64,000 bases of DNA from Pseudalkalibacillus salsuginis (GTDB lineage: Bacteria > Bacillota > Bacilli > Bacillales > Fictibacillaceae), in the NCBI RefSeq assembly GCF_021646685.1, contig NZ_JAKJHW010000003.1:248001-312000 (forward strand), read 5' to 3'. The translations under genes and the position numbers were made by a program. Shown piece after piece: positions 1 to 64,000 of this stretch. How positions within the stretch are numbered: position 1 is the stretch's first letter; every line of letters starts with the position of its first letter. The notes under the pieces were generated by a model. That model was not told the origin of the DNA. It worked only from the letters and a program-made list of their open reading frames with translations, and did no database searches.

Positions 1-141
1 ATTGAAATCATAGAAGAGTTAGAAGTGAACTTTTATCATGAGGATTGGAAAAAAGACATTATCTTATCGAAGTTGATCCCGGCGTTCAACTCATGGAGCA
101 TCCTAATGCGAGCGAAGTTCGAACCTTATTTACTGCACTAA
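1..141 (+). CDS. C-terminal end of an unrecognised gene
   Basis: The frame beginning at base 1 is open for 46 codons and stops at TAA 139-141. It is followed within about 15 bases by a good terminator, as expected for a gene end. The residues are mixed charged and aromatic and match no family I recognise. Another frame is also open across 39-224, but it runs through the terminator hairpin, so I prefer this one. The 5' part lies outside the window. Confidence 0.3.
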   Translation: MEIIEELEVNFYHEDWKKDIILSKLIPAFNSWSILMRAKFEPYLLH

Positions 142-156
142 TACATATTATTCGAG

Positions 157-186
157 AGCCTGGAGTCGATCCGGGCTTTTTATTTT
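157..186 (+). terminator. Rho-independent terminator of the upstream gene
   Basis: An 8-bp stem, AGCCTGGA / TCCGGGCT with one T-G pair, has a 5-base loop and is followed by a T-rich run. It sits just after the stop codon at 139-141. Confidence 0.65.
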
Positions 187-221
187 ACTATAAAAAGGAT
201 AAAATATTGTTTTCGGAGAAG

Positions 222-393
222 TAATGTCCAGCTCCAACGCCCAACCACTTGGATCACTTCAGACCTCCTGCGGCGGTCGACACATTGATTTAAATCGAAG
301 TGTTTACCCACGCAGAACCGAACTTTGTTTGGTTCGAACCACATCGTTGGACTTCCAGTGACCTGCGTGGCTGAACAGGGAGTTTACGCTTTT
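222..393 (+). repeat. Dispersed intergenic repeat, copy 1
   Basis: About 170 bp opening with ATGTCCAGCTCCAACG and closing with ACGCTTTT. The core includes GCGGTCGACACATTGAT and a block around GAACTTTGTTTGGTTCGA. Highly similar copies lie at 7921-8126 and 57071-57278 in the same orientation. The ends (TGTCCAGCTCCA ... CGCTTTT) resemble a family of noncoding repeats common between Bacillaceae genes. No open frame is conserved between copies. Confidence 0.8.
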
Positions 394-585
394 ATTATGA
401 AAGGAAACCGTGTCATGTATCCCAAATTTTTTAAAATTTAGCGGATTTTATCGGACATTAAGAGAGGATAGTGCTTTCGTAAACTAAACACGAGGGTAAA
501 ATACATTACAACTTATAAGGTTGCAAGGTGTTTTGATATTGGAGTGGCTGCAAGTCATGTGAATGTTTAAGGGAGTGTACTGTAT

Positions 586-1188
586 ATGAAAAAGTTATTG
601 TTAACGGGATTCGAGCCCTTTTTGGATCATGGGGTCAATCCGACGGAACTGATCGTTAAGGCCCTTGATGGGAAGATGATTGGTGATTATCAGGTGATAG
701 GTCGGGTCCTCCCGGTTGAGTTTGGCCGTTCGGCTGACGTTCTGCTTGGGTTTATACAGAAGTTGGGGCCGGATGCGATAATCTCACTTGGACTTGCAGC
801 AGGGAGGGATAAGATTACACCGGAACGGGTTGCGATCAACGTCAATGACGGTGTTGCAGATAACAAAGGGCGTGTCCCAGTTGACGAACCGATTGTAAAG
901 GATGGTCCAGATGCTTATTTTTCAACGTTACCGATCCGTCAAATGGTGAATGCATTGCTGGAGAATGGTATTCCAGCAATGATCTCCAATTCAGCCGGGA
1001 CTTACTTATGCAACAATGTCATGTATTCAGTACGTCATTATATAGAAGTAAGCGGGAAATCCATACCTGCGGGGTTCATCCATGTACCAGCATCCTTCGA
1101 GCTTTCGGTTAAGAATTATGAATTGTCTGGATGGCCCTTGGAGACGATTCGATATGCGGTGGAAATCGCTGTCGGAGAGCTGGAGTAA
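586..1188 (+). CDS. pcp: Pyrrolidone-carboxylate peptidase (pyroglutamyl peptidase I)
   Basis: A cytoplasmic cysteine peptidase of family C15 that removes N-terminal pyroglutamate from peptides. At 200 residues it has normal family length. The N-terminal LLTGFEPF block is followed by the catalytic Glu in LAAGRDKITPERVAINV (Glu80), the nucleophile in SNSAGTYLCNNVMY (Cys142) and the catalytic His in GFIHVPA (His166), so the triad is intact. A GGGAG motif about 10 bases upstream supports the ATG at 586. It is transcribed alone, between the dispersed repeat and the cold shock gene, with no visible operon partner. Confidence 0.95.
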   Translation: MKKLLLTGFEPFLDHGVNPTELIVKALDGKMIGDYQVIGRVLPVEFGRSADVLLGFIQKLGPDAIISLGLAAGRDKITPERVAINVNDGVADNKGRVPVDEPIVKDGPDAYFSTLPIRQMVNALLENGIPAMISNSAGTYLCNNVMYSVRHYIEVSGKSIPAGFIHVPASFELSVKNYELSGWPLETIRYAVEIAVGELE

Positions 1189-1274
1189 AACCTTCAAAAC
1201 CCTTATGGCAGTAAAGGAGTCCCAAGGACAGTCGTCTGATAACTGGTCTATTTTTACTAAACATTTTCGGAATC

Positions 1275-1325
1275 TTGACTCTAAAGGTTGTCACGTTGTA
1301 TACTCTTATTGTGGAAATTCCACAT
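1275..1325 (+). promoter_or_regulatory. SigA promoter and 5' hairpin of the cold shock gene
   Basis: TTGACT (1275-1280) and TATACT (1299-1304) are separated by 18 bases. Transcription would begin near 1311, exactly where the interrupted palindrome TGTGGAA-A-TTCCACA starts. The cold shock mRNA would therefore carry a short 5' stem, a layout often linked to transcript stability or thermoregulation. The latter is inference. Confidence 0.6.
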
Positions 1326-1357
1326 GATTTTTTGAATACGAAAGGAATGTGAATTAC

Positions 1358-1555
1358 ATGCAAGGAAAAGTTAAATGGTTCAACGCAGAGAAGGGCTTCG
1401 GGTTCATCGAGGTTGAAGGTCAAGACGACGTATTTGTACACTACTCTGCAATCAGCTCTGACGGATTCAAAACTCTTGAAGAAGGTCAAGACGTTGAGTT
1501 TGAAGTAGTTGAAGGTAATCGTGGACCTCAAGCTTCAAATGTAGTAAAGCTTTAA
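1358..1555 (+). CDS. Cold shock protein (CspA/B family RNA chaperone)
   Basis: A 65-residue single cold shock domain starting [17 protein letters not shown]. Both nucleic acid binding motifs are intact: RNP1 (KGFGFI) near residue 12 and RNP2 (VFVHYSAI) near residue 26. Such proteins bind single-stranded RNA and melt secondary structure at low temperature. I start at ATG 1358 because AAAGGAA ends 10 bases upstream. A GTG three codons earlier (1349) overlaps that ribosome binding site and is unlikely. The gene is monocistronic, with its own promoter and terminator. Which csp paralogue (B, C or D) it is cannot be decided. Confidence 0.95.
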
Positions 1556-1596
1556 TTCACATTCCTTTTTTAGGGTTTGAATTAAAAGCAATATCC

Positions 1597-1628
1597 CCCG
1601 TTTCTCATTTTGAGGAGCGGGTTTTTAT
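1597..1628 (+). terminator. Terminator of the cold shock gene
   Basis: An 11-bp stem (CCCGTTTCTCA / TGAGGAGCGGG, two wobble pairs) is followed by GTTTTTATT. Confidence 0.8.
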
Positions 1629-1871
1629 TATCATCAAGGGTATAGGTGTATGGGATCACAATACTAACTTTATACCCTCTTAACAGTTCCTTTACATTGA
1701 TGCGAAAGACCTCTACACTTCCTTTGAATGTGTGTCGAAAATTGTCTATAACACGTCAGAAGCATGGCGTGAACATCGCGTGTTTTTCTTTTTATTTCGC
1801 TGTTTTGATTAATTTCCCTAAAAAAGACTGAAATTTAAAAAAATTGTCATATTTTTTGAGTTTCTTTTCTT

Positions 1872-1907
1872 GTTTATGAAGGAATTGTTAAGGGGTATAG
1901 CGAAATA
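1872..1907 (+). promoter_or_regulatory. Candidate SigB promoter of hpf, overlapping a SigH-like motif
   Basis: GTTTAT (1872-1877) and GGGTAT (1893-1898) are 15 bases apart, close to the SigB consensus GTTTAA / GGGTAT. Overlapping it, AGGAATT (1880-1886) and GCGAAATA (1900-1907) have a SigH look. B. subtilis yvyD (hpf) is known to be transcribed by both factors, so the arrangement fits. The SigH part is weaker. The rest of 1629-1871 is AT-rich with nothing I can name. Confidence 0.55.
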
Positions 1908-1936
1908 TATATAAACACCGAAAGGAGGAGTCTCTC

Positions 1937-2512
1937 ATGAACTTTAATATTCGTGGAGATAATATTGAGGTAACACCAGCATTGAGGAACTACTCGGAAA
2001 AGAAAGTTAGTAAGCTCGAGCGTTATTTTGATGGTACTCCAAACTCAGATGTTTACATCAACCTGAAGGTGTTCAATAACGAGCAGCTAGTTGAAGTGAC
2101 GATTCCTATGCCAGGTTTGTTATTGCGTGCTGAAGAATCGCATGATGACATGTATGCTGCCATTGATTTAGTAGTTGAGAAATTGGAAAGACAAATCCGA
2201 AAACATAAAACAAAAGTAAATCGTAAATTTCGCCAGGGTGGCGCGATCAAATTCGCCTTTGCCAATGGAAATGGCAATGTAGCTCCTTCCACGACAACAC
2301 TTCTTGAGGAAGAAGAGGATGAAGACGAATTCCAGGTTGTCCGTAACAAACGTTTCGATCTGAAACCGATGGATACACAGGAAGCGATTCTTCAAATGGA
2401 TATGCTAGGGCATAACTTCTTCGTCTTCTCACATGCTGAATCAGGAGAAACAAATGTCGTCTACAAACGGAAAGATGGAAAATACGGACTCATTGCCCCG
2501 GATATTGAATAA
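1937..2512 (+). CDS. hpf: Long-form ribosome hibernation promoting factor
   Basis: A 191-residue protein that binds idle 70S ribosomes and pairs them into 100S dimers in stationary phase or stress. The N-terminal S30AE/HPF domain (about 1-100, MNFNIRGDNIEVTPALRNY) is followed by an acidic linker (about 115-125) and the C-terminal dimerisation domain (about 130-188, including RNKRFDLKPMDTQEAILQM). This is the long form used by Firmicutes. AAAGGAGGAG lies just upstream of the ATG. It precedes secA as in B. subtilis and has its own terminator. Induction by SigB is suggested by the promoter motif. Confidence 0.95.
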   Translation: MNFNIRGDNIEVTPALRNYSEKKVSKLERYFDGTPNSDVYINLKVFNNEQLVEVTIPMPGLLLRAEESHDDMYAAIDLVVEKLERQIRKHKTKVNRKFRQGGAIKFAFANGNGNVAPSTTTLLEEEEDEDEFQVVRNKRFDLKPMDTQEAILQMDMLGHNFFVFSHAESGETNVVYKRKDGKYGLIAPDIE

Positions 2513-2532
2513 ATGACAAAATAGCAAATTTT

Positions 2533-2563
2533 AAAGACGTGGCCAGATGGCCACGTCTTTTAT
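2533..2563 (+). terminator. Terminator of hpf
   Basis: A perfect 12-13 bp stem (AAAGACGTGGCC / GGCCACGTCTTT) ends in a T run. It is nearly symmetric and could act on both strands. Confidence 0.85.
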
Positions 2564-2578
2564 CGTGCGCCTCAGACT

Positions 2579-2733
2579 GTACCAGGCACCAAAATTCCGC
2601 CCTACTGCCCCAAGGGAAGTAAGAAGGTGCCAGGCACCGTTCAGAAAGTCAGTGATACCAAGGGTTTTGAAACGGTGCCTGGCACCCGATGAAAATCCCT
2701 GTGTATCAAGGGTTTCAAAATAGTGCCTGGTAC
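2579..2733 (+). repeat. GGTGCCWGGCACC palindrome cluster upstream of secA
   Basis: Four copies of a 12-13 bp palindrome lie at 2579-2590, 2626-2638, 2674-2686 and 2722-2733. The two central ones are perfect (GGTGCCAGGCACC and GGTGCCTGGCACC). They are separated by about 35-bp spacers sharing a TGATACCAAGGGTTT-like segment. The unit recurs downstream of secA at 5474-5581. It is noncoding and looks like a REP/BIME-style interspersed repeat. Confidence 0.8.
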
Positions 2734-2909
2734 AAGTGGAAGGTACGGTTTTAGCGGATAGAAGCTTGAAGTTAGCGGCTGCCCTGTCAAACCCTTCAAG
2801 GGACATACCTTGCATTCTTGTCCTTCCTCCTTCAAACTGTTAAAATAAAGCATGGACTATAGTTAGAAGATTTTTCAAATAAAGTTGTGTAAATAGAGGT
2901 GCTTACTTC

Positions 2910-5417
2910 ATGATGGGATTGTTAAAAAAGATGTTTTCTACTGGAAACGAGCGTCAATTAGCCCGTCTTCAAAAATACGCTGACGAGGTTGATGTGCTCG
3001 GTCCAGAAATGGAAAAACTATCGCATGAACAATTGAAAGCAAAAACCGATGAATTCAAATCTCGTCTTGAAAAAGGCGAAACATTAGATGATATTTTGAT
3101 TGAAGCGTTCGCGGTTGTCCGAGAAGCGGCAACACGCGTACTTGATATGCGCCCATATCCGGTGCAAATCATGGGTGCGGTTTCTTTGCATGAAGGTAAT
3201 ATTTCGGAGATGAAAACCGGTGAAGGTAAAACACTCGTCGCGACGATGCCGGTTTATTTGAACGCACTTTCCGGTAAAGGCGTCCATGTTGTGACGGTCA
3301 ACGAATACCTGGCTGCACGTGACGCCGAGGAAATGGGGCAGCTTTATAACTATCTTGGGCTTTCTGTAGGTCTTAACGTTACTGGACTTTCGAAGGAAGA
3401 GAAGAAGGAAGCTTATAATGCTGACATTACCTATGCGACGAATAACGAACTTGGGTTCGATTACCTCCGTGACAACATGGTTCTATATAAGGAAGAAATG
3501 GTTCAGCGTCCATTGAACTTTGCGATCGTCGATGAGGTTGACTCGATTTTGATTGATGAAGCCCGTACTCCATTGATCATTTCAGGGAATGCTGCAAAAT
3601 CGACGGACCTTTATCGGATCGCCAACCAATTCATCCACCAGTTGAAACAGGATGAAGATTATACAGTGGATATTAAAACGAAGAACGTTCAGCTGACAGA
3701 AGAAGGCATGTCCAAGGCAGAAAGCTTTTTCCGGGTTGAAAACCTGTTCGATATCTCCAATGTGTCAATCAATCACCATATCAACCAGGCGTTGAAGGCT
3801 CATGTCATCATGCACCGTGATACGGATTATGTTGTGCAGGATGATGAAGTTGTCATCGTCGATCCTTTTACAGGTCGTTTGATGGCTGGCCGTCGTTACA
3901 GCGATGGATTGCACCAGGCGATTGAAGCGAAGGAAGGTCTCCAAATCCAGCGTGAATCGATGACGCTCGCAACGATTACGTTCCAGAACTACTTCCGTAT
4001 GTACAATAAGCTTGCTGGTATGACGGGTACAGCGAAGACGGAAGAAGAGGAATTCCGTAATATCTATAATATGAATGTTGTCGTGATTCCTACAAACAAA
4101 CCGATTGCGCGAATCGATAATGCCGATTACATTTATAAATCGCAAGAAGGGAAGTTCCGTGCGGCTGTCAATGAAATCGCGGAACGTCATAAAAAAGGCC
4201 AGCCGGTCCTTGTTGGTACGGTTGCGGTTGAAACGTCTGAGCTGATTTCACAAATGCTCAAGAAAAAAGGCGTTCCACACAATATCTTGAACGCGAAAAA
4301 TCACGGACGGGAAGCACAGATCATTGAAGATGCTGGTCAAAAAGGTGCCGTAACGATTGCGACGAACATGGCCGGTCGTGGTACGGATATCAAGCTTGGC
4401 GAAGGTGTTGTAGATCTTGGGGGACTTCACATCATCGGTACGGAGCGCCATGAATCACGTCGTATCGATAACCAGTTACGTGGTCGTGCTGGTCGTCAAG
4501 GGGATCCAGGTTCTTCACAATTTTATATTTCAATGGAAGATGAATTGATGCGTCGATTCGCTTCTGAGAACATACTTGCGATGATGGACCGTCTAGGCAT
4601 GGAAGAGGATCAGCCATTAGAAAGCAAAATGGTCACAAAAGCGGTTGAGACAGCGCAAAAACGAGTGGAAGGCCATAACTTCGATGCTCGTAAGCAATTG
4701 CTGCAGTATGATGATGTCATGAGGCAGCAGCGTGAAATCATTTATGCGCAGCGTGCAGAAGTGCTTGAATCCGAAAACCTCCGGGAAATCGCGGAAAAAA
4801 TGATCCAGTCGACTGTGGAGCGCATTGTCGAGGCGCATACACCAGAAGAGGAAGTTCCTGAAGATTGGGACATGAAGGCGATCATCGACTATGCGAACGG
4901 TACATTCATGCATGAAGGTGCCGTAACCGAAAAAGATATCAAAGGGAAAGAACGCGAAGAAATCATTGATGTGTTCTTAGAAAAAGTCAAAGAAGAGTAC
5001 GATCGTAAAGAGTCTCAACTTGAACCGGATCAAATGCGTGAATTTGAGAAAGTCATCGTACTGCGTGCTGTAGACCGTAAGTGGATGGATCATATCGATG
5101 CGATGGATCAGCTGCGTCAGGGTATCCATTTGCGTGCCTATGGCCAAAACGATCCATTACGTGAGTACCAATTTGAAGGTTTCCAAATGTTCGAAACGAT
5201 GGTTGCAGAAATTGAAGAAGAGGTATCGACGTATATCATGAAGGCACAGGTCGAGAAGAACCTTCAGCGTGAAAAAGTCGCAGAAGGAAAAGCCGTCGAT
5301 CCGAAAGCGCAGGAACAACAGAAAAGAAAACCGATCCGCAAGAGTTCTGACGTAGGACGTAATGCACCATGTCCATGCGGAAGCGGCAAGAAATACAAGC
5401 ACTGCCACGGTGCATGA
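2910..5417 (+). CDS. secA: Preprotein translocase ATPase SecA
   Basis: An 835-residue motor that drives unfolded preproteins through SecYEG at the membrane. Seen: Walker A MKTGEGKT (about 101-108), Walker [14 protein letters not shown] (about 207-219), the NBD2 motif [13 protein letters not shown], the arginine-finger region [17 protein letters not shown], and the C-terminal zinc/SecB-type tail [12 protein letters not shown]. The length is typical for Bacillus SecA1. GAGGTG at about 2896 precedes ATG 2910; ATG 2913 is an equally possible start. It lies between hpf and prfB as in B. subtilis, flanked on both sides by palindrome clusters. Confidence 0.98.
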
Positions 5418-5430
5418 CCATAAGATCAAA

Positions 5431-5462
5431 AAGAAGGCTTGGCAACAGCCAAGTTTTCTTTT
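5431..5462 (+). terminator. Terminator of secA
   Basis: CTTGGC / GCCAAG stem extended by AGAA / TTCT, followed by TTTTCTTTT, just after the secA stop. Confidence 0.7.
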
Positions 5463-5473
5463 GCTTATTCAAC

Positions 5474-5581
5474 GGTGCCTGGTACACTCGAAGAAGCCAG
5501 GCGTAGCAAGGGTTTCAAGATGGTGCCAGGCACCGATCAGGAATGCAGTGATACCAAGGGGTCTGGTCCGGTGCCTGGCAC
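5474..5581 (+). repeat. GGTGCCWGGCACC palindrome cluster between secA and prfB
   Basis: Palindromes lie at 5474-5485, 5522-5534 (perfect) and 5570-5581. The spacers repeat the AGTGATACCAAGGG and AGCAAGGGTTTCAAGA segments found in the cluster at 2579-2733. The last palindrome abuts the prfB -10 element. Confidence 0.8.
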
Positions 5582-5590
5582 TGCTATAAT
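5582..5590 (+). promoter_or_regulatory. Extended -10 element likely serving prfB
   Basis: TGCTATAAT is a perfect extended -10 (TGnTATAAT). It begins immediately after the last repeat palindrome, and no TTGACA-like -35 is visible about 17 bases upstream. The promoter may therefore depend on the extended -10 and lie on the repeat junction. Confidence 0.5.
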
Positions 5591-5633
5591 AAAGTAGTCA
5601 ATTATCTTATAGGAATAAGGGAGATCGTGTGTT

Positions 5634-6735
5634 ATGGAATTAGTTGAAATTAAACAAGAATTGTCAGCAATGGAGAAGCGACTCCAAGACTTTAGGGGGT
5701 CTCTTTGACTTAGATCATAAAGAGGCTCGTATTGCGGAGCTTGAAGAACAGATGACAGCCGGTGATTTCTGGGATGATCAGAACAATGCACAGACGGTCA
5801 TCACCGAAGTGAATGGCTTGAAGAGTGTCGTCAATGAGTTCAATGAGCTTAATGAAACCTTCGAGAATTTGGAAGTTTCCTATGAACTGGTGAAAGAAGA
5901 AGAGGACGAGGATCTTCGTACTGAATTGGAGCATGAACTGAAAGAGCTTTCCAAGCAGCTTTCCGAATTCGAATTGACATTGCTCCTAAGTGAACCACAT
6001 GATAAGAACAATGCATTACTCGAATTGCATCCAGGGGCGGGTGGAACAGAGTCTCAAGACTGGGCGTCCATGCTCCTCAGAATGTACACGCGGTGGTCTG
6101 AAGACAAGGGCTTCAAGGTCGAGACCGTTGATTACCTTCCTGGTGATGAAGCCGGTGTAAAAAGTGTTACACTCAACATCAAGGGGCACAATGCTTATGG
6201 GTACTTAAAAACGGAAAAAGGCGTACATCGTCTCGTGCGGATCTCACCGTTCGATTCATCGGGACGCCGTCACACTTCCTTCGTATCTTGTGAAGTGATG
6301 CCGGAATTGAGTGATGATATCGAGATTGATATCAAACCAGATGAAATCAAGGTGGATACGTACCGAGCGAGCGGTGCCGGTGGTCAGCACGTCAATACGA
6401 CGGATTCGGCTGTCCGTATCACGCACGTTCCAACAAACACGGTCGTTTCGTGTCAAACGGAACGTTCCCAGATCAAGAACCGCGAACGTGCGATGAAAAT
6501 GCTGAAAGCGAAGCTCTACCAAAGACGGATTGAAGAACAGCAAGCAGAGCTCAATGAAATCCGTGGTGAGCAAAAGGAGATCGGGTGGGGCAGCCAGATC
6601 CGTTCCTATGTCTTCCATCCTTATAGTATGGCGAAAGACCATCGTACGAATGTGGAAATAGGAAACATCCAGGCAGTTATGGATGGTGAAATCGATCCGT
6701 TCATCGATGCCTACCTGCGTTCGAAAATCAAATAA
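5634..6735 (+). CDS. prfB: Peptide chain release factor 2, made by programmed +1 frameshift
   Basis: Releases nascent chains at UGA and UAA stop codons. Codons 1-24 run from ATG 5634 to CTT 5703-5705, where UGA 5706-5708 interrupts. Skipping T5706 continues as Asp-Leu-Asp-His, giving 366 residues in all. The anticodon-like SPF tripeptide is in [11 protein letters not shown], and the catalytic GGQ (about 249-251) is in [22 protein letters not shown] lies upstream of the ATG. A simple single-frame reading would miss the first 24 codons. It follows secA and precedes yvjA, the conserved order. Confidence 0.97.
5694..5709 (+). promoter_or_regulatory. prfB autoregulatory +1 frameshift site
   Basis: AGGGGGT (a Shine-Dalgarno-like stimulator, 5694-5700) lies just upstream of the slippery CTT TGA C (5703-5709). 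When RF2 is scarce, the ribosome slips forward one base at CUU and bypasses the UGA. This is the classical autoregulation of RF2, and all its elements are present. Confidence 0.95.
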
Positions 6736-6747
6736 ACAATCAAAACG

Positions 6748-6807
6748 GGGATGGCTGAAAAATGCCGTCCCTATCGTATTTGCAGGAGTTATACCGCACT
6801 CCTGCAT
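6748..6807 (+). terminator. Two hairpins downstream of prfB
   Basis: GGGATGGC / GCCGTCCC (6748-6771) and TGCAGGAGT / ACTCCTGCA (6781-6806) are successive good stems after the prfB stop. Neither has a clear T run, so termination is possible but not certain. Confidence 0.35.
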
Positions 6808-7025
6808 TGTCAATCAAACGTTTGTTCAAAGCTTTGAAAATACTGTCGAATCCCTCTAAATCAACGTTTCGACCAAAATCTAAAATTCTTCTCAAAACCC
6901 GATTTTACCCACTCACATTCGTTTTAATTATCGGAAAATTTACGAAAACATAAGGTAGTGTTATACTTTTTTAGGTTATGAACCTACTAATAATTACTTC
7001 TTAAAGATAAAAGTGAGTGAATAAA

Positions 7026-7892
7026 ATGATGATGGCAATTCGTCGAAACCGTATCAATCCGAAAATTTTAATTGCGTTAGATTACTTTTTTGTCCTGATT
7101 GGCTCCTCCTTTGTTGCACTAGCATTCAATCTGCTTCTAGCTCCGAACAATATCGCTTCCGGCGGCGTAGTCGGGATCAGTTTGATTTTGAAAAGCCTGT
7201 TCGGCTGGATGCCTTCGATCGTCCAATGGTCACTGAATATTCCATTGTTCATTGCTGGGGTCTTCGTGTTAGGGAAGAATTTTGGTGTAAAAACCCTCCT
7301 GGGGACATTGTTTTTGCCGTTCATCGTTTATATGTCCGAAGGGGTAGAACCAATTACGAATGATCCGTTACTCGGGGCTCTTTTTGGAGGTCTTGGGGTA
7401 GGTTTGGGGCTTGGTATCGTCTTCCGCGGTAAGGCTTCAACAGGCGGGATCGATCTTGCTGCCCAGATCCTCCATAAGTACACCGGTTTATCGTTAGGCC
7501 TTTGTTTACTTTCGATTGATGGAGCAATCGTTTTATCATCGGCATTTGTCTTTTCCATTGAGCAAGCGTTGTATGCGATGATCGGAATGTTTTTAACGGC
7601 TAAAACTATCGATGTTGTTCAAATGGGTCTAGGATATTCGAAAATGGCTTACATCATTACGGAGCAGGAAGATGAAGTACGGGATGAGATCTTCAGAGAG
7701 ATTGACCGTGGGGTGACACGGATTGCTGCCACTGGCGGTTTCACAGATTCCGAACGGCCGATGCTCATGTGCGTGGTACAACAATTTGAAGTGACTCGGC
7801 TGAAACAACATGTCAAAAAGGTGGACCCGTCAGCTTTCATCATTATCGTCAACGCGAACGAAGTGCTGGGAGAAGGGTTTACGCAATCCTAA
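7026..7892 (+). CDS. yvjA: YitT-family membrane protein (YvjA-like)
   Basis: About 288 residues. The N-terminal two thirds hold five or six hydrophobic segments of the YitT membrane domain (FNLLLAPNNIASGGVVGISL is typical). The C-terminal 80 residues form the cytoplasmic DUF2179 domain (DRGVTRIAATGGFTDSERP). Molecular function is not established; the family includes transporter-like proteins. Position after prfB matches B. subtilis yvjA. I start at ATG 7026, preceded by an AGTGAG stretch; GTG 7017 and the next two ATGs are alternatives. The B. subtilis neighbour cccB is not found next to it; instead about 15 kb of other genes separate it from ftsE. Confidence 0.85.
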   Translation: MMMAIRRNRINPKILIALDYFFVLIGSSFVALAFNLLLAPNNIASGGVVGISLILKSLFGWMPSIVQWSLNIPLFIAGVFVLGKNFGVKTLLGTLFLPFIVYMSEGVEPITNDPLLGALFGGLGVGLGLGIVFRGKASTGGIDLAAQILHKYTGLSLGLCLLSIDGAIVLSSAFVFSIEQALYAMIGMFLTAKTIDVVQMGLGYSKMAYIITEQEDEVRDEIFREIDRGVTRIAATGGFTDSERPMLMCVVQQFEVTRLKQHVKKVDPSAFIIIVNANEVLGEGFTQS

Positions 7893-7920
7893 TAATAGCT
7901 TTTCAAACGTCCTTTTTAAA

Positions 7921-8126
7921 AAGATAAGAAAGCATAAAAATTTTGTTTCGTGAAGAAATGTCTAGCTCCAACGCAATCACTTGGATCACTTCAGCTTTCC
8001 TGTGGCGGTCGACACATTAATTTAGGTCGAAGTGTTTACCCGCGCGAACTGAACTTTGTTTGGTTCGAGCCTCCTCGTCGAATTTCCAGTGGCCTTCGTG
8101 GCTGGTCAGGATGTTTTGCACTTTTC
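7921..8126 (+). repeat. Dispersed intergenic repeat, copy 2
   Basis: Starts AAGATAAGAAAGCATAAAAATTT and continues as ATGTCTAGCTCCAACGC ... GCGGTCGACACATTAAT ... AACTTTGTTTGGTTCGA ... GCACTTTT. It closely matches copies at 222-393 and 57071-57278. Compared with copy 3 it has short internal deletions. Noncoding. Confidence 0.8.
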
Positions 8127-8140
8127 TTCAAATTCGTAAA

Positions 8141-8213
8141 GATCGGCTTATAAAATTGGAAATCCACTTATAACTTTCAAAATCGGCTATAAAACGAAAA
8201 TTCGGCTTATATG
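8141..8213 (+). repeat. Four imperfect ~20-bp tandem units upstream of the DCC gene
   Basis: Units resembling ATCGGCTTATAAAAnnnnAAA begin near 8142, 8162, 8182 and 8200. They lie immediately upstream of the DCC-family gene and overlap its promoter region. A different 21-bp array with a similar look (ATCGGTGCA) lies at 51119-51202. Confidence 0.6.
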
Positions 8214-8249
8214 TCATGGTATAATAACACTATAAGGAGGGTGATTTCC

Positions 8250-8642
8250 ATGAGCAGAATCCTCTTATTTGATGGCGAATGTAATTTGTGCAACGGGATC
8301 GTCCAATTTGTGATCAAACGGGATCCGAATACCAAATTCCAATTCGCTGCTTTGCAAAGTGAAACCGGCCAGAAGCTTTTAAAAGAGTACGATCTTCCAA
8401 ATCAGTTCGATAGTTTCATCATGATTGAAGGCGGAAAAGCGTACCAAAAGTCCAGCGCTGCACTTAGAGTTGTCAGTCATCTGAACGGGGGTTGGCGTCT
8501 TTTCACGGTATTTAAAATCATTCCGACTCCGATCAGAGACGTGATATATAATTTTATCGCACGGAACCGATATAAATGGTTCGGTAAACGGGACTCGTGC
8601 ATGATTCCTACTCCGGATATCAAAAGCCGGTTTCTAGACTAA
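8250..8642 (+). CDS. DCC-family thiol-disulfide oxidoreductase-like protein (DUF393)
   Basis: 130 residues with the signature LLFDGECNLCNG near the N-terminus; the DxxCxxC cysteines suggest a thioredoxin-like redox role, but the family's substrate is unknown. TAAGGAGG places the start at ATG 8250 rather than upstream codons. It ends 14 bases before the next gene and likely forms an operon with the three following genes. B. subtilis YuxK belongs to the same family. Confidence 0.8.
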   Translation: MSRILLFDGECNLCNGIVQFVIKRDPNTKFQFAALQSETGQKLLKEYDLPNQFDSFIMIEGGKAYQKSSAALRVVSHLNGGWRLFTVFKIIPTPIRDVIYNFIARNRYKWFGKRDSCMIPTPDIKSRFLD

Positions 8643-8656
8643 AAGGGTGTGATCAT

Positions 8657-9577
8657 TTGAGCAGGAATAGACCGATTTATGTAGAGTCGGTCATCAAGAC
8701 AGATATGGAACGGATCTGGGAGGCAACGCAAGATCCACAACAACATGAGCTATGGGATCTTCGTTTCACAAATATCACTTATCTCCCGAAAAAACGTGAA
8801 GATGAACCGCAGAGATTTGAGTATAAAACAAATATCGGGTTTGGGCTCAGTATAGCTGGTGAGGGAGAGAGTATCGGAACGAAAGAGGATGAAAACGGAG
8901 AGCGTACTTCATCACTGAAGTTTTGGACAGACATGCCGATTTCCCTTATAAAAAAGGGTGGTGGCTATTGGAAATACACACCAACAAGCGATGGAATAAA
9001 ATTCGTAACGTTGTATGATTACGCGAACCGATTCGGCTTTCCGGGTCAAATCATGGATCGCTTCTTTTTCAGGCCGTTGATGGGATGGGCGACAGCATGG
9101 AGTTTTGATTGCCTCAGGCTATGGCTTGAAGAGAATATCCATCCCAAAATATCCTTGTTACGGAGTGGGGTCAATTGGATGATCTGCTCTCTTCTAGCGC
9201 TCGTTTGGATTTATCAAGGGCTGGTACCGAAGCTGCTCTTTCCTGATTCAGGTGAACTCGCCATCCTTCAAGAATCGGGTTTGTTTACCGGGTTTGAAGA
9301 AACGCTTCTTTATCTGATTGGCATTTTGGAAATCGTATTCGGGGTTTTCTTTTTCCTTCCACTAAAAAAGAAAGCTTTATTTTACATAAATAATTTCCTA
9401 TTGCTCGGACTGATGGTCGGGGCGATCCTCAGCAATCCCATTATATTCGTTGAACCATTCAATCCGATTACGTTGACCCTCGCAATGGCAGGGTTATCGA
9501 CCATCGGAATTATCAATGACAAGGATTTGCCGTCAGCAAGGAATTGTGAGCGGAAAATGCGTGGTGATGCCTCTTGA
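8657..9577 (+). CDS. SRPBCC-like domain fused to a DoxX-like membrane domain (YndG-like)
   Basis: About 306 residues. Residues 1-165 form a soluble START/SRPBCC-like domain (PIYVESVIKTDMERIWEATQ). Residues about 175-295 carry four hydrophobic segments of a DoxX-like membrane domain. I start at TTG 8657, preceded by AAAAGGGTGTG; an ATG at 8597 lies inside the upstream gene. The next gene overlaps its stop by 4 bases (TTGA), showing translational coupling. The fold suggests binding of a hydrophobic ligand, but no substrate is known. From memory the neighbours correspond to B. subtilis yndG-yndH-yndJ. Confidence 0.7.
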   Translation: MSRNRPIYVESVIKTDMERIWEATQDPQQHELWDLRFTNITYLPKKREDEPQRFEYKTNIGFGLSIAGEGESIGTKEDENGERTSSLKFWTDMPISLIKKGGGYWKYTPTSDGIKFVTLYDYANRFGFPGQIMDRFFFRPLMGWATAWSFDCLRLWLEENIHPKISLLRSGVNWMICSLLALVWIYQGLVPKLLFPDSGELAILQESGLFTGFEETLLYLIGILEIVFGVFFFLPLKKKALFYINNFLLLGLMVGAILSNPIIFVEPFNPITLTLAMAGLSTIGIINDKDLPSARNCERKMRGDAS

Positions 9578-10254
9578 GTTCAATCTATGAAAAAGCGTTA
9601 GGAGAAAGGTTCCAAATGCTCCATCCGATGCTTCAAAAGAAATTCCAGGTTTCGAGTGGAGATCACCAAGCAATCATATGTATGGGTACGATGGAGGAGA
9701 TTGCAGGTGGTCGTTGGTTCATGCGTCCATTCATCAAGATGGGGATCAAGAAGAACGTCACATTTCCGGAAAGAGGCACAGGTATTCCTTTTAAGCTGGA
9801 AAAGTACGGATTTATAGATCCATTTGGCAGGGAAACCATGTCCTGGATCCGAACGTTTTATTTTAAAAATACAGACCGCCGCTTTGATGCAACAATGGTT
9901 TATAGCAAAAAAGGGAAGGGGATCCTGGATTATCTCGGAAACAGCCAGGCTTCGCCGGTCGGAATTGAATTAGACGTGACAGAAACCGGAGGGATACGGA
10001 TGAAATCATCCCGACAACACTTCCATTTTGGAAAAAGAAGGCTATCACTCCCCTCTCAAATAATCGGACATGCTACTGTCCGAGAAGAGTTTGATGAAAA
10101 AAAGAATCGGTTTTCAATCGATGTCACGGTGAAGAATATGATTTTTGGGACGATTTTCAGGTATAAAGGCCACTTCGGGATGGATGTTGTGCCGATGCCG
10201 CGTGAACAAATCCCAGCGTATGCCTTCCCGAAAAGGTTCGATTCAAGAGAGTAG
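9574..10254 (+). CDS. DUF4166 protein (YndH-like)
   Basis: 226 residues starting at TTG 9574, overlapping the previous stop. It matches the DUF4166 type (YEKALGERFQMLHPMLQKKF at the N-terminus, FRYKGHFGMDV near the C-terminus), predicted soluble and beta-rich. No catalytic motif is visible. It sits between the SRPBCC/DoxX gene and yndJ, which it accompanies in Bacillus, so the three probably act together at the membrane. Function unknown. Confidence 0.7.
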   Translation: MSSIYEKALGERFQMLHPMLQKKFQVSSGDHQAIICMGTMEEIAGGRWFMRPFIKMGIKKNVTFPERGTGIPFKLEKYGFIDPFGRETMSWIRTFYFKNTDRRFDATMVYSKKGKGILDYLGNSQASPVGIELDVTETGGIRMKSSRQHFHFGKRRLSLPSQIIGHATVREEFDEKKNRFSIDVTVKNMIFGTIFRYKGHFGMDVVPMPREQIPAYAFPKRFDSRE

Positions 10255-10264
10255 GTGTTAGGAA

Positions 10265-11941
10265 ATGAAAAAGACAGCTGTCATGAATGCAAGTATCGGC
10301 TTCTTTATTTGGCTTATATTCTTGTTCTCAGTGACCTTGAATCTAATTGAACAGCTTTTATTATTCGCCATTTTTGTCACTGTACCTTTAACGTTGTATA
10401 TGAGCGAGACGGTGAAACGGAGTGGGATATATTTCAAAAGTTATTCGGCTGCGTTCACTCTGCAGTTGCCGATGGCGGTATTGGCTGGCTTATCCTTTAT
10501 CACACCCCCTGGATGGATCGCGGGGTTTCTTTCTATTGGTTGGTTTGTTTTTTCCGTTGTTGTCTTTTTGTACGGTTTTGCGAGATTCAGTGCAAGGGGA
10601 ACCAGACCACTAGAGGAGTTGTCGATCGATATCGGGTTGATGTACTTTCTCCTCGGGGGCGTATGGTTTGTCATTGGTCGTTTCGGAATGGATGTGATGC
10701 ATTTCAGCAAGACGATCATCCAGCTTACGGCGATCCACTTTCATTTTTCAGCATTTGTATTGCCGATTTTCAACGGCTTGCTTGGACGATTCCTTTTAGA
10801 TCAAACGGACCGGCTCTCTAAAACTTACAGGCTGGCTACGTTCGGTATCCTTGCTGGTCCGATCTTGATCGCCATCGGTATTACATATTCCCGGATCTTC
10901 GAGTTTGTTTCAGTTGGTATCTTTGTCACTGCACTCCTTTTATATTGTATTGAAATGTTCACTTATGTCTTGCTGAAAATCAGTTGGCTGCCGCGTGTCT
11001 TTCTTTTCTTATCAACCTCTGCACTCATTGTAACCCTGGCATTATCTTTCCTATACGGGTTCAGTAGAGCATTGAATGTGCCGATTATTTCCATTCCGAA
11101 TATGGTTCTCTTTCATGGGGTCGCAAATGCATTACTAGTTGTGTTCTTCGGGATTGCCGGCTGGCTTATTATCCATCCAAAAGCGGATTACAGTCATTAC
11201 GGCATTCCTGCAAGCAAGATTTTCAGCCGTTTTTACACGGGTTCAGACTTTTTCGATCGAAGCAATCTTGTTGATCAAGATCTCCACGATGATAGTCTGA
11301 TTGTAAATATGGAAGCGTATGATCGTGAAGACTTTCATTCCTGCAATCTGCATCCTGAAATAGTATCGTTCTATGAAAATACACTTAACTATGAGCTAGA
11401 CTCCCATACACAGTGGCAGCCCGGATTTGTCTTTTTCTCCAAACTCTATAAGTCTATCAGTAAAAGGATCGGGCAGATCAATCTTCCTCTTAATGGAATG
11501 GATCATATTCAAATGACTTCAAAGATCATTCCACTGATCTCGGAAAAGGATGGGAGGCCTGATGTTCGGGCTTGGATCAGGAGGACTGCAGATGGAGAAT
11601 CGATTTTTGCAGCGGCTTATTCTTCCCACCAATATAAGGGGGAGAGGTATATGAATATTGCTTTGCCCCTATTCTTTGGAAACATGACAGGCATTTTGAA
11701 AATGGATCATATGGAAGAGGACGAAAGTGGATTGAGACTTTCCAGCTTTACAAAACGTTCAAATGGTGACGAAGGAATCTATTATCATACGAAATGGTTC
11801 GCAATCAAGCTTCCGATCGATGAGCATTTCAGTGTCTGGTTTGATGAAAAGGCAAACCTTTTGAAGGCTTCCCACCACATGAGCCTTTTTACGAAATCGT
11901 TCTTAAAAATCGACTATGAAATCAGCAGTACCTTAAAATAA
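10265..11941 (+). CDS. yndJ: YndJ-like integral membrane protein
   Basis: 558 residues. The first 310 contain about ten hydrophobic helices with a conserved HFHFSAFVLPIFNGL segment; the remainder is a soluble domain rich in charged and aromatic residues (QPGFVFFSKLYKSISKRIGQ). It resembles B. subtilis YndJ. The His-rich HFHF motif inside a helix could bind a metal or cofactor, which is inference. Last gene of the four-gene cluster; it converges on the LysR gene with only 5 bases between stops and no visible terminator. Confidence 0.7.
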   Translation: MKKTAVMNASIGFFIWLIFLFSVTLNLIEQLLLFAIFVTVPLTLYMSETVKRSGIYFKSYSAAFTLQLPMAVLAGLSFITPPGWIAGFLSIGWFVFSVVVFLYGFARFSARGTRPLEELSIDIGLMYFLLGGVWFVIGRFGMDVMHFSKTIIQLTAIHFHFSAFVLPIFNGLLGRFLLDQTDRLSKTYRLATFGILAGPILIAIGITYSRIFEFVSVGIFVTALLLYCIEMFTYVLLKISWLPRVFLFLSTSALIVTLALSFLYGFSRALNVPIISIPNMVLFHGVANALLVVFFGIAGWLIIHPKADYSHYGIPASKIFSRFYTGSDFFDRSNLVDQDLHDDSLIVNMEAYDREDFHSCNLHPEIVSFYENTLNYELDSHTQWQPGFVFFSKLYKSISKRIGQINLPLNGMDHIQMTSKIIPLISEKDGRPDVRAWIRRTADGESIFAAAYSSHQYKGERYMNIALPLFFGNMTGILKMDHMEEDESGLRLSSFTKRSNGDEGIYYHTKWFAIKLPIDEHFSVWFDEKANLLKASHHMSLFTKSFLKIDYEISSTLK

Positions 11942-11946
11942 ACGCT

Positions 11947-12831
11947 TTAAGGCAAGAACCCCTTTGACATTTCTATGAATTCCCTGACTGCGAATGGCAG
12001 GTATTTATTTTTCTTCCAAAGTAACCCCAGTTCAAGGCTTATACTAGAATTCGTTAAAGGGAGAGCCCTGATATGTGGATTGGTGATCGAGCTTGCGATT
12101 TTACCAGGTAACAAGGCGATCCCTAGTTTCGCCTCGACCATTTCGATCATGAAATCCTTTTGCGAACTCTGGCAGACGACGTTCGGCGTGAAACCGTTCT
12201 TTGAACACTCCTCCAGGATTCGGTCATGAAGGGTGAAGTCTTGACGGTATAAAATGAAAGGTTCGTTTTCGAGGGCAGACAGATCGACTTCGTTTTTCTT
12301 AGCCAATGGGTTTTCCTTATGTACGATAAGCATCAATGGGTCATTGATTACCCTCACTATTTCGAAATTCCCTTTGTTGTCCGGCAGATTGCAAACGAGC
12401 CCGATATCGAGTGACCCTTCTTCAACCCCTTGTTTGATGCTCTTCGATCCGACCTCGTCCAACGATATTACAACAAGAGGATAGGCTTCTTTAAATCGAC
12501 TGATCAGTTTTGAAAAAAAAGCAGCTCCGATGATCGGTGGAATTCCGATCCTGATTTCCCCTTTCTTCAGCTCCATGATGTCTGTAAGTTCTGAGGTCAA
12601 ATTATGGAAGGCTTGCAACACACTTTTGGCATTGATGAGCACCGCTTTACCGGCGTCGGTCAATTCCAATTCTTTGGAACGATAAAACAAAGACACCCCT
12701 AATTCTTCCTCCAAATGCTTGATCGCTTTGCTGATGGATGGTTGCGATACGTGTAATGTGGCAGCGGCCTTCGTAAAGCTTAAATGTCGTGCAACCTCTG
12801 AAAAATATTCCAGGTGACGGATATCCATCAT
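11947..12831 (-). CDS. LysR-family transcriptional regulator of the glycolate module
   Basis: 294 residues. N-terminal winged helix: MMDIRHLEYFSEVARHLSFT, then the recognition helix in SQPSISKAIKHLEEELGV. The C-terminal substrate-binding domain begins near residue 90 (GEIRIGIPPIIGAAFFSKL). GGAAGGAGTGAGA precedes the ATG at 12831 (or 12828), which decides against an upstream ATG at 12885. It is divergent from malate synthase G, the usual layout for a LysR activator and its target. The inducer may be glycolate or glyoxylate, by context only. Confidence 0.85.
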   Translation of the reverse strand: MMDIRHLEYFSEVARHLSFTKAAATLHVSQPSISKAIKHLEEELGVSLFYRSKELELTDAGKAVLINAKSVLQAFHNLTSELTDIMELKKGEIRIGIPPIIGAAFFSKLISRFKEAYPLVVISLDEVGSKSIKQGVEEGSLDIGLVCNLPDNKGNFEIVRVINDPLMLIVHKENPLAKKNEVDLSALENEPFILYRQDFTLHDRILEECSKNGFTPNVVCQSSQKDFMIEMVEAKLGIALLPGKIASSITNPHIRALPLTNSSISLELGLLWKKNKYLPFAVREFIEMSKGFLP

Positions 12832-12931
12832 TCTCACTCCTTCCTGCTTTGTAATTGTGGGTTTGTAAAATGAAAATGAAATCACGACACCCCCAATGGA
12901 AGCGATGGCACAGTACCATAATCTGCAAGGT

Positions 12932-12955
12932 TTCTATTCTAATAGAAAGTCTATT
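12932..12955. promoter_or_regulatory. Candidate LysR operator between the regulator and malate synthase G
   Basis: Two overlapping inverted repeats share one arm: TTCTATT-CT-AATAGAA (12932-12947) and AATAGA-AAG-TCTATT (12941-12955). They lie in the 313-bp divergent intergenic region about 100 bases upstream of the regulator start. Nested repeats of this kind are typical of LysR recognition and activation sites. Confidence 0.5.
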
Positions 12956-13144
12956 ATAACTAAAATGCATAATCAACATTCCAAATATATATTATGGATA
13001 TGGATCATTTTATTATAAGATAGTATATATGAATCGTTTGTAAATTCTGAACATTAAAAAGAAAAGGATTAATACGTACAACTGTCAAAGATTGAAGTGG
13101 CTAGATTGCCCGTTCATGATCCATACTCGATAGGAGGAATTCAT

Positions 13145-15322
13145 ATGTCAGAATATGTAAAAGTCGGCAATCTCCAAGTTGCCCAAGTCTTATATGATTT
13201 TATCAATTCTGAAGCCATACCTGGAAGTGGAGTCTCTGCTGTTTCGTTCTGGGGTGGCCTGGAAAAGATCGTCGATGAGCTTGCACCTAAAAATAAAGAA
13301 TTGCTGGAGAAGCGGGATGAATTGCAAAACAGGATACACGAGTGGCATAAAACAAATACAGACTTCGCTCTTGAGGAGTATAAGTCCTTTTTACGAGAGT
13401 TGAATTATTTGGAGCCGGAAGCTGGGGAAATCAAAGTATCGACTGAGAATGTCGATGATGAAATCGCGATACAGCCTGGACCGCAGCTTGTGGTCCCCGT
13501 CAACAATGCTCGTTATGCGATCAACGCCGCGAACGCTCGGTGGGGCAGTCTGTATGACGCACTTTACGGAACGGACGCGATCAGCGAGGAAGGTGGAGCG
13601 GAACAAAAAGGATCCTACAATCCAGTTCGCGGTGAAAAAGTCATTTCTTACGCGAAGGATTTCCTTGATAGAACCGTCCCTTTATCAAAAGGAACGTATC
13701 AGGGCGTAACGGGCTACGCGATTGTCGGCGGTAGACTGGCTGTTTCTTTATTTAATGGCGAAACGACGCGCTTGAAGGATGAATCTCAATTTATCGGTTA
13801 TCAGGGCAATGAAAATGAGCCTGAAGCGGTACTTTTGAAGAATAACGGCATCCATCTAGAAATCCAAATCGATCGTGATCATCCGATCGGACAGACGGAC
13901 AGAGCGGGTGTAAAAGATGTTTTCGTCGAATCTGCGCTGACAACGATCATGGACTTTGAAGATTCCGTGACAGCAGTGGATGCTGAAGACAAGGTGCTCG
14001 TCTATCAAAATTACCTGGGGTTGATAAAAGGGGATCTATCCAGCTCGTTTTCCAAAGGGCTGAAAACGGTTAACCGGACGCTCAATCCTGACCGTGAATA
14101 TTTCTCACCTGATGGGAAGCTATTTACATTGCCGGGACGTTCCCTCATGTTCGCAAGGAACGTTGGTCATCTGATGACGAGTCATGCGGTATTGGATAGG
14201 GATGGCCAGGAAGTTCCAGAAGGGATCCTCGATACGGTTGTGACTGGACTAATTGCCAAGCATGATCTTCTAGGGAATGGACGGTATCAGAATTCGAAAA
14301 AGGGCTCGATCTATATCGTTAAGCCGAAAATGCATGGTTCAGAGGAAGTTGCTTTTGCAAATGAACTTTTTGATCGGACAGAGGATCTGATCGGGGTGAA
14401 AAGGAATACGTTGAAGATCGGTGTCATGGATGAGGAACGCCGGACGACATTGAATTTGAAGGCTTGTATCGAAAAGGTGAAAGAGAGGATTGTGTTCATC
14501 AATACAGGTTTCCTAGACCGCACAGGTGATGAAATGCATACGTCCATGGAAGCCGGTCCGATGATCCGTAAACATGAGATGAAGTCATCGAAATGGCTGC
14601 AGGGTTATGAAAAATCAAACGTCCAGGTCGGCCTTGCGAGCGGATTCCAGGGTAAAGCCCAGATCGGCAAAGGAATGTGGGCGATGCCTGACTTGATGGC
14701 GGATATGATCAGACAGAAGGGGAGTCAGCTTGAGGCTGGTGCGAGTACTGCCTGGGTTCCGTCTCCGACCGCCGCAACGCTCCATGCACTCCATTATCAC
14801 CAGATCGATGTAAAGGAAGTGCAAAATATCCTACTTGAAATGGCAGATGATTATAAAGATGACATCCTGCAAATCCCTGTTGAAGCCCATCCGGATTGGA
14901 GTCCAGAGGAAATTCAGGAAGAATTGGATAACAATGCGCAAGGGATCCTTGGTTATGTCGTCCGTTGGGTAGAGTATGGCATCGGCTGTTCGAAGGTGCC
15001 GGATATCAATAACGTCGACTTGATGGAAGACCGTGCGACATTGCGGATTTCCAGCCAGCATATGGCCAACTGGCTCCACCATGGAATCTGTACAGAAGAA
15101 CAGGTATTGGAGACGTTGAAGCGCATGGCCAAGGTTGTTGACCAACAGAATGCTGGTGACCCGGATTATAAGCCGATGTCTGAGGACTATGACAATTCGG
15201 TCGGTTTCCAGGCTGCGTGCGATCTGGTCTTCAAAGGGTACGAACAACCGAGCGGCTATACGGAACCGATCCTCCATCACCGTCGGATTGAAGCGAAACA
15301 GCGTATGCTGGCTCAGAAATAA
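13145..15322 (+). CDS. glcB: Malate synthase G
   Basis: Condenses glyoxylate with acetyl-CoA to malate. 725 residues, the length of isoform G and not the ~530 of isoform A. Seen: [17 protein letters not shown], the [10 protein letters not shown] block, [19 protein letters not shown], and [20 protein letters not shown] near the C-terminus. TAGGAGGAATTCAT precedes ATG 13145, a much better site than the start at 13097. It is divergent from the LysR gene and upstream of the glycolate oxidase genes, so it consumes the glyoxylate they make. Isoform G is unusual in Bacillus relatives, where the glyoxylate shunt normally uses AceB. Confidence 0.95.
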
Positions 15323-15335
15323 CGGCTTAAAGTAT

Positions 15336-15373
15336 AAGACCATTAACTCACGTGCAGTTAGTGGTCTTTTCTT
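15336..15373 (+). terminator. Terminator of malate synthase G
   Basis: AAGACCATTAACT / AGTTAGTGGTCTT stem followed by TTCTTT. It separates glcB from the oxidase operon. Confidence 0.8.
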
Positions 15374-15421
15374 TAAAATTCGGTGAAGTAATCCTGTTGG
15401 TTTATGTCTATCATGAATGTC

Positions 15422-15625
15422 TTATGAGTCCCTTAGAACGCCGAAAACGGAACTTAAGGTACTCATAGGAGCTTTATGAGTCCCTTAGAACGCCGAAAAC
15501 GGAACATAAGGTACACATAGGAGCTTTATGAGTCCCTTAAAACGCAGAAAACAGAACTTAAGGTACTCATAGGAGCTTTATGAGTCCCTTAGAATGCTGA
15601 AAACGGAACATAAGGTACTCATATG
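15422..15625 (+). repeat. Four tandem 52-bp units, each an inverted repeat
   Basis: Units begin at 15422, 15474, 15526 and 15578 with an exact 52-base period. Each opens TTATGAGTCCCTTAGAACG and closes TAAGGTACTCATAGGAGCT, so the ends can pair (TATGAGTcCCTTA / TAAGGtACTCATA). Units 1 and 3 read CTTAAGG where units 2 and 4 read CATAAGG, suggesting duplication of a two-unit block. The array fills the gap between glcB and glcE. Confidence 0.9.
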
Positions 15626-15663
15626 CTGTTTTTGACCTTGAATACACATAAATAGGAACAACA

Positions 15664-17016
15664 GTGGTTGATCACTTGCGAAGAATCCAAATACAAGAGA
15701 TCACTCTAAAAGGGGTGGATATTGTGGAATTGAATGAAGTCGGCGGTGGACAACTTGTTTTATCGGAAAAATACGGAAATACGGGGTTGTCCGTGGTCAC
15801 CCCGAAAAGTGAAGAAGAGATCGAGCAAATCCTCCGCACTGCAAATGAGGAAGGGAAAAAGATTTCAGTGATGGGAAGGGGGACGAAACGCGGTTATGGC
15901 GGTGTGAAACAAGAATACGACCTCGTTCTCTCACTCGCCAATTATAAAGGGATCATTGAGCACATTGTCGGTGATATGACAGTGACGGTAAGGCCTGGCA
16001 CGACAATAGCGGGACTACAGGAATACCTCAAAAAGTACGGGCAGATGGTTTCCATAGATCCCAGCTGGCCGGAGGAGGCGACGATCGGTGGTGTCATTGC
16101 GGCGAATGAAAGCGGTCCGAAAAGGTTGAAGTATGGGGCTGCCAGGGATCTGGTCATCGGGTTGAGGGTCGTCTATGCTGATGGAAGTGTTATCCGGACA
16201 GGCGGGAAAGTTGTTAAAAATGTGGCGGGGTATGATATGAACAAATTGTTCATCGGTTCGATGGGGACGTTAGGTGTGATCTCGGAAATCACGATGAAAT
16301 TACGGCCGCTGCCAAAGTTTGAAAGCCTGGTCCTTTTATCGATCGACGAAGATCGGTTGGAAGAATTGAAAGCGTTTACGGTGAAGCTGCAGGATTCGAT
16401 GATTGAACCGGTATCACTCGAACTGGTGAACCCCTCTTTATCGAAAAAGCTGCTCGATCGGGAGGAATATACTCTTCTGATCGCGTTCGAGGATGTGGAA
16501 AAGGCTGTCCGTTACCAAGAGGAATGGGTTGCAGCGAACAAACCGGATGCGGCGATCCTGTCCAATTTATCTTCAGATGAATCGAGGGAATTTTGGAAGG
16601 GATTTTCCGTCATCCAGCCGAACGCATTGAAAGAAAATGAACCAGCTGACCATGTTCTGGCGACCGTCAAAATCAGCAGCAAGAACATGCAGGTGTTCGA
16701 CATCCTCGAGGAAGTGCGGCGACTGAAGCAAGGAAACAAGGCAGAGCTGGATGCTCATGGAGGGCTAGGCCATGGTTTGAGCTTCATCATTTTAAAAGGG
16801 CCAGAAGAATCAGTCACATCTACTATTGCCAGCTTGCGTGTTTTTGTCAGGACAAAACAAGGATTTACAACCATTAAGCATTTGCCATTTGAACTCCGGA
16901 AAAAGATCGACACCTGGCACGATAATCCTTCTTACTTTTTCCTGTTCGAAGGCATCAAACGGAAAGCGGATCCCAAAAACACCTTGAATTACAAGCGCTT
17001 TATAGGAGGGATATGA
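15664..17016 (+). CDS. glcE: Glycolate oxidase FAD-binding subunit (GlcE-like)
   Basis: About 450 residues with an FAD-binding PCMH domain in the first 220: VMGRGTKRGYGG, then PSWPEEATIGGVIAANESGP and a GGKVVKNVAGYDMNKL block typical of GlcE. Part of the membrane-associated three-subunit glycolate dehydrogenase. Two starts are plausible: GTG 15664 after AGGAAC, or GTG 15724 after AAAAGGGGTGGAT; the second aligns better with a short N-terminus. It ends 1 base before glcF, so the genes are coupled. Longer than E. coli GlcE (about 350). Confidence 0.8.
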   Translation: MVDHLRRIQIQEITLKGVDIVELNEVGGGQLVLSEKYGNTGLSVVTPKSEEEIEQILRTANEEGKKISVMGRGTKRGYGGVKQEYDLVLSLANYKGIIEHIVGDMTVTVRPGTTIAGLQEYLKKYGQMVSIDPSWPEEATIGGVIAANESGPKRLKYGAARDLVIGLRVVYADGSVIRTGGKVVKNVAGYDMNKLFIGSMGTLGVISEITMKLRPLPKFESLVLLSIDEDRLEELKAFTVKLQDSMIEPVSLELVNPSLSKKLLDREEYTLLIAFEDVEKAVRYQEEWVAANKPDAAILSNLSSDESREFWKGFSVIQPNALKENEPADHVLATVKISSKNMQVFDILEEVRRLKQGNKAELDAHGGLGHGLSFIILKGPEESVTSTIASLRVFVRTKQGFTTIKHLPFELRKKIDTWHDNPSYFFLFEGIKRKADPKNTLNYKRFIGGI

Positions 17017-17017
17017 A

Positions 17018-18418
17018 ATGGCTGTAGAAATGAAGGAACAACAAACGAATATCGAACCGCCTTGCACCTCCAATAGTTTGAGCAATTACTTATGGGACGA
17101 TCACCCTGATGAGGAAAAGTGGGCAGATTGTGTCCATTGCGGGATGTGTCTCGAATCATGTCCAACCTATCTCGAAACAGGGCAGGAGCAGCATTCGCCC
17201 CGTGGCCGTGTCCATCTGATCAAATCGGTTGCAGAAGGAAAACTGGAGGTGAATAAACACTTCATGGATCCGGTTTTCCAGTGCCTTGATTGCCGTGCAT
17301 GTACGACGGCGTGTCCTGCAGACGTCGATGTCGGCGGATTGATTGAAGAGGCGAGGGGGCAAATCCGCCAAGCGATGCCGTTGAAAGGTTGGAAAGGAGT
17401 AGTGAGCCGCCTGTTCCTGAAAGATCTTTTCCCGCATAAAAATCGATTGAATGCTGTCGGTGGTATCCTGAAATTTTACCAGAAGAGCGGCCTGCAAAAA
17501 GCCGTTCGGAAATCAGGGGCCTTGAAGGTAATGCCGAAGCATCTTGTCGAGATGGAATCGATCATGCCTCCGATCCAACAACCGGTCCATAAGAAATACA
17601 AGGATGTCGATGTGATTCCTTCCAACGGCAAGCCAAAAGCAAGGGTTGCGATGCTGACAGGATGCATCATGGATGTCATGTTCGCCGATATCAATCAGTC
17701 GACGATCAATGTCCTGGCCTATAACGGTAATGAAGTCGTTTTACCGAAAAACCAGACATGCTGTGGAGCCCTTCATGTTCATGCGGGGGACCGCGGGACC
17801 GGAAAAAAACTCGCCAAGCAGAATATCGAAGCATTCCGTGATGCGGAGAAAGTCATTGTCAATGCGGCTGGATGCGGTTGTGCGTTAAAAGAATACCCGG
17901 AGCTGTTCCGGAATGACCCTGAATGGAAAGAGAAAGCCGAAGAATTCGCCGAAAAAGTCGAGGATATTTCAAAATATCTGTATGACACCGGCTATGAAAA
18001 ACCGCATAGCGAATTGAACAAGCGGATCACTTATCATGACGCCTGTCATTTGGCTCATGGGCAGGGGATCCGGCATGAACCACGCAAACTTCTCAATGAT
18101 ATCAACGGTGTAGAGTATGTCGAACAGCCGAATTCCGATACGTGCTGTGGCAGCGCTGGGATTTATAACATCACGAACCCGGAAATGGCAGGAGCCGTCC
18201 TGGAGCGGAAAATGGAGAATGTACCGCGGGATGTCGAAATGATTTCGATGGGTAATCCTGGCTGTATGCTGCAAATGGCGATCGGGGTACAGAAATACGG
18301 CAGGAGGGCGGAGGTCGTCCACACCGTCCAATTGCTCGACTGGGCTTATCAACAGGACCAGAAGAATGGCTTAGGAACCCCGGATGATAAACAGACCATA
18401 GCTGCAAGGGAGGGGTGA
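17018..18418 (+). CDS. glcF: Glycolate oxidase iron-sulfur subunit
   Basis: 466 residues. Two ferredoxin-type 4Fe-4S motifs near the N-terminus (CVHCGMCLESCPTYL and CLDCRACTTACPADV), then two cysteine-rich CCG domains (TCCGALHVHAGD, TCCGSAGIYN). It transfers electrons from the flavin subunits to the quinone pool. TAGGAGGG precedes ATG 17018. B. subtilis YsfD is of the same type. Confidence 0.9.
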   Translation: MAVEMKEQQTNIEPPCTSNSLSNYLWDDHPDEEKWADCVHCGMCLESCPTYLETGQEQHSPRGRVHLIKSVAEGKLEVNKHFMDPVFQCLDCRACTTACPADVDVGGLIEEARGQIRQAMPLKGWKGVVSRLFLKDLFPHKNRLNAVGGILKFYQKSGLQKAVRKSGALKVMPKHLVEMESIMPPIQQPVHKKYKDVDVIPSNGKPKARVAMLTGCIMDVMFADINQSTINVLAYNGNEVVLPKNQTCCGALHVHAGDRGTGKKLAKQNIEAFRDAEKVIVNAAGCGCALKEYPELFRNDPEWKEKAEEFAEKVEDISKYLYDTGYEKPHSELNKRITYHDACHLAHGQGIRHEPRKLLNDINGVEYVEQPNSDTCCGSAGIYNITNPEMAGAVLERKMENVPRDVEMISMGNPGCMLQMAIGVQKYGRRAEVVHTVQLLDWAYQQDQKNGLGTPDDKQTIAAREG

Positions 18419-18424
18419 TTGACG

Positions 18425-19867
18425 ATGTTTTTTACAAAAAAGAAGAAAATACCAAGAGATCCAGCCATTGAACACTTAGCCGGCATTGTTGGTGAGAAGT
18501 CCATCTTGTATAAAAAAGAAGACCTCCTATCCTACGATTGTGATGGATTCACGATTCATAAGGCGGTGCCGAAAGCGGTCGTGTTCCCAAAGGATACAGC
18601 TGAGGTTGCTGCCGTCGTAAAATATTGCTCAGCTCATAAAATGCCGTTCCTGGCCCGGGGAGCAGGGACTGGCTTGAGTGGGGGAGCGATTCCACTTAAT
18701 GGAGAAGTCATCATCAGTCTAGTGAAAATGAAAAATTTGTTAAGTGTCGACTTCGAAAACAGGCAAGCGGTCGTCCAGCCTGGTTTCGTCAATCTGAAGC
18801 TAACGAACTCAATCGCGGACAAAGGCTATTACTATGCCCCTGACCCATCGAGTCAGTATGTCTGTACGATCGGGGGAAATGTGGCGGAAAACGCAGGAGG
18901 AGCACACTGTCTGAAATATGGTGTGACCACGAACCACATATTAGGGCTTGAAGTGGTCCTGCCGGATGGGGAAATCATCGAGATCAGTGAAAACGGGTTG
19001 CCGGATGCCCCAGGGTACGATTTGCTCGGGCTCCTTACCGGTTCTGAAGGTACCCTTGGAATCGTAACGAAAATCACCGTCCGGATTTTGAAGAATCCAG
19101 AAGGGAAACAAACCGTTCTTGCTTACTTTGATGATGTTGAGGATGGTAGCCAGGCTGTGTCCGATATCATCTCAGCAGGAATCGTACCGGCTGCACTTGA
19201 AATGATGGATAAAACAGCGATCGAAGGCGTCGAGGCTGGAACGTATCCAGTTGGTCACCCGGATGATATCGAAGCATTGCTGCTGATCGAAGTGGATGGC
19301 ATCATTGCAGGGATTGCTGAACAAATCGAAGAGATCATGAATGTCTGCCGGAGATGGAATGTACGTGAAGTGAAGGTTGCAGAAAGTGAAGAGGAAAGAG
19401 GAAGATGGTGGGCGAACCGGAAGACCGGATTCGGAGCGATGGGTGCGATTTCCCCTGACTATCTTGTCCAGGATGGGGTGATCCCACGTAGTAAGCTTCC
19501 GGAAGTCCTTGGGAATATCCGGAAAATCAGTGAGGAATCAGAGCTCAGGATTGCGAACATTTTCCATGCGGGAGATGGAAATCTCCATCCGTTGATCCTG
19601 TTCGACTCGAGAAAACCTGGAGAGACGGAAAAAGCGTTAAAAGCTGGGTCAGACTGTTTGAAAGCGTGTGCCGATGCAGGCGGCTCCATTACCGGGGAAC
19701 ATGGTGTAGGAATTGAAAAGATCGAGGAGATGCGTTTCATTTTTACCGAGGGAGAATTAGAGGCGCAGACCAATGTCCGTGACGTGTTCAATCCGGATGG
19801 CTTGTTGAATAGCGGGAAGCTGTTCCCGACACCAAGCCGCTGCATGGATGTGAAAAAGGTGATGTAG
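18425..19867 (+). CDS. glcD: Glycolate oxidase catalytic FAD subunit
   Basis: 480 residues of the FAD/FMN dehydrogenase family. FAD-binding motifs LARGAGTGLSGGAIPL and GGNVAENAGGAHCLKYGV are followed by the C-terminal catalytic motifs HAGDGNLHP and TGEHGVGIEK. It oxidises glycolate (or D-lactate) to the 2-oxo acid. I start at ATG 18425; TTG 18419 is too close to GGGAGGGG. It follows glcF within 6 bases. B. subtilis YsfC is the counterpart. A D-lactate dehydrogenase role is an alternative, but the three-gene set plus malate synthase G favours glycolate. Confidence 0.88.
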   Translation: MFFTKKKKIPRDPAIEHLAGIVGEKSILYKKEDLLSYDCDGFTIHKAVPKAVVFPKDTAEVAAVVKYCSAHKMPFLARGAGTGLSGGAIPLNGEVIISLVKMKNLLSVDFENRQAVVQPGFVNLKLTNSIADKGYYYAPDPSSQYVCTIGGNVAENAGGAHCLKYGVTTNHILGLEVVLPDGEIIEISENGLPDAPGYDLLGLLTGSEGTLGIVTKITVRILKNPEGKQTVLAYFDDVEDGSQAVSDIISAGIVPAALEMMDKTAIEGVEAGTYPVGHPDDIEALLLIEVDGIIAGIAEQIEEIMNVCRRWNVREVKVAESEEERGRWWANRKTGFGAMGAISPDYLVQDGVIPRSKLPEVLGNIRKISEESELRIANIFHAGDGNLHPLILFDSRKPGETEKALKAGSDCLKACADAGGSITGEHGVGIEKIEEMRFIFTEGELEAQTNVRDVFNPDGLLNSGKLFPTPSRCMDVKKVM

Positions 19868-19911
19868 AGTTTTGGACATAAAAAGAAATAATCAGCTTAG
19901 GAGTGATGGAA

Positions 19912-20688
19912 ATGAAGTTTGCTAGATTCATGTATAAAGAGAAAGAGCATTATGGAGTGGTAACTGAGGATGGAATCAAGTTGATTGAGGGAGAAATTTT
20001 TGGAAGCTGGGAATATAGTGGTGAATTACTGGTAAGAGACGATGTCGAGCTCCTGGCACCAATCGTCCCGAATAAGATCATCGGAATCGGCGCCAATTAT
20101 GTTGGTAAGATGGAGGAACTCCCATCTTCACTGCCGGAAATGCCAGTCTTCTTTTTCAAACCGGATTCCTCTGTAACAGGGCCTGATACCGAAGTGATCG
20201 TTCCTGAAAGCCTTGATGAAATCAAATTTGAGTCAGAATTGGCGGCCGTCATCGGGAGGGAAATGAAAAATGTCCCGAAAGAAGAAGTCCTTGACTTTAT
20301 TTTCGGGTACACCATCGGAAATGATGTAACAGCTCCACAATTTTTCCATGAGAACGGCCATTGGACCCTTGGGAAGGCATTCGATACGTTCACGCCGATC
20401 GGTCCGGTCATCGAAACGGAGCTTGATCCAAGTAAAGTCCATGTAAGAGCGGAGGTGAATGGCGAGGAGAAACAAAACAGCCTGACGGAGCTCATGGTCG
20501 TGCCGTTAAAAGATATGATTGCTTATCTTTCAAAGGTTATGACCCTCCAACCAGGTGATGTCATTTTGACAGGCAGTCCATTAGGCGCCGATTTTGTAAA
20601 GGACGGTGATGTCGTCGAATGTAAGATTGATGAGATTGGCACTTTGAGGAACACGTTCGTGAAAGCCCCAGTCCCGGTCAAGTCCTGA
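19912..20688 (+). CDS. Fumarylacetoacetate hydrolase (FAH) family protein
   Basis: 258 residues with the FAH fold: PVFFFKPDSSVTGP, metal-ligand Glu pair in KFESELAAVIG, GYTIGNDVTAPQFF, and ILTGSPLG near the C-terminus. Family members hydrolyse C-C bonds of 2-oxo acids or decarboxylate oxaloacetate. TTAGGAG supports ATG 19912 over GTG 19903. It lies 44 bases after glcD and 64 before the permease, so it belongs to the same transcript; its substrate in glycolate metabolism is not evident. Confidence 0.85.
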   Translation: MKFARFMYKEKEHYGVVTEDGIKLIEGEIFGSWEYSGELLVRDDVELLAPIVPNKIIGIGANYVGKMEELPSSLPEMPVFFFKPDSSVTGPDTEVIVPESLDEIKFESELAAVIGREMKNVPKEEVLDFIFGYTIGNDVTAPQFFHENGHWTLGKAFDTFTPIGPVIETELDPSKVHVRAEVNGEEKQNSLTELMVVPLKDMIAYLSKVMTLQPGDVILTGSPLGADFVKDGDVVECKIDEIGTLRNTFVKAPVPVKS

Positions 20689-20752
20689 AGTTCTGATTCT
20701 ACCGGTGAACAGGGGAGGGTATTGAAAAATAATAGGGTTATAGGAGGTAAAT

Positions 20753-22543
20753 ATGAGTACTGGTGCTTTGGCGTTATTGTCACTTTTACCGATAGCTGCT
20801 GTCGGGATCTTCCTCGTAGGGCTCAGATGGCCGGCAAGTAAAGCGATGCCCATTTCCTACATAGTGGCGGTTGCATTGGCTTTATTTGTATGGAAGATTC
20901 CCGGTGTGACGGTTGCTGCTGCCTCTGTCAATGGATTAGTCGTTGCTGCTACATTGCTTTATATTATTTTCGGTGCCATTCTACTATTGAATACGTTACA
21001 GGAAAGCGGAGGAATCAAAACCATCCGGGAAGGATTCATCGGGATTTCTCCAGACAGGCGGGTCCAGGTCATCATCATCGCCTGGCTCTTCGGGTCTTTC
21101 ATTGAAGGATCCGCTGGTTTCGGTACACCTGCAGCGGTGGCCGTCCCGTTGCTTGTTGGACTTGGGTTTCCTGCCATGGCTGCCGTTGTTGCTGGAATGG
21201 TCATCCAAAGTACCCCTGTTTCCTTCGGTGCGGTAGGTACCCCGATCCTTGTCGGGGTGCAATCAGGGTTAGTGACTGATCCTGGGATCACGAGTGACTT
21301 CCTTGCCCTGGTGACGATGATCGGTGGAAAGGTCGCAATCGTCCATGCGGTTGTCGGGACACTTGTTCCATTGTTCGTCGTTGCGCTCATGACTCGATTC
21401 TTCGGAAAAAACAAATCGTTCAGAGAAGGCCTCAAGGTTTGGAAGTTTGCCTTGTTTGCGGCTTTTGCGATGACGATTCCTTATGTGATCGTCGCGAATT
21501 TGCTCGGACCTGAATTCCCTTCTTTGATCGGCGGCCTCGTCGGACTTGCAATTGTCGTTTTTGCGGCCAAAAAAGGATTTTTAATGCCGCCGAAGGAGGA
21601 GCATTGGGATTTTGAAGAAAAGTCCAAATGGGATCCATCCTGGACTGGCAATATCGTCATTCATGACATCGAGCATAGAAACGGCAGGATATCGATGGTC
21701 CGTGCGTGGATGCCTTATATCCTCATTGGCTTGTTTCTTGTTATCACAAGGATGAAAGCGCTTCCTTTCCAAGGTTGGCTCCAGTCCTGGACTGTCTCGT
21801 TTGAAAATATGTTCGGAACCGGGATTACAGCAAGCCTCCAGCCACTCTATTTACCGGGCACGATTTTCATCGTCGTCTCGTTGATCACCTTTTTCCTCCA
21901 TCAGATGGATCAATCGTCTTATCAAAGAGCGTGGGCACATTCGGGAAAGACGATGATCCCGGCATCTACCGCTCTTGTCTTTACGGTTCCGATGGTCCAG
22001 GTCTTCCTCAATTCAGGTGGAGGGGCTGCTGGTTATGAAAGGATGCCGATTGAACTTGCCAATGGTGTAGCCTCCCTAACAGGGGACATTTGGCCGTTGT
22101 TTGCCCCGTTCATAGGTGGACTTGGTGCATTTATCGCAGGAAGTAATACGGTAAGTAATATGATGTTCTCCTTGTTCCAATATGATGTAGGTTCAAGGAT
22201 TGGAGTAGATGCTTCCTGGATCGTGGCGCTGCAAGCTGTTGGGGGAGCAGCCGGGAACATGATCTGTGTGCATAATGTCGTTGCAGCTTCCGCAGTCGTC
22301 GGGTTAGTCGGAAAAGAAGGGGATGTCATCCGAAAAACACTTATTCCGTTCCTCTACTATGCGACTGCAGCAGGAGCACTCGGGTATTCGATCGTCTGGA
22401 CGGCTGAAAAAGGGATCATGAATCTCGGTACAGCCATCATCACAGTCATAGCAGTCCTGGCCATCTATACGATTTCGACCAATAAGAGCAAGATGGACCT
22501 CCTTCAGGTGAACAGCCAGAAACAGATCAAGTCTATTAAATAA
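20753..22543 (+). CDS. L-lactate/glycolate permease (LctP/GlcA family)
   Basis: 596 residues and about 12-14 hydrophobic segments. Characteristic blocks are [20 protein letters not shown] and [20 protein letters not shown]. The family imports lactate or glycolate by proton symport. ATAGGAGGTAA lies just upstream. As the last gene of the glycolate operon, it most likely brings in glycolate, as E. coli GlcA does; lactate cannot be excluded. Confidence 0.88.
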
Positions 22544-22653
22544 AGATCGAAGGGGCTGATCGTTTCTAGCGTTTTATTGATGATTGACACTTCTGTTGAA
22601 CGATTACACTATTTCAGGTCTGCTCTCTATAAAAACTTGTTCATATGTTGTTC

Positions 22654-22691
22654 AAAAATCCGGTCATTTCCATGTTGGCCGGATTTTTTCT
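22654..22691 (+). terminator. Terminator of the glycolate operon
   Basis: A 13-bp stem (AAAAATCCGGTCA / TGGCCGGATTTTT, one wobble) ends in TTTTTTC. Confidence 0.85.
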
Positions 22692-23181
22692 TTTCCTACT
22701 AAGGACACAGAATAAAACCGGCTTCGAATTATTATTACTACTAATCGATTGAATTTCACTAGGCAGCTGCCGATAAGTAAAGTAATGAGGTTTTTGTCAT
22801 GTATCCGTTGATATTTTTTGTCGATATTTACAATACACCTAGTTATTTCTAATTAGGTCCAAAACTAGAATTTTTATACTAACAGACTATTTCGTAGCAG
22901 GAATTTATAGGTTATTGTAGAAAGGTACTTGAAAAAGTAAAAACTTGTCGAATCTTATCGAAGGCGAAAAGTAGCATTATACCTAGTTTTCGTCACATTT
23001 TATAACAAATTGAAACACAAATGTAATACTATTTTGGGTTATTTTGGCGAATTGAGATGTTATAATAAATTGTGCTGAAAGTCAATCTTAACTAAATCTA
23101 TTATTATACTTTGAAATAAAATTACAGGATATTTACTTCGATTAGAATTGACAACAAGAGAAAAAACAGGGTGTGATGTAA
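22692..23181 (+). promoter_or_regulatory. AT-rich intergenic region with a candidate ftsE promoter
   Basis: About 490 bases without a convincing gene. The clearest signal is an extended -10, TGTTATAAT at 23058-23066, without a good -35. In B. subtilis cccB lies here; I see no cytochrome CxxCH sequence or remnant. Confidence 0.4.
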
Positions 23182-23892
23182 TTGATCGAAATGATCGATG
23201 TTTGGAAAACCTACCCTAATGGTGTCATGGCACTGAATGGGATAGATGTCCATATAGAAAAAGGGGAATTTGTTTACGTCGTTGGTCCGAGTGGTGCCGG
23301 TAAATCGACATTCATTAAATGTATGTACCGGCAGGAAAAACCGACCAAAGGCAATATCATAATCAATGGAAAAAGTTTGGCGAAGTTAAAAGAACGCCAT
23401 ATTCCATACTTAAGACGCCAGATCGGCATCGTATTCCAGGATTTCAAACTCCTGCCCAAATTAACTGTATATGAGAATGTCGCGTTTGCTCTCGAGGTCA
23501 TCGAGGAATCACCTAAGGTCATACGTAAACTAGTGATGGAAACACTTGAACTCGTAGGTCTCAAGAACAAAGCGCGGTTTTTGCCTGATGAGCTCTCTGG
23601 CGGTGAACAGCAGCGTGTGTCGATTGCAAGATCCATCGTCAATAAGCCGCATGTTGTGATTGCGGACGAGCCGACAGGAAACTTGGATCCAGAAACGGCA
23701 TGGGGAATTATGGAGGTATTAGAAGAGATTTCGAATAGAGGGACCACTGTAGTCATGGCTACCCATAATAAAGAGATCGTAAACACGATCAAACGACGGG
23801 TGATTGCTATTGACGGAGGTCGTATCGTACGTGATGAGAAAAGGGGTGTTTACGGGTATGAGGAAACTCCGGACCCTGTCTCGCCACGTTAA
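23182..23892 (+). CDS. ftsE: Cell-division ABC transporter ATP-binding protein FtsE
   Basis: 236 residues of the FtsE type: Walker A GPSGAGKSTF, Q-loop VFQDFKLLP, signature LSGGEQQRV, Walker B VVIADEPTGNLDPE. With FtsX it controls the peptidoglycan hydrolase CwlO during elongation in B. subtilis. The start is TTG 23182 (MIEMIDVWKTYPNG), preceded by AGGGTGTGATG. ftsX overlaps its end by 35 bases. Confidence 0.97.
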   Translation: MIEMIDVWKTYPNGVMALNGIDVHIEKGEFVYVVGPSGAGKSTFIKCMYRQEKPTKGNIIINGKSLAKLKERHIPYLRRQIGIVFQDFKLLPKLTVYENVAFALEVIEESPKVIRKLVMETLELVGLKNKARFLPDELSGGEQQRVSIARSIVNKPHVVIADEPTGNLDPETAWGIMEVLEEISNRGTTVVMATHNKEIVNTIKRRVIAIDGGRIVRDEKRGVYGYEETPDPVSPR

Positions 23893-24754
23893 AGAAGGGT
23901 TTAAAAGCCTTGGACGGAACGGCTGGATGTCATTCGCATCCATCAGTGCAGTTACCGTCACCCTTTTGCTTGTAGGTGTGTTTCTACTATTGTTACTTAA
24001 TATCAATGCTATTGCTTCACAAATAGAAGATGATGTCGAAATCAGGGTATACCTTGATAAAACGACAGACGAAAATGGACAGCAACAGATTGAAAAAGAA
24101 TTAACGGGAATCGATCGAGTCAGTGATGTCCGTTTCGTTCCGAAAGATGAAGGCCTGAAAGAGTTGATTGATAGTTTAGGAGATGAAGGAGAAGTCTTCG
24201 CTTCCCTTGAAAATGAAAATCCACTGCCTGATGCTTTTGCTGTCAAGACAGTAAAGCCTCAGGATACACCTGTAGTGGCCAAGAAGATTGAGGGCATCGA
24301 CAACGTCAACAAAGTAGAGTACGGGAAAGGCACGGTCGAAAAACTTTTTAAGGTCACTGACACAGCCCGTAACGTTGGCTTGATCCTGATTGTCGGATTG
24401 TTGTTCACAGCCATGTTCTTAATTGCCAATACAATTAAAATCACAATTGTCTCACGAGGAAAAGAGATTGAAATCATGAAACTGGTAGGGGCAACGAATG
24501 GATTCATCCGATGGCCGTTCTTTGTAGAAGGATTCCTGTTAGGGGTTCTTGGATCACTCGTCCCGATCGGATTGTTGATTCTAGCCTATCAGTTCATATA
24601 TGAAGCTGTGAGCGTGGATTTGAAAACAGTGTTCATTCAGCTTCTCCCTGTCTATCCTTTAATGTTCCAGCTGGCTGGATTGCTTATCGTGATAGGCGCA
24701 TTCATTGGCGTATGGGGGAGCTTGACTTCTGTCCGTAAGTTCTTGAAAGTTTAA
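23858..24754 (+). CDS. ftsX: Cell-division ABC transporter permease FtsX
   Basis: 298 residues with a short N-terminal cytoplasmic tail (MRKLRTLSRHVKEGFKSLGR), a first membrane helix, an external loop of about 110 residues (DDVEIRVYLDKTTDENGQQQ onward) and three C-terminal helices. AAAAGGGGTG supports ATG 23858 over ATGs at 23804 and 23834. The external loop is the known contact site for the hydrolase partner, and a CwlO-like hydrolase gene follows. Confidence 0.95.
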   Translation: MRKLRTLSRHVKEGFKSLGRNGWMSFASISAVTVTLLLVGVFLLLLLNINAIASQIEDDVEIRVYLDKTTDENGQQQIEKELTGIDRVSDVRFVPKDEGLKELIDSLGDEGEVFASLENENPLPDAFAVKTVKPQDTPVVAKKIEGIDNVNKVEYGKGTVEKLFKVTDTARNVGLILIVGLLFTAMFLIANTIKITIVSRGKEIEIMKLVGATNGFIRWPFFVEGFLLGVLGSLVPIGLLILAYQFIYEAVSVDLKTVFIQLLPVYPLMFQLAGLLIVIGAFIGVWGSLTSVRKFLKV

Positions 24755-24829
24755 ATCAACCAGACAAAGCCTTACTCGCCTTTGTACTGGGGAGGATATC
24801 AATACTTTCTGTAAGTTAAAAAATAGGGT

Positions 24830-24853
24830 GGAGCTGCCGCTGCGGCGGACTCC
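24830..24853 (+). terminator. GC-rich hairpin between ftsX and the CwlO-like gene
   Basis: GGAGCTGCCGC / GCGGCGGACTCC can form a stem with small internal loops. There is no T run. It could limit read-through or stabilise the hydrolase mRNA. Confidence 0.3.
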
Positions 24854-24894
24854 GACTCCTTATATACTTAAAAACTCGAATGGGGGATAAGAGA

Positions 24895-26124
24895 TTGAAA
24901 AGGAAGTTCATAGCCGTCGCAGCCTCAGTCAGTTTATTGATCGGTGGATTCAATTTCACAGGGGGAAATGAGGCTCATGCCGAGTCTTTAAAAGATAAGA
25001 TCGATAGTGTGAAAGAAAAGCGTGAAAAAAATAAGTCTAAACGAGAAGAAGCGAAGAAAGAGATAGAAAAAATTAAAAATAACCAAAATCTTTTGGATGC
25101 TGAAATCAAAAAGCTAGACCAACAAGTCGCTGATACACAAAACAATATTGACTCAAAAGAAAAAGAAATTGCAAAGACGAAAGAAGAAATTGAAAAACTG
25201 AAAGCTGAAATCCAAGAAACGGAAAAGCGTATTGCTGAACGTGACGAAATGCTGAAAGATCGCGTAACAGCAATGTATGAAAACGGTGGTTCTGTTCAAT
25301 ACATAGAAGTATTGCTCGGATCTCAAAACTTTGGGGATTTCCTTGATCGTGTTTTTGCTTTGAACGAAATTTCAAAGCAAGATAAACAAATCCTCGAAGA
25401 ACATAAAGCAGACAAAAAAGCTCTTGAAGAAATGAAAGTGGAGATTGAACAAGAGCTTGCTGATCTCCAAAAGCAAATGAAAGAACTTCAAAGTTTGAAA
25501 GATGAATTAGATACTCAAGTAAAACGTAAGAATGCATTGTTAAGCGACCTGAAAGAGGAAGAGGAACATATGCATGAAGAAGTCGGGAAATTAGAAGATG
25601 AAGCCGATCTGTTAAGTAAGCAACAAGCGGCATTTGAAGCTGAAAAGCGTCGTCAGGAGGAAGCAGCCCGAGCAGCAGCTAAGAAAAAATCAAGCAGCAG
25701 TGGAGACACAGCATCGACTCCTGCCGTAACAGGCGGGATGTTTATGAAACCGGCAGCGGGAAGATTTACTTCCGGATTTGGTCAACGTTGGGGATCCATG
25801 CATCCTGGTATTGACATCGCACAGGGTGGAACGGTTCCTGTCGTAGCTTCAGCATCCGGTACAGTCATCAAGTCCTATTACTCAAGCAGTTATGGAAATG
25901 TAATCTTTGTTGCCCACTATCTCAATGGACAAACCTATACAAGTGTTTATGCTCATCTACGTTCGCGTAATGTTGGTAATGGAGCCTCTGTCAAAAAAGG
26001 ACAGCAGATTGGGATTATGGGGAACACAGGAAGATCGACTGGTCAGCACTTGCACTTTGAAATCCACAAAGGACAATGGAACCAAAGCAAGTCGAATGCC
26101 ATCGACCCACGTCAATTCTTTTAA
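24895..26124 (+). CDS. CwlO-like secreted peptidoglycan endopeptidase (coiled coil + M23), copy 1
   Basis: About 409 residues. Signal peptide (KRKFIAVAASVSLLIGGF) with probable cleavage after AHA, a long charged coiled coil (about 35-265), a Ser/Thr linker, and a C-terminal M23/LytM zinc peptidase with HPGIDIA and HLHFEIH ligands. I prefer TTG 24895: the GGGGGAT directly before it is its ribosome binding site, while ATG 24880 has none, and the paralogue at 55626 has the identical layout. Lying right after ftsEX, it is the likely FtsEX-activated hydrolase. Confidence 0.88.
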   Translation: MKRKFIAVAASVSLLIGGFNFTGGNEAHAESLKDKIDSVKEKREKNKSKREEAKKEIEKIKNNQNLLDAEIKKLDQQVADTQNNIDSKEKEIAKTKEEIEKLKAEIQETEKRIAERDEMLKDRVTAMYENGGSVQYIEVLLGSQNFGDFLDRVFALNEISKQDKQILEEHKADKKALEEMKVEIEQELADLQKQMKELQSLKDELDTQVKRKNALLSDLKEEEEHMHEEVGKLEDEADLLSKQQAAFEAEKRRQEEAARAAAKKKSSSSGDTASTPAVTGGMFMKPAAGRFTSGFGQRWGSMHPGIDIAQGGTVPVVASASGTVIKSYYSSSYGNVIFVAHYLNGQTYTSVYAHLRSRNVGNGASVKKGQQIGIMGNTGRSTGQHLHFEIHKGQWNQSKSNAIDPRQFF

Positions 26125-26135
26125 GATATGAATTC

Positions 26136-26168
26136 AAATCACACCTCAATGATTGGGGTGTGATTTTT
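26136..26168 (+). terminator. Terminator of the CwlO-like gene
   Basis: A 15-bp stem (AAATCACACCTCAAT / ATTGGGGTGTGATTT, one wobble) with a TTTTT tail. Confidence 0.85.
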
Positions 26169-26182
26169 ACGTTACTTAAATA

Positions 26183-26226
26183 TTGTCAACATCTCCTTTG
26201 ACAAAGATACGTTTACATTGTATTGA
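26183..26226 (+). promoter_or_regulatory. Mannitol promoter with MtlR-type operator
   Basis: TTGTCAA (26183-26189) and TTGACAA (26198-26204) form an inverted repeat with an 8-base spacer, resembling known MtlR boxes. The right arm overlaps the -35 TTGACA (26198-26203), which is followed after 17 bases by TATTGA (26221-26226). An activator bound here would sit at the polymerase. Confidence 0.65.
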
Positions 26227-26234
26227 TGGTCCTC

Positions 26235-26250
26235 TTGTAAACGCTTTATG
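26235..26250. promoter_or_regulatory. Catabolite-responsive element upstream of mtlA
   Basis: TGTAAACGCTTTAT fits the CcpA cre consensus (TGWAANCGNTNWCA) except at the last two positions. It lies just downstream of the -10, where CcpA binding blocks transcription. Confidence 0.6.
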
Positions 26251-26292
26251 ATAAAGGTAATCGTAAAGTTGTTAAAAAAGGGAGGAATAAAT

Positions 26293-27768
26293 ATGGTTGA
26301 AAATAAAAGTCAATCCGGCATAAGAGCTAAAGTTCAAAGATTTGGCAGCTTCTTAAGCGGGATGATCATGCCTAATATTGCAGCATTCATTGCTTGGGGG
26401 ATCATAACTGCTTTATTCATTGAAACAGGTTGGTTGCCAAATGAAAGCTTGGCAGAACTAGTAGGACCGATGATCACGTATTTACTTCCATTATTGATAG
26501 GATTCAGTGGTGGACGTATTGTTTATGGTTTGCGCGGAGGTGTCGTCGGGGCAACTGCGACGATGGGTGTCATCGTCGGTGCTGACATACCTATGTTCCT
26601 TGGTGCAATGATAATGGGGCCACTTGGCGGTTATGCAATAAAACAGGTCGACAAATTGTTTGAAAACCGCATACGTTCTGGATTTGAAATGCTTGTCAAC
26701 AATTTCTCTGCCGGTATTACAGGTGCAGTTTTGACTATCATCGCCTATCTTGGTATCGGTCCAGTGGTAAGTGGAATTACGAAAGCCCTTGGAGCCGGTG
26801 TAGAAGCGATGATCAATGCCGGACTATTACCATTGGTCAATCTATTCATTGAACCTGCTAAAATCCTGTTCTTGAATAACGCGATCAACCATGGAATCTT
26901 GAGTCCACTTGCAGTCGATCAGGCACAGCAGGTCGGTAAATCGATCCTATTCTTACTTGAAACTAATCCAGGCCCAGGGCTAGGTGTCCTGATAGCTTTT
27001 ATGGTATTTGGTAAAGGGATCTCCAAACAAACCGCTCCTGGTGCCGCAGTCATCCATTTCCTTGGTGGAATTCATGAAATCTATTTCCCTTACATCTTAT
27101 CGAAACCAGCTTTAGTCCTTGCTGTCATGGCTGGAGGGGTAAGTGGAACAGCAACATTTGCAGCTTTCGGAGCCGGTCTTACATCCACTCCTTCTCCGGG
27201 AAGTATCTTCGCTCTAATGGCCTTGACACCGAAAGGGAACTTTGCTGGTGTCATTTTAGGAGTACTGGTTGCTACATTGGTATCTTTTGTTGTTGCTTCA
27301 GTCATTTTAAGAACGAGTAAGCAGGATGAAGATGACCTTACGGAAGCGACTACCCGGATGGAAGCAATGAAAGGAAAGAAAAGCCAGGTTTCTGATCAAT
27401 TGATTTCCCGGAAAGATGATGAAGAAGTAACTACGACTGATGAGCCTGTCAATCGAGATACGAATGAAGTGCCAAGTGTCAATGAGGAAAATATCGATAA
27501 GATCATCTTTGCTTGTGACGCTGGGATGGGATCCAGTGCGATGGGAGCTTCATTATTGAAAAATAAATTTAAGAAAGCCGGCATTGAGATCAATGTCACC
27601 AATATGGCGATCAATGATCTTCCTGCAGATGTGGACATTGTCATTACCCATAAGGATCTGACCGAGCGGGCGATCCAAAAGGTTCCTGAGGCACACCATA
27701 TTTCTGTCGATAACTTCTTGAACAGCCCTAAATACGATGAACTGGTCAATGAATTGAAGAAAGATTGA
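26293..27768 (+). CDS. mtlA: PTS mannitol transporter, EIICB component
   Basis: 491 residues that import and phosphorylate mannitol. The membrane EIIC domain (about 1-340) contains GGIHEIYFPYI; a charged linker precedes the EIIB domain, whose phosphocysteine is in FACDAGMGSSAMGA (Cys408). GGGAGGAAT precedes ATG 26293; the ATG at 26248 is not supported. It lacks a fused EIIA, which is encoded separately as mtlF, the B. subtilis arrangement. Confidence 0.96.
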   Translation: MVENKSQSGIRAKVQRFGSFLSGMIMPNIAAFIAWGIITALFIETGWLPNESLAELVGPMITYLLPLLIGFSGGRIVYGLRGGVVGATATMGVIVGADIPMFLGAMIMGPLGGYAIKQVDKLFENRIRSGFEMLVNNFSAGITGAVLTIIAYLGIGPVVSGITKALGAGVEAMINAGLLPLVNLFIEPAKILFLNNAINHGILSPLAVDQAQQVGKSILFLLETNPGPGLGVLIAFMVFGKGISKQTAPGAAVIHFLGGIHEIYFPYILSKPALVLAVMAGGVSGTATFAAFGAGLTSTPSPGSIFALMALTPKGNFAGVILGVLVATLVSFVVASVILRTSKQDEDDLTEATTRMEAMKGKKSQVSDQLISRKDDEEVTTTDEPVNRDTNEVPSVNEENIDKIIFACDAGMGSSAMGASLLKNKFKKAGIEINVTNMAINDLPADVDIVITHKDLTERAIQKVPEAHHISVDNFLNSPKYDELVNELKKD

Positions 27769-27780
27769 AAAAACATATAG

Positions 27781-27834
27781 GAGCTGAGCTGTCCCAAAAC
27801 AATGGTGCACTAATGGGTCAGCTCTTTCGTTTTG
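27781..27834 (+). terminator. Terminator between mtlA and mtlR
   Basis: GAGCTGA...TCCCA pairs with TGGG.TCAGCTC around a large loop, followed by TTTCGTTTT. It should make mtlA mostly monocistronic. Confidence 0.6.
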
Positions 27835-28004
27835 TATGTAGGTAAAATCAACCGTGGGGCATACCCCAATTAAATTTTGTCAACAATAGATCAGACGGTA
27901 TTACATTTAGTTTTCATTGATATATATAGGGTGGGAAACGTAAAATTTGATTTAAACAGGGTCTTGAAATTCAAATTTTGTCAAACAGAGGAGGTGATTG
28001 ACTG

Positions 28005-30101
28005 TTGTATATTACAGCCAGGGAACGAAAAATATTGGATGTTTTGTTACGGACCAAGGATGAAATTCCAATAAGAGAGATTGCCGATCAGATTGGTGTC
28101 AGCTCTAGAACCATTCACAGGGACCTTAAAGGATTGGAACCTATTCTGAAGTCTCATGGAATCATACTCGACAAAAAAGCTGGAAGTGGGTTGAAATTAA
28201 TCACCTCTGTAAGGAATCGCAATTCGCTTTTATCCATTATCCATCAACAAATACAGGCAGATTATATGCCAAGTGAAAGGCAGGCATTGATCCTTTTGAA
28301 GTTGTTGGAAGCGAATGACCCTGTAAAATTATTCACTCTTGCTGATGAATTAGGAGTAACGGTTGCTACCATCAGTAATGATTTGGATAAGGTTAAAAGT
28401 TCGTTGGAGAGTTTTCAGTTATCTTTGATTCGCAGGCGTGGCTATGGCGTTGAAATTCAAGGGGATGAAACACATATCAGGGAAGCGATCGGGTATCTGA
28501 TCATGCAGCATACGGATGAAATAAACCTTTTGTCCCTTTTGCGTGAAAAGATAGTAAAACCGATTCCGGCAACGGCCAACACATTGTCTGAACAACTTTT
28601 GGGACTTATCAGTAAAGAGAAGCTGAAGATCATTGAACAGAGTGTCGATGCCATCCGCAATTCCTTACAAAACCAATTAGTAGATAGTGCGTATATTGCG
28701 CTGGTGATCCATCTGGCATTGGCATTGGAACGGATCCAACAAGGAGAGACGATCCGTATGCCTCTCGAACAGCTGGACAAACTCAAGTCGACGAAAGAGT
28801 TCGGTGTAGCGCGAAATTTGATCGAGCAGCTGGAGGATGTTTTTAATATCACGATTCCTGAGGCAGAAATGGGGTATATCACCACCCATCTTTTAGGAGC
28901 GAAAGTGCGTAATGGTGAGGATTTTTCAGAAGAGACAGATTTAATGATGGCCTTCAAAGCAAAGCAGCTGATCGAACTTGTTTCCGAGAGAATAAATGTG
29001 GATTTTAATCAGTCTGACCACCTTCTGAATGATCTGGTCAGTCATTTGAAACCAAGTCTATATCGGCTTCAGGAAAATAAGGAGATCGAAAATCCGTTAA
29101 CAGATCAGATTGAACGTGATTACGAAGAGCTTTTTCAAATTGTAGAGGAAACAGCCCATGAAGTGTTTCCATATCATTTTCCAAAGACGGAAATAGCATT
29201 TCTTGTCATGCATTTCGCTTCTGCTCTTTTGAGTATGGAAGCTTACCGAGGACTGAGAGTATTGGTCATTTGTTCGAGTGGGATCGGGACATCGAAAATA
29301 TTAGCGGCAAAATTAACTAGACAATTCAAAGAAATTGAAGAAATCGAGCATCGATCGTTATTCGAGCTGGAAGAGTTGGATACAACTCGGTACGACCTGG
29401 TTGTTTCAACGATTGCTTTGTCCGATATTGACCAATACATCCAAGTCAATCCGATGCTTCCCACTTCAGATATCCATAAAATCGCGCATGTACTAAGGAA
29501 GATACGAATCTCTGATTCAATCAAAATAAAAAATTTCGATGAAGGAAGGAAACCGTTCTCCGATAAAACAGCAAAGGAAATCCGGGGTTCTGTTGAAGCG
29601 ATCCATAAATATGCAGAAGTAGTAGATCAATTGTTGAACGCCATGAAGGTTACGCATCATCTTATGGGGACCTATGAAGAAATATTGAAAGTAACGTGTC
29701 AGTATTTTGAAACGGAAGGGTATATCGATGACGGTCATTCTGTCATGGAGGCACTATTAAAACGTGAGCAACTAGGTGGTCTTGGAATTACTGGCACGAA
29801 GCTTGCTTTATTTCATGCAAGGCATGGACAGATCAAACAACCGATCTTTACGGTTCAAATTCTGGCGGAACCTATTTCAATTCAGAGCATGGACCAGACC
29901 GCTATGGAGATTCATACGATTTTACTCATGCTTGCGCCGGCGAATATTCATAAGGAAGGACTGGAGGTATTGAGTTTTCTTAGTTCATTGATTGTGGAGA
30001 GTTCAGAAAGTGTCCAGATCCTTCAATCGAAAAATGCTGAAAAAATTGACCGGTATGTAGCCAATCAACTGCATCGGTTCTTAGAAGAAAAACTATCATA
30101 A
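28005..30101 (+). CDS. mtlR: Mannitol operon activator MtlR
   Basis: 698 residues. An N-terminal DeoR-type helix-turn-helix (RKILDVLLRTKDEIPIREIA), a second HTH (about 90-150), two PRD domains with phosphorylatable histidines, an EIIB-Gat-like domain (VLVICSSGIGTSKILAAKL) and a C-terminal EIIA-like domain. PTS phosphorylation couples its activity to mannitol and glucose supply. Start TTG 28005 after GAGGAGGTGATT. TTTTGTCAA half-sites at about 27875 and 27976 upstream may bind MtlR itself. Confidence 0.93.
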   Translation: MYITARERKILDVLLRTKDEIPIREIADQIGVSSRTIHRDLKGLEPILKSHGIILDKKAGSGLKLITSVRNRNSLLSIIHQQIQADYMPSERQALILLKLLEANDPVKLFTLADELGVTVATISNDLDKVKSSLESFQLSLIRRRGYGVEIQGDETHIREAIGYLIMQHTDEINLLSLLREKIVKPIPATANTLSEQLLGLISKEKLKIIEQSVDAIRNSLQNQLVDSAYIALVIHLALALERIQQGETIRMPLEQLDKLKSTKEFGVARNLIEQLEDVFNITIPEAEMGYITTHLLGAKVRNGEDFSEETDLMMAFKAKQLIELVSERINVDFNQSDHLLNDLVSHLKPSLYRLQENKEIENPLTDQIERDYEELFQIVEETAHEVFPYHFPKTEIAFLVMHFASALLSMEAYRGLRVLVICSSGIGTSKILAAKLTRQFKEIEEIEHRSLFELEELDTTRYDLVVSTIALSDIDQYIQVNPMLPTSDIHKIAHVLRKIRISDSIKIKNFDEGRKPFSDKTAKEIRGSVEAIHKYAEVVDQLLNAMKVTHHLMGTYEEILKVTCQYFETEGYIDDGHSVMEALLKREQLGGLGITGTKLALFHARHGQIKQPIFTVQILAEPISIQSMDQTAMEIHTILLMLAPANIHKEGLEVLSFLSSLIVESSESVQILQSKNAEKIDRYVANQLHRFLEEKLS

Positions 30102-30114
30102 AGGGGAAATGAAA

Positions 30115-30552
30115 ATGTCTGATACGATCTTAACTGCTGAAAATATCGTTTTGGATGCGAAGATTCCGAACAAAAAAGAAGCCATTCGTTTTGTAGGGGG
30201 AATCCTTTACGATCAGGGGTATGTAGAACAAGGATATATTGGTGAAATGTTGAAAAGGGAAGAAATCACGTCTACTTATATGGGGAATTTTGTGGCGATA
30301 CCACACGGGACAGATGAGGCGAAAAAATCTGTCAAGGAAACAGGGTTAAGCATTGTCACCGTTCCTGATGGTGTGGATTTTGGTGATGGGAATACTGTGA
30401 AATTGTTGATCGGTATTGCAGGAAAAGGGGATGAGCATTTAGAAATCCTCTCAAAAATCGCGATAGTCTGTTCAGAAGAAGCGAATATCGACAAAATTCT
30501 TCAAGCTAGAACAGCAGAAGAAGTCATTTCTATATTTGATGAGGTGAACTGA
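30115..30552 (+). CDS. mtlF: PTS mannitol EIIA component
   Basis: 145 residues of the EIIA-Man/Fru type. The phosphorylated His is in VAIPHGTDEA (His64). It passes phosphate from HPr to the EIIB cysteine of MtlA. ATG 30115 is better placed than ATG 30109 relative to AAAGGGGA. It follows mtlR by 13 bases and precedes mtlD by 1 base. Confidence 0.95.
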   Translation: MSDTILTAENIVLDAKIPNKKEAIRFVGGILYDQGYVEQGYIGEMLKREEITSTYMGNFVAIPHGTDEAKKSVKETGLSIVTVPDGVDFGDGNTVKLLIGIAGKGDEHLEILSKIAIVCSEEANIDKILQARTAEEVISIFDEVN

Positions 30553-30553
30553 C

Positions 30554-31702
30554 ATGTTAGCGATCCATTTCGGTGCCGGTAATATTGGACGTGGATTCAT
30601 CGGGGCCTTATTAGGAAAAGCAGGCTTTCAAACGGTCTTTGTGGATGTGAATGCTGAATTGATTGATGAATTGAACCGTCGGGGCTCCTATACGATTGAG
30701 CTTGTTGGAAATGATGAAACCATTGAGGTGAACGGAATCAGTGGCCTGAATAGCCTGAAGGATCCGGAAGCTGTCATTAATTCAATTGCTGAGGCAGATC
30801 TCATCACCACAGCTGTAGGTCCTGATATCCTGCCTATCATATCCGATTTATTGGGGAAAGGATTGCAAAAACGATTGGCCCAGGGTGGTAAACAGCTGAA
30901 TGTTATAGCTTGTGAAAATATGATTGGTGGCAGTACTCTTTTGAAGGACTATGTGTACAAAAACATCAAGCGAGATACGAAACATTCATTAGAGGATATC
31001 ATCGGTTTTCCGGATGCAGCTGTCGATCGGATCGTCCCGCTTCAAACCAATGATGACCCGCTGCTTGTAAAGGTTGAGCCCTATTACGAGTGGGTAGTGG
31101 AAACGAAGGGAATGAAAGGTGCGAAGCCGGATATTGCAGGAATCACATTTGTCGATGATCTTACTCCCTATATTGAACGCAAATTGTTCACTGTAAATAC
31201 GGGTCATGCAGCTGCAGCTTACTTAGGGTATCGAAAAGGATATCAAACTATAAAGGAAGCAATGGAAGATAGAATCATCCAAAATGATGTCCGACGAGCT
31301 CTCCAAGAATCTGGAGAGGTTTTAATCCGAAAATACCAGTTCAGAACTGAGGAGCACCAGGCTTACATTGAAAGAATCATAGGCCGTTTTTTGAACCCGC
31401 ATATTTCTGATGAAGTGACACGTGTTGCCAGAGCACCAAAACGCAAGTTGGGAGCTAACGATCGTCTGGTCGGACCTGCGATTGACTATTTAGAACTTGT
31501 CGGAAAGAATCCGATCCATCTTGGAAAAGTCATCGCGGCGGCCTTATGTTACGATCATCCAGATGATGATGAAGCGATGGAACTTCAGGATTCCATACAA
31601 AAGCTTGGATTCATCGAAACGTTCAAAAAGGTTGCTGGCCTGAATGATTTTAGTCGGTTGTTAATGATTGTTAAAGAGCAACTTGATAAGCTGAATAGAT
31701 AA
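30554..31702 (+). CDS. mtlD: Mannitol-1-phosphate 5-dehydrogenase
   Basis: 382 residues, NAD-dependent. N-terminal Rossmann motif IHFGAGNIGRGFIG; C-terminal catalytic domain with the FTVNTGHAAAAYLGY motif containing the catalytic Lys/His region. It converts mannitol-1-phosphate to fructose-6-phosphate. GAGGTGAAC overlaps the end of mtlF, so translation is coupled. Confidence 0.96.
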   Translation: MLAIHFGAGNIGRGFIGALLGKAGFQTVFVDVNAELIDELNRRGSYTIELVGNDETIEVNGISGLNSLKDPEAVINSIAEADLITTAVGPDILPIISDLLGKGLQKRLAQGGKQLNVIACENMIGGSTLLKDYVYKNIKRDTKHSLEDIIGFPDAAVDRIVPLQTNDDPLLVKVEPYYEWVVETKGMKGAKPDIAGITFVDDLTPYIERKLFTVNTGHAAAAYLGYRKGYQTIKEAMEDRIIQNDVRRALQESGEVLIRKYQFRTEEHQAYIERIIGRFLNPHISDEVTRVARAPKRKLGANDRLVGPAIDYLELVGKNPIHLGKVIAAALCYDHPDDDEAMELQDSIQKLGFIETFKKVAGLNDFSRLLMIVKEQLDKLNR

Positions 31703-31764
31703 GTCTTTGATGACTTAAGAAGTAACAAACTTTTATGATTTTTCATTTGATATGGGATTAGGTC

Positions 31765-31806
31765 AAAGAACACTCTCATGTACAATAGGAAGGGAGTGTT
31801 CTTTAA
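31765..31806 (+). terminator. Terminator of the mannitol operon
   Basis: AAAGAACACTC / GAGTGTTCTTT, an 11-bp stem ending in a short T run. Confidence 0.65.
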
Positions 31807-31888
31807 CATAATCCGAAGTTTTCAGTTTAATCAGAACTAGTAAACGTTCTATACAATTCTTAATAAAAATATCGGAAAGGTGTTTTTG

Positions 31889-32869
31889 ATGGGGCCAAGA
31901 TTTCGTAGACGGAAAAAAAAACGACGGGTAATCAGATTTTTGTTTATAATGCTTTTTGTTATACTGCTCGTGCCGGTATCATATGCAGGTTATCTGTATA
32001 CGAAAGCATCAGAGGTAACAGATAACGCTCAGGTTTCTTTAGACAGGGGAGAGAAATCCGATAAGAGGAAAGAAACCGTCAACCCGAAAAAAGATAATTT
32101 TTCCATGCTGTTTGTCGGCATTGACAGCCGTGATGGAAAGGCAAACGGTGCCCTTTCAGACGCTTTGATCGTGGCAACCTTCAATAAAACGGACGAAACA
32201 TTGACAATGTTAAGTATTCCAAGGGATTCCTATGTGAACATTCCAGGCTACGGGATGGATAAAATCACCCATGCCCATTTAAGGGGTGGAATGGAGTTGA
32301 CAGTCCAGACGACTGAAGAACTGCTTGATATTCCAGTGGATTATGTTGTACGCGGGAATTTCCAGGCCTTTAAAACAGCAATAAATGAACTCGGTGGAGT
32401 CAAGGTCGATATTGAAGATCAATACGTCGTCGATCAGATTGCAAAGGATACGAATGGGAAAGTCGTATTGAATACTGGCGATCAAACGTTGAATGGTGAA
32501 GAGGCTTTAGCTTTTGCCCGTACACGTAAAGCGGATTCCGACTTTAAGAGGGGGGAACGCCAAATGCAAATCATCCAGTCAAGTATCAATAAGATGAAAT
32601 CCTTTTCTTCAGTATCAAAATACGATGATTTATTGGACAGTCTTGAAGGCAACTTTTCTTTGAATCTCTCATTTAACGAGGTTCTCTCTTACGTCCCTTA
32701 TCTTACAAACATTAAAGAGATGAATAAACTCCAATTGGAAGGGTATGATTACCAGCCTGGATCGACTTATTACTTGCAGCTTGATGAGCAGAAATTGAAT
32801 GAGGTCCGGTCCCAATTGAAAAAAGAATTGGGGTTGGAAGAAGGAACGGATAGCCAGTTTACAAGTTAA
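31889..32869 (+). CDS. LytR-CpsA-Psr (LCP) family cell wall polymer ligase
   Basis: 326 residues. A very basic N-terminus (RRRKKKRRVIRFLFIML) leads into one membrane helix, then an extracellular LCP domain: MLFVGIDSRDGKANGALSDA, LSIPRDSYVNIPGYGMDKI and a late FARTRKADSDFKRGERQMQI, all containing the conserved Arg/Asp pyrophosphate-binding residues. LCP enzymes attach teichoic acid or similar polymers to peptidoglycan (TagTUV). GGAAAGG supports ATG 31889 over GTG 31880. Which paralogue it is cannot be settled. Confidence 0.9.
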   Translation: MGPRFRRRKKKRRVIRFLFIMLFVILLVPVSYAGYLYTKASEVTDNAQVSLDRGEKSDKRKETVNPKKDNFSMLFVGIDSRDGKANGALSDALIVATFNKTDETLTMLSIPRDSYVNIPGYGMDKITHAHLRGGMELTVQTTEELLDIPVDYVVRGNFQAFKTAINELGGVKVDIEDQYVVDQIAKDTNGKVVLNTGDQTLNGEEALAFARTRKADSDFKRGERQMQIIQSSINKMKSFSSVSKYDDLLDSLEGNFSLNLSFNEVLSYVPYLTNIKEMNKLQLEGYDYQPGSTYYLQLDEQKLNEVRSQLKKELGLEEGTDSQFTS

Positions 32870-33183
32870 AGCGGCTTCTTACGGATTCTTGTATAAAATA
32901 ATACTAATTTCCTTGTTAGATTTTAGGTTGTGTAGTAGTATGAAGCTAGCTTATACGTTTACTCAATTATACTTGAATGCGATATTCCCTCCCTTTCCAT
33001 GGAGGCGATCAACAAGCCTCGCAAACAGGGCCACGCCTTTCCTGCAGGAGTATCGCGGATTGCGTTAAAAGAATTAATTTAAACGCATATTGTGTTCTTT
33101 CCACACATAAAGTATACAAGCTGTTCATATAGTATATCGAGTAAGTGAATGGCACGGACTTAGGGGGACCTTACTCATGTGAG
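32870..33183 (+). other. Intergenic region upstream of ctpB
   Basis: About 310 bases with no gene. GAGGCGATCAACAAGCCTC at 33002-33020 can form a small hairpin. A forespore promoter for ctpB would be expected, but I find no convincing SigG or SigF motif. Confidence 0.3.
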
Positions 33184-33218
33184 AAGGCATCGCATCTTTG
33201 AGGTGTGGTGCCTTTTCC
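33184..33218 (+). terminator. Terminator-like hairpin 24 bases before ctpB
   Basis: AAGGCATCGCA / TGTGGTGCCTT, an 11-bp stem with wobble pairs followed by TTCC. The position just before ctpB could make it an attenuator in the leader or the end of an upstream transcript. Confidence 0.45.
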
Positions 33219-33241
33219 TGCAAACACGATGGGGTGATGAA

Positions 33242-34708
33242 ATGAATGTGAAAGGTAAAGTGGTGGCATTGTTGGTAGCAGGTTCACTTGCTGTTGGAGC
33301 AGGCGGAACATATACAGGAATGACTTTGTTCTCAGATGAAGGTAGTTCCTCGCTTTTAGAAAAAGGAACTGAAAATGGTACAGATCTCAAATTGGGGAGC
33401 TCCAGCGCAGGTGAAGATTTCGACAAGATCGAACAGACATATGAGCTCATATCGGAGAAATATGTAGAGGATGTTGACAAGGATAAGCTTCTCCAAGGGG
33501 CAATACAGGGCATGATCAATACACTGGATGATCCTTATTCGGTCTATATGGATGCCAAGACAGCAGAGCAATTCAATGATACATTAGAGTCCTCTTTTGA
33601 AGGAATCGGCGCAGAAGTTACGATGATGGATGGATATGTGACAGTCGTGGCACCATTCGAGGATTCCCCCGCTGAAAAAGCAGGTTTGAAGCCACGTGAT
33701 CAGATCATTACCATTGATGGTAAAAGCACAAAAGGACTTGATCTATACGATGCAGTACTGAAGATCCGTGGTAAAAAAGGGACGACAGTGAAGCTTGAAA
33801 TCAAACGGGCAGGGGTCAATGACAAGTTGACCATCGATGTGAAGCGTGATGAAATTCCAATTGAGACAGTGTACTCTGATCTCATTGAAAAAGATGGGAA
33901 AAAAATCGGGCATCTAAAAATCACATCCTTCTCAGAAGATACGGCTTCTGATGTTGAAAAGCAGTTGAAGGAGCTTGAGGATAAGGGAATAGATGGGCTG
34001 ATACTCGATGTCCGTGGTAATCCAGGCGGCTTCCTTAACGCCGTTCAAGACATCGGCAAGTTGTTCATCACGAAAGATGAGCCGATCGTCCAAATTGAAT
34101 CGCGGGATGGAGATAAGCAGCGATTCTTCTCAGACACAAGCAAGAAAAAGGATTACCCGATTGTCGGCTTGATCGACAGTGGAAGTGCTTCTGCTTCAGA
34201 AATTTTAGCCGCTGCTTTAAAAGAAGCAGGTGGATATGAGGTCGTTGGTGAAAAGTCCTTCGGAAAAGGAACCGTCCAGCAGGCGGTCGAAATGGATGAT
34301 GGCAGCAGCATCAAGCTGACGATGTTCAAGTGGTTGACGCCCGATGGTAACTGGATCCATAAGAAAGGTGTCGAGCCGACAGTGAAACAACAGCAACCAG
34401 GCTTTTATCGGGCAAGCCCGATTACGATTGAAAAACCGTTGTCGTATGATATGACAGGAGAACAGGTGAAAAACGTCCAGACGATCTTGAAGGGACTAGG
34501 TTTCAATCCTGGCAGGGATGATGGATACTACGATAATAAAACGGAAACAGCTGTGAAGGCATTCCAGAACGCCAATAAAGTGAAGGCAACTGGTAAAGTG
34601 GATGAAAAGACCGCATCATTGATGGAACAGAAGCTTCTTGAAAAGATCGATAGTGGAAAGAATGATCAACAGCTTCAGACGGCAATTGAAGTTTTATTCG
34701 AAAAGTAA
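33242..34708 (+). CDS. ctpB: C-terminal processing serine protease CtpB
   Basis: 488 residues of peptidase family S41. Signal/anchor helix (GKVVALLVAGSLAVGAGGTY), a PDZ domain (about 110-190, EKAGLKPRDQIITIDG), the catalytic core with GSASASEILAAAL (about 314-326) and SFGKGTVQQ, and a C-terminal peptidoglycan-binding domain. In B. subtilis CtpB cleaves SpoIVFA to trigger SigK activation during sporulation. GGGGTGATGAA precedes ATG 33242. Its place near minJ is conserved. Confidence 0.93.
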   Translation: MNVKGKVVALLVAGSLAVGAGGTYTGMTLFSDEGSSSLLEKGTENGTDLKLGSSSAGEDFDKIEQTYELISEKYVEDVDKDKLLQGAIQGMINTLDDPYSVYMDAKTAEQFNDTLESSFEGIGAEVTMMDGYVTVVAPFEDSPAEKAGLKPRDQIITIDGKSTKGLDLYDAVLKIRGKKGTTVKLEIKRAGVNDKLTIDVKRDEIPIETVYSDLIEKDGKKIGHLKITSFSEDTASDVEKQLKELEDKGIDGLILDVRGNPGGFLNAVQDIGKLFITKDEPIVQIESRDGDKQRFFSDTSKKKDYPIVGLIDSGSASASEILAAALKEAGGYEVVGEKSFGKGTVQQAVEMDDGSSIKLTMFKWLTPDGNWIHKKGVEPTVKQQQPGFYRASPITIEKPLSYDMTGEQVKNVQTILKGLGFNPGRDDGYYDNKTETAVKAFQNANKVKATGKVDEKTASLMEQKLLEKIDSGKNDQQLQTAIEVLFEK

Positions 34709-34739
34709 TAGCAGGATGAAACCTTCGACTGTCGAATAT

Positions 34740-34774
34740 ATCCGTAGAAGATTCCCTTCTACGGATTTTATTTT
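34740..34774 (+). terminator. Terminator of ctpB
   Basis: A perfect 11-bp stem, ATCCGTAGAAG / CTTCTACGGAT, followed by TTTATTTT. Confidence 0.9.
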
Positions 34775-34807
34775 GTGTTCGTTTTCGAATGCTATAGGAG
34801 GAAGGTT

Positions 34808-34978
34808 ATGGATATGTACATAGGTGATATTGTGTACCAATTGTTAGCGTTTTTGATGGTTCTTAGTATCATCTCAGGGATCGTATTTTTATTTACATAC
34901 ATTCGGTATAAGAAAAACCGTCTTAAAGAAATTGAACGTAAGCTTGATCACGTGATACAAAAAATAGACAAACGATAG
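34808..34978 (+). CDS. Small single-pass membrane protein before minJ
   Basis: 56 residues: a short external start (MDMYIGDIVYQ), one hydrophobic helix (LLAFLMVLSIISGIVFLF) and a basic amphipathic cytoplasmic tail (KNRLKEIERKLDHVIQKIDK). AGGAGGAAGGTT directly upstream is a very strong ribosome binding site. It lies 18 bases before minJ, so both are probably cotranscribed. The tail could be a protein-protein contact helix. Family not recognised with certainty; DUF4083-like. Confidence 0.75.
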   Translation: MDMYIGDIVYQLLAFLMVLSIISGIVFLFTYIRYKKNRLKEIERKLDHVIQKIDKR

Positions 34979-34996
34979 ATTTTTGGAGGCTGGAAA

Positions 34997-36193
34997 ATGC
35001 AAGATATATTGTGGAATGTACTTAAGGGAATCGGTTGGTTCTTTCTCAATCCACTTCTTTACGTGATAGTAGTATTGATCGGATTCCATGCGGTCACCCG
35101 TGTCAAAAGAGAGCGTAGTGATTTTCACGTGCGGGTATTTGACACGATGGACGACTTTGTCAAGGGGATTGGACCGGGACTCTTGCTAGGATTGATTTTT
35201 TCCATATTTAGCGTATTCGCCGGTTTGTATCTGCCAATCGGCGTCATCGCTGTCATGTCCGTGTTCTACATATTACTCGGGCTGACATTGCGTAAAAATT
35301 ATTTCAACCCGGTGTTTGCTGGAGGTTTGACCTATCTTGCCGCTGCTTATATGCCGTCATTCACAACGGGTGTGCGGATCATAGATAGTTGGCTGGTGGA
35401 TTTGCAAGGAGCTTCTCTCGGTATGATTGCCCTTTTGATCGCTGCTTTGGTTGTAGCGGAAGGCATTCTTATCATGGCGATCGGTGTGAAAAATACGTCC
35501 CCGATCTTGTTACGGGGTAAAAGAGGTAAAGGAATCGGAGCCCATGTCATCAGTCGGATATGGCTCGTACCTCTATTCATACTCGTCCCAGGGTCTGTTG
35601 TAGCGACTTCAAACTGGTTCCCGTTGCTGCAAATCGGTGAGGCGAGTGTCGGTATCGCACTCGCTCCGTTTGCGATCGGATTCCACCATGTCGTCTCCCA
35701 GTCGATGCCAGAACCAATCGTAAAAAGTATCGGCATCCGGTTCCTATGGCTTGGGATCCTATTGCTTGCCGGTTCCATCGTCCTTCTCACTTTTGATTTG
35801 GAGATGCTCAGCATTATTATTGTCTGCCTGGCGCTAGTTGGGCGTAATGCATTGATCCTTTATTACAGGAAGTTGGAAGTCAAGAGTTCCCCATACTTCA
35901 GTGCTATGAATGAAGGATTGCGGGTGTTGGGGATCATCCCAGGATCCCCTGCTTCTAAAATGAACATCTCGATCGGGGAGCGGATCATCAAAGTGAATGG
36001 AAAAAAGATGGAGAGGGTTGAAGATTTTTACGGAGCGGTACAGAGCAGTGCAAATTTCGTTAAGCTTGAGGTACTTAACTTCAACAATGATGTCCGGTTC
36101 GTTCAACGTTCCCTGTATCAGAACGAACACCACGAACTTGGCCTCTTATTCGCACAGCCAGAAAACGCCAGACGAAAAAAAGTAGTTGGCTGA
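34997..36193 (+). CDS. minJ: Division-site topological factor MinJ
   Basis: 398 residues with about seven to eight membrane helices in the first 300 and a C-terminal cytoplasmic PDZ domain (about 305-385, GLRVLGIIPGSPASKMNISIG). MinJ bridges DivIVA and MinD at cell poles and division sites. TTTTGGAGGC precedes ATG 34997. Downstream of ctpB as in B. subtilis, but swrA is not seen between them. Confidence 0.88.
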   Translation: MQDILWNVLKGIGWFFLNPLLYVIVVLIGFHAVTRVKRERSDFHVRVFDTMDDFVKGIGPGLLLGLIFSIFSVFAGLYLPIGVIAVMSVFYILLGLTLRKNYFNPVFAGGLTYLAAAYMPSFTTGVRIIDSWLVDLQGASLGMIALLIAALVVAEGILIMAIGVKNTSPILLRGKRGKGIGAHVISRIWLVPLFILVPGSVVATSNWFPLLQIGEASVGIALAPFAIGFHHVVSQSMPEPIVKSIGIRFLWLGILLLAGSIVLLTFDLEMLSIIIVCLALVGRNALILYYRKLEVKSSPYFSAMNEGLRVLGIIPGSPASKMNISIGERIIKVNGKKMERVEDFYGAVQSSANFVKLEVLNFNNDVRFVQRSLYQNEHHELGLLFAQPENARRKKVVG

Positions 36194-36277
36194 TGTGATT
36201 TCTCAAAATAAACTGGAATTTTTTCATAATAAGCTAGAATTTTTTCACCAGGATTTGAAGGAATAGGAAATTTATTA

Positions 36278-36361
36278 ATGGGTGCAATTTTTCTTGGAGT
36301 GGGGTTCATTTGGTTTCTTATTTCATTTATTGTGGGAAATTTCAGAAGAAAAGAAAGCTAA
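36278..36361 (+). CDS. Possible 27-residue membrane peptide
   Basis: ATG 36278 to TAA 36361 encodes one hydrophobic helix (FLGVGFIWFLISFIVG) and a basic end (NFRRKES). A strong terminator follows at 36377, which suggests a transcribed unit. The ribosome binding site is weak (AGGAAAT 10 bases upstream). It might instead be a remnant. Confidence 0.35.
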   Translation: MGAIFLGVGFIWFLISFIVGNFRRKES

Positions 36362-36376
36362 ACTTTTACTCAAGAT

Positions 36377-36415
36377 AAGGGCGTAATTCTGTAATTAGAA
36401 TTATGCTCTTTCTTA
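36377..36415 (+). terminator. Terminator after minJ and the small peptide
   Basis: A 14-bp stem (AAGGGCGTAATTCT / AGAATTATGCTCTT, two wobbles) followed by TCTT. Confidence 0.75.
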
Positions 36416-36535
36416 ATGTTAAGGGTCATATTGTAAAGTAAAGAAGGACATTAATTGGATCACCTAGTTTTGTAAGCTATGCCCTTAAAGGGCTGTTTTC
36501 TGGAATAAGACTGAAGAATAATTTAGGGGGATTAA

Positions 36536-36700
36536 ATGAAGAATAAAAACATAGATGCATTGCAATTGATTGATAAATATCCAAGGGCAACTTTTGCAAT
36601 AATGGACATGGCAGGTCATAACCTGCAAATTGAGCAACCAGACCTGTTCGAGGCATTAGTAAATAATTGGCTCGATAGACTTGAATCTGTTTCGTTGTAG
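36536..36700 (+). pseudogene. Alpha/beta hydrolase C-terminal remnant
   Basis: A 54-codon frame after AGGGGG. It reads DKYPRATFAIMDMAGHNLQI, then EQPDLFEALVNNWLDRL, the end of an alpha/beta hydrolase including its catalytic His (AGHNLQIEQ). The remaining ~200 residues with the nucleophile and acid are absent. The retained ribosome binding site may be accidental. It is the first of several remnants before the catabolic island. Confidence 0.7.
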
Positions 36701-36761
36701 GAGCAATGACCATTTTACCCTCGTCTAAAACTTATTCCGTAATCGGGCGCCTATTTGAAAT

Positions 36762-36811
36762 TGAACTGCACCCCAATTGTTAGACACAACTAACAATTGG
36801 GGTGCAGTTCA
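36762..36811. mobile_element. 50-bp IS3-like end-to-end relic
   Basis: A perfect 22-bp inverted repeat, TGAACTGCACCCCAATTGTT + AG, around a 6-base centre (ACACAA), starting TG and ending CA. The arm resembles IS3/IS150-group terminal repeats (TGnACTGCACCCnnnnTGTTnGAC). The element appears to have lost everything between its ends. No target duplication is evident. It can also act as a terminator hairpin. Confidence 0.6.
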
Positions 36812-36909
36812 TTCATTAAGGTAAGCGTCTTTATTAATGAAAATTAAGGATTAAGTTAGTCTTCTGGTATTGAAATAATTGGTATTAAGTAATCGGGGAG
36901 TTTAGTGGA

Positions 36910-37461
36910 ACAACAAGTGACATAAACATAGGAAGTTACGGTGTCGACGATATACCCTTACACAACCTACGAAGGTATGTAACTGAACACTGAACATCCT
37001 TACGTTTGGCTCTGGAGGCGGGAACCTATGAGCCTTCTCCTGTACGTCGAGTCGAAATCCCGAAACCAGACGGAGGGGTAAGGCTTTTAAGTATCCCTAC
37101 CGTGGTGGACCGGTTCATCCAACAAGCGATTGCACAAGTACTATCCAACGTGTTCGACCCCACCTTCTCGAATTATAGCTATGGCTTTAGTCCGCAACGG
37201 AACGCTCATCAGGCGGTATGTCAGGTGAAACAATACATTCGAGAAGGAAAACGGTGGGTCGTCGACATGGACTTGGCGAAATTCTTTGATAAGGTCAATC
37301 ATGATAAACTCATGGGTCTTCTGGCGAAGTCGATTACCGACAGTACGCCTCTCAGACTCATTAAACGATACCTGAAGTCGGGGATTCTCATGAATGGCGT
37401 GTGTGCCAGGTCGACAGAAGTAACTGTTTTTTGCACTCGATTCAACGGCTTTATGCTTTAA
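36910..37461 (+). pseudogene. Group II intron reverse transcriptase (LtrA) fragment
   Basis: Reads the LtrA start region: VDDIPLHNLRRYVTEH, then a TGA at 36991-36993 where homologues have Trp, then LALEAGTYEPSPVRRVEIPK, IPTVVDRFIQQAIAQVLSNV and VVDMDLAKFFDKVNHDKLM. The similarity ends abruptly after SGILMNG (about 37401), before the RT catalytic YADD motif and the maturase and endonuclease domains. Both the internal stop and the truncation show it is dead. I did not find matching intron RNA domains. Confidence 0.85.
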
Positions 37462-37497
37462 AAGATGTTCGAATTTCGAAGTGCAATAGTTGTCAAA

Positions 37498-37540
37498 GCA
37501 ATGTTTAATTGTTATATTTAATATATCAATTAAACATTGC
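37498..37540. promoter_or_regulatory. 43-bp palindromic operator of the GntR/LacI regulator
   Basis: Perfect 14-bp arms GCAATGTTTAATTG (37498-37511) and CAATTAAACATTGC (37527-37540) flank a 15-base AT-rich centre that is itself nearly palindromic (ATAT-TTA-ATAT). The right arm ends at the ribosome binding site of the regulator, so occupancy would block its own expression. Confidence 0.7.
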
Positions 37541-37551
37541 AAGGAGTTACA

Positions 37552-38703
37552 ATGAGCAAATTATATAAGAAAATTTACTTTGAAATTTTAGAAGAAATAA
37601 AAAATGGAACACTGAAAACTGGGGATAGAATCCCGTCTGAAAATGAACTTGCCGAAAAGTTCAATGTAAGTCGGATCACAACAAAAAGAGCTTTAGATAT
37701 GTTGGCTCAAAGAAATATAATAGAACGATATCGAGGAAAAGGATCCTATGTTTCGGATATTAACACTACAAGTAATTTAACTTTAGAGAAAGAGAATAAT
37801 CTCTTTCTATCCAATACCAAACAAGAATTAGTTGGATTTATCTTTCCTGGGTTTGGGGATGATTACGGCAGTAAGCTTCTCGATTCGGTTGAGAAAAGAT
37901 GTTCTAAACATAACCTGGCTATGGTCATGAAACAAACATTGGGTAATCCTCAATCAGAGGAAAAAGTAATAAATTCTTTAGTAGATCTTGGTGTCAGGGG
38001 ATTAATCTTATGGCCTTCTCCAGGAAAGCATTATAATAATGCATTACTAAGGTTAGTTATAGAAAATTACCCGCTTGTTTTAGTAGATAGATACTTAACA
38101 GGAATACCTTCAAGTGCAGTTTGCATTAATAATAAAATGGCAGCAATTGAGTTAACAAACTATATGTTAGAGATTGGACATAAACATATCGCTTACCTTA
38201 CACCTCCAACAGGGGGAACTTCTTCTCTCGAAGATAGACTAATGGGATTTCATGTCGCAATGGCAGACAAAGGTGTAAGAATTAAACCTGATACGATCTT
38301 ACAGAATATAAGGAGTACCCTGCAAAATTCAAATAATAGAAAGCTAAGAATTGATGAAAATGATAAAAACGAAATAAAAAAATTAATTCAAAATAACCCA
38401 GAAATCACTGCCTTCATTACAAGTGAGTATTTGGTTGCTGTTTTACTATATGAAATCTTAATCTCATTAGGTAAAAAAGTGCCAGAAGATTATTCTATTG
38501 CATGCTTTGATACCCCAACAAATACTATAGGTGAACCACTCTTCACTCATATATTGCAAGACGAAGAAAAAATTGGGGTTAATGCTGTTGATTTATTAAT
38601 TAAACATATTCAAGAAAGTGATACGCCTCCAATTCACTCTGAGGTTGGATTTAAGGTGATTAAAGGAAGATCTACACAATCGAGATCAATGAAAGCAATT
38701 TAA
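37552..38703 (+). CDS. GntR-LacI hybrid transcriptional regulator (AraR-type)
   Basis: 383 residues. The N-terminal GntR winged helix (about 1-70: IPSENELAEKFNVSRITTKR, then GKGSYVSD) is fused to a LacI/periplasmic-binding-type sugar-sensing domain (about 90-380, starting QELVGFIFPGFGDDYGSKLL). This architecture is that of AraR. AAGGAG precedes ATG 37552. It sits at the head of the sugar-uptake island and has a terminator of its own, so it is the likely local repressor. The ligand is unknown; sequence is AT-richer than the core genes. Confidence 0.88.
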   Translation: MSKLYKKIYFEILEEIKNGTLKTGDRIPSENELAEKFNVSRITTKRALDMLAQRNIIERYRGKGSYVSDINTTSNLTLEKENNLFLSNTKQELVGFIFPGFGDDYGSKLLDSVEKRCSKHNLAMVMKQTLGNPQSEEKVINSLVDLGVRGLILWPSPGKHYNNALLRLVIENYPLVLVDRYLTGIPSSAVCINNKMAAIELTNYMLEIGHKHIAYLTPPTGGTSSLEDRLMGFHVAMADKGVRIKPDTILQNIRSTLQNSNNRKLRIDENDKNEIKKLIQNNPEITAFITSEYLVAVLLYEILISLGKKVPEDYSIACFDTPTNTIGEPLFTHILQDEEKIGVNAVDLLIKHIQESDTPPIHSEVGFKVIKGRSTQSRSMKAI

Positions 38704-38746
38704 TAATAGAAGCTATGTTCATGTGAATGTAGCTTCTATTATTTTT
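38702..38746 (+). terminator. Terminator of the GntR-LacI regulator
   Basis: A 14-bp stem (AATAATAGAAGCTA / TAGCTTCTATTATT) with TTTT. Confidence 0.85.
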
Positions 38747-38879
38747 GGTTCGTACGAGAAGATCTACAGTTGTGAAGTAAGAATGGTAATGATTACAAAT
38801 TTTCTTATGTTAATGCACTTTCAATGTGTAGTTTTTTGTAAAATCAAACTGAAATTTTCAGAATCTTGCAAAAAAAATA

Positions 38880-38970
38880 TTGACATATTTAAATTTAAGT
38901 TGTTATAATGACATCATTAATAACAGAGTTGATATAACAATGAATAGTAAATATGATTTGATATATCAAA
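38880..38970 (+). promoter_or_regulatory. Promoter of the sugar operon with two downstream operators
   Basis: TTGACA (38880-38885) and TATAAT (38904-38909) are 18 bases apart, with an extended TGT before the -10. Downstream lie GTTGATATAACAA (38928-38940) and the perfect palindrome TTTGATATATCAAA (38957-38970). They share the TATATCAA half with the operator before the regulator gene, so both are probable sites for the same repressor. Confidence 0.65.
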
Positions 38971-39057
38971 CTCTCGTTTATACATATAGAATAAATTTTG
39001 GTGTCTAACATGAAGGTTGGGTAATAGGTTTTGGAACATCTCATTTCAACTAATAAA

Positions 39058-39071
39058 TGAAAGCGCATTCA
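39058..39071. promoter_or_regulatory. Candidate cre site in the sugar operon leader
   Basis: TGAAAGCGCATTCA matches the cre consensus with one mismatch. It lies about 140 bases after the predicted transcription start, where CcpA could block elongation. Confidence 0.5.
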
Positions 39072-39170
39072 TTTGGTTGAAAGAGATCACTTCTTTTATT
39101 GTAAGTCATCCTAGATTTTGTATATAAGGGGATTACAGACGATTATAATTTTAATAGGAGGTAAGTTCTT

Positions 39171-40475
39171 GTGAAAATTCGAGGTAAAAAAGTTGGTATT
39201 TTCATCCTGGCGCTTTTTCTTATTTTCAGTTTAGTTTTAACTGCGTGTTCCCCAGAAGAATCAAGTAGTGGTGGAAAAGAAGGCACGACAGAAATAACTT
39301 TCTGGCATGATGCAACTGATATTGGTTTACAGGCATTAAAAAAAATGGTAGAAGCCTTCGAAGAAAAAAATCCTGATATTAAAGTGAAAATGGTGTATAC
39401 CGAAGCAAGTGAAGGTGCAGACCAAAAACTCTTAACTGCTGTAGCTGGCGGCAATCCACCAGACGTAGCGCTTTTTGACCGATTTAAGGTTGGTTCATGG
39501 GCAGCTCAAGATGCACTTACCGATTTAACAGATATGGCTGCTGAGGACGGCATAACAGAGGATATATATTACCCATATGCGTGGGAGGAAGCGAACTACA
39601 AAGGAAAATTATATGGACTTCCTTATACAACAGATTCACGTATGCTTTATTATAATAAAGACCATTTTAAGGCAGCTGGATTAGATCCGGAAAATCCACC
39701 TAAAACCACTCAAGAACTAGAAGCAGCTGCAGAAAAATTAACGAAAAAAAATGGAAATCGCTTTAAACAAATTGGTTTTATCCCGTGGTATGGTCAAGGT
39801 TGGCTTTATGGTTGGGGATGGAGCTTTGGTGGTGAATTCTACAATAAAGAAACAGGTGAAGTAACTGCAAATGATCCTAAAATTGTTGAAGCACTTACGT
39901 GGATGGCGGATGTCGCTCAAAAGTTCGATGTAGAAGATATTGCTGGATTTGAAAGTTCTGCAGGCTCAGGGGCTATGGATCCGTTCATTTCAGGACAAAT
40001 CAGTATGAAAGTAGATGGAAACTGGGCAATCAGCGCGATAGAGAAATACAAGCCAGACTTGAATTACGGTGTAACACCTATACCTACTCCGACTGGTACT
40101 GACTTCACTACCTGGTCTGGTGGTCATGCTGTAATCATACCGAAAGGTGCAAAAAATGTAGAAGCAGCTTGGGAATTCGTAAAGTTTTTCGGTACTGAAG
40201 AAGGTCAAGAGGTATACTTTGCAGAGCTTCCTGGTGATCTTTCAGTAATTCCTACTGTTAACGAGAAGTTAGGCCGTAGTGACAATCCAATGTTGAAGAA
40301 ATTCATCGATATCTTGCCAAATTCTCATAGCAGACCAGTTATAACTGAGGGGCAATTAATGTGGAATGAATTAGTAGATGCAAGAGAAAACACCGTTAGA
40401 GGTAAAGGGACAGCGCAGGAAAACTTAGATAAAGCTACAAAAGCAGTAAACAAGGCTCTTGAGAAGTATAAGTAA
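39171..40475 (+). CDS. Sugar ABC transporter substrate-binding lipoprotein
   Basis: 434 residues, extracytoplasmic solute-binding family 1. Lipobox LTAC follows the signal helix (VGIFILALFLIFSLVLTAC), then EITFWHDATDIGLQALKKMV. It captures a sugar or oligosaccharide for the two permeases downstream. Start GTG 39171 after AGGAGG. A stem-loop follows its stop, as is common where the binding protein is made in excess. The substrate is not evident. Confidence 0.9.
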   Translation: MKIRGKKVGIFILALFLIFSLVLTACSPEESSSGGKEGTTEITFWHDATDIGLQALKKMVEAFEEKNPDIKVKMVYTEASEGADQKLLTAVAGGNPPDVALFDRFKVGSWAAQDALTDLTDMAAEDGITEDIYYPYAWEEANYKGKLYGLPYTTDSRMLYYNKDHFKAAGLDPENPPKTTQELEAAAEKLTKKNGNRFKQIGFIPWYGQGWLYGWGWSFGGEFYNKETGEVTANDPKIVEALTWMADVAQKFDVEDIAGFESSAGSGAMDPFISGQISMKVDGNWAISAIEKYKPDLNYGVTPIPTPTGTDFTTWSGGHAVIIPKGAKNVEAAWEFVKFFGTEEGQEVYFAELPGDLSVIPTVNEKLGRSDNPMLKKFIDILPNSHSRPVITEGQLMWNELVDARENTVRGKGTAQENLDKATKAVNKALEKYK

Positions 40476-40482
40476 CCATTAG

Positions 40483-40508
40483 GGCAAGGGGATCTGTTTC
40501 TCCTTGCC
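40483..40508 (+). promoter_or_regulatory. Intercistronic stem-loop after the binding protein gene
   Basis: GGCAAGGGGA / TCTCCTTGCC (one wobble) with a 6-base loop and no T run. It likely protects the upstream mRNA segment and reduces permease expression. Confidence 0.5.
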
Positions 40509-40540
40509 TCCACTTTAAAAAATTGAAAGGAGGAATCTAT

Positions 40541-41479
40541 ATGGCGGAAGTTACTAAAGGTACTAGGGTTCAACAACCAGTAATTGTGAAGCGAAAGATG
40601 TTATCTACAAAATCAAATTTACATGGATGGCTTTTTGCTTCACCTTGGATTATAGGATTGTTAGTGTTTTTTGCTTTTCCGCTTATAGCGTCTATATATT
40701 TTAGTTTCACATCATATAGTATTCTACAGCCGGGGGAATTCGTTGGTTCTAAAAATTACCAGGACCTTTTTAAAGATGACTTATTCTGGACATCTATTTA
40801 CAACACGATTTATTTTACAATCATTTTTGTCCCCTTAGGTATTATATTCGGGGTTTCTCTAGCAATGTTGTTGAATATGAAGATCAAAGGAATGGGTATT
40901 TATCGGACGATTTTCTTTTTACCAACGCTTGTACCCCATGTTGCTTTAGCAGTTCTATGGATGTGGCTATTAAATCCTGGTTTTGGTCTCGTAAATGGGC
41001 TGCTGGATGTGGTTGGATTACAGGGGCCAAACTGGCTCGGAAGTGAAGCATGGTCTAAACCGTCACTTATTTTGATGTCTCTTTGGGGGATTGGTCAATC
41101 AGTAATCATATATCTTGCTGGACTTAACGATATACCAGAGGAATTTTATGAAGCAGCTGAAGTCGATGGGGCCAATTGGTGGCAAAAAACACGTCATGTT
41201 ACATTGCCGTTACTTACACCGGTTATTTTTTTTAACCTGGTAATGGGAGCTATTGGCGCATTTCAACAGTTTACACTGCCATACACAATGACCCAAGGTC
41301 AGGGGACTCCGGCAAACTCCTTAACGTTTTATGTAATGCATTTATACGATAATGCGTTTAAGTTTTTTAGAATGGGTTATGCTTCAGCAATGGCATGGAT
41401 TCTCTTTATTATTATTATGTCCCTGACTGCCCTGATCTTTATGACTTCAAATCGTTGGGTTCACTACCAGGGCAAATAG
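40541..41479 (+). CDS. Sugar ABC transporter permease (MalF/UgpA type)
   Basis: 312 residues with six predicted helices. The EAA loop that contacts the ATPase is EEFYEAAEVDGANWWQK. GAAAGGAGG precedes ATG 40541. It overlaps nothing and is followed after 17 bases by the second permease, together forming the membrane channel. Confidence 0.9.
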   Translation: MAEVTKGTRVQQPVIVKRKMLSTKSNLHGWLFASPWIIGLLVFFAFPLIASIYFSFTSYSILQPGEFVGSKNYQDLFKDDLFWTSIYNTIYFTIIFVPLGIIFGVSLAMLLNMKIKGMGIYRTIFFLPTLVPHVALAVLWMWLLNPGFGLVNGLLDVVGLQGPNWLGSEAWSKPSLILMSLWGIGQSVIIYLAGLNDIPEEFYEAAEVDGANWWQKTRHVTLPLLTPVIFFNLVMGAIGAFQQFTLPYTMTQGQGTPANSLTFYVMHLYDNAFKFFRMGYASAMAWILFIIIMSLTALIFMTSNRWVHYQGK

Positions 41480-41496
41480 AAAGGAGTGATCGTTTA

Positions 41497-42330
41497 ATGG
41501 AGCCGAAAGTTAAAATTAAATTACAGAAAGGCTTTTCACACGTAGGTTTAATTATCGCATCCGCTTTTTTCATTGTTCCATTTATATGGATGGTATCAAC
41601 ATCTTTAAAACCTTTGACACAAGTGTTTTCCTTTCCACCGGAATGGATTCCTAAACCATTTCAATGGTCAAATTACCTGGATGCTATGGAATATATACCG
41701 TTCTTTACTTATCTAGATAATACAATGGTAATTACTCTTTTAAGTACCTTTGGTGTTGTCCTCTCTTGTCCTCTTGTAGCTTACAGTTTTGCGAAATTGG
41801 AATGGAAAGGTCGTAACGTTTTATTTTTCATTACCATTGCGGTCATGATGATTCCAGGTCAGGTAACGATGATTCCCTTATTTTTAATATTTAACAAGAT
41901 TGGATGGGTCGGAACAAATTTACCTTTAATTGTACCTTCGTTCTTTGGTGTGCCATTTTACATATTTTTACTTCGACAGTTTTTCTTGGGATTACCGGAT
42001 ACGTTAAGGGATGCCGCCAAAATCGATGGGGCAAGCGAGTTTCGGATTTATTGGCAAATTATGCTTCCGTTAGCCAAACCGGCAGTTCTTGCAGTTGGTC
42101 TATTCCAGTTCATGGCTAGCTGGACAGATTTTATTGGTCCATTACTCTATTTAACAGACGAAACTCAATATACATTATCATTGGGACTCCAGCAATTCCA
42201 AACTCAAATGGGTACTGAATGGGGCTTAATGATGGCGGTATCAACGATGATGACAGTGCCAATCATTATTTTGTTCTTCTTTCTGCAAAAAACGTTTATT
42301 AAAGGTATTAAATTTAGTGGAATTAAATAA
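41497..42330 (+). CDS. Sugar ABC transporter permease (MalG/UgpE type)
   Basis: 277 residues, six helices, EAA loop DTLRDAAKIDGASEFRI. AAAGGAGTG supports ATG 41497. No ATP-binding gene exists in the cluster, so an ATPase encoded elsewhere, such as a shared MsmX-type protein, must energise it. Confidence 0.9.
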   Translation: MEPKVKIKLQKGFSHVGLIIASAFFIVPFIWMVSTSLKPLTQVFSFPPEWIPKPFQWSNYLDAMEYIPFFTYLDNTMVITLLSTFGVVLSCPLVAYSFAKLEWKGRNVLFFITIAVMMIPGQVTMIPLFLIFNKIGWVGTNLPLIVPSFFGVPFYIFLLRQFFLGLPDTLRDAAKIDGASEFRIYWQIMLPLAKPAVLAVGLFQFMASWTDFIGPLLYLTDETQYTLSLGLQQFQTQMGTEWGLMMAVSTMMTVPIIILFFFLQKTFIKGIKFSGIK

Positions 42331-42395
42331 TCGCGTAATAGGTTAATAGGTCATTAGGTAAACATAACATAACATCTATTAGGAGGTCTTCATGA

Positions 42396-43274
42396 ATGAA
42401 TACCAAAATAGGAATGAGAATACCACCAAAAATTGGTTCGAAGGGGATTAGAGGTGTTGCGGAATTCGCAAAAAGTGTCGGATTAGATGTGGTTGATATT
42501 CCAGAATACACCTCAGAAATCAAACATATTTTTGAAGAAACGGATGTTGAGGTTGGCTCTATCGATGGTGTTGGTGCAGTTGGCCAAACAAAACTGCTGA
42601 ATAAAGATGATAATATAAGATCAGAAGCAGCAGAGAAGTTAAAACAACAAATTACGGATGTGGCACGCTTGGGGGGAAAGGTTCTCTTTGTTTGTCTAGC
42701 TCCAGAAGACATTAATCAATCTAGAGCAGATAGTTTCGCAATTTGGAAAGAAACCTTTCCGGAAATTATCAAGCAAGCAGAAAAAGAAGATGTCTACTTT
42801 GCGATTGAAGGTTGGCCTGGTCCTGCACCACAATATCCAACCATCGGCTGTACACCAGAAATGTGGCGGGCAATGTTTAACGCAATTCCTTCAAAACATC
42901 TTGGATTAAACTTTGATCCATCACATATGGTTCGACTTGGCATTGACTATCTACGTGTTTTAAATGAATTTGGAGAAAGAATTACCTATTGTCATGGTAA
43001 GGATACGGAAATCCTTCTAGATGAACAATATGATTTTGGGATTCTCCCTGCAACATTTGAGGTGAAATATAGTTTCTCTGAAGGTCCTTGGCGATACACC
43101 ATTCCTGGGTATGGACAAGTGAATTGGGGTAAAGTGGCTACACGCCTTGAACAGCTTAATTATAACGGACCAGTAAGTATTGAATTAGAAGATCATCGAT
43201 TCTGGGGATCAATTGAAGCGGAATCGAAAGGGATCATTAAAGCAAAAGAACACTTAGAAAAATTTTTCAAATAA
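42396..43274 (+). CDS. TIM-barrel sugar isomerase/epimerase (YcjR/IolE type)
   Basis: 292 residues of the xylose-isomerase-like/AP endonuclease 2 fold. Likely metal ligands are Glu in FAIEGWPGP, Asp and His in NFDPSHMV, His/Asp in CHGKD and Glu in SIELED. AGGAGGTCTTC precedes ATG 42396 (an ATG 4 bases earlier is in another frame). With adjacent Gfo/Idh/MocA enzymes it recalls E. coli YcjR, which epimerises 3-keto-glycosides; inositol enzymes are an alternative. Confidence 0.8.
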   Translation: MNTKIGMRIPPKIGSKGIRGVAEFAKSVGLDVVDIPEYTSEIKHIFEETDVEVGSIDGVGAVGQTKLLNKDDNIRSEAAEKLKQQITDVARLGGKVLFVCLAPEDINQSRADSFAIWKETFPEIIKQAEKEDVYFAIEGWPGPAPQYPTIGCTPEMWRAMFNAIPSKHLGLNFDPSHMVRLGIDYLRVLNEFGERITYCHGKDTEILLDEQYDFGILPATFEVKYSFSEGPWRYTIPGYGQVNWGKVATRLEQLNYNGPVSIELEDHRFWGSIEAESKGIIKAKEHLEKFFK

Positions 43275-43371
43275 TTTGACACTTGCAAAACATTGTAACT
43301 GATCTCATCTTTTAGCCAAGGTAAATAATTTCTTTGGTTAGAAATCTAACGTCCCTTAAGGGGTGAAGAAA

Positions 43372-44337
43372 ATGGAACAAGTAAAAATCGGCTTTATTGG
43401 AACAGGTGGTATATCCCATCTTCATGGCAAGCAACTGCAAGAACTTGCAAACGTGAAAATTGGAGCAGTCGCTGATCCGAGTGAAAAGAATAGAGGGGAA
43501 TTCATTACAAAATTCAACTTGAAAAATGCTGAGCAATTCACTGACTACAATGCGATGATAAAACAGGTGGATCTTGATGCAGTTGTCATCTGTTCTCCGC
43601 ATACTTTACATTTTAAACAAGCGACAGATTGCTTAGAAGCTGGTTTGCATGTATTAGTGGAGAAACCAATGACATGTTCTTCAACAGAGGCAACTAGATT
43701 AATAGAGACTGCAAACAAAGCAGAAAAGGTTTTACAAGTTTCTTACCAGCGTCATTTTCAACCGGAATTTCTTTTTATTAAAGAATTCGTTGAGCAGGGT
43801 AAGATTGGAAAGCTAACATCTGTGAACGCTTCATTATATCAAAACTGGAAACAATTGATGGAAAATACCTGGAGACAAAATCCAGCCTTATCTGGCGGCG
43901 GTATGTTAATGGATTCTGGAAGTCATATTATTGATATTTTACTCTGGACAACAGGGTTGCAGCCACAGGAAGTTCATACAAATATCGAGATGAGAGATTG
44001 TGATGTAGAAATTAATTCGTTTACCACACTGCGATTTCCAGATGGTTTAATCGGTTCCTTAAATATAGTTGGAGATGCTCCTTGTTGGCATGAAACGTAT
44101 GTATTTGGCGGGGAATTCGGAGCGATCTTTTATGATAATGGAAGGTTGACCATCCGCTATTTAAATGAAAAGCCGGTTTACCCAGAACTTTCCGAGCAAA
44201 CTACAAATCAGGATAAAAGTTTTATCGATGCATTACTAAGACTTGGAACGGATTATGTAAAAGGAGAATTTGCTCAAAGGGTTGTTCAATTAACAGAAAA
44301 GATTTATAAGGAAGCGAATTATCAACCTATTAAATAG
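43372..44337 (+). CDS. Gfo/Idh/MocA-family oxidoreductase 1
   Basis: 321 residues, NAD(P)-dependent. Rossmann start VKIGFIGTGGISHLHG, the EKP motif with catalytic Lys (VLVEKPMTCS) and DSGSHIIDILLW with the catalytic Asp-His arrangement. AAGGGGTGAAG precedes ATG 43372. It probably oxidises or reduces a sugar hydroxyl in the same pathway as the isomerase. Confidence 0.85.
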   Translation: MEQVKIGFIGTGGISHLHGKQLQELANVKIGAVADPSEKNRGEFITKFNLKNAEQFTDYNAMIKQVDLDAVVICSPHTLHFKQATDCLEAGLHVLVEKPMTCSSTEATRLIETANKAEKVLQVSYQRHFQPEFLFIKEFVEQGKIGKLTSVNASLYQNWKQLMENTWRQNPALSGGGMLMDSGSHIIDILLWTTGLQPQEVHTNIEMRDCDVEINSFTTLRFPDGLIGSLNIVGDAPCWHETYVFGGEFGAIFYDNGRLTIRYLNEKPVYPELSEQTTNQDKSFIDALLRLGTDYVKGEFAQRVVQLTEKIYKEANYQPIK

Positions 44338-44506
44338 AAGGAATTACAACTTGGAGGCATTCACAATCACTATTAACAACCGGTGTTAGTATCCCAAATG
44401 GAACAGAACCAGTAGGAGATCCCTAACGCAATGTAAATTTTAGATGAGATGCATGATTCTACGACAAGCAATTTACTTAGGTTTAATTCTAACTTAAAGG
44501 GGAATA

Positions 44507-45601
44507 ATGATGTCATATAAAATTAAGATTGGAATTATTGGTAGTGGTGGAATAGCAGGTGCTCATGCTAGAGCATACCTGAAAATGAATGATGTTGAGA
44601 TCGTCGCTGTATCAGACATCATACCAGGTAAGGCAAAGGACTTTATTGAAAAGTCAGGTATCAAAAGTGCAAAACCTTTTGAAAGTCACAAAGAGCTTTT
44701 AAAATTGGATATGGATGGTGTAAGTATATGTACACCGAATTTTTCTCATCATGAAATAAGTGTTGATTCACTAAATAACGGGAAACATGTACTAGTTGAA
44801 AAGCCGATGTCAGTAACACTGGATCAATCTATTGAAATGGTGCAAGCATCGAAAAAAAATGACCGACTTCTTTCTGTTGGCTTTCAGCCTAGATATGATC
44901 CAAATATGAAAGTAATAAAGGATCTTGTGCAATCTGGTACCCTTGGAGAGGTATATTACGTGCAAACAGGTGGTGGACGCCGTAGAGGAATCCCAGGTGG
45001 GACATTTATCAATAAGAAACTTGCAGGTGCTGGATCCATGGCAGATATTGGATGTTACTCTTTGGATCTTGCGTTAAATACATTGGGGTATCCTAAGCCG
45101 CTAACAGTTTCGGCCTACACTTCCAACCTGTTTGGAACGAATCCAAAGTATTTTGGTCATGCAGATCAGTTTGAAGTAGAAGACTTTGGTGTGGCACTAG
45201 TCAGATTAGAAGGTGGTAAGGTCCTCAACTTCAAGATTTCTTGGGCAATGCACATGGACTCGTTAGGACCAACTATTTTCCTGGGAACGGATGCTGGATT
45301 AAAACTTACACCAGCAGGAAGTGGGCCGTGGAGCGGAGTATGGGATGGCGGTATCGGTTCAATCAGCTTGTTTCATGATGTGAATGAACAGCATGCGGAA
45401 ACGAATATCCCTGTAAAATCTCATAATATAGACATTTTTTATGAAAAAGTCCGTGATTTTGTTGTGGCAATTAAAGAAGACAAACCAGCTCCAATTCCTG
45501 GCGAACAGATACTCTACAATCAAGCCATTGTTGATGGTGTTCAGCGATCAGCAGAGCAAGGAAGAGAAGTTGAAATCAAATTACCAGCATACATTAATTA
45601 A
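44507..45601 (+). CDS. Gfo/Idh/MocA-family oxidoreductase 2
   Basis: 364 residues. Rossmann motif IKIGIIGSGGIAGAHARAY and EKP motif HVLVEKPMSVT are intact. The catalytic segment reads DIGCYSLDLAL, with Tyr where the first enzyme has His (DSGSHIID), a pattern of the glucose-fructose oxidoreductase/xylose dehydrogenase subgroup. The two enzymes thus likely act at different steps. AAAGGGGAATA precedes ATG 44507 (or 44510). A 169-base gap separates it from the first enzyme. Confidence 0.85.
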   Translation: MMSYKIKIGIIGSGGIAGAHARAYLKMNDVEIVAVSDIIPGKAKDFIEKSGIKSAKPFESHKELLKLDMDGVSICTPNFSHHEISVDSLNNGKHVLVEKPMSVTLDQSIEMVQASKKNDRLLSVGFQPRYDPNMKVIKDLVQSGTLGEVYYVQTGGGRRRGIPGGTFINKKLAGAGSMADIGCYSLDLALNTLGYPKPLTVSAYTSNLFGTNPKYFGHADQFEVEDFGVALVRLEGGKVLNFKISWAMHMDSLGPTIFLGTDAGLKLTPAGSGPWSGVWDGGIGSISLFHDVNEQHAETNIPVKSHNIDIFYEKVRDFVVAIKEDKPAPIPGEQILYNQAIVDGVQRSAEQGREVEIKLPAYIN

Positions 45602-45905
45602 CGTCAGTAGGCGTGATAAAGGTATATTCCAGATCAGGGAAATGACTGCTGAGGGCAGAGATGATCGAATTTGTGAAAACAGGTGTCAGCCAAGCGTTGA
45701 TCCCTATTCGAAAATTATCATTAATGCTGATCGCTTTTTGAAAAGGTGTTTGAAACCTCCGTTGTAATCTTTTAAAACAATAGATGCATAGCTTAATTCC
45801 ACGGAGTAACTTAATCGCATATAGTAGGAAATAATACCCTTGATTCGTCAATGTCACTCCTAACCAACTTCGGTTAAGAAGTGTAAGGCCAAGACCACCC
45901 ATCAT
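45594..45905 (-). pseudogene. Decayed LysR-family regulator
   Basis: About 100 codons recall a LysR protein: LLNRSWLGVTLTNQGYYFLL (end of the winged helix) and INAWLTPVFTNSIISALSSH plus FPDLEYTFITP (start of the sensor domain). The recognition helix (SQPxLS) and the C-terminal 180 residues are missing, and upstream frames are interrupted. It marks the right edge of the catabolic island. Confidence 0.65.
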
Positions 45906-46002
45906 TCATAAACTTTGTGCCTTCGGGAAATTCCACTAGCATTCCGAAAACACCCATACAATGTATAACACCCTATAGTACTAGGGTTTATTTAGAAGTG
46001 AC

Positions 46003-46047
46003 AAAAAGTCGGTTTATATCCAACCATTGGGATAAACCGACTTTTAT
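46003..46047. terminator. Bidirectional terminator between island and yibEF-like genes
   Basis: AAAAGTCGGTTTAT.TCC / GG.ATAAACCGACTTTT, about 17 bp with A and T runs on both sides. Located where the two convergent transcripts meet. Confidence 0.8.
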
Positions 46048-46139
46048 CTTTAATGAGCTCTAATGTTTAATAGGAACAAAGCAATGGCCATTAGTCACTT
46101 CCTTTTACACAAATTACTTCTGTATTCCTGTTATAATGT

Positions 46140-46916
46140 CTATTTAGATAACTCGTTCTTCTCTCTTGTTCTCACTAAGGCATATGCAGTAATCCAGGAA
46201 GTAATTGGTATAACTAAAGCTACACCAATTCCGGCACAAAGGATCGTTATCATTTCACCGGTAAATACTTTTGAATTTACGATTTCTCCTATAGAATAAG
46301 AAAGTTCTTTAAACCAGATCAGTAGTGCGAGATAGCCTCCAAAGAAGGCGAAAAATAACGTATTCGTATTTGTTCCTAAGATGTCCCTCCCAATAATTAG
46401 TCCAGATGTGAATAAATCTTTCCTGCTAATCAATGGATTATGATGAATTATTTCACGCATGGGAGATGCAATAGAAATGGCAATATCCGTTATGGCACCA
46501 ATTGTACTCATGATGATCATTGAAACCCCGATTTTCACAAAATCTACTCCAATATAAAGCGAAAACATGCTTATCTCCTCTATTTCCTCTTCACTGAATC
46601 CCTGAATCATAGCATCGTCTGTTACGATTGCGATAAAAAAGATTAAAATAGTGATCGTTATAATAGTAGAAATAAATGCTGTTATTGTTTTATTGTTCAC
46701 GTTATTAATGAAAAAGAGAGTAATACAACTAATGATGGTACTTGCAATCAATGTTAAGATAATCGGATCAGCATTTGGATCTGTCATAAACAGTATGGTC
46801 ATGAAGATCACACCGAAGTTGAAGAATAAAGCAATAAAAGACCGTGCTCCTTTACTTCCACCAATCAGTACCATCAATAAAAATAAAATGGCTGCAAGCC
46901 ATACTAATACATTCAT
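46140..46916 (-). CDS. YibE/F-family membrane protein (second gene)
   Basis: 258 residues with about seven helices. It carries the family segments GAITDIAISIASPMREI and LIGRDILGTNTNTLFFAFFG. Its ATG overlaps the stop of the upstream gene by 4 bases (ATGA), so the two are coupled and likely form a complex. Function is not established; the family resembles transporters. Confidence 0.8.
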   Translation of the reverse strand: MNVLVWLAAILFLLMVLIGGSKGARSFIALFFNFGVIFMTILFMTDPNADPIILTLIASTIISCITLFFINNVNNKTITAFISTIITITILIFFIAIVTDDAMIQGFSEEEIEEISMFSLYIGVDFVKIGVSMIIMSTIGAITDIAISIASPMREIIHHNPLISRKDLFTSGLIIGRDILGTNTNTLFFAFFGGYLALLIWFKELSYSIGEIVNSKVFTGEMITILCAGIGVALVIPITSWITAYALVRTREKNELSK

Positions 46917-48052
46917 GATCTCGCCTTCTTTCGATTAACGTAAAAAATAGCAGTATATAGACTTATTGGAATCGTTATCACGACCCCAATACCACCAGCT
47001 AGCGCTCGAGCTAATTCCAATGAAAGGTTAATGGAAAGGCTAAAACCGAATGGAGAAGCATTCTTAAAATATAAAATAAGCATTGGAATGGAACCGCTTA
47101 TATAAGCAAAAAACAGGATATTTGTCATGGCTCCCATAATATCTTTTCCGATATCCATTCCAGAAGTTCTAAGTGCTTTTACTGAGATATTGTTATTTTT
47201 TTCATATAACCCAAAAATAGAAGAAGACATGGTAATCGCCACATCCATTACGGCTCCTAAAGATCCGATTAATAATCCTGCCATAAACACCAGTTGAGGA
47301 GGACGGGTTAAGAATTGCATTTCCTCATATCGAAGGCCGTTTTCGGAAGTTAACAACATGACAAGATAGGTAATGAACAACGAAGCAAACGTTCCTAGAA
47401 GAGTCGCTACAATTGCTGCGTATGATTTTTCATTAAAACCGTTAATAAGTAATAAAGAAAAGACGGTAAATAAAATAACACTGATGCCGCATACCCATAT
47501 CAAACTTATGTTTGATGTACTCATATAAATATCTAAAGCATAAGATAACAAAGCCGCATTGACGACTAAACTGATTATGGAAAAAAGTCCTTGTTTTTTT
47601 CCGATGACAAGCAAAGTAAAGATAAATACCCACGTAATGATCAAAACGTGTTTATCACGTTTTACGTCGTGTATAGTTCCAGTTATATCTGCATTTGCAT
47701 CTGCGTTTTTTTCAATGGAAACAAACAGCTCATTTCCAGCATGATATTCTTGATCATAAGCTCCAGAAGAAGAATATTCGTTCGTTAGATGGATAAGCTG
47801 TCCTTTTTTTTCTCCATTTTGTAACTTGGCTATAATATGCTGCGTAAAAAGATGGTCTTTATTATTATTCATATCAATGATTTCCGTTGTATTTTCCAGA
47901 TTCGTTTCTACGACTTTTGCTATAGGTCGTTCATAGAAAGAATGATTATGATTGACAAAAAAGACAGAGATGGCAAAACAAAGTGTCAACATGGTGTATA
48001 GAAGAATTTGTTTACAAGTTATTTTTTTGAATGTATTGACGACAATACTCAT
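46913..48052 (-). CDS. YibE/F-family membrane protein (first gene)
   Basis: 379 residues. N-terminal helix, an extracellular domain of about 110 residues (residues 35-135), then about eight helices with GSLGAVMDVAITMSSSI and SGMDIGKDIMGAMTNILFFA. GGAGGG supports the start at 48052 rather than 48094. The pair with the 258-residue gene is the usual two-gene layout of this family. Confidence 0.8.
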   Translation of the reverse strand: MSIVVNTFKKITCKQILLYTMLTLCFAISVFFVNHNHSFYERPIAKVVETNLENTTEIIDMNNNKDHLFTQHIIAKLQNGEKKGQLIHLTNEYSSSGAYDQEYHAGNELFVSIEKNADANADITGTIHDVKRDKHVLIITWVFIFTLLVIGKKQGLFSIISLVVNAALLSYALDIYMSTSNISLIWVCGISVILFTVFSLLLINGFNEKSYAAIVATLLGTFASLFITYLVMLLTSENGLRYEEMQFLTRPPQLVFMAGLLIGSLGAVMDVAITMSSSIFGLYEKNNNISVKALRTSGMDIGKDIMGAMTNILFFAYISGSIPMLILYFKNASPFGFSLSINLSLELARALAGGIGVVITIPISLYTAIFYVNRKKARS

Positions 48053-48739
48053 AGAAAACCCTCCAACTATGGGGTGGAGCTCAGTGTTTATCATTTAAAC
48101 TGATTTACCAGACTGATGTTACATTTGTTTTTCAGATCTTGAACACTTTTTTCGGAGTGTTGCCTTGCTTCGTCCCTGAATCTTACTCCCTCCTATTCTA
48201 ACCTGAACACTTATCTGCTATAAATAACTGATAAAGTCCATTCTTACCATAGCTGATTATATCGTGTTCTAGTTCTGAAAGGCTGATCTTTGTTTTAGCG
48301 AATATCCACCTTATAAAAATGGAGGGTAAAAACTGTTCCTTTACAGACAATCTTAATAGAGGTGCAAATTACTCTACAAAAAGGCCAGATTGTTTAGTAA
48401 AGGAATCTTCAATAATGCATTTTTTGAACGAATCTTAGAATTAGTTATGGTAATCTTATAGTAACTTCGTTGAAAAAAGGGGAAATTATCCAGTTGAAAA
48501 ATTGTATTTAATTTTAGGGGTAATTTCCTAGAGGATAATGGACTTGTTTTAGGTTTATTAATGGAACTATTATTTGCTAGCACGATATCGCCATTTTTGC
48601 AGTTGATTTTTTCATCTCATGTGTTGTTTTCTTGGTATTTATGTTCAATAAATGTTCAATGAGTCACGAAAGTATAACATTAAAGAGAAATGGATTTGTC
48701 ATTAACTCTGTTTGCGGTTCTGACATTCTGAAATTAAGG
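48053..48739. other. Long intergenic region upstream of the zinc-starvation operon
   Basis: Nearly 690 bases, AT-rich, with no supported gene. AACACT...AGTGTT near 48140 is a small hairpin. I see no riboswitch, RNA gene or mobile element. Confidence 0.4.
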
Positions 48740-48867
48740 TTTACAATTAACCAGGAAGAAGATATAATGGGTGAACGATAATAAATCGTAATAGTTACGA
48801 TTTAAGCCAACGGGTCGAATCTCTATTGGCAGGCCTGTCGTTTCTAAATCGTAATGATTACTATTAA
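48740..48867 (+). promoter_or_regulatory. SigA promoter with two Zur boxes
   Basis: TTTACA (48740-48745) and TATAAT (48763-48768) are 17 bases apart. Box 1, TAAATCGTAA-TAG-TTACGATTTA (48782-48804), has perfect 10-bp arms and matches the Bacillus Zur core TCGTAATnATTACGA with one substitution at the centre. Box 2 is TAAATCGTAATGATTACTATT (48845-48865) with a degenerate right arm. Both lie downstream of the transcription start, so Zur with zinc would block transcription. Confidence 0.8.
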
Positions 48868-48899
48868 TGGTCATTTTTTGTTGAAAGGAGCTAATGGAT

Positions 48900-49169
48900 A
48901 TGGCTAAAAAATCAAAAGTTGCTAAGGAAAGAAAGAGACAAGAACTCGTTGAGAAATATGCTGAAATCCGCAAAAAGTTGAAGGAAGAAGGGGATTACGA
49001 GGCACTAAGGAAACTGCCTAGAGACTCTTCTCCAACACGTTTGAACAATAGATGCCAGGTAACGGGAAGACCGAGAGGCTACTTAAGAAAGTTCAAGATG
49101 TCCCGGATCGCTTTTCGTGAGTATGCACATAAGGGTCAAGTTCCAGGCGTCAAAAAATCAAGCTGGTAA
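48900..49169 (+). CDS. rpsN2: Zinc-independent ribosomal protein S14 (alternative RpsN)
   Basis: 89 residues ([20 protein letters not shown] start). The long form without the zinc ribbon: only one Cys, in [17 protein letters not shown], where zinc-binding S14 has two CxxC pairs. It replaces the zinc form under zinc starvation, releasing zinc. AAAGGAG at 48884 places the start at ATG 48900, not the ATG at 48894. First gene after the Zur boxes; corresponds to B. subtilis yhzA. Confidence 0.93.
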
Positions 49170-49192
49170 CACCTTAGAAGGAGAGACTAACT

Positions 49193-50353
49193 ATGAAGGA
49201 ATGGCTGATAATCGGCGGAGGGATCCATGGTTGTACCATTGCTACGTTCTTGCTGAAAAACGGGAAGGTAGACATACACCATCTTCAGATCATTGATCCA
49301 TCACCAGTTCCGATGCGAAGGTGGAAACAGCTTACTTCAAGAATCGGAATGGATTACCTTCGTTCTCCTGTCGTCCATCATGTCGATACACATCCATCCA
49401 GCCTTGAAAGATACGCCAAGCGTCTTAATTTTGATAATGCATTCTATGGGTACTACCAGAAACCTCATTTAGAATTGTTCAATCATCATTGCCATCACAC
49501 TTTTAGTGAAATTCAATTGCATAAAGCCTGGAAGATCGGATATGTAAATGAGCTGGAGTATAAGGGTAATCATTGGATCGTACGAACAAGCGATGGTCAA
49601 TCTGTCCCTTCAAAGAGAGTTGTTTTAGCAATAGGTGTCAATGATCAGCCTTCTTATCCATACTGGGCAAAAGAACTGAATGAACGGCACCCTGAAAAGG
49701 TCTTCCATATCTTTGATAAAAACCTGCCTTCAATGGAAAGCGGATCCGTACCTGTGGCTATCATAGGGGGAGGCATTACTGCTGCTCACCTAATAAATAA
49801 AATCTGTGATGATGTTCCGGTTATACAGGTTAAACGGCATCTAAACAGGGTTCATGAATTCGATAGTGATCCAGGCTGGATGGGCCCTAAATATATGCGG
49901 AAATTTTATAGGGTGGAAAATTATGATGAACGGCGAAAGATCATTACACAGGCAAGGCATAAAGGATCGATAACCCAGCATTTATTTCACAAGCAGAAAC
50001 ATTTAGAACGAAAGGGTCGATTGATGACTGTTACGGGAGAAGTGATGAACTGTTCCATGGATGAACATTCCCAGCTCCTCTTCCAGTTTCACAATGGAGT
50101 TCAGCTGAAAGCTTCCCATATCATTCTTGCCACGGGGGTTGAAGGTGCACTTCCTGGTAAGGGGTGGTTAAGTAGGACAATCGAAAAACATGGCTTGAAA
50201 TGTTCAAAATGCGGTTTCCCGATTGTCTCTCCTGAACTGGAATGGGGCAAGGGATTGCATGTAGCAGGGGCTTTAGCTGAACTTGAAATAGGGCCGGTCT
50301 CCAGAAATATTTCAGGAGCTAGAAAAATTGCTGAAAGGTTAGCAGCAATTTAA
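49193..50353 (+). CDS. Zur-operon FAD/NAD(P)-binding protein, monooxygenase-like
   Basis: 386 residues. Three nucleotide-binding signatures in the order of N-hydroxylating monooxygenases: FAD GxGxxG in LIIGGGIHGC (about 5-14), NAD(P) in VAIIGGGITAAHL (about 187-199), and the ATG-type motif IILATGVEG (about 310). A CSKCGF motif (about 338) and many His residues (HHVDTHPSS, NHHCHHTF) are unusual. AAGGAGAG precedes the ATG, 23 bases after rpsN2. The operon implies a role in zinc limitation, such as making a metallophore or a redox function, which is inference. Confidence 0.65.
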   Translation: MKEWLIIGGGIHGCTIATFLLKNGKVDIHHLQIIDPSPVPMRRWKQLTSRIGMDYLRSPVVHHVDTHPSSLERYAKRLNFDNAFYGYYQKPHLELFNHHCHHTFSEIQLHKAWKIGYVNELEYKGNHWIVRTSDGQSVPSKRVVLAIGVNDQPSYPYWAKELNERHPEKVFHIFDKNLPSMESGSVPVAIIGGGITAAHLINKICDDVPVIQVKRHLNRVHEFDSDPGWMGPKYMRKFYRVENYDERRKIITQARHKGSITQHLFHKQKHLERKGRLMTVTGEVMNCSMDEHSQLLFQFHNGVQLKASHIILATGVEGALPGKGWLSRTIEKHGLKCSKCGFPIVSPELEWGKGLHVAGALAELEIGPVSRNISGARKIAERLAAI

Positions 50354-50381
50354 CTCATTCAAACGGTAAGGAGAGATTGAA

Positions 50382-50636
50382 ATGAAAAAAGGAATACATC
50401 CCGCGTATCGACAAGTCGTTTTCATGGATACGAACAGCGGGTTTAAATTTATAACAGGTTCAACCATGTCTTCATCTGAAACAATCGAGTGGGAAGATGG
50501 AAACACGTATCCATTAATTAAGGTTGAGGTTAGCTCAGATACCCATCCTTTTTATACTGGAAAACAGAAGTTCTCAGATCGCGGTGGTCGTGCAGAACGT
50601 TTCTTGAAAAAATACAACATGAAAACAGGCAAATAA
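50382..50636 (+). CDS. rpmE2: Zinc-independent ribosomal protein L31 type B
   Basis: 84 residues with no cysteine at all, beginning [20 protein letters not shown] and containing [13 protein letters not shown]. Type A L31 binds zinc through four Cys; type B does not and displaces it under zinc starvation (B. subtilis ytiA). GGTAAGGAGAG lies upstream, 28 bases after the flavoprotein gene. Confidence 0.95.
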
Positions 50637-50663
50637 ATATCTTCAGAGCAAGGAGAGATCAAG

Positions 50664-51032
50664 ATGAACGATTATTTGTCTGAAATGTTGGCGAGAGAAA
50701 TCGTTGAGGCTTTACCTGGTTATAAGCGTGATCTGTACAAATTCATAGTTGGGCTGGAAGATTCATTGGCACAACAATCTGATACTGCAGATCAATTCAT
50801 GACCTTGATGAAAAAACATTCACCTCTCCATCAAGCAGCGAAGTATTTCCGACGTTCTGTCAAAGAAACGGATCAGCTTATGAAAGAGATTGAAAAGGAA
50901 ATCGATACAGAGTTGAGTTTGCAATTGCAGCATATCGATTGGTTGGATTGCAGTGACGTGATCCGTAAAAGAAGAAGGAACGATAAGCAAGCAGCGTTTT
51001 TGCTTTATATGAATCCGAAAAAAGTCCATTAA
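50664..51032 (+). CDS. Unrecognised helical protein, last gene of the Zur operon
   Basis: 122 residues predicted to be nearly all alpha-helical and strongly charged (YLSEMLAREIVEALPGYKRD; DQLMKEIEKEIDTELSL). One Cys (WLDCSDV) and a basic RKRRRNDK patch near the C-terminus. No signal peptide or membrane helix. CAAGGAGAG precedes the ATG 27 bases after rpmE2, and a terminator follows. I do not recognise the family; the basic patch would allow RNA or ribosome binding. Confidence 0.7.
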   Translation: MNDYLSEMLAREIVEALPGYKRDLYKFIVGLEDSLAQQSDTADQFMTLMKKHSPLHQAAKYFRRSVKETDQLMKEIEKEIDTELSLQLQHIDWLDCSDVIRKRRRNDKQAAFLLYMNPKKVH

Positions 51033-51058
51033 ACCGTCCGCTTGGGCGGTTTTTTCCT
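51031..51058 (+). terminator. Terminator of the Zur operon
   Basis: AAACCGTCC / GGGCGGTTT stem, 4-base loop, TTTTTT tail, directly after the stop. Confidence 0.9.
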
Positions 51059-51118
51059 ATTGGGAAGGGGGTGGTGCCGGGGCGGAAGAAGACAATAACA
51101 GATAACGTAGCATGTGCT

Positions 51119-51202
51119 GATTTTATCGGTGCAAACACAAAATATATCGGTGCAGATCCAAATTTTATCGGTGCAAATGAAAAAAATATCGGTGATTCTA
51201 AA
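51119..51202. repeat. Four 21-bp tandem repeats
   Basis: ATCGGTG begins at 51125, 51146, 51167 and 51188, an exact 21-base period. Units read about TTTATCGGTGCAAAtnnaAAA. The array lies between the Zur operon terminator and the NERD gene, and reaches into the end of the latter. Confidence 0.75.
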
Positions 51203-52159
51203 GTGTTAGCTTATATCTTCGTCCCTTCTTAGTTCCTTCAGAAGGTATATTCATAGATCGAAGGAGTGTTTTAGCAACATAACTGGATGAAATACTAAGA
51301 AACTTCCTCAACTCCCTATTCGATATCGAAGTATTCACTAACATCCGATAATCTTTCAGTGCTTCGAAATGCGCATCTCCCGAAATGAACGAACATTCGC
51401 TGCAGATCCAGCGGCCATAATGTCTTTCCATCGTCAGGGTTTTACATTCCATACAATAGACGCCAGGCAACAATTCTTCAGGTTGGATTTTGAATTGTTT
51501 CATGACGTTCGGGTCGTGTGGAGTATGTTTTTTGAGCAGTAGCTTGGAGAGTTTCCGCAGTTGCTTTTTGTTGTAGGTCGCTTCTGGAAAGGTTCTATTG
51601 AGGGCTTCGATTTCAAAAGGGAGGTTTGCACTGTGGGTTATTTTTACGGGTGTGTATTCAGTGGTTTCTATAATGGTCGAGGGCCGGCTGATGACTACGA
51701 TGTGATCGATCGGAATATGGGGAAGATCATGAAGGTGCAGCCAGTGGGACAATTTTGTACTATGCCATTGAAGCTGAAGAAATGGGTCAGGCAATCCTTC
51801 CTCCATACATACCATCTTTCGTCCGGACCCTGATTGATTTCGTCAAACCTGATTTTACCTGCGATATTCTTCACTTCAACTATGAGGATGAAATAGGGGG
51901 TGACAAGCAACGTATCGATTTGAAAATAGTAGCGGGTGTCAAAAAGCCTTAAATCATGGAAAATAATGTGGTCATCTTCGGGGAGGTACTCCAAATAAAA
52001 ATCCAGTGCTTGCTCACCTCGATAACCAGCTTTACACATGGCCAGCTCTTTTTCTATTAGTGGGTACTTCTGATGTGAAGGAGGTAATCGGCGTAATAAC
52101 GCTTCCAATTTATGAATTTTCGCAGGCTCGGTCCGTTCTTTTTTGATCATTTGAATCAA
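51198..52159 (-). pseudogene. NERD-domain protein with zinc ribbon, frameshifted
   Basis: Two overlapping frames together give one NERD (nuclease-related) protein. The first (52159 to about 51830) carries KAGYRGEQALDFYLEYL and the core DTLLVTPYFILIVEVKNIAG. The second (about 51815 to 51198) continues EEGLPDPFLQLQWH ... PIDHIVVISRPSTIIET, then a CMEC...CSEC zinc ribbon and a C-terminal helical region. A single-base shift near 51825-51840 splits them. The first frame alone lacks the C-terminal half. Real mutation or sequence error cannot be told apart. Confidence 0.75.
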
Positions 52160-52297
52160 CTCCTTTTTATAATAGAAACTATTTTCTCTAAAATAGTTTC
52201 ATATCCTTCTCGTAATCTATCTTTTTATCGAAAGATTTACACGCCTGTCCAAACTATTTACCTTCCAAAGCATAAATTGTAAAAGGGAGGTGAAAAA

Positions 52298-52720
52298 ATG
52301 GCTAAACAAATACTAGATTACTTCGTAAGTGCGCCCGCTACAAGTAATGGTTCATTGAATCGGGTTGTTCCCGCATCCCCTTCGACTATGAAACTAGCAG
52401 AATTCGGATTATCGTTGCCGACTCAAGCTCAACAAGTTGAACTGACGGCAACTGTCGGATGGGAAACGACCGCAGGATCCCCCATCGTTCTATTTAAAAT
52501 CTTCCGAGGTACGCAAATCATATTTACCACAACATCCCAAATTGATATTACAGTTGAAACCAGTAGGACTGTAGCATTCAATGCAGTAGATTTCAACGTA
52601 CCGGCTGGGAGGCAAGTCTATTCTTTGACAGTTGAATTGACAAACCCGGTTGGTCTCCTGAACCAGGCATCTGTAATCGGACCGGTGACGTTTACCGGGA
52701 TTGCAATCGCTGACGCCTAA
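52298..52720 (+). CDS. Small beta-rich protein, possibly spore-surface
   Basis: 140 residues, mainly Thr/Val/Ala/Ile alternating beta strands (FNVPAGRQVYSLTVELTNPV), no Cys, no signal peptide. It resembles small jelly-roll proteins of the Bacillus exosporium/coat type. AAAAGGGAGGTGA is a very strong ribosome binding site, suggesting high expression. Monocistronic with its own terminator. Spore localisation is a guess. Confidence 0.7.
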   Translation: MAKQILDYFVSAPATSNGSLNRVVPASPSTMKLAEFGLSLPTQAQQVELTATVGWETTAGSPIVLFKIFRGTQIIFTTTSQIDITVETSRTVAFNAVDFNVPAGRQVYSLTVELTNPVGLLNQASVIGPVTFTGIAIADA

Positions 52721-52734
52721 GATATAGCTTTCAG

Positions 52735-52758
52735 AACCGTCCGAATGGGCGGTTTTCA
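52735..52758 (+). terminator. Terminator of the beta-rich protein gene
   Basis: AACCGTCC-GAAT-GGGCGGTT followed by TTCATC. The stem is nearly the same as that of the Zur operon terminator at 51031. Confidence 0.75.
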
Positions 52759-52768
52759 TCTGATTAGA

Positions 52769-52798
52769 TTGAACTGCCTCACCTCTAAGGCGTATAAT
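52769..52798 (+). promoter_or_regulatory. SigA promoter of csbA
   Basis: TTGAAC (52769-52774) and TATAAT (52793-52798) are separated by 18 bases. No SigB motif is seen, although B. subtilis csbA is SigB-dependent. Confidence 0.6.
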
Positions 52799-52858
52799 GG
52801 ACATGTAATATGAATCCCAACTGAAGTCACTTGTTTTGAGGGGGCGTCTTTCTGCATA

Positions 52859-53086
52859 ATGGTTGAAATTTTTGGGGCATTGATCTTGCCCATTATACTT
52901 ATACCGTTTCTTGTCCGAGTTACATACAATCGATGGGTTGCCATCGGGCTGAGCATTGTCATTATGATTGTAATCTTTATGGATTTTGAATATTATTGGA
53001 CGATCGTAACAGGAATTATTGGGATGCTAATCGGGGGATATTTTTCAACCCGTGTCGGGAAAAAAGTGGATAAAAAGTGGAGCTAG
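52859..53086 (+). CDS. csbA: CsbA-like small membrane protein
   Basis: 75 residues with three hydrophobic helices and a basic C-terminus (TRVGKKVDKKWS). Length and layout match B. subtilis CsbA (76 residues), a membrane protein of unknown role next to uvrB. GAGGGGG lies rather far (15 bases) upstream of ATG 52859. Position downstream of the minJ region fits the B. subtilis order; uvrB is not in the window. Confidence 0.65.
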   Translation: MVEIFGALILPIILIPFLVRVTYNRWVAIGLSIVIMIVIFMDFEYYWTIVTGIIGMLIGGYFSTRVGKKVDKKWS

Positions 53087-53122
53087 CGCCTATTTCATCA
53101 AGAAATAGACGCTATTTTTTTT
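53084..53122 (+). terminator. Terminator of csbA
   Basis: TAGCGCCTATTTC / GAAATAGACGCTA (one mismatch) and a run of eight T. Confidence 0.85.
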
Positions 53123-53138
53123 GCATATGACCTTATGC

Positions 53139-54248
53139 TTATTGATAATTAATGATCGCAGGGCTGGGATCAAGTTTTATAACATCCAATGGTTTCATGA
53201 CGGGTTCATCTTTTTTTAAAAAGATTTTAAATCCACCATACTGGGAGGTCTCATTTCTGACAAATTTCCGATAAAGTGACTGTTTTGTAGAGGCTGGACC
53301 CCATCCATCATAATTAAGTACGACTTCTACATTGTTGGTCGGCTTGATTGCCGCTTTATTCGTGATGGCTTTATCCGTGAATTGGTGGACAAGTACAAAT
53401 TTATCCGGTAAGTTATTTTCTTCAACGAGCTTTGATAAATATTCTACCGCTTTTTGGACTTCAGCCCAGTCCACCTGGCCAAGGTCCATCCCTGGCGTTT
53501 CTCCTTCACCCACATGGAATTCCGTATCGATGGCAAGATGAACATAAGGGTACTTCAGCCATTTTTCAATTAACTTCACTTGATTCATGACAGAGTCCTT
53601 ACCTAGCTGCACATCCAGCAGGAGAAGGGCGTTGTTTTCCCTGGCAAGCTTTGCATACTTTTCAATATCATCCTCAGGAGTCATACGGTAGTATTTTCCC
53701 TCAGGACCGGGGCTACGCTGGGCAACTGTCGTGATCAGTTCAATGGCCGGAATAGCTGGTTTAGAAGGATCAGCATCTGAATAAGACTGCGTTTGTTCTT
53801 TTAACTTTTTCATCAAGGCTTCGGGTTCCATTTCACCAAGTATCCCCATATTAGCAGAGTTAGGATGGCCATAAAAGGCGACGATCCGGTTGTTTTTCAA
53901 AGGACCATCACTTGGATCCTCCGCTCCGTTCACAAGGGTTTGCCCAACAGGAACCGACCTCGTACGATCGTTTCCATATGATTCTGCCGCCGGCATCTTC
54001 TCTTGTTCTTCTTTTGACAGCTTTTCCTTTAGGGGCTTCGTACCATCAGATGGCTTTAAGGCTTTAAATGGCTGGATTGGATTGGAGTCTTCTTTCTCCT
54101 GATCCCTGGATTTATCTACCGCATTGTGTTCTTGTTCGGCTTCGGATTTCTTTTTGTCCTCCTCTGATGTAGTTGGACTTGAATCAGAACAAGCTGCCAT
54201 TAAGAAGATAACAGAGACAACAAAGAATAGGGAAGACAAGTTTTTCAT
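53139..54248 (-). CDS. Unrecognised lipoprotein with a C-terminal barrel-like domain
   Basis: 369 residues. Signal helix with lipobox MAAC, then a charged low-complexity linker (about 25-110), then a folded domain (RIVAFYGHPNSANMGILGE, LLLLDVQLG, YVHLAIDTEFHVGEG, FVLVHQFT, VVLNYDGWG). The alternation of strands ending in acidic or His residues looks like a TIM-barrel hydrolase, but I cannot assign a family. GGAGGTG supports the start at 54248 over 54263. Confidence 0.8.
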   Translation of the reverse strand: MKNLSSLFFVVSVIFLMAACSDSSPTTSEEDKKKSEAEQEHNAVDKSRDQEKEDSNPIQPFKALKPSDGTKPLKEKLSKEEQEKMPAAESYGNDRTRSVPVGQTLVNGAEDPSDGPLKNNRIVAFYGHPNSANMGILGEMEPEALMKKLKEQTQSYSDADPSKPAIPAIELITTVAQRSPGPEGKYYRMTPEDDIEKYAKLARENNALLLLDVQLGKDSVMNQVKLIEKWLKYPYVHLAIDTEFHVGEGETPGMDLGQVDWAEVQKAVEYLSKLVEENNLPDKFVLVHQFTDKAITNKAAIKPTNNVEVVLNYDGWGPASTKQSLYRKFVRNETSQYGGFKIFLKKDEPVMKPLDVIKLDPSPAIINYQ

Positions 54249-54645
54249 GCTGAACACCTCCATCCTGGAACTCTATTAAGTTTGAATGTTTTGCAGAAAA
54301 AGCAGCCTACATTTTAACATAGGATGATAGAAACAGGCGGTATTTTAATTGAATTGAAATAAAAAATATAAAAGTGTTTGAGTTTGATCAACTCATTTGA
54401 AATAATTGGTACTAACTAATGGAAGCTGTTTTAACAAATGGTCATTGAAAGGGTGAAATTCGGGTAAAGTATTTGTTCAAAATGTAAAACAGTAATTCTA
54501 TATACAAACAGGAGTCAGGGTATTAATGGCATTTTATCAATAGTATTATGCTCTGTTTACAATAAAAAGGGCCTCTCGACAAGGTCTGTTATAGCGGAAT
54601 GAATTTCAGTATAAGTTTAAAATAATTTCAATACGTGGTGGTTAA
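54249..54645. other. Intergenic region with no recognised feature
   Basis: About 400 AT-rich bases. A segment near 54397 (TTGAAATAATTGGTACTAAC) resembles one near 36873 (TTGAAATAATTGGTATTAAG), perhaps a shared short repeat. Nothing else stands out. Confidence 0.3.
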
Positions 54646-55164
54646 ATGAACATGGGTATTCCTAACAAAATACATATTATTGGGTCTGTTGGAAGCGGGA
54701 AAACAACATTAGCAAGAACTTTATCAAATTCGTTTAATGTTCCTTTTTATGAGTTAGATAATGTAGTATGGCAAAGACATGAATCTGGGGATATAAGAAG
54801 ACCGGATGAAGAAAGGGATAAATATTTGGACAATATAATCAGCACTGAAAGATGGATTATAGAAGGATCCCATAGTCATAGTTGGGTCGGGAAAAGTTTC
54901 CAAACTGCTGATTTAATTATTTTTTTGGATACACCTTATCCAAAAAGAATACAAAGAATAATTAAAAGGTTTATCCTACAAAAACTAGGATTAGAAAAAG
55001 CAAATTATGTTCCAACACTTAGTATGTTCAGGAAGATGTTTAAATGGAATTCTAGCTTTGAAAAGGAAAGCAAACCAGAGATTTTAAAAATGCTGACTGA
55101 TGAAGGGTTCAATTCAATTATCCTGAAAGATAATACAAATATAGATAACTACCTTAACGATTAA
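54646..55164 (+). CDS. P-loop kinase-like protein (FlaR/adenylate kinase type)
   Basis: 172 residues. Walker A in IHIIGSVGSGKTTLARTL near the N-terminus; YELDNVVWQRHESG and LIIFLDTPYPKRIQRIIKR are typical of the small nucleotide kinase-like proteins annotated as DNA topology modulation FlaR. The substrate is unknown. Start ATG 54646 or 54652. Low GC and isolated position suggest an accessory gene. Confidence 0.75.
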   Translation: MNMGIPNKIHIIGSVGSGKTTLARTLSNSFNVPFYELDNVVWQRHESGDIRRPDEERDKYLDNIISTERWIIEGSHSHSWVGKSFQTADLIIFLDTPYPKRIQRIIKRFILQKLGLEKANYVPTLSMFRKMFKWNSSFEKESKPEILKMLTDEGFNSIILKDNTNIDNYLND

Positions 55165-55625
55165 AACATAAAGCTTCCGAAAAAGGGGCTAAGGAGGCAC
55201 CTGTGAAAATAAATAATTTAGCGTACTCTTAGTATTTTAGTGTACGTATTTATTTTATTTAAATAGAAACTAACGTCAAAAAATAGACAGGAAAATCCTC
55301 CGTCCGAGCACTAAACCCCAAAAATGATGGCCAAATTTCATGAAAATATAACATCCCTCACTTATTCACTATCAAAATGGGAGCTTTTACAAAACCTATC
55401 ATATCAGTAATTGCAATTGGAAATCTAGGCCAAATTCATTACTGGATTTGAAATTATTGGACTTATAGACTATTTTTTTGCTAAAAATTTTCTAGTATAG
55501 TATACAAGTGGATTTTCGATTGTGGAAGTCAATACTTTTTAGGTTTATTTGTTGAACTTTTTGCAAACCCATAATCGGTCAGCTCAAACTTTTACATAGT
55601 CTTTAAGTATATGGGGGATGAAAGA
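55165..55625 (+). promoter_or_regulatory. Upstream region and promoter of the second CwlO-like gene
   Basis: TTGCTA (55478-55483) and TATACA (55501-55506) are 17 bases apart, leaving a 5' leader of about 110 bases. The first 300 bases show nothing I can name. No paired TGTWAH WalR box is evident. Confidence 0.4.
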
Positions 55626-56981
55626 TTGAAAAAGAATACGATTGCAGTCCTGGCATCTGCTAGTTTGTTATTCGGAGGATTCAGCTCTTTAGGGGAACAA
55701 GATGCCCATGCAGAGTCATTAAAGGAAAAGATTCATGAAGTTAAAGAGAAACGGGAAGAAAATAAAAGTACCCGAGATAAGGTAAAAGTAGAAATTGAAA
55801 AAATAAAACACAATCAAGACTTACTTGATACAGAAATTAAAAAACTTGATCAACAAGTGTCGGAGACCGAGAATAAAATTGATACCAAAGAGGGAGAAAT
55901 CTCAAAGACAAAGGAAGATATCGAAAAGCTCAAATCTGAAATTGATGTATTGGTTAAGCGGATTGAAGAGCGTGATAAAATGCTGAAGGATCGCGTAACA
56001 GCGATGTATGAAAATGGTGGTTCTGTACAATACATAGAAGTATTGCTTGGCTCAAAAAGTTTTGCGGATTTCCTTGATCGTGTGTTTGCATTGAATGAAA
56101 TTGCAGAGCAGGATAAAGAAATCCTTGAAGCACACAAAGCTGATAAAACAAAACTTGAAGAGACAAAGATGAAGGTCGAAGAAAAGCTTGAAGTTTTGAA
56201 TCAGCAGATGAAAGAACTGGAAAGATTGAAACAAAGCTTGAAGCAAAAAGTAGATCGTAAAAATGAATTATTGAGTGAGTTGAAAGAAGAAGAAGAGCAT
56301 ATGCATGAGGAACTCGGTAACTTGGAAGATGAAGCAGATTTACTTCAAAAACAACAAGCGGCTTTTGAAGCTGAAAAGCGCCGACAGGAAGAGGCGGCAC
56401 GTTTAGCCGCAAAACGAGCAGCTGAGAAACGAGCAGCAGAAAAGCGTGCTGCCGAAAAACGAGCTGCAGAGAAGCGTGCAGCTGAAAAACGCGCAACTGC
56501 AAAAGTAGAGAAAAAATCTTCTAATACTAGCAGTAAGAGTCATAAAGCATCTAAAACGCCTAAAACAACTAAAAAATCTGCTCCTAATGGCGGAATGTTC
56601 ATCAAACCATCAAACGGCTATTTTACTTCTGGATTTGGACCACGATGGGGAAGAATGCACCCTGGTATTGACATTGCCAAAGGTGGTACAGTTCCTATTG
56701 TGGCGTCTGCATCTGGAACAGTCATTAAATCCTATTACTCTAGCAGTTATGGAAATGTAATCTTTATTGCCCACTATCTCAACGGACAAACCTATACAAC
56801 AGTTAATGCTCATTTAAGAGATCGATACGTTGGAAATGGTTCATCTGTTCAAAAAGGACAGAAGATTGGAATTATGGGGAATACAGGTCGATCAACTGGA
56901 CAGCATTTACACTTTGAAATTCACAAAGGACAATGGAATTCAAGTAAGTCCAATGCGGTCAATCCAAGAAAATTCTTTTAG
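55626..56981 (+). CDS. CwlO-like secreted peptidoglycan endopeptidase, copy 2
   Basis: About 451 residues. Same plan as the copy at 24895: signal peptide, long coiled coil, linker, M23 domain with HPGIDIA and HLHFEIH. The segment RDKMLKDRVTAMYENGG and the M23 domain are nearly identical between copies. It differs by an (AAEKR)5 insert and a Lys/Ser/Thr linker before the catalytic domain. TTG 55626 follows GGGGGATG. It has its own promoter and is far from ftsEX. Confidence 0.88.
   Translation: MKKNTIAVLASASLLFGGFSSLGEQDAHAESLKEKIHEVKEKREENKSTRDKVKVEIEKIKHNQDLLDTEIKKLDQQVSETENKIDTKEGEISKTKEDIEKLKSEIDVLVKRIEERDKMLKDRVTAMYENGGSVQYIEVLLGSKSFADFLDRVFALNEIAEQDKEILEAHKADKTKLEETKMKVEEKLEVLNQQMKELERLKQSLKQKVDRKNELLSELKEEEEHMHEELGNLEDEADLLQKQQAAFEAEKRRQEEAARLAAKRAAEKRAAEKRAAEKRAAEKRAAEKRATAKVEKKSSNTSSKSHKASKTPKTTKKSAPNGGMFIKPSNGYFTSGFGPRWGRMHPGIDIAKGGTVPIVASASGTVIKSYYSSSYGNVIFIAHYLNGQTYTTVNAHLRDRYVGNGSSVQKGQKIGIMGNTGRSTGQHLHFEIHKGQWNSSKSNAVNPRKFF
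56418..56492 (+). repeat. Five 15-bp in-frame repeats encoding AAEKR
   Basis: Five consecutive AAEKR units in the hydrolase linker. Codons vary (CGA, CGT, CGA, CGT, CGC for Arg), with a hint of a 30-base superunit. Synonymous variation points to age or selection on the peptide. The first hydrolase has only AARAAAKKK at this place. Confidence 0.9.
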
Positions 56982-57034
56982 ATTACGGGATCTGTCTAAA
57001 GGATCTGCGTTTATTCATCTTATATTGTACAAAA

Positions 57035-57068
57035 AGGGCTTATCCGTCTGAGGGTAAGCTTCTTTTTT
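57035..57068 (+). terminator. Terminator of the second CwlO-like gene
   Basis: GCTTATCC / GGGTAAGC stem with a TCTTTTTT tail. Confidence 0.65.
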
Positions 57069-57070
57069 AG

Positions 57071-57278
57071 GATAAGAAACCATAAAAATTTTGGTTTCGG
57101 TGAAGAAATGTCCAGCTCCACCGCCCAACCACTTGGATCACTTCAGTCCTCCTGTGGCGGTCGACACATTGATTTAGTTCGAAGTGTCTACCCACGCAGA
57201 ACCGAACTTTGTTTGGTTCGAGCCTCCTCGTCGGACTTCCAGTGACCTTGGTGGTAAATCAGGGCGTTATCGCTTTTC
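57071..57278 (+). repeat. Dispersed intergenic repeat, copy 3
   Basis: The longest copy: begins GATAAGAAACCATAAAAATT, contains ATGTCCAGCTCCACCGCCC, GCGGTCGACACATTGATTT and GAACTTTGTTTGGTTCGA, and ends ATCGCTTTT. Closely related to copies at 222-393 and 7921-8126. Confidence 0.85.
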
Positions 57279-57364
57279 TTTATAAGAAAAACCTAATCAC
57301 TATTTGCGGACACCATATAAAATAACGGGCATATTTATACAATATAAAAACTTGGAGGTAAAGT

Positions 57365-57481
57365 ATGGAAAGTGTAGCGTCACAAAGTTTAATTGCATTA
57401 GGTGCTGGAATTCTTGTCATAGGGGCCGTGTTGGTTTTTATTGGCGAATATTCAAAACTTATCGAATTGCGGTCAAAATGA
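57365..57481 (+). CDS. Possible 38-residue membrane peptide
   Basis: ATG 57365 after a strong GGAGGTAAAG. It encodes MESVASQSLIALGAGILVIG and a second hydrophobic part ending in EYSKLIELRSK: one long helix with a charged tail. Small, but the ribosome binding site is among the best in the region. Family unknown. Confidence 0.5.
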   Translation: MESVASQSLIALGAGILVIGAVLVFIGEYSKLIELRSK

Positions 57482-57524
57482 TGGATGATCATTGCTTAAG
57501 TGCATAATGATCTTCACAGTGGCA

Positions 57525-58595
57525 TTAATCAGCCCCTAATTTTATTTGTCCTTCATTTCGGATGACGGCATGGACTTCAAATTCCATCTTCAATTTTGGA
57601 TAGTGCTCGGATCGCCATTTCTTCAGCTCTTCACTAGGGATTTTGGCCCGGAAGTATTGGCCGAGCCCTAAAACGTCTGCCTTGCTCTCTTGAATTTTCG
57701 AAAACATCTCGTTGAAACGATTTGTGAGCTGTGTTTCTAGAGCAGTCCGTATTTCTTTGTCAGTTGGCTTTCCTATGGTCTCCAAGAGGACCACTTTCAA
57801 ATGAAGCTGACTATTCAAGTAAGGCACTTGATCGATGTTCCGGCTTTTATGATCCATCGTATTGCCGACGATCAGGACGGTCGCCTCCTCCATAACCTCG
57901 ACTTTTCCATGCGTGCTTTCCTCATAGAACGCATTGACAAGCAACGTTTCTTCTGGATCGATTCGTTCAACCATTCTGCCATTCTTAATGACAGCGGATC
58001 CAAGGTGTTGGATGACTGTACTGTCACCGGATTTTATAATAGGCAACACAACATCCCTTGTAGTGGAATGAATACTGCGATAGAGCTCCCACACTCTTGT
58101 AAGCGCAATTTGCGGGCTCCATCCCGCATCTTTATCAAAAAAATCAAAGAGGGTGGTCCCTTGGGGATCCGTCGTATTGTTCAAATTGGAAAAGAACGGT
58201 TCAATCTTTTCATCGCTGACCACGACCAATGCTTTTGGCGAAACCTCGCGTGCCCTCATAAATCCGGAGATGAGGTCTTTGACCCCTTCTTTCGCCAACT
58301 CCTTTTCGATCACAATCACTTTTACATGCAGTAAATCAATCCGGCTTTCCATATTGGCACTCAGTTTATCGACGGCTTGGCTTACTGTTTCTCCGGTTTC
58401 TGACACGATCCTGACCTGCATCACATCCGTATCCGGATCTGGTATTTGCAGATGGATGTTATATTGGTCATCTTCCATGGCCACCCCCATGACAATGGGC
58501 AAAGAGCGGTGATTGATATCTTTGGTGTCCCAGCATCCGCTCAATAGAAAGACCGTACATAGCGTGATCAATAGCTTTAACGGAATGATTCTCAT
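57525..58595 (-). CDS. Spore germination receptor C subunit (GerAC type, lipoprotein)
   Basis: 356 residues. Signal peptide with lipobox LLSGC followed by WDTKDINHRSLPIVMGVAM, the typical Ger(x)C N-terminus. The rest is the Ger(x)C domain of the nutrient germinant receptor, anchored on the outer face of the spore inner membrane. Start at 58595, in a 4-base overlap with the B subunit gene; the ATG at 58706 is not supported. Confidence 0.9.
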   Translation of the reverse strand: MRIIPLKLLITLCTVFLLSGCWDTKDINHRSLPIVMGVAMEDDQYNIHLQIPDPDTDVMQVRIVSETGETVSQAVDKLSANMESRIDLLHVKVIVIEKELAKEGVKDLISGFMRAREVSPKALVVVSDEKIEPFFSNLNNTTDPQGTTLFDFFDKDAGWSPQIALTRVWELYRSIHSTTRDVVLPIIKSGDSTVIQHLGSAVIKNGRMVERIDPEETLLVNAFYEESTHGKVEVMEEATVLIVGNTMDHKSRNIDQVPYLNSQLHLKVVLLETIGKPTDKEIRTALETQLTNRFNEMFSKIQESKADVLGLGQYFRAKIPSEELKKWRSEHYPKLKMEFEVHAVIRNEGQIKLGAD

Positions 58596-59653
58596 GCGCG
58601 TCCCTTCCTTCGGCGTCCTATAAAATAAATAGACAATGGAATGGTCAATAGTACATAAAACTGTAGAAATGAATTCCACCATAACAGTCGTTCCACTGCC
58701 TTCCAATCAATGATCATGATCGATGTGATGAAGGTTACGATGGTGAACGAAAGGATACTATATAAGGGCTGATGCGGAAACCAGTGATTCATAATCTGAT
58801 AGGCCATCCATAATAACAGCGAAAGGTGAAGCATGATAAAGGTGACCAGGGATAAGATGAAGAACATCGTGACCCGATCGAACATCAGCCAGTTGATATA
58901 GGTCGAATCGACGGCCATGATATAGGGAAACAAAAACCTTGAAGCCGTCCCATGGCCAAAAGTGAGAATGGGAATATAAACGGCGAAAACAAAAAACGGG
59001 ATCAGGAGTGTTGCCGCCATCAGCACTTTTTTACGATTATAGGTAAGGTAGGGCGCGATAAATCCAAGAAACAGAAAACCTCCTATGAAAGCAGAAAAAC
59101 TTTTCATATAGGAAGGGGTCGTCATAAAATGGAAATCATCGTCGATGAGTGGTAACAGATAATTCCAATCCACATTTTGAAAAGTAGCGATCAATACAAA
59201 AAAGATGATCGGGATGAAAATAAGCGCTAATAGGATCCCTGTGCGGAAGATCACTTCCAATCCTTTTGCAGCCAAATACCCTGAGATGGAAAGGAACAGG
59301 ATGATGATCGCCCAGGAAGGCGTATTGGATAGAAAAATGATGGTGATGATTTCAGAATAAGCGCGGACTCCGATGACATTCACCAACATCAAATACATAA
59401 AAACCGGCAAGAGGAAGAATGTCGCAAAGCCTTTGCCCATTTCGGAATAGATATGGATGATGTTCTGTTTCGGGAAAAAGCTCAATCCTTTCATATAAAT
59501 CCAAACCAACACAAAATGGAAGAGGAGCCCTATTGCAATCGGCATCCACTGCCCCTCATCCGAGCTGCTGATGATATCGTTAGGATATAAAAAGAAGATG
59601 AGGCCTAAATGGACCAAAAGGTACATCAGAACCACATGAAGACTCTTATCCAT
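58592..59653 (-). CDS. Spore germination receptor B subunit (GerAB type permease)
   Basis: 353 residues, ten predicted helices, amino acid/polyamine permease-like. It is the germinant-binding subunit in known GerA receptors. It overlaps gerAA by 8 bases upstream and gerAC by 4 downstream, so the three are translationally coupled. The germinant cannot be told. Confidence 0.9.
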   Translation of the reverse strand: MDKSLHVVLMYLLVHLGLIFFLYPNDIISSSDEGQWMPIAIGLLFHFVLVWIYMKGLSFFPKQNIIHIYSEMGKGFATFFLLPVFMYLMLVNVIGVRAYSEIITIIFLSNTPSWAIIILFLSISGYLAAKGLEVIFRTGILLALIFIPIIFFVLIATFQNVDWNYLLPLIDDDFHFMTTPSYMKSFSAFIGGFLFLGFIAPYLTYNRKKVLMAATLLIPFFVFAVYIPILTFGHGTASRFLFPYIMAVDSTYINWLMFDRVTMFFILSLVTFIMLHLSLLLWMAYQIMNHWFPHQPLYSILSFTIVTFITSIMIIDWKAVERLLWWNSFLQFYVLLTIPLSIYFIGRRRKGRA

Positions 59654-60980
59654 TTTTGGTTCCTTCCTTTGCGTAATTCAAGTTAAGATAGGAGATTCCG
59701 AACGTTTCAATACTGGCGAGATAGGCACTGATCAATACGATCCCTCCCAATATCCCCAAAACACCATAGATGGATGCCAGGATGACCAACACATATTTGA
59801 ACAAACGGACGGCCAGGGAATTTTGTATGCCTACCAATGTCGAATTTGCGATTGTGGTCGCTGCAAGGATGATAATCAGCAGGGTACTAACCAGTTTTGC
59901 TTCCACAACGGCCTGTCCAAGGATGATCCCGCCGACCATTGTAATGGTCGGACCGATGGAACTGGGCAGCCTGACCGATGCTTCAATGATCAATTCCAAT
60001 ATGATGAGCATCAGAAGGATCTCGACTAAGGCAGGGTAGGGAATGGCTTCCCGACTTTGGGCAATGCTCAGCGCAAGCTCTATTCGCAAAACTTCAGGAT
60101 TGACGGCTACAAGGGCGACATATAAAGCGGGTATGAGCAATGAGATAAGAATCCCGAAGATCCGCACCAGGCGTATCGAAGCCATCAAGGGAATGGGATA
60201 GTTCCGATCGTTTTCGAGCGTAAACATATCCCATAGGAAACAGGGAAGAATGAGCGCAAATGGGTAACGATCAACAAATAAGGCCACCCTTCCTTTTCTT
60301 AAGAAAGCAACGGTTTCGGAAGGCAGTTCAGTTGTATTGACTTTTGAAATGACAGACCAACCGGAAAAGCCTAAGGATTTGGCAAGGTTTTGCAAGTTAT
60401 TGATCTCTCGGTCCTGGTTCTTTTCAAATGAGGACCTGATTTTCTCCACCAACTTTTTATCTGCTTGGCCCTCAAAATAGAGCATGGACAGTTTCGTTTT
60501 CTGTTCAGAACCGACCGAAAAGAATTCCGCCCGTATGTTGCTGGCGTTGATCTGCTTCCTGATCAGGCCAATGTTGGTTTTGATATCCTCATTGAATGAA
60601 CTTAATGAACCTTGTAGGATATTTTCATTCGTAGGCGGCTCAATGGCCCGATTCAACATATTATGAAAAGGTTCTATGACGGCATATTTACGATGACTGT
60701 TACTGATGATCAGCAATTTCCCTGTCATGATGGATGAAACGGCTTCTTCCAAGTCTTTCTCTTTGACCTCACCGATCTCATTCAATAGCTCCCCAATCGT
60801 TTTTTGGGAAGAAATGGCGGTATCTATATATTTTTGGAGGGTCACTTTGGTTTTGGTGAAATCAATCAACGACTTGAATCCTACTAGGAGGACAGGAACA
60901 TCAAGAATCTCTTCCTCGTGGAGAAACAAATCATCACTGTGTACGAACTTTTCTTTCAGTTCTTTTATGAATGGATCCAT
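59646..60980 (-). CDS. Spore germination receptor A subunit (GerAA type)
   Basis: 444 residues. A hydrophilic N-terminal region (about 1-235: VHSDDLFLHEEEILDVPVLL) precedes a membrane domain with the conserved AIPYPALVEILLMLIILELI and SIGPTITMVGGIILGQAVVE blocks. Slightly shorter than typical GerAA (about 480), mostly at the N-terminus. GGGAGGGGAC precedes the ATG at 60980. First gene of the operon; a forespore SigG promoter is expected, but I could not identify one clearly. Confidence 0.9.
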   Translation of the reverse strand: MDPFIKELKEKFVHSDDLFLHEEEILDVPVLLVGFKSLIDFTKTKVTLQKYIDTAISSQKTIGELLNEIGEVKEKDLEEAVSSIMTGKLLIISNSHRKYAVIEPFHNMLNRAIEPPTNENILQGSLSSFNEDIKTNIGLIRKQINASNIRAEFFSVGSEQKTKLSMLYFEGQADKKLVEKIRSSFEKNQDREINNLQNLAKSLGFSGWSVISKVNTTELPSETVAFLRKGRVALFVDRYPFALILPCFLWDMFTLENDRNYPIPLMASIRLVRIFGILISLLIPALYVALVAVNPEVLRIELALSIAQSREAIPYPALVEILLMLIILELIIEASVRLPSSIGPTITMVGGIILGQAVVEAKLVSTLLIIILAATTIANSTLVGIQNSLAVRLFKYVLVILASIYGVLGILGGIVLISAYLASIETFGISYLNLNYAKEGTKNG

Positions 60981-61204
60981 GATTCGATGTCCCCTCCCAA
61001 AAAATGATCATTGTTTATCATTGTCTCCTTGCCTGAAGCTATATATACAGGGAATGACAATTAGTCAAGGGAGCCTGATTTGATATAGATCCATTTGAAA
61101 TAAGTGGGATTCATTTGGTATTCCACATTTTTGCTCATAGTGGATGGAGACACAGAGTAATACAGTAAAACGTTGCTTTAAGCCTATGTTTATAAGTACA
61201 AGAA

Positions 61205-61515
61205 AGGGGCTGACCCAGAAGACTTATCAATGGGAAAAACCCACGGAGAATTCTCCATGGGTTTTCCATTATTGAGTCTTTTCTGAAACAGACGCTCTGT
61301 TCTGTCAGTTCTGATTTTGGGATGATGATCAAAGGAGTACATCATTTTAGAGGAGATCCATTCCGCTATCCTGGTAAGAGGCTGTTGATTTTTAATGAAT
61401 TTTACCAAATAAGATCTCTGGTGCCCTGTATTTTTTTGAAGCATAAGGTTTTTGAGCAGATAGGGGTCTCCTGTTTCCGGTAAAAGCTTTTGTCAAAACT
61501 TTTGGGTCAGCCTCT
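61205..61515. mobile_element. 311-bp noncoding IS-derived miniature element
   Basis: Terminal inverted repeats AGGGGCTGACCCAGAAG (61205-61221) and its complement-like CTTTTGGGTCAGCCTCT (61499-61515) agree at 15 of 17 positions. Ends of the GGGGCTGnCCCAAAAG type are common in IS1182-like elements. The interior has no intact transposase, and near one end a near-perfect hairpin (AACCCACGGAGAATTCTCC...). No target duplication is obvious. Confidence 0.65.
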
Positions 61516-61565
61516 ACCCTCATTTATATGATTTTGACTATATTTTCAGGTATTGTCTTTCCAAC

Positions 61566-62423
61566 TTATGATAGTGACTTTTGATGTCTCCGCTGGATCA
61601 AGTCTTTTGTAAACTTACCAAGCAGGATGATCATGTAAAGTCCAAGGGTTGAAATACCGGCAATGTCAAGATTGAACAATTCGAACAAAATGCTGACGAG
61701 CGTCGTAATGTAAAGTAGGCCGAAGTATTTTTTGATCTGGTCGTTCGAATAGAATGATGTTAATTTTGCCCCTACCTGGCCACCGAATAATGCTCCGGCA
61801 ACCAATATGAATCCAAGCAGATAGTCGATATCAATCGTGACCGCATAAGAGATGAAACCTGCTGTAACGATCATTAACACACTGACAAGACTTGTTCCGA
61901 CTGCTTTTCGAGATTCAATACCCATGATAGAAATCATAAGCGGTACCATGACAAATCCGCCGCCTACTCCTAATGTCGCGGACAAAAATCCACCGATGAA
62001 GCCGATGATTATTATTTTGAGAAGCCCGGACTCTACCATTTTCACGGTTATTTTCTTATCAGGTTTCTTTAAGAGAGAATACGCGAAATAACCAATGATC
62101 AAAGCATAAAGAATTGGAATAATCGTTTCATCGAAGCCGTTCCGTTCCAGCCAGAGTACGAATGGTTTCGCGAATTGGGTTGCAACAACACCACTTAAGC
62201 CAAGCAAGACTGCTGTCTTCCATACGACATTGTTCATTTTAAAATGTGCCCATACGCCCGAAACCGAAGAGCCGATCGCGTATAACAGGCTTGTCGTGAT
62301 CGCGACCACGGGTGCATAGCCGATCAACATCAACACTGGAGTCAAAATGAATCCGCCACCGATCCCGAAGTAACCAGATAAAATCCCGACAGTGAAACCA
62401 AGAAAGATATATAGTAATTCCAT
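61566..62423 (-). CDS. TauE/SafE-family membrane transporter
   Basis: 285 residues with about eight helices and two copies of the family motif: GILSGYFGIGGGFILTPVLM and GGFLSATLGVGGGFVMVPLM. The family exports sulfite, sulfoacetate or other organosulfur anions. GAAGGAGAAC lies just upstream. The substrate is unknown, and no sulfur genes adjoin it. Confidence 0.88.
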   Translation of the reverse strand: MELLYIFLGFTVGILSGYFGIGGGFILTPVLMLIGYAPVVAITTSLLYAIGSSVSGVWAHFKMNNVVWKTAVLLGLSGVVATQFAKPFVLWLERNGFDETIIPILYALIIGYFAYSLLKKPDKKITVKMVESGLLKIIIIGFIGGFLSATLGVGGGFVMVPLMISIMGIESRKAVGTSLVSVLMIVTAGFISYAVTIDIDYLLGFILVAGALFGGQVGAKLTSFYSNDQIKKYFGLLYITTLVSILFELFNLDIAGISTLGLYMIILLGKFTKDLIQRRHQKSLS

Positions 62424-62512
62424 AAGTTCTCCTTCTTAAAAAAGCAATATCCACTCCTTCTATGTTACAGGAAAGGATTCATGAGTTCCACCTCGTTCCT
62501 TTTCCATAAATA

Positions 62513-62539
62513 GAAAAAGTGGCTCAAGGCCACTTTTCG
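62513..62539. terminator. Bidirectional terminator after the AIM24 gene
   Basis: AAAAGTGGC / GCCACTTTT stem with A and T runs on both sides, directly after the AIM24 stop on the minus strand. Confidence 0.8.
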
Positions 62540-62551
62540 GCTGAAAAGTAT

Positions 62552-63250
62552 CTAGTTTCCACTGTTTTGCTGCATGTAAATTTCCTCATATGGCTGTACG
62601 ACCACAAACCCATTGCCTTCGAATTTCATCTGGATCGATTCACCGCTCCCTCGACCGAAGAACGTTTTCAAAGAGACATCCGTCTGGAAATCAGGGGAGA
62701 GGGACCCGGACCATGCGACGGTGGCATTCGGATCGGTATAGACTGGTCGTCCCGGGTACACCTGGATTGTCAACGGTTCGTAGTGGGACGTGATGGCGAT
62801 CATCCCTGTCCCCTGGCAATGAACGTTGAACAGACCGCCTGCCATCATCCCGGTGATGCGCCTCATCAATTTGATATCCCAATCGATTGAGGGTTCGAAT
62901 GCGAGCAAGTCATTTCCGTTTACATAAATCGAATCATTTTGTAATTGGAGGATCGTAATTTTCTTTCCCTGGTCAGCGAGATAGAGCTTCCCTGAACCGT
63001 TCGCTTTCATGAGGGCGGCACCTTCACCGGTCAATGCTTTTTTGAACATTTTGCCAAGTCCATGTTCAAGGATCCCTTCCCGGACAAATTTGATGTTCCC
63101 ATGGTAAGTGACCATCGAACCCATCTTCGCCCAGATGTTGCCGTCAAGATTGATCTCCAGGATACGGGGAGTTTCGAGCTCGAAAAGGCCTTCGCCTTTA
63201 TCCTCCTGGGAAGTTTGTCTGACGAACTCTTCAATTGAATATTTGGACAT
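62552..63250 (-). CDS. AIM24-family protein
   Basis: 232 residues, all-beta (EINLDGNIWAKMGSMVTYHG; GLFNVHCQGTGMIAITSHYE; GFVVVQPYEE). The AIM24/TRAP-like fold is widespread, but its role in bacteria is not known; the yeast namesake is mitochondrial. AAGGTGA precedes the start. No signal peptide; it stands alone. Confidence 0.85.
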   Translation of the reverse strand: MSKYSIEEFVRQTSQEDKGEGLFELETPRILEINLDGNIWAKMGSMVTYHGNIKFVREGILEHGLGKMFKKALTGEGAALMKANGSGKLYLADQGKKITILQLQNDSIYVNGNDLLAFEPSIDWDIKLMRRITGMMAGGLFNVHCQGTGMIAITSHYEPLTIQVYPGRPVYTDPNATVAWSGSLSPDFQTDVSLKTFFGRGSGESIQMKFEGNGFVVVQPYEEIYMQQNSGN

Positions 63251-63313
63251 TCTATCACCTTCAATTTTTAATAGTCTATCCGTTCAATTCGCCATTACAG
63301 TCCTTCGTTCCTT

Positions 63314-63695
63314 TTATTCGATATCTTCTATTATATTGATCCTCCCAGCTTCTCCCTGAGCAGGATAAGATTCTGCGATTGCCCCTTTTGGCCAAACCTC
63401 TACTTTCTGGCCGACCTTATAGGATTGTGGTGATTCCACATGGAACCAAATAGGCTCCTCCAACAGGATAGTCATCAATCTTTTTCGGTTCAAAACCCTT
63501 CAATTGCTCCTTTTCAATTCCCTCCAAAACAAGAATACGTTCATCTTCTTTATCGACAATATAGCCAGTGATCGATTGCTCCCATATATCCTCTTCAGGC
63601 ATATTTGCATTTCCAGGCAAGTTCGGAATAATGACGAAATTTGCGAATAGAAACATACAGACAATCAGTACAGCTCCATATAACCATCTTTTCAT
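63314..63695 (-). pseudogene. DUF3221 protein interrupted by a one-base frameshift
   Basis: The first frame from ATG 63695 encodes a signal helix (RWLYGAVLIVCMFLFANFVI) and GYIVDKEDERILVLEG, typical of DUF3221 (YobA-like) proteins, then ends early at 63417. Dropping one G of GTTGGAGGAGCC (about 63460) continues the family sequence: EEPIWFHVESPQSYKVGQKV ... AIAESYPAQGEAGRINII to a stop at 63314-63316. The two parts give one normal protein, so this is a fresh mutation or a sequence error. Confidence 0.75.
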
Positions 63696-64000
63696 AGCAG
63701 GTCCTCCAAGTCAGTGATGCGTGATTTCAAGTTTCCTTATCTATATAGACGGGAAAAGCATGTCTGTTGTTTCATCCACTTGAAGAAAGTATAATCACTT
63801 TTACAAATCCTTAAGCAAATTCACGGCACTGGTGCGGGAAAAGCGAACCAGGCGTTACCCCTCAAGTGGCCTGCACATAAAAGGATCTTTGACTAAAAAC
63901 CAACACGTCCTGTGGTGAACGTGGAAACCAGCACATCTGTGTACAAGTGGTGAGGATTGCGGAATCGTCCGGTGGAAGGGGAGCGAAATCGCAAAATAGG
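63696..64000. other. Terminal noncoding stretch
   Basis: About 300 bases with no supported gene on either strand. The last 180 bases are richer in G and C, with phrases such as GTGCGGGAAAAGCGAACC and GGGGAGCGAAATCGC that recall dispersed Bacillus intergenic repeats, but no second copy is in the window. Confidence 0.25.

Follow-up and report, generated by a model that had tools for sequence, protein, structure and literature searches.

A Zur-box operon of Pseudalkalibacillus salsuginis joins zinc-free S14 and L31 to a flavoprotein and a 122-residue protein of conserved, zinc-linked families

Introduction

It is established that replacement of the zinc forms of ribosomal proteins S14 and L31 by their zinc-free paralogues spares or frees zinc. 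Zur regulons, to which such paralogues belong, have mainly been read as sets of importers, chaperones, and zinc-free spare parts. In Bacillus subtilis, the reported Zur regulon includes rpsN2, rpmE2, folE2, yciC, and znuABC (PMC6103462). Oxidoreductases under zinc control have been described elsewhere: the transcript of SYNPCC7002_G0132, an FAD-dependent oxidoreductase of Synechococcus 7002 whose gene clusters with hemB-II and folE-II, was reported to increase in a zur mutant and upon treatment with TPEN (PMC4628125). In Corynebacterium glutamicum, the oxidoreductase gene cg0795 is under Zur control and is arranged divergently to a COG0523 gene; the authors suggested that the two products act jointly (PMC2823685).

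We analyzed a 64,000-nucleotide stretch of the Pseudalkalibacillus salsuginis genome (hereafter, the window), which contains a four-gene operon. The operon shares with the B. subtilis regulon zinc-free S14 and L31 under apparent Zur control, and it differs in carrying a flavoprotein and a 122-residue protein, neither of which is named in the published B. subtilis Zur table (PMC6103462). Two further parts are thereby added to the usual picture, and the reaction of the flavoprotein, once found, would show what else cells do to cope without zinc. The flavoprotein may have been overlooked, because B. subtilis, the usual model, has no match to its best Pfam domain, PF13454; this domain, which was matched in 7 of 14 control genomes with B. 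subtilis not among them, is not specific to the flavoprotein family. We found no paper in the open-access literature that assigns a reaction to this family.

Architecture of the operon

All features described here lie on the + strand. A SigA-type promoter (48740..48768; TTTACA-17-TATAAT) matches 11 of 12 consensus positions and is followed by two boxes of the 9-1-9 Zur palindrome, namely, box 1 (48783..48803), with 1 mismatch to AAATCGTAATNATTACGATTT, and box 2 (48846..48866), with 2 mismatches to the Zur consensus. By consensus matching, 0.01 boxes would be expected in the window by chance. Box 1 would lie directly 3' of the expected transcription start. Four genes follow, each preceded by an AGGAG-type site and separated in order by gaps of 23, 28, and 27 nt: a zinc-free S14 of the rpsN2 type (48900..49169; 89 aa, 1 Cys; PF00253 and NF006477); an FAD/NAD(P)H flavoprotein with the family motif LRSPxVHH (49193..50353; 386 aa), assigned by profile, homologue, and Zur-box comparisons; a type B, zinc-free L31 (50382..50636; 84 aa, 0 Cys; NF002462); and an uncharacterized, predicted helical protein of 122 aa (50664..51032), whose family is conserved and associated with S14 and Zur boxes. 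An intrinsic terminator (51031..51052), with a 9-bp stem containing 5 GC pairs and a T tail, closes the operon. An earlier note on this DNA had described a SigA promoter, two Zur-like boxes, and a tight four-gene operon with a terminator, and we found each element where that note had placed it. The promoter/terminator scan is not significant by itself, because the site counts are near those of shuffled sequences (4 promoter-like sites versus 5.6, and 2 terminator-like sites versus 1.7).

The S14 and L31 of the operon lack CxxC zinc ligands, and zinc-type copies are encoded elsewhere in the genome: a 61-aa S14 that has two CxxC motifs and an L31 with the CxC...CxxC pattern. A whole-genome scan allowing up to 3 mismatches yielded 9 Zur-like sites, compared with 0 for the reversed control, and boxes were also found before Fec-type and Opp-type importers. 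The genome encodes three FUR-family proteins, one of which directly follows zinc-importer-type genes (labeled by eye) and provides a candidate zur gene. Binding of Zur and zinc-dependent repression are predicted for P. salsuginis, with indirect support from published cyanobacterial and staphylococcal data.

Linkage of both families to Zur boxes and zinc genes

With a cut-off of at most 3 mismatches in 20 positions, 116 of 120 flavoprotein loci had a Zur box in the 1.7 kb upstream of the gene, whereas equally sized end windows, used as background, contained one in 17 of 244 cases. A box lay within 270 nt upstream in 92 of the 120, a distance at which the reversed consensus gave 0/120 and the downstream side 1/120. 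The best sites in the four loci without a box had 4, 6, 6, and 7 mismatches. In support of the linkage, three weaker flavoprotein matches of other kinds had no box (best sites, 6-7 mismatches). S14 was encoded nearby in 40 of the 120 loci, none of these 40 proteins having two CxxC motifs, and the flavoprotein was the sole labeled gene in 13. Its distribution is patchy: 7 of the 34 genomes from the window's family and 120 of the 397 from the order encode it.

The count for the 122-residue family was first limited to flavoprotein loci, where a box lay within 1.5 kb in 24 of 30 cases, and was then repeated on 60 loci away from the flavoprotein, of which 55 had a box within 1.5 kb and 45 had S14 nearby. 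A box was located within 300 nt upstream of the gene in 21 of these 60, and some genes of the family have a box that starts 35-150 nt before their own start codon. The earlier view that both unexpected genes are zinc-regulated, and the expectation that their homologues would co-occur with zinc-free S14 and Zur boxes, are strongly supported by these counts, the flavoprotein also tracking COG0523 GTPases. Boxes are conserved before the orthologous genes of both families, which are conserved, patchily distributed zinc-regulon members and almost certainly belong to the Zur regulon.

Relatives in other lineages

A homologue search placed members of the flavoprotein family in both Bacteria and Archaea, and relatives lie within zinc gene clusters in cyanobacteria and haloarchaea; those listed from these two groups are 25.7-28.9% identical to the window protein. 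In 7 of the 8 haloarchaeal loci read, the relative adjoins metal-importer genes, COG0523 genes, or both, and in 3 of the 4 cyanobacterial loci read it is near hemB/folE paralogues or COG0523 genes. All five haloarchaeal GTPases tested were of the cobW type, and all four haloarchaeal S14 proteins read were without CxxC. No zinc genes were present within 5 kb of one haloarchaeal (H17) and one cyanobacterial (H13) relative, nor near a Salimicrobium relative with 22.6% identity (H21).

Synechococcus G0132, which was equated with the matched gene by gene order on pAQ7, is a homologue of the window flavoprotein, with 28.4% identity over 98%. In contrast to the window, neither S14 nor L31 is annotated within 8 kb of its gene; moreover, this stretch has no Zur site at up to 5 mismatches to the Bacillus consensus, and the protein lacks the CxxC. 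A Staphylococcus homologue is 35.6% identical, and a 2-mismatch Zur box ends 20 nt before its start codon. Its gene differs from that of the window in following the mnh operon, without zinc neighbors in the record read. We take this gene to be S. aureus NWMN_0815 on the basis of gene order after mnhG, not of sequence. NWMN_0815/SA0806, annotated as 'pyridine nucleotide disulfide oxidoreductase', is strongly induced by calprotectin, with a 229-fold increase given in Table 1 of the published study (PMC5480029). A transposon screen reported NWMN_RS04610, which we liken to NWMN_0815 by its shared description alone, as both induced and needed under calprotectin (PMC11253595).

The CxxC that the earlier note had pointed out in the flavoprotein is present (of the 120 members of the main set, 108 keep C337 and 119 keep C340), but its conservation does not extend outside the window's order. 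Since the pair is missing in the aligned Staphylococcus, cyanobacterial, and haloarchaeal relatives, the family has no conserved CxxC disulfide, and a function of the pair as a catalytic disulfide, as in a disulfide reductase, was rejected.

A proposed zinc-sparing function

We consider the best explanation, with a probability of roughly 0.55, to be a Zur-repressed zinc-sparing operon. When zinc is present, Zur would occupy the two boxes just past the promoter and block transcription; in zinc famine, the operon would open, S14 and L31 would be swapped for zinc-free forms, and zinc would consequently be spared or freed. The flavoprotein and the 122-residue protein would act as conserved though patchy members of the same zinc-famine response. 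Most likely, the flavoprotein is an FAD enzyme that uses NAD(P)H, belongs to the monooxygenase or two-dinucleotide-fold type, and works mostly by itself on a substrate common in cells. That it is a redox flavoenzyme using NAD(P)H is highly probable; its use of O2, judged from distribution and fold class only, has about an even chance. As for its role, we tentatively prefer, at somewhat less than even odds, a redox step by which zinc becomes dispensable: the flavoprotein would be a zinc-free, non-homologous bypass for an enzyme that needs zinc, as the general composition of Zur regulons suggests. We identified no zinc enzyme whose reaction would match such a bypass. More speculatively, the flavoprotein, which cyanobacteria and Staphylococcus possess as well, may form with the COG0523 GTPase and zinc-free S14 of Bacillales and haloarchaea a trans-domain zinc-famine module in which the flavoprotein reaction dispenses with a zinc enzyme, and the 122-residue family may be a second factor, co-transcribed with zinc-free S14 and serving as a downstream regulator.

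Alternative functions of the two proteins

The 122-residue protein might be a nucleic-acid-binding regulator that has a central helix-turn-helix and adjusts transcription or translation in zinc famine, a reading that is possible but doubtful. Its AlphaFold model is all-helical with modest confidence (pLDDT 68), several loci have a separate Zur box for the gene, and a few family members show weak helix-turn-helix matches, at residues 48-89 where shown. The best of the 28 members scanned reached only E 0.00035, however, and the window protein itself gave no such match; the model had no PDB fold match at E ≤ 0.001, and the family is mostly acidic (net charge negative in 21, zero in 4, and positive in 3 of 28 members). 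Pfam, NCBIfam, PHROGs, and PDB searches returned nothing convincing for the window protein, and we regarded its PDB profile matches (best E 0.016, BAI1-associated protein 2) as noise from helices. The earlier note had called this a basic helical protein; the helices are retained in the model, but the protein is neutral, with 20 K+R and 20 D+E. A joint action with the flavoprotein on the remodeled ribosome, as the note had envisaged, is weakened both by this neutral to acidic character and by the frequent separation of the two families (49 and 26 genomes have one without the other).

The flavoprotein could instead be the redox partner of a COG0523 GTPase, with thiol oxidation or reduction releasing or loading the zinc of client proteins. 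A COG0523 gene neighbors the flavoprotein gene in 72 of 120 loci and is the next labeled downstream gene, on the same strand with a gap of <200 nt, in 37; the pairing recurs in haloarchaea, and the cg0795 layout of C. glutamicum offers an analogue (PMC2823685). Yet 48 of the 120 loci have no labeled COG0523 gene within flanks of ~5-6 kb, and the restricted distribution of the CxxC pair also argues against this partnership, which we consider unlikely.

N-hydroxylation of an amine or amino acid by the flavoprotein, resulting in a small zinc ligand, appears improbable as the operon's contribution, and the protein's assignment as an N-hydroxylating monooxygenase is, from its sequence, possible but unproven. 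The protein shares with ornithine, lysine, and histamine N-hydroxylating monooxygenases a pair of dinucleotide-binding motifs and an LATG segment, arranged as in those enzymes; the earlier note had recognized the motif order. It scored above the Pfam cut-offs for PF13454, PF07992, and PF13434, and the only long alignments among the 60 of 104 solved-structure matches listed were to 6xbb ('Monooxigenase') and 3s5w (ornithine monooxygenase), both longer (425 and 463 versus 386 aa). The Zur-boxed Fec-type and Opp-type importers could carry a metallophore. The fit to PF13434 (31.7 bits; cut-off, 21.3) is nevertheless partial, covering residues 126-315 of the protein and 130-336 of the 339 profile positions without the N-terminal part, and it is outscored by PF13454. 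A profile of the first 126 residues retrieved no N-hydroxylating monooxygenase among the best 60 of 76 PDB matches listed, a single-sequence PDB search gave nothing useful, and an AlphaFold model built from three sequences (pLDDT 47) was too poor for use. No NCBIfam enzyme model reached its cut-off, the histamine N-monooxygenase model matching weakly at 21.6 bits against the 700 needed. The family also differs from these enzymes in its LRSPxVHH motif, and its FAD motif, GGGIHG, is an ordinary GxGxxG, whereas N-hydroxylases have GxGPxx. The zinc-binding metabolite that the note had suggested is not supported by gene context: no metallophore genes were recognized by eye among the 70 largest neighbor groups of the flavoprotein loci, the window's genome has no match to opine-metallophore dehydrogenase, and co-occurrence with that enzyme over 397 genomes was not significant (14/35 versus 10.6 expected, p 0.25).

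Mere hitchhiking of both genes in the operon, where rpsN2 precedes them and its promoter also serves them, is very hard to credit and, unless the box counts are wrong, is already refuted by the cross-genome linkage, because 92 of 120 flavoprotein genes have a box in the 270 nt upstream, though S14 is present in only 40 of these 120 loci, and 21 of 60 independent 122-residue genes have one within 300 nt upstream.

Operon Anatomy and Zur Boxes

All parts attributed to the operon in the earlier note (48740-51058) are present in the sequence where it placed them: a promoter, TTTACA-17-TATAAT, starting at 48740; two putative Zur boxes (48783-48803 and 48846-48866); genes for S14, a 386-residue flavoprotein (49193-50353, plus strand), type B L31, and a 122-residue protein (50664-51032, plus strand), with 23-28 nt between neighboring genes and an AGGAG-type site before each; and a terminator (51031-51052) after the four genes. 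At 51124-51194, approximately 70 bases past the terminator, lies a tandem repeat with a 21-base unit, TATCGGTGCAAATACAAAATA, present in 3.4 copies. Zur represses when zinc is present, and zinc-free S14 and L31 substitute for the zinc forms. The operon S14 has one Cys and L31 none, both lacking zinc ligands, and zinc-type copies of both are encoded elsewhere in the genome. The two palindromes match AAATCGTAATNATTACGATTT, which we take to be the Bacillus Zur box consensus, with one and two mismatches (of 20 positions), and 100 shuffles of the window gave a mean of 0.01 such sites. Genome-wide, nine sites with at most three mismatches were found, versus none for the reversed pattern; the others precede three ZnuA-type genes (one with two boxes), a short COG0523 ORF, a Fec-type importer, and an Opp-type importer, all labeled by eye. 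Among the three Fur-family genes of the genome, one comes after zinc-importer-type genes and is likely zur.

Zur-Box Linkage of the Flavoprotein Family

The flavoprotein family is patchy, occurring in 7 of 34 Fictibacillaceae genomes; in Bacillales it was found in 127 of 397 genomes at E 1e-3, 120 of these at E 1e-15 or better. We compiled 120 stretches of about 12 kb, added the window, L001 (Alkalihalobacillus sp. YIM B00296, a 94% relative), and L002 (Bacillus sp. Marseille-Q3570, 78%), and removed three loci (L165-L167), leaving 120 loci. The co-occurrence with Zur boxes and zinc-free S14 that the earlier note had proposed as a check was borne out: a Zur box with at most three mismatches lay within 1.7 kb upstream of the flavoprotein start in 116 of 120 loci, versus 17 of 244 equally long background windows taken from the ends of loci, and S14 was present in 40 of 120, never with two CxxC. 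The box was within 270 nt in 92 loci, and the four loci without one had best sites with 4, 6, 6, and 7 mismatches. As controls, the reversed consensus always had at least five mismatches in 270-nt windows, and the downstream window held a box in 1 of 120 loci.

Neighbor labels were assigned by us from example sequences, and the Pfam check of COG0523 labels covered one Metabacillus member and the haloarchaeal ones. On this basis, the 120 loci contained a COG0523 GTPase (72), a YcgR/YcgQ-type permease pair (34 and 33), the 122-residue family (30), ZnuA-type genes (17), type B L31 (10), and FolE2 (8).

Enzyme Class and Possible Role of the Flavoprotein

PF13454 (53.8 bits), PF07992, and PF13434 all scored above cut-off for the window flavoprotein, the PF13434 match being limited to residues 126-315. 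The best 60 of 104 matches in a solved-structure profile search included FSP1, flavin monooxygenases, thioredoxin reductases, and Baeyer-Villiger enzymes; most of these 60 span the NAD(P) part, and 6xbb and 3s5w align longer. No NCBIfam enzyme model reached cut-off for the window protein, and other members gave mixed matches, most commonly MnmC-type, ArsO-type, and thioredoxin reductase. Residues fixed in 39 diverse members include L56, R57, S58, H62, P91, F96, P156, H172, G194, W229, R247, G315, P343, L349, W351, and G367, and an LRSxx[VIA]HH motif occurs in 113 of the main set of 120. The CxxC described earlier is present in the window protein but is not conserved in distant relatives; similarly, the His content is indeed high in the window protein (7.0%) but averages 4.2% in the family, and is hence partly a local trait. 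A structure model built from three sequences was of too poor a quality for use.

The operon anatomy, Zur boxes, and genomic linkage are directly observed. The flavoprotein is probably an NAD(P)H-dependent FAD enzyme. It may use O2, as hinted by the fold class and by occurrence in mostly aerobic groups. We favor, with a probability of roughly 0.35-0.4, the view that it provides a zinc-free alternative to a zinc-dependent step. In 37 of 120 loci, the COG0523 GTPase gene is the next labeled one downstream, co-oriented and less than 200 nt away. A role for the flavoprotein as redox partner to this GTPase appears unlikely. The flavoprotein is the sole labeled gene in 13 of the 120. Because it often stands without a labeled zinc partner, it probably acts by itself on a common substrate. 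The zinc-binding metabolite proposed in the earlier note, made through N-hydroxylation by the flavoprotein, is quite improbable, given that an opine-metallophore dehydrogenase co-occurred with the flavoprotein in 14 of 35 versus 10.6 expected, a negative result.

Published Expression Data

The Staphylococcus homologue, which we equate with NWMN_0815/SA0806 by gene order, lies behind the mnh operon, and a 2-mismatch Zur box ends 20 nt before its start codon. The operon type is already known, and expression of flavoprotein homologues has been published. NWMN_0815/SA0806 rose 17.5-fold under sulfide and 229-fold under calprotectin (PMC5480029, Table 1). A transposon screen reports NWMN_RS04610, which is described alike and may be the same gene, as induced and required under calprotectin (PMC11253595). 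The Synechococcus 7002 pAQ7 cluster of hemB-II, folE-II, G0131, and G0132 was up in a zur mutant and with TPEN, and G0132, described as an FAD-dependent oxidoreductase, is the cyanobacterial homologue read here, matched by gene order (PMC4628125). A divergent gene pair of C. glutamicum, one encoding a COG0523 protein and the other an oxidoreductase, is Zur-controlled (PMC2823685). The accessible portions of two papers (PMC6336718 and PMC6103462) list no such flavoprotein for Bacillus. Our literature search, in the text accessible, found no function assignment for the flavoprotein family; both it and the 122-residue family are uncharacterized as far as could be seen.

The 122-Residue Family

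Of 397 genomes, 106 matched a profile built from 28 members of this family at E 1e-3, and 97 of them did so at E 2.1e-10 or better. Both families occur in 71 genomes, the flavoprotein alone in 49, and the 122-residue family alone in 26 (Fisher p 1e-24, uncorrected for descent). The expected association of the 122-residue family with Zur boxes and S14 held in an independent sample of 60 loci, read as 9-kb stretches away from flavoprotein loci: a box lay within 1.5 kb of the gene in 55 (in 21, no more than 300 nt ahead of the start), and S14 was present in the stretch in 45. In 35 of these 45, S14 preceded the gene in the same orientation by no more than 0.6 kb, and L31 lay between the two in 9. 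Inside flavoprotein loci, 24 of 30 genes had a box. The protein is helical in a structure model of modest confidence; it is neutral to acidic instead of basic as had been described, and support for the suggested action on a remodeled ribosome is limited to the S14 link. Helix-turn-helix matches were weak and confined to a few members. Two of three named plasmid records annotate the protein as hypothetical, and the third carries no feature there. On a Priestia sp. J2 plasmid (L282, 3184-8354), genes for type B L31, S14, and the 122-residue protein directly abut an opine-metallophore biosynthesis operon, with the 122-residue gene placed between S14 and that operon.

Occurrence Beyond the Order

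A phylum sweep of 398 genomes at E 1e-30 found the flavoprotein family in three, including the window's own, all in Bacillales; since a Staphylococcus homologue exists, this sample understates its spread. The family was present in 21 plasmid records, including Staphylococcus, Picosynechococcus, Leptolyngbya, and haloarchaea; the two weakest matches, in Streptomyces and Salimicrobium (each about 23%), may represent flavoproteins of another kind. Seven of eight haloarchaeal loci read had a metal-importer and/or COG0523 gene near the flavoprotein, and four of the eight also had an S14 gene. All five haloarchaeal GTPases tested were cobW-type, and the four S14 proteins, each with two Cys and no CxxC, therefore look zinc-free. 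Three of four cyanobacterial loci read had hemB/folE paralogues or COG0523 beside the flavoprotein. In two haloarchaea, a DUF7124 protein gene lies directly 3' of the flavoprotein gene (L169, 9238-9645; L172, 7241-7624).

Other Loci with Zur-Like Boxes in the Genome

Zur-like boxes also occur at a Fec-type (L274, 5288-9088) and an Opp-type (L275, 2129-7075) ABC importer operon. A search of this genome for an opine-metallophore dehydrogenase found none, so one possibility is that these importers take up zinc complexes produced by others. The COG0523/YciC-type ORF below a Zur-like box at L276 (5809-6030) stops at 73 residues and thus may be a truncated remnant.
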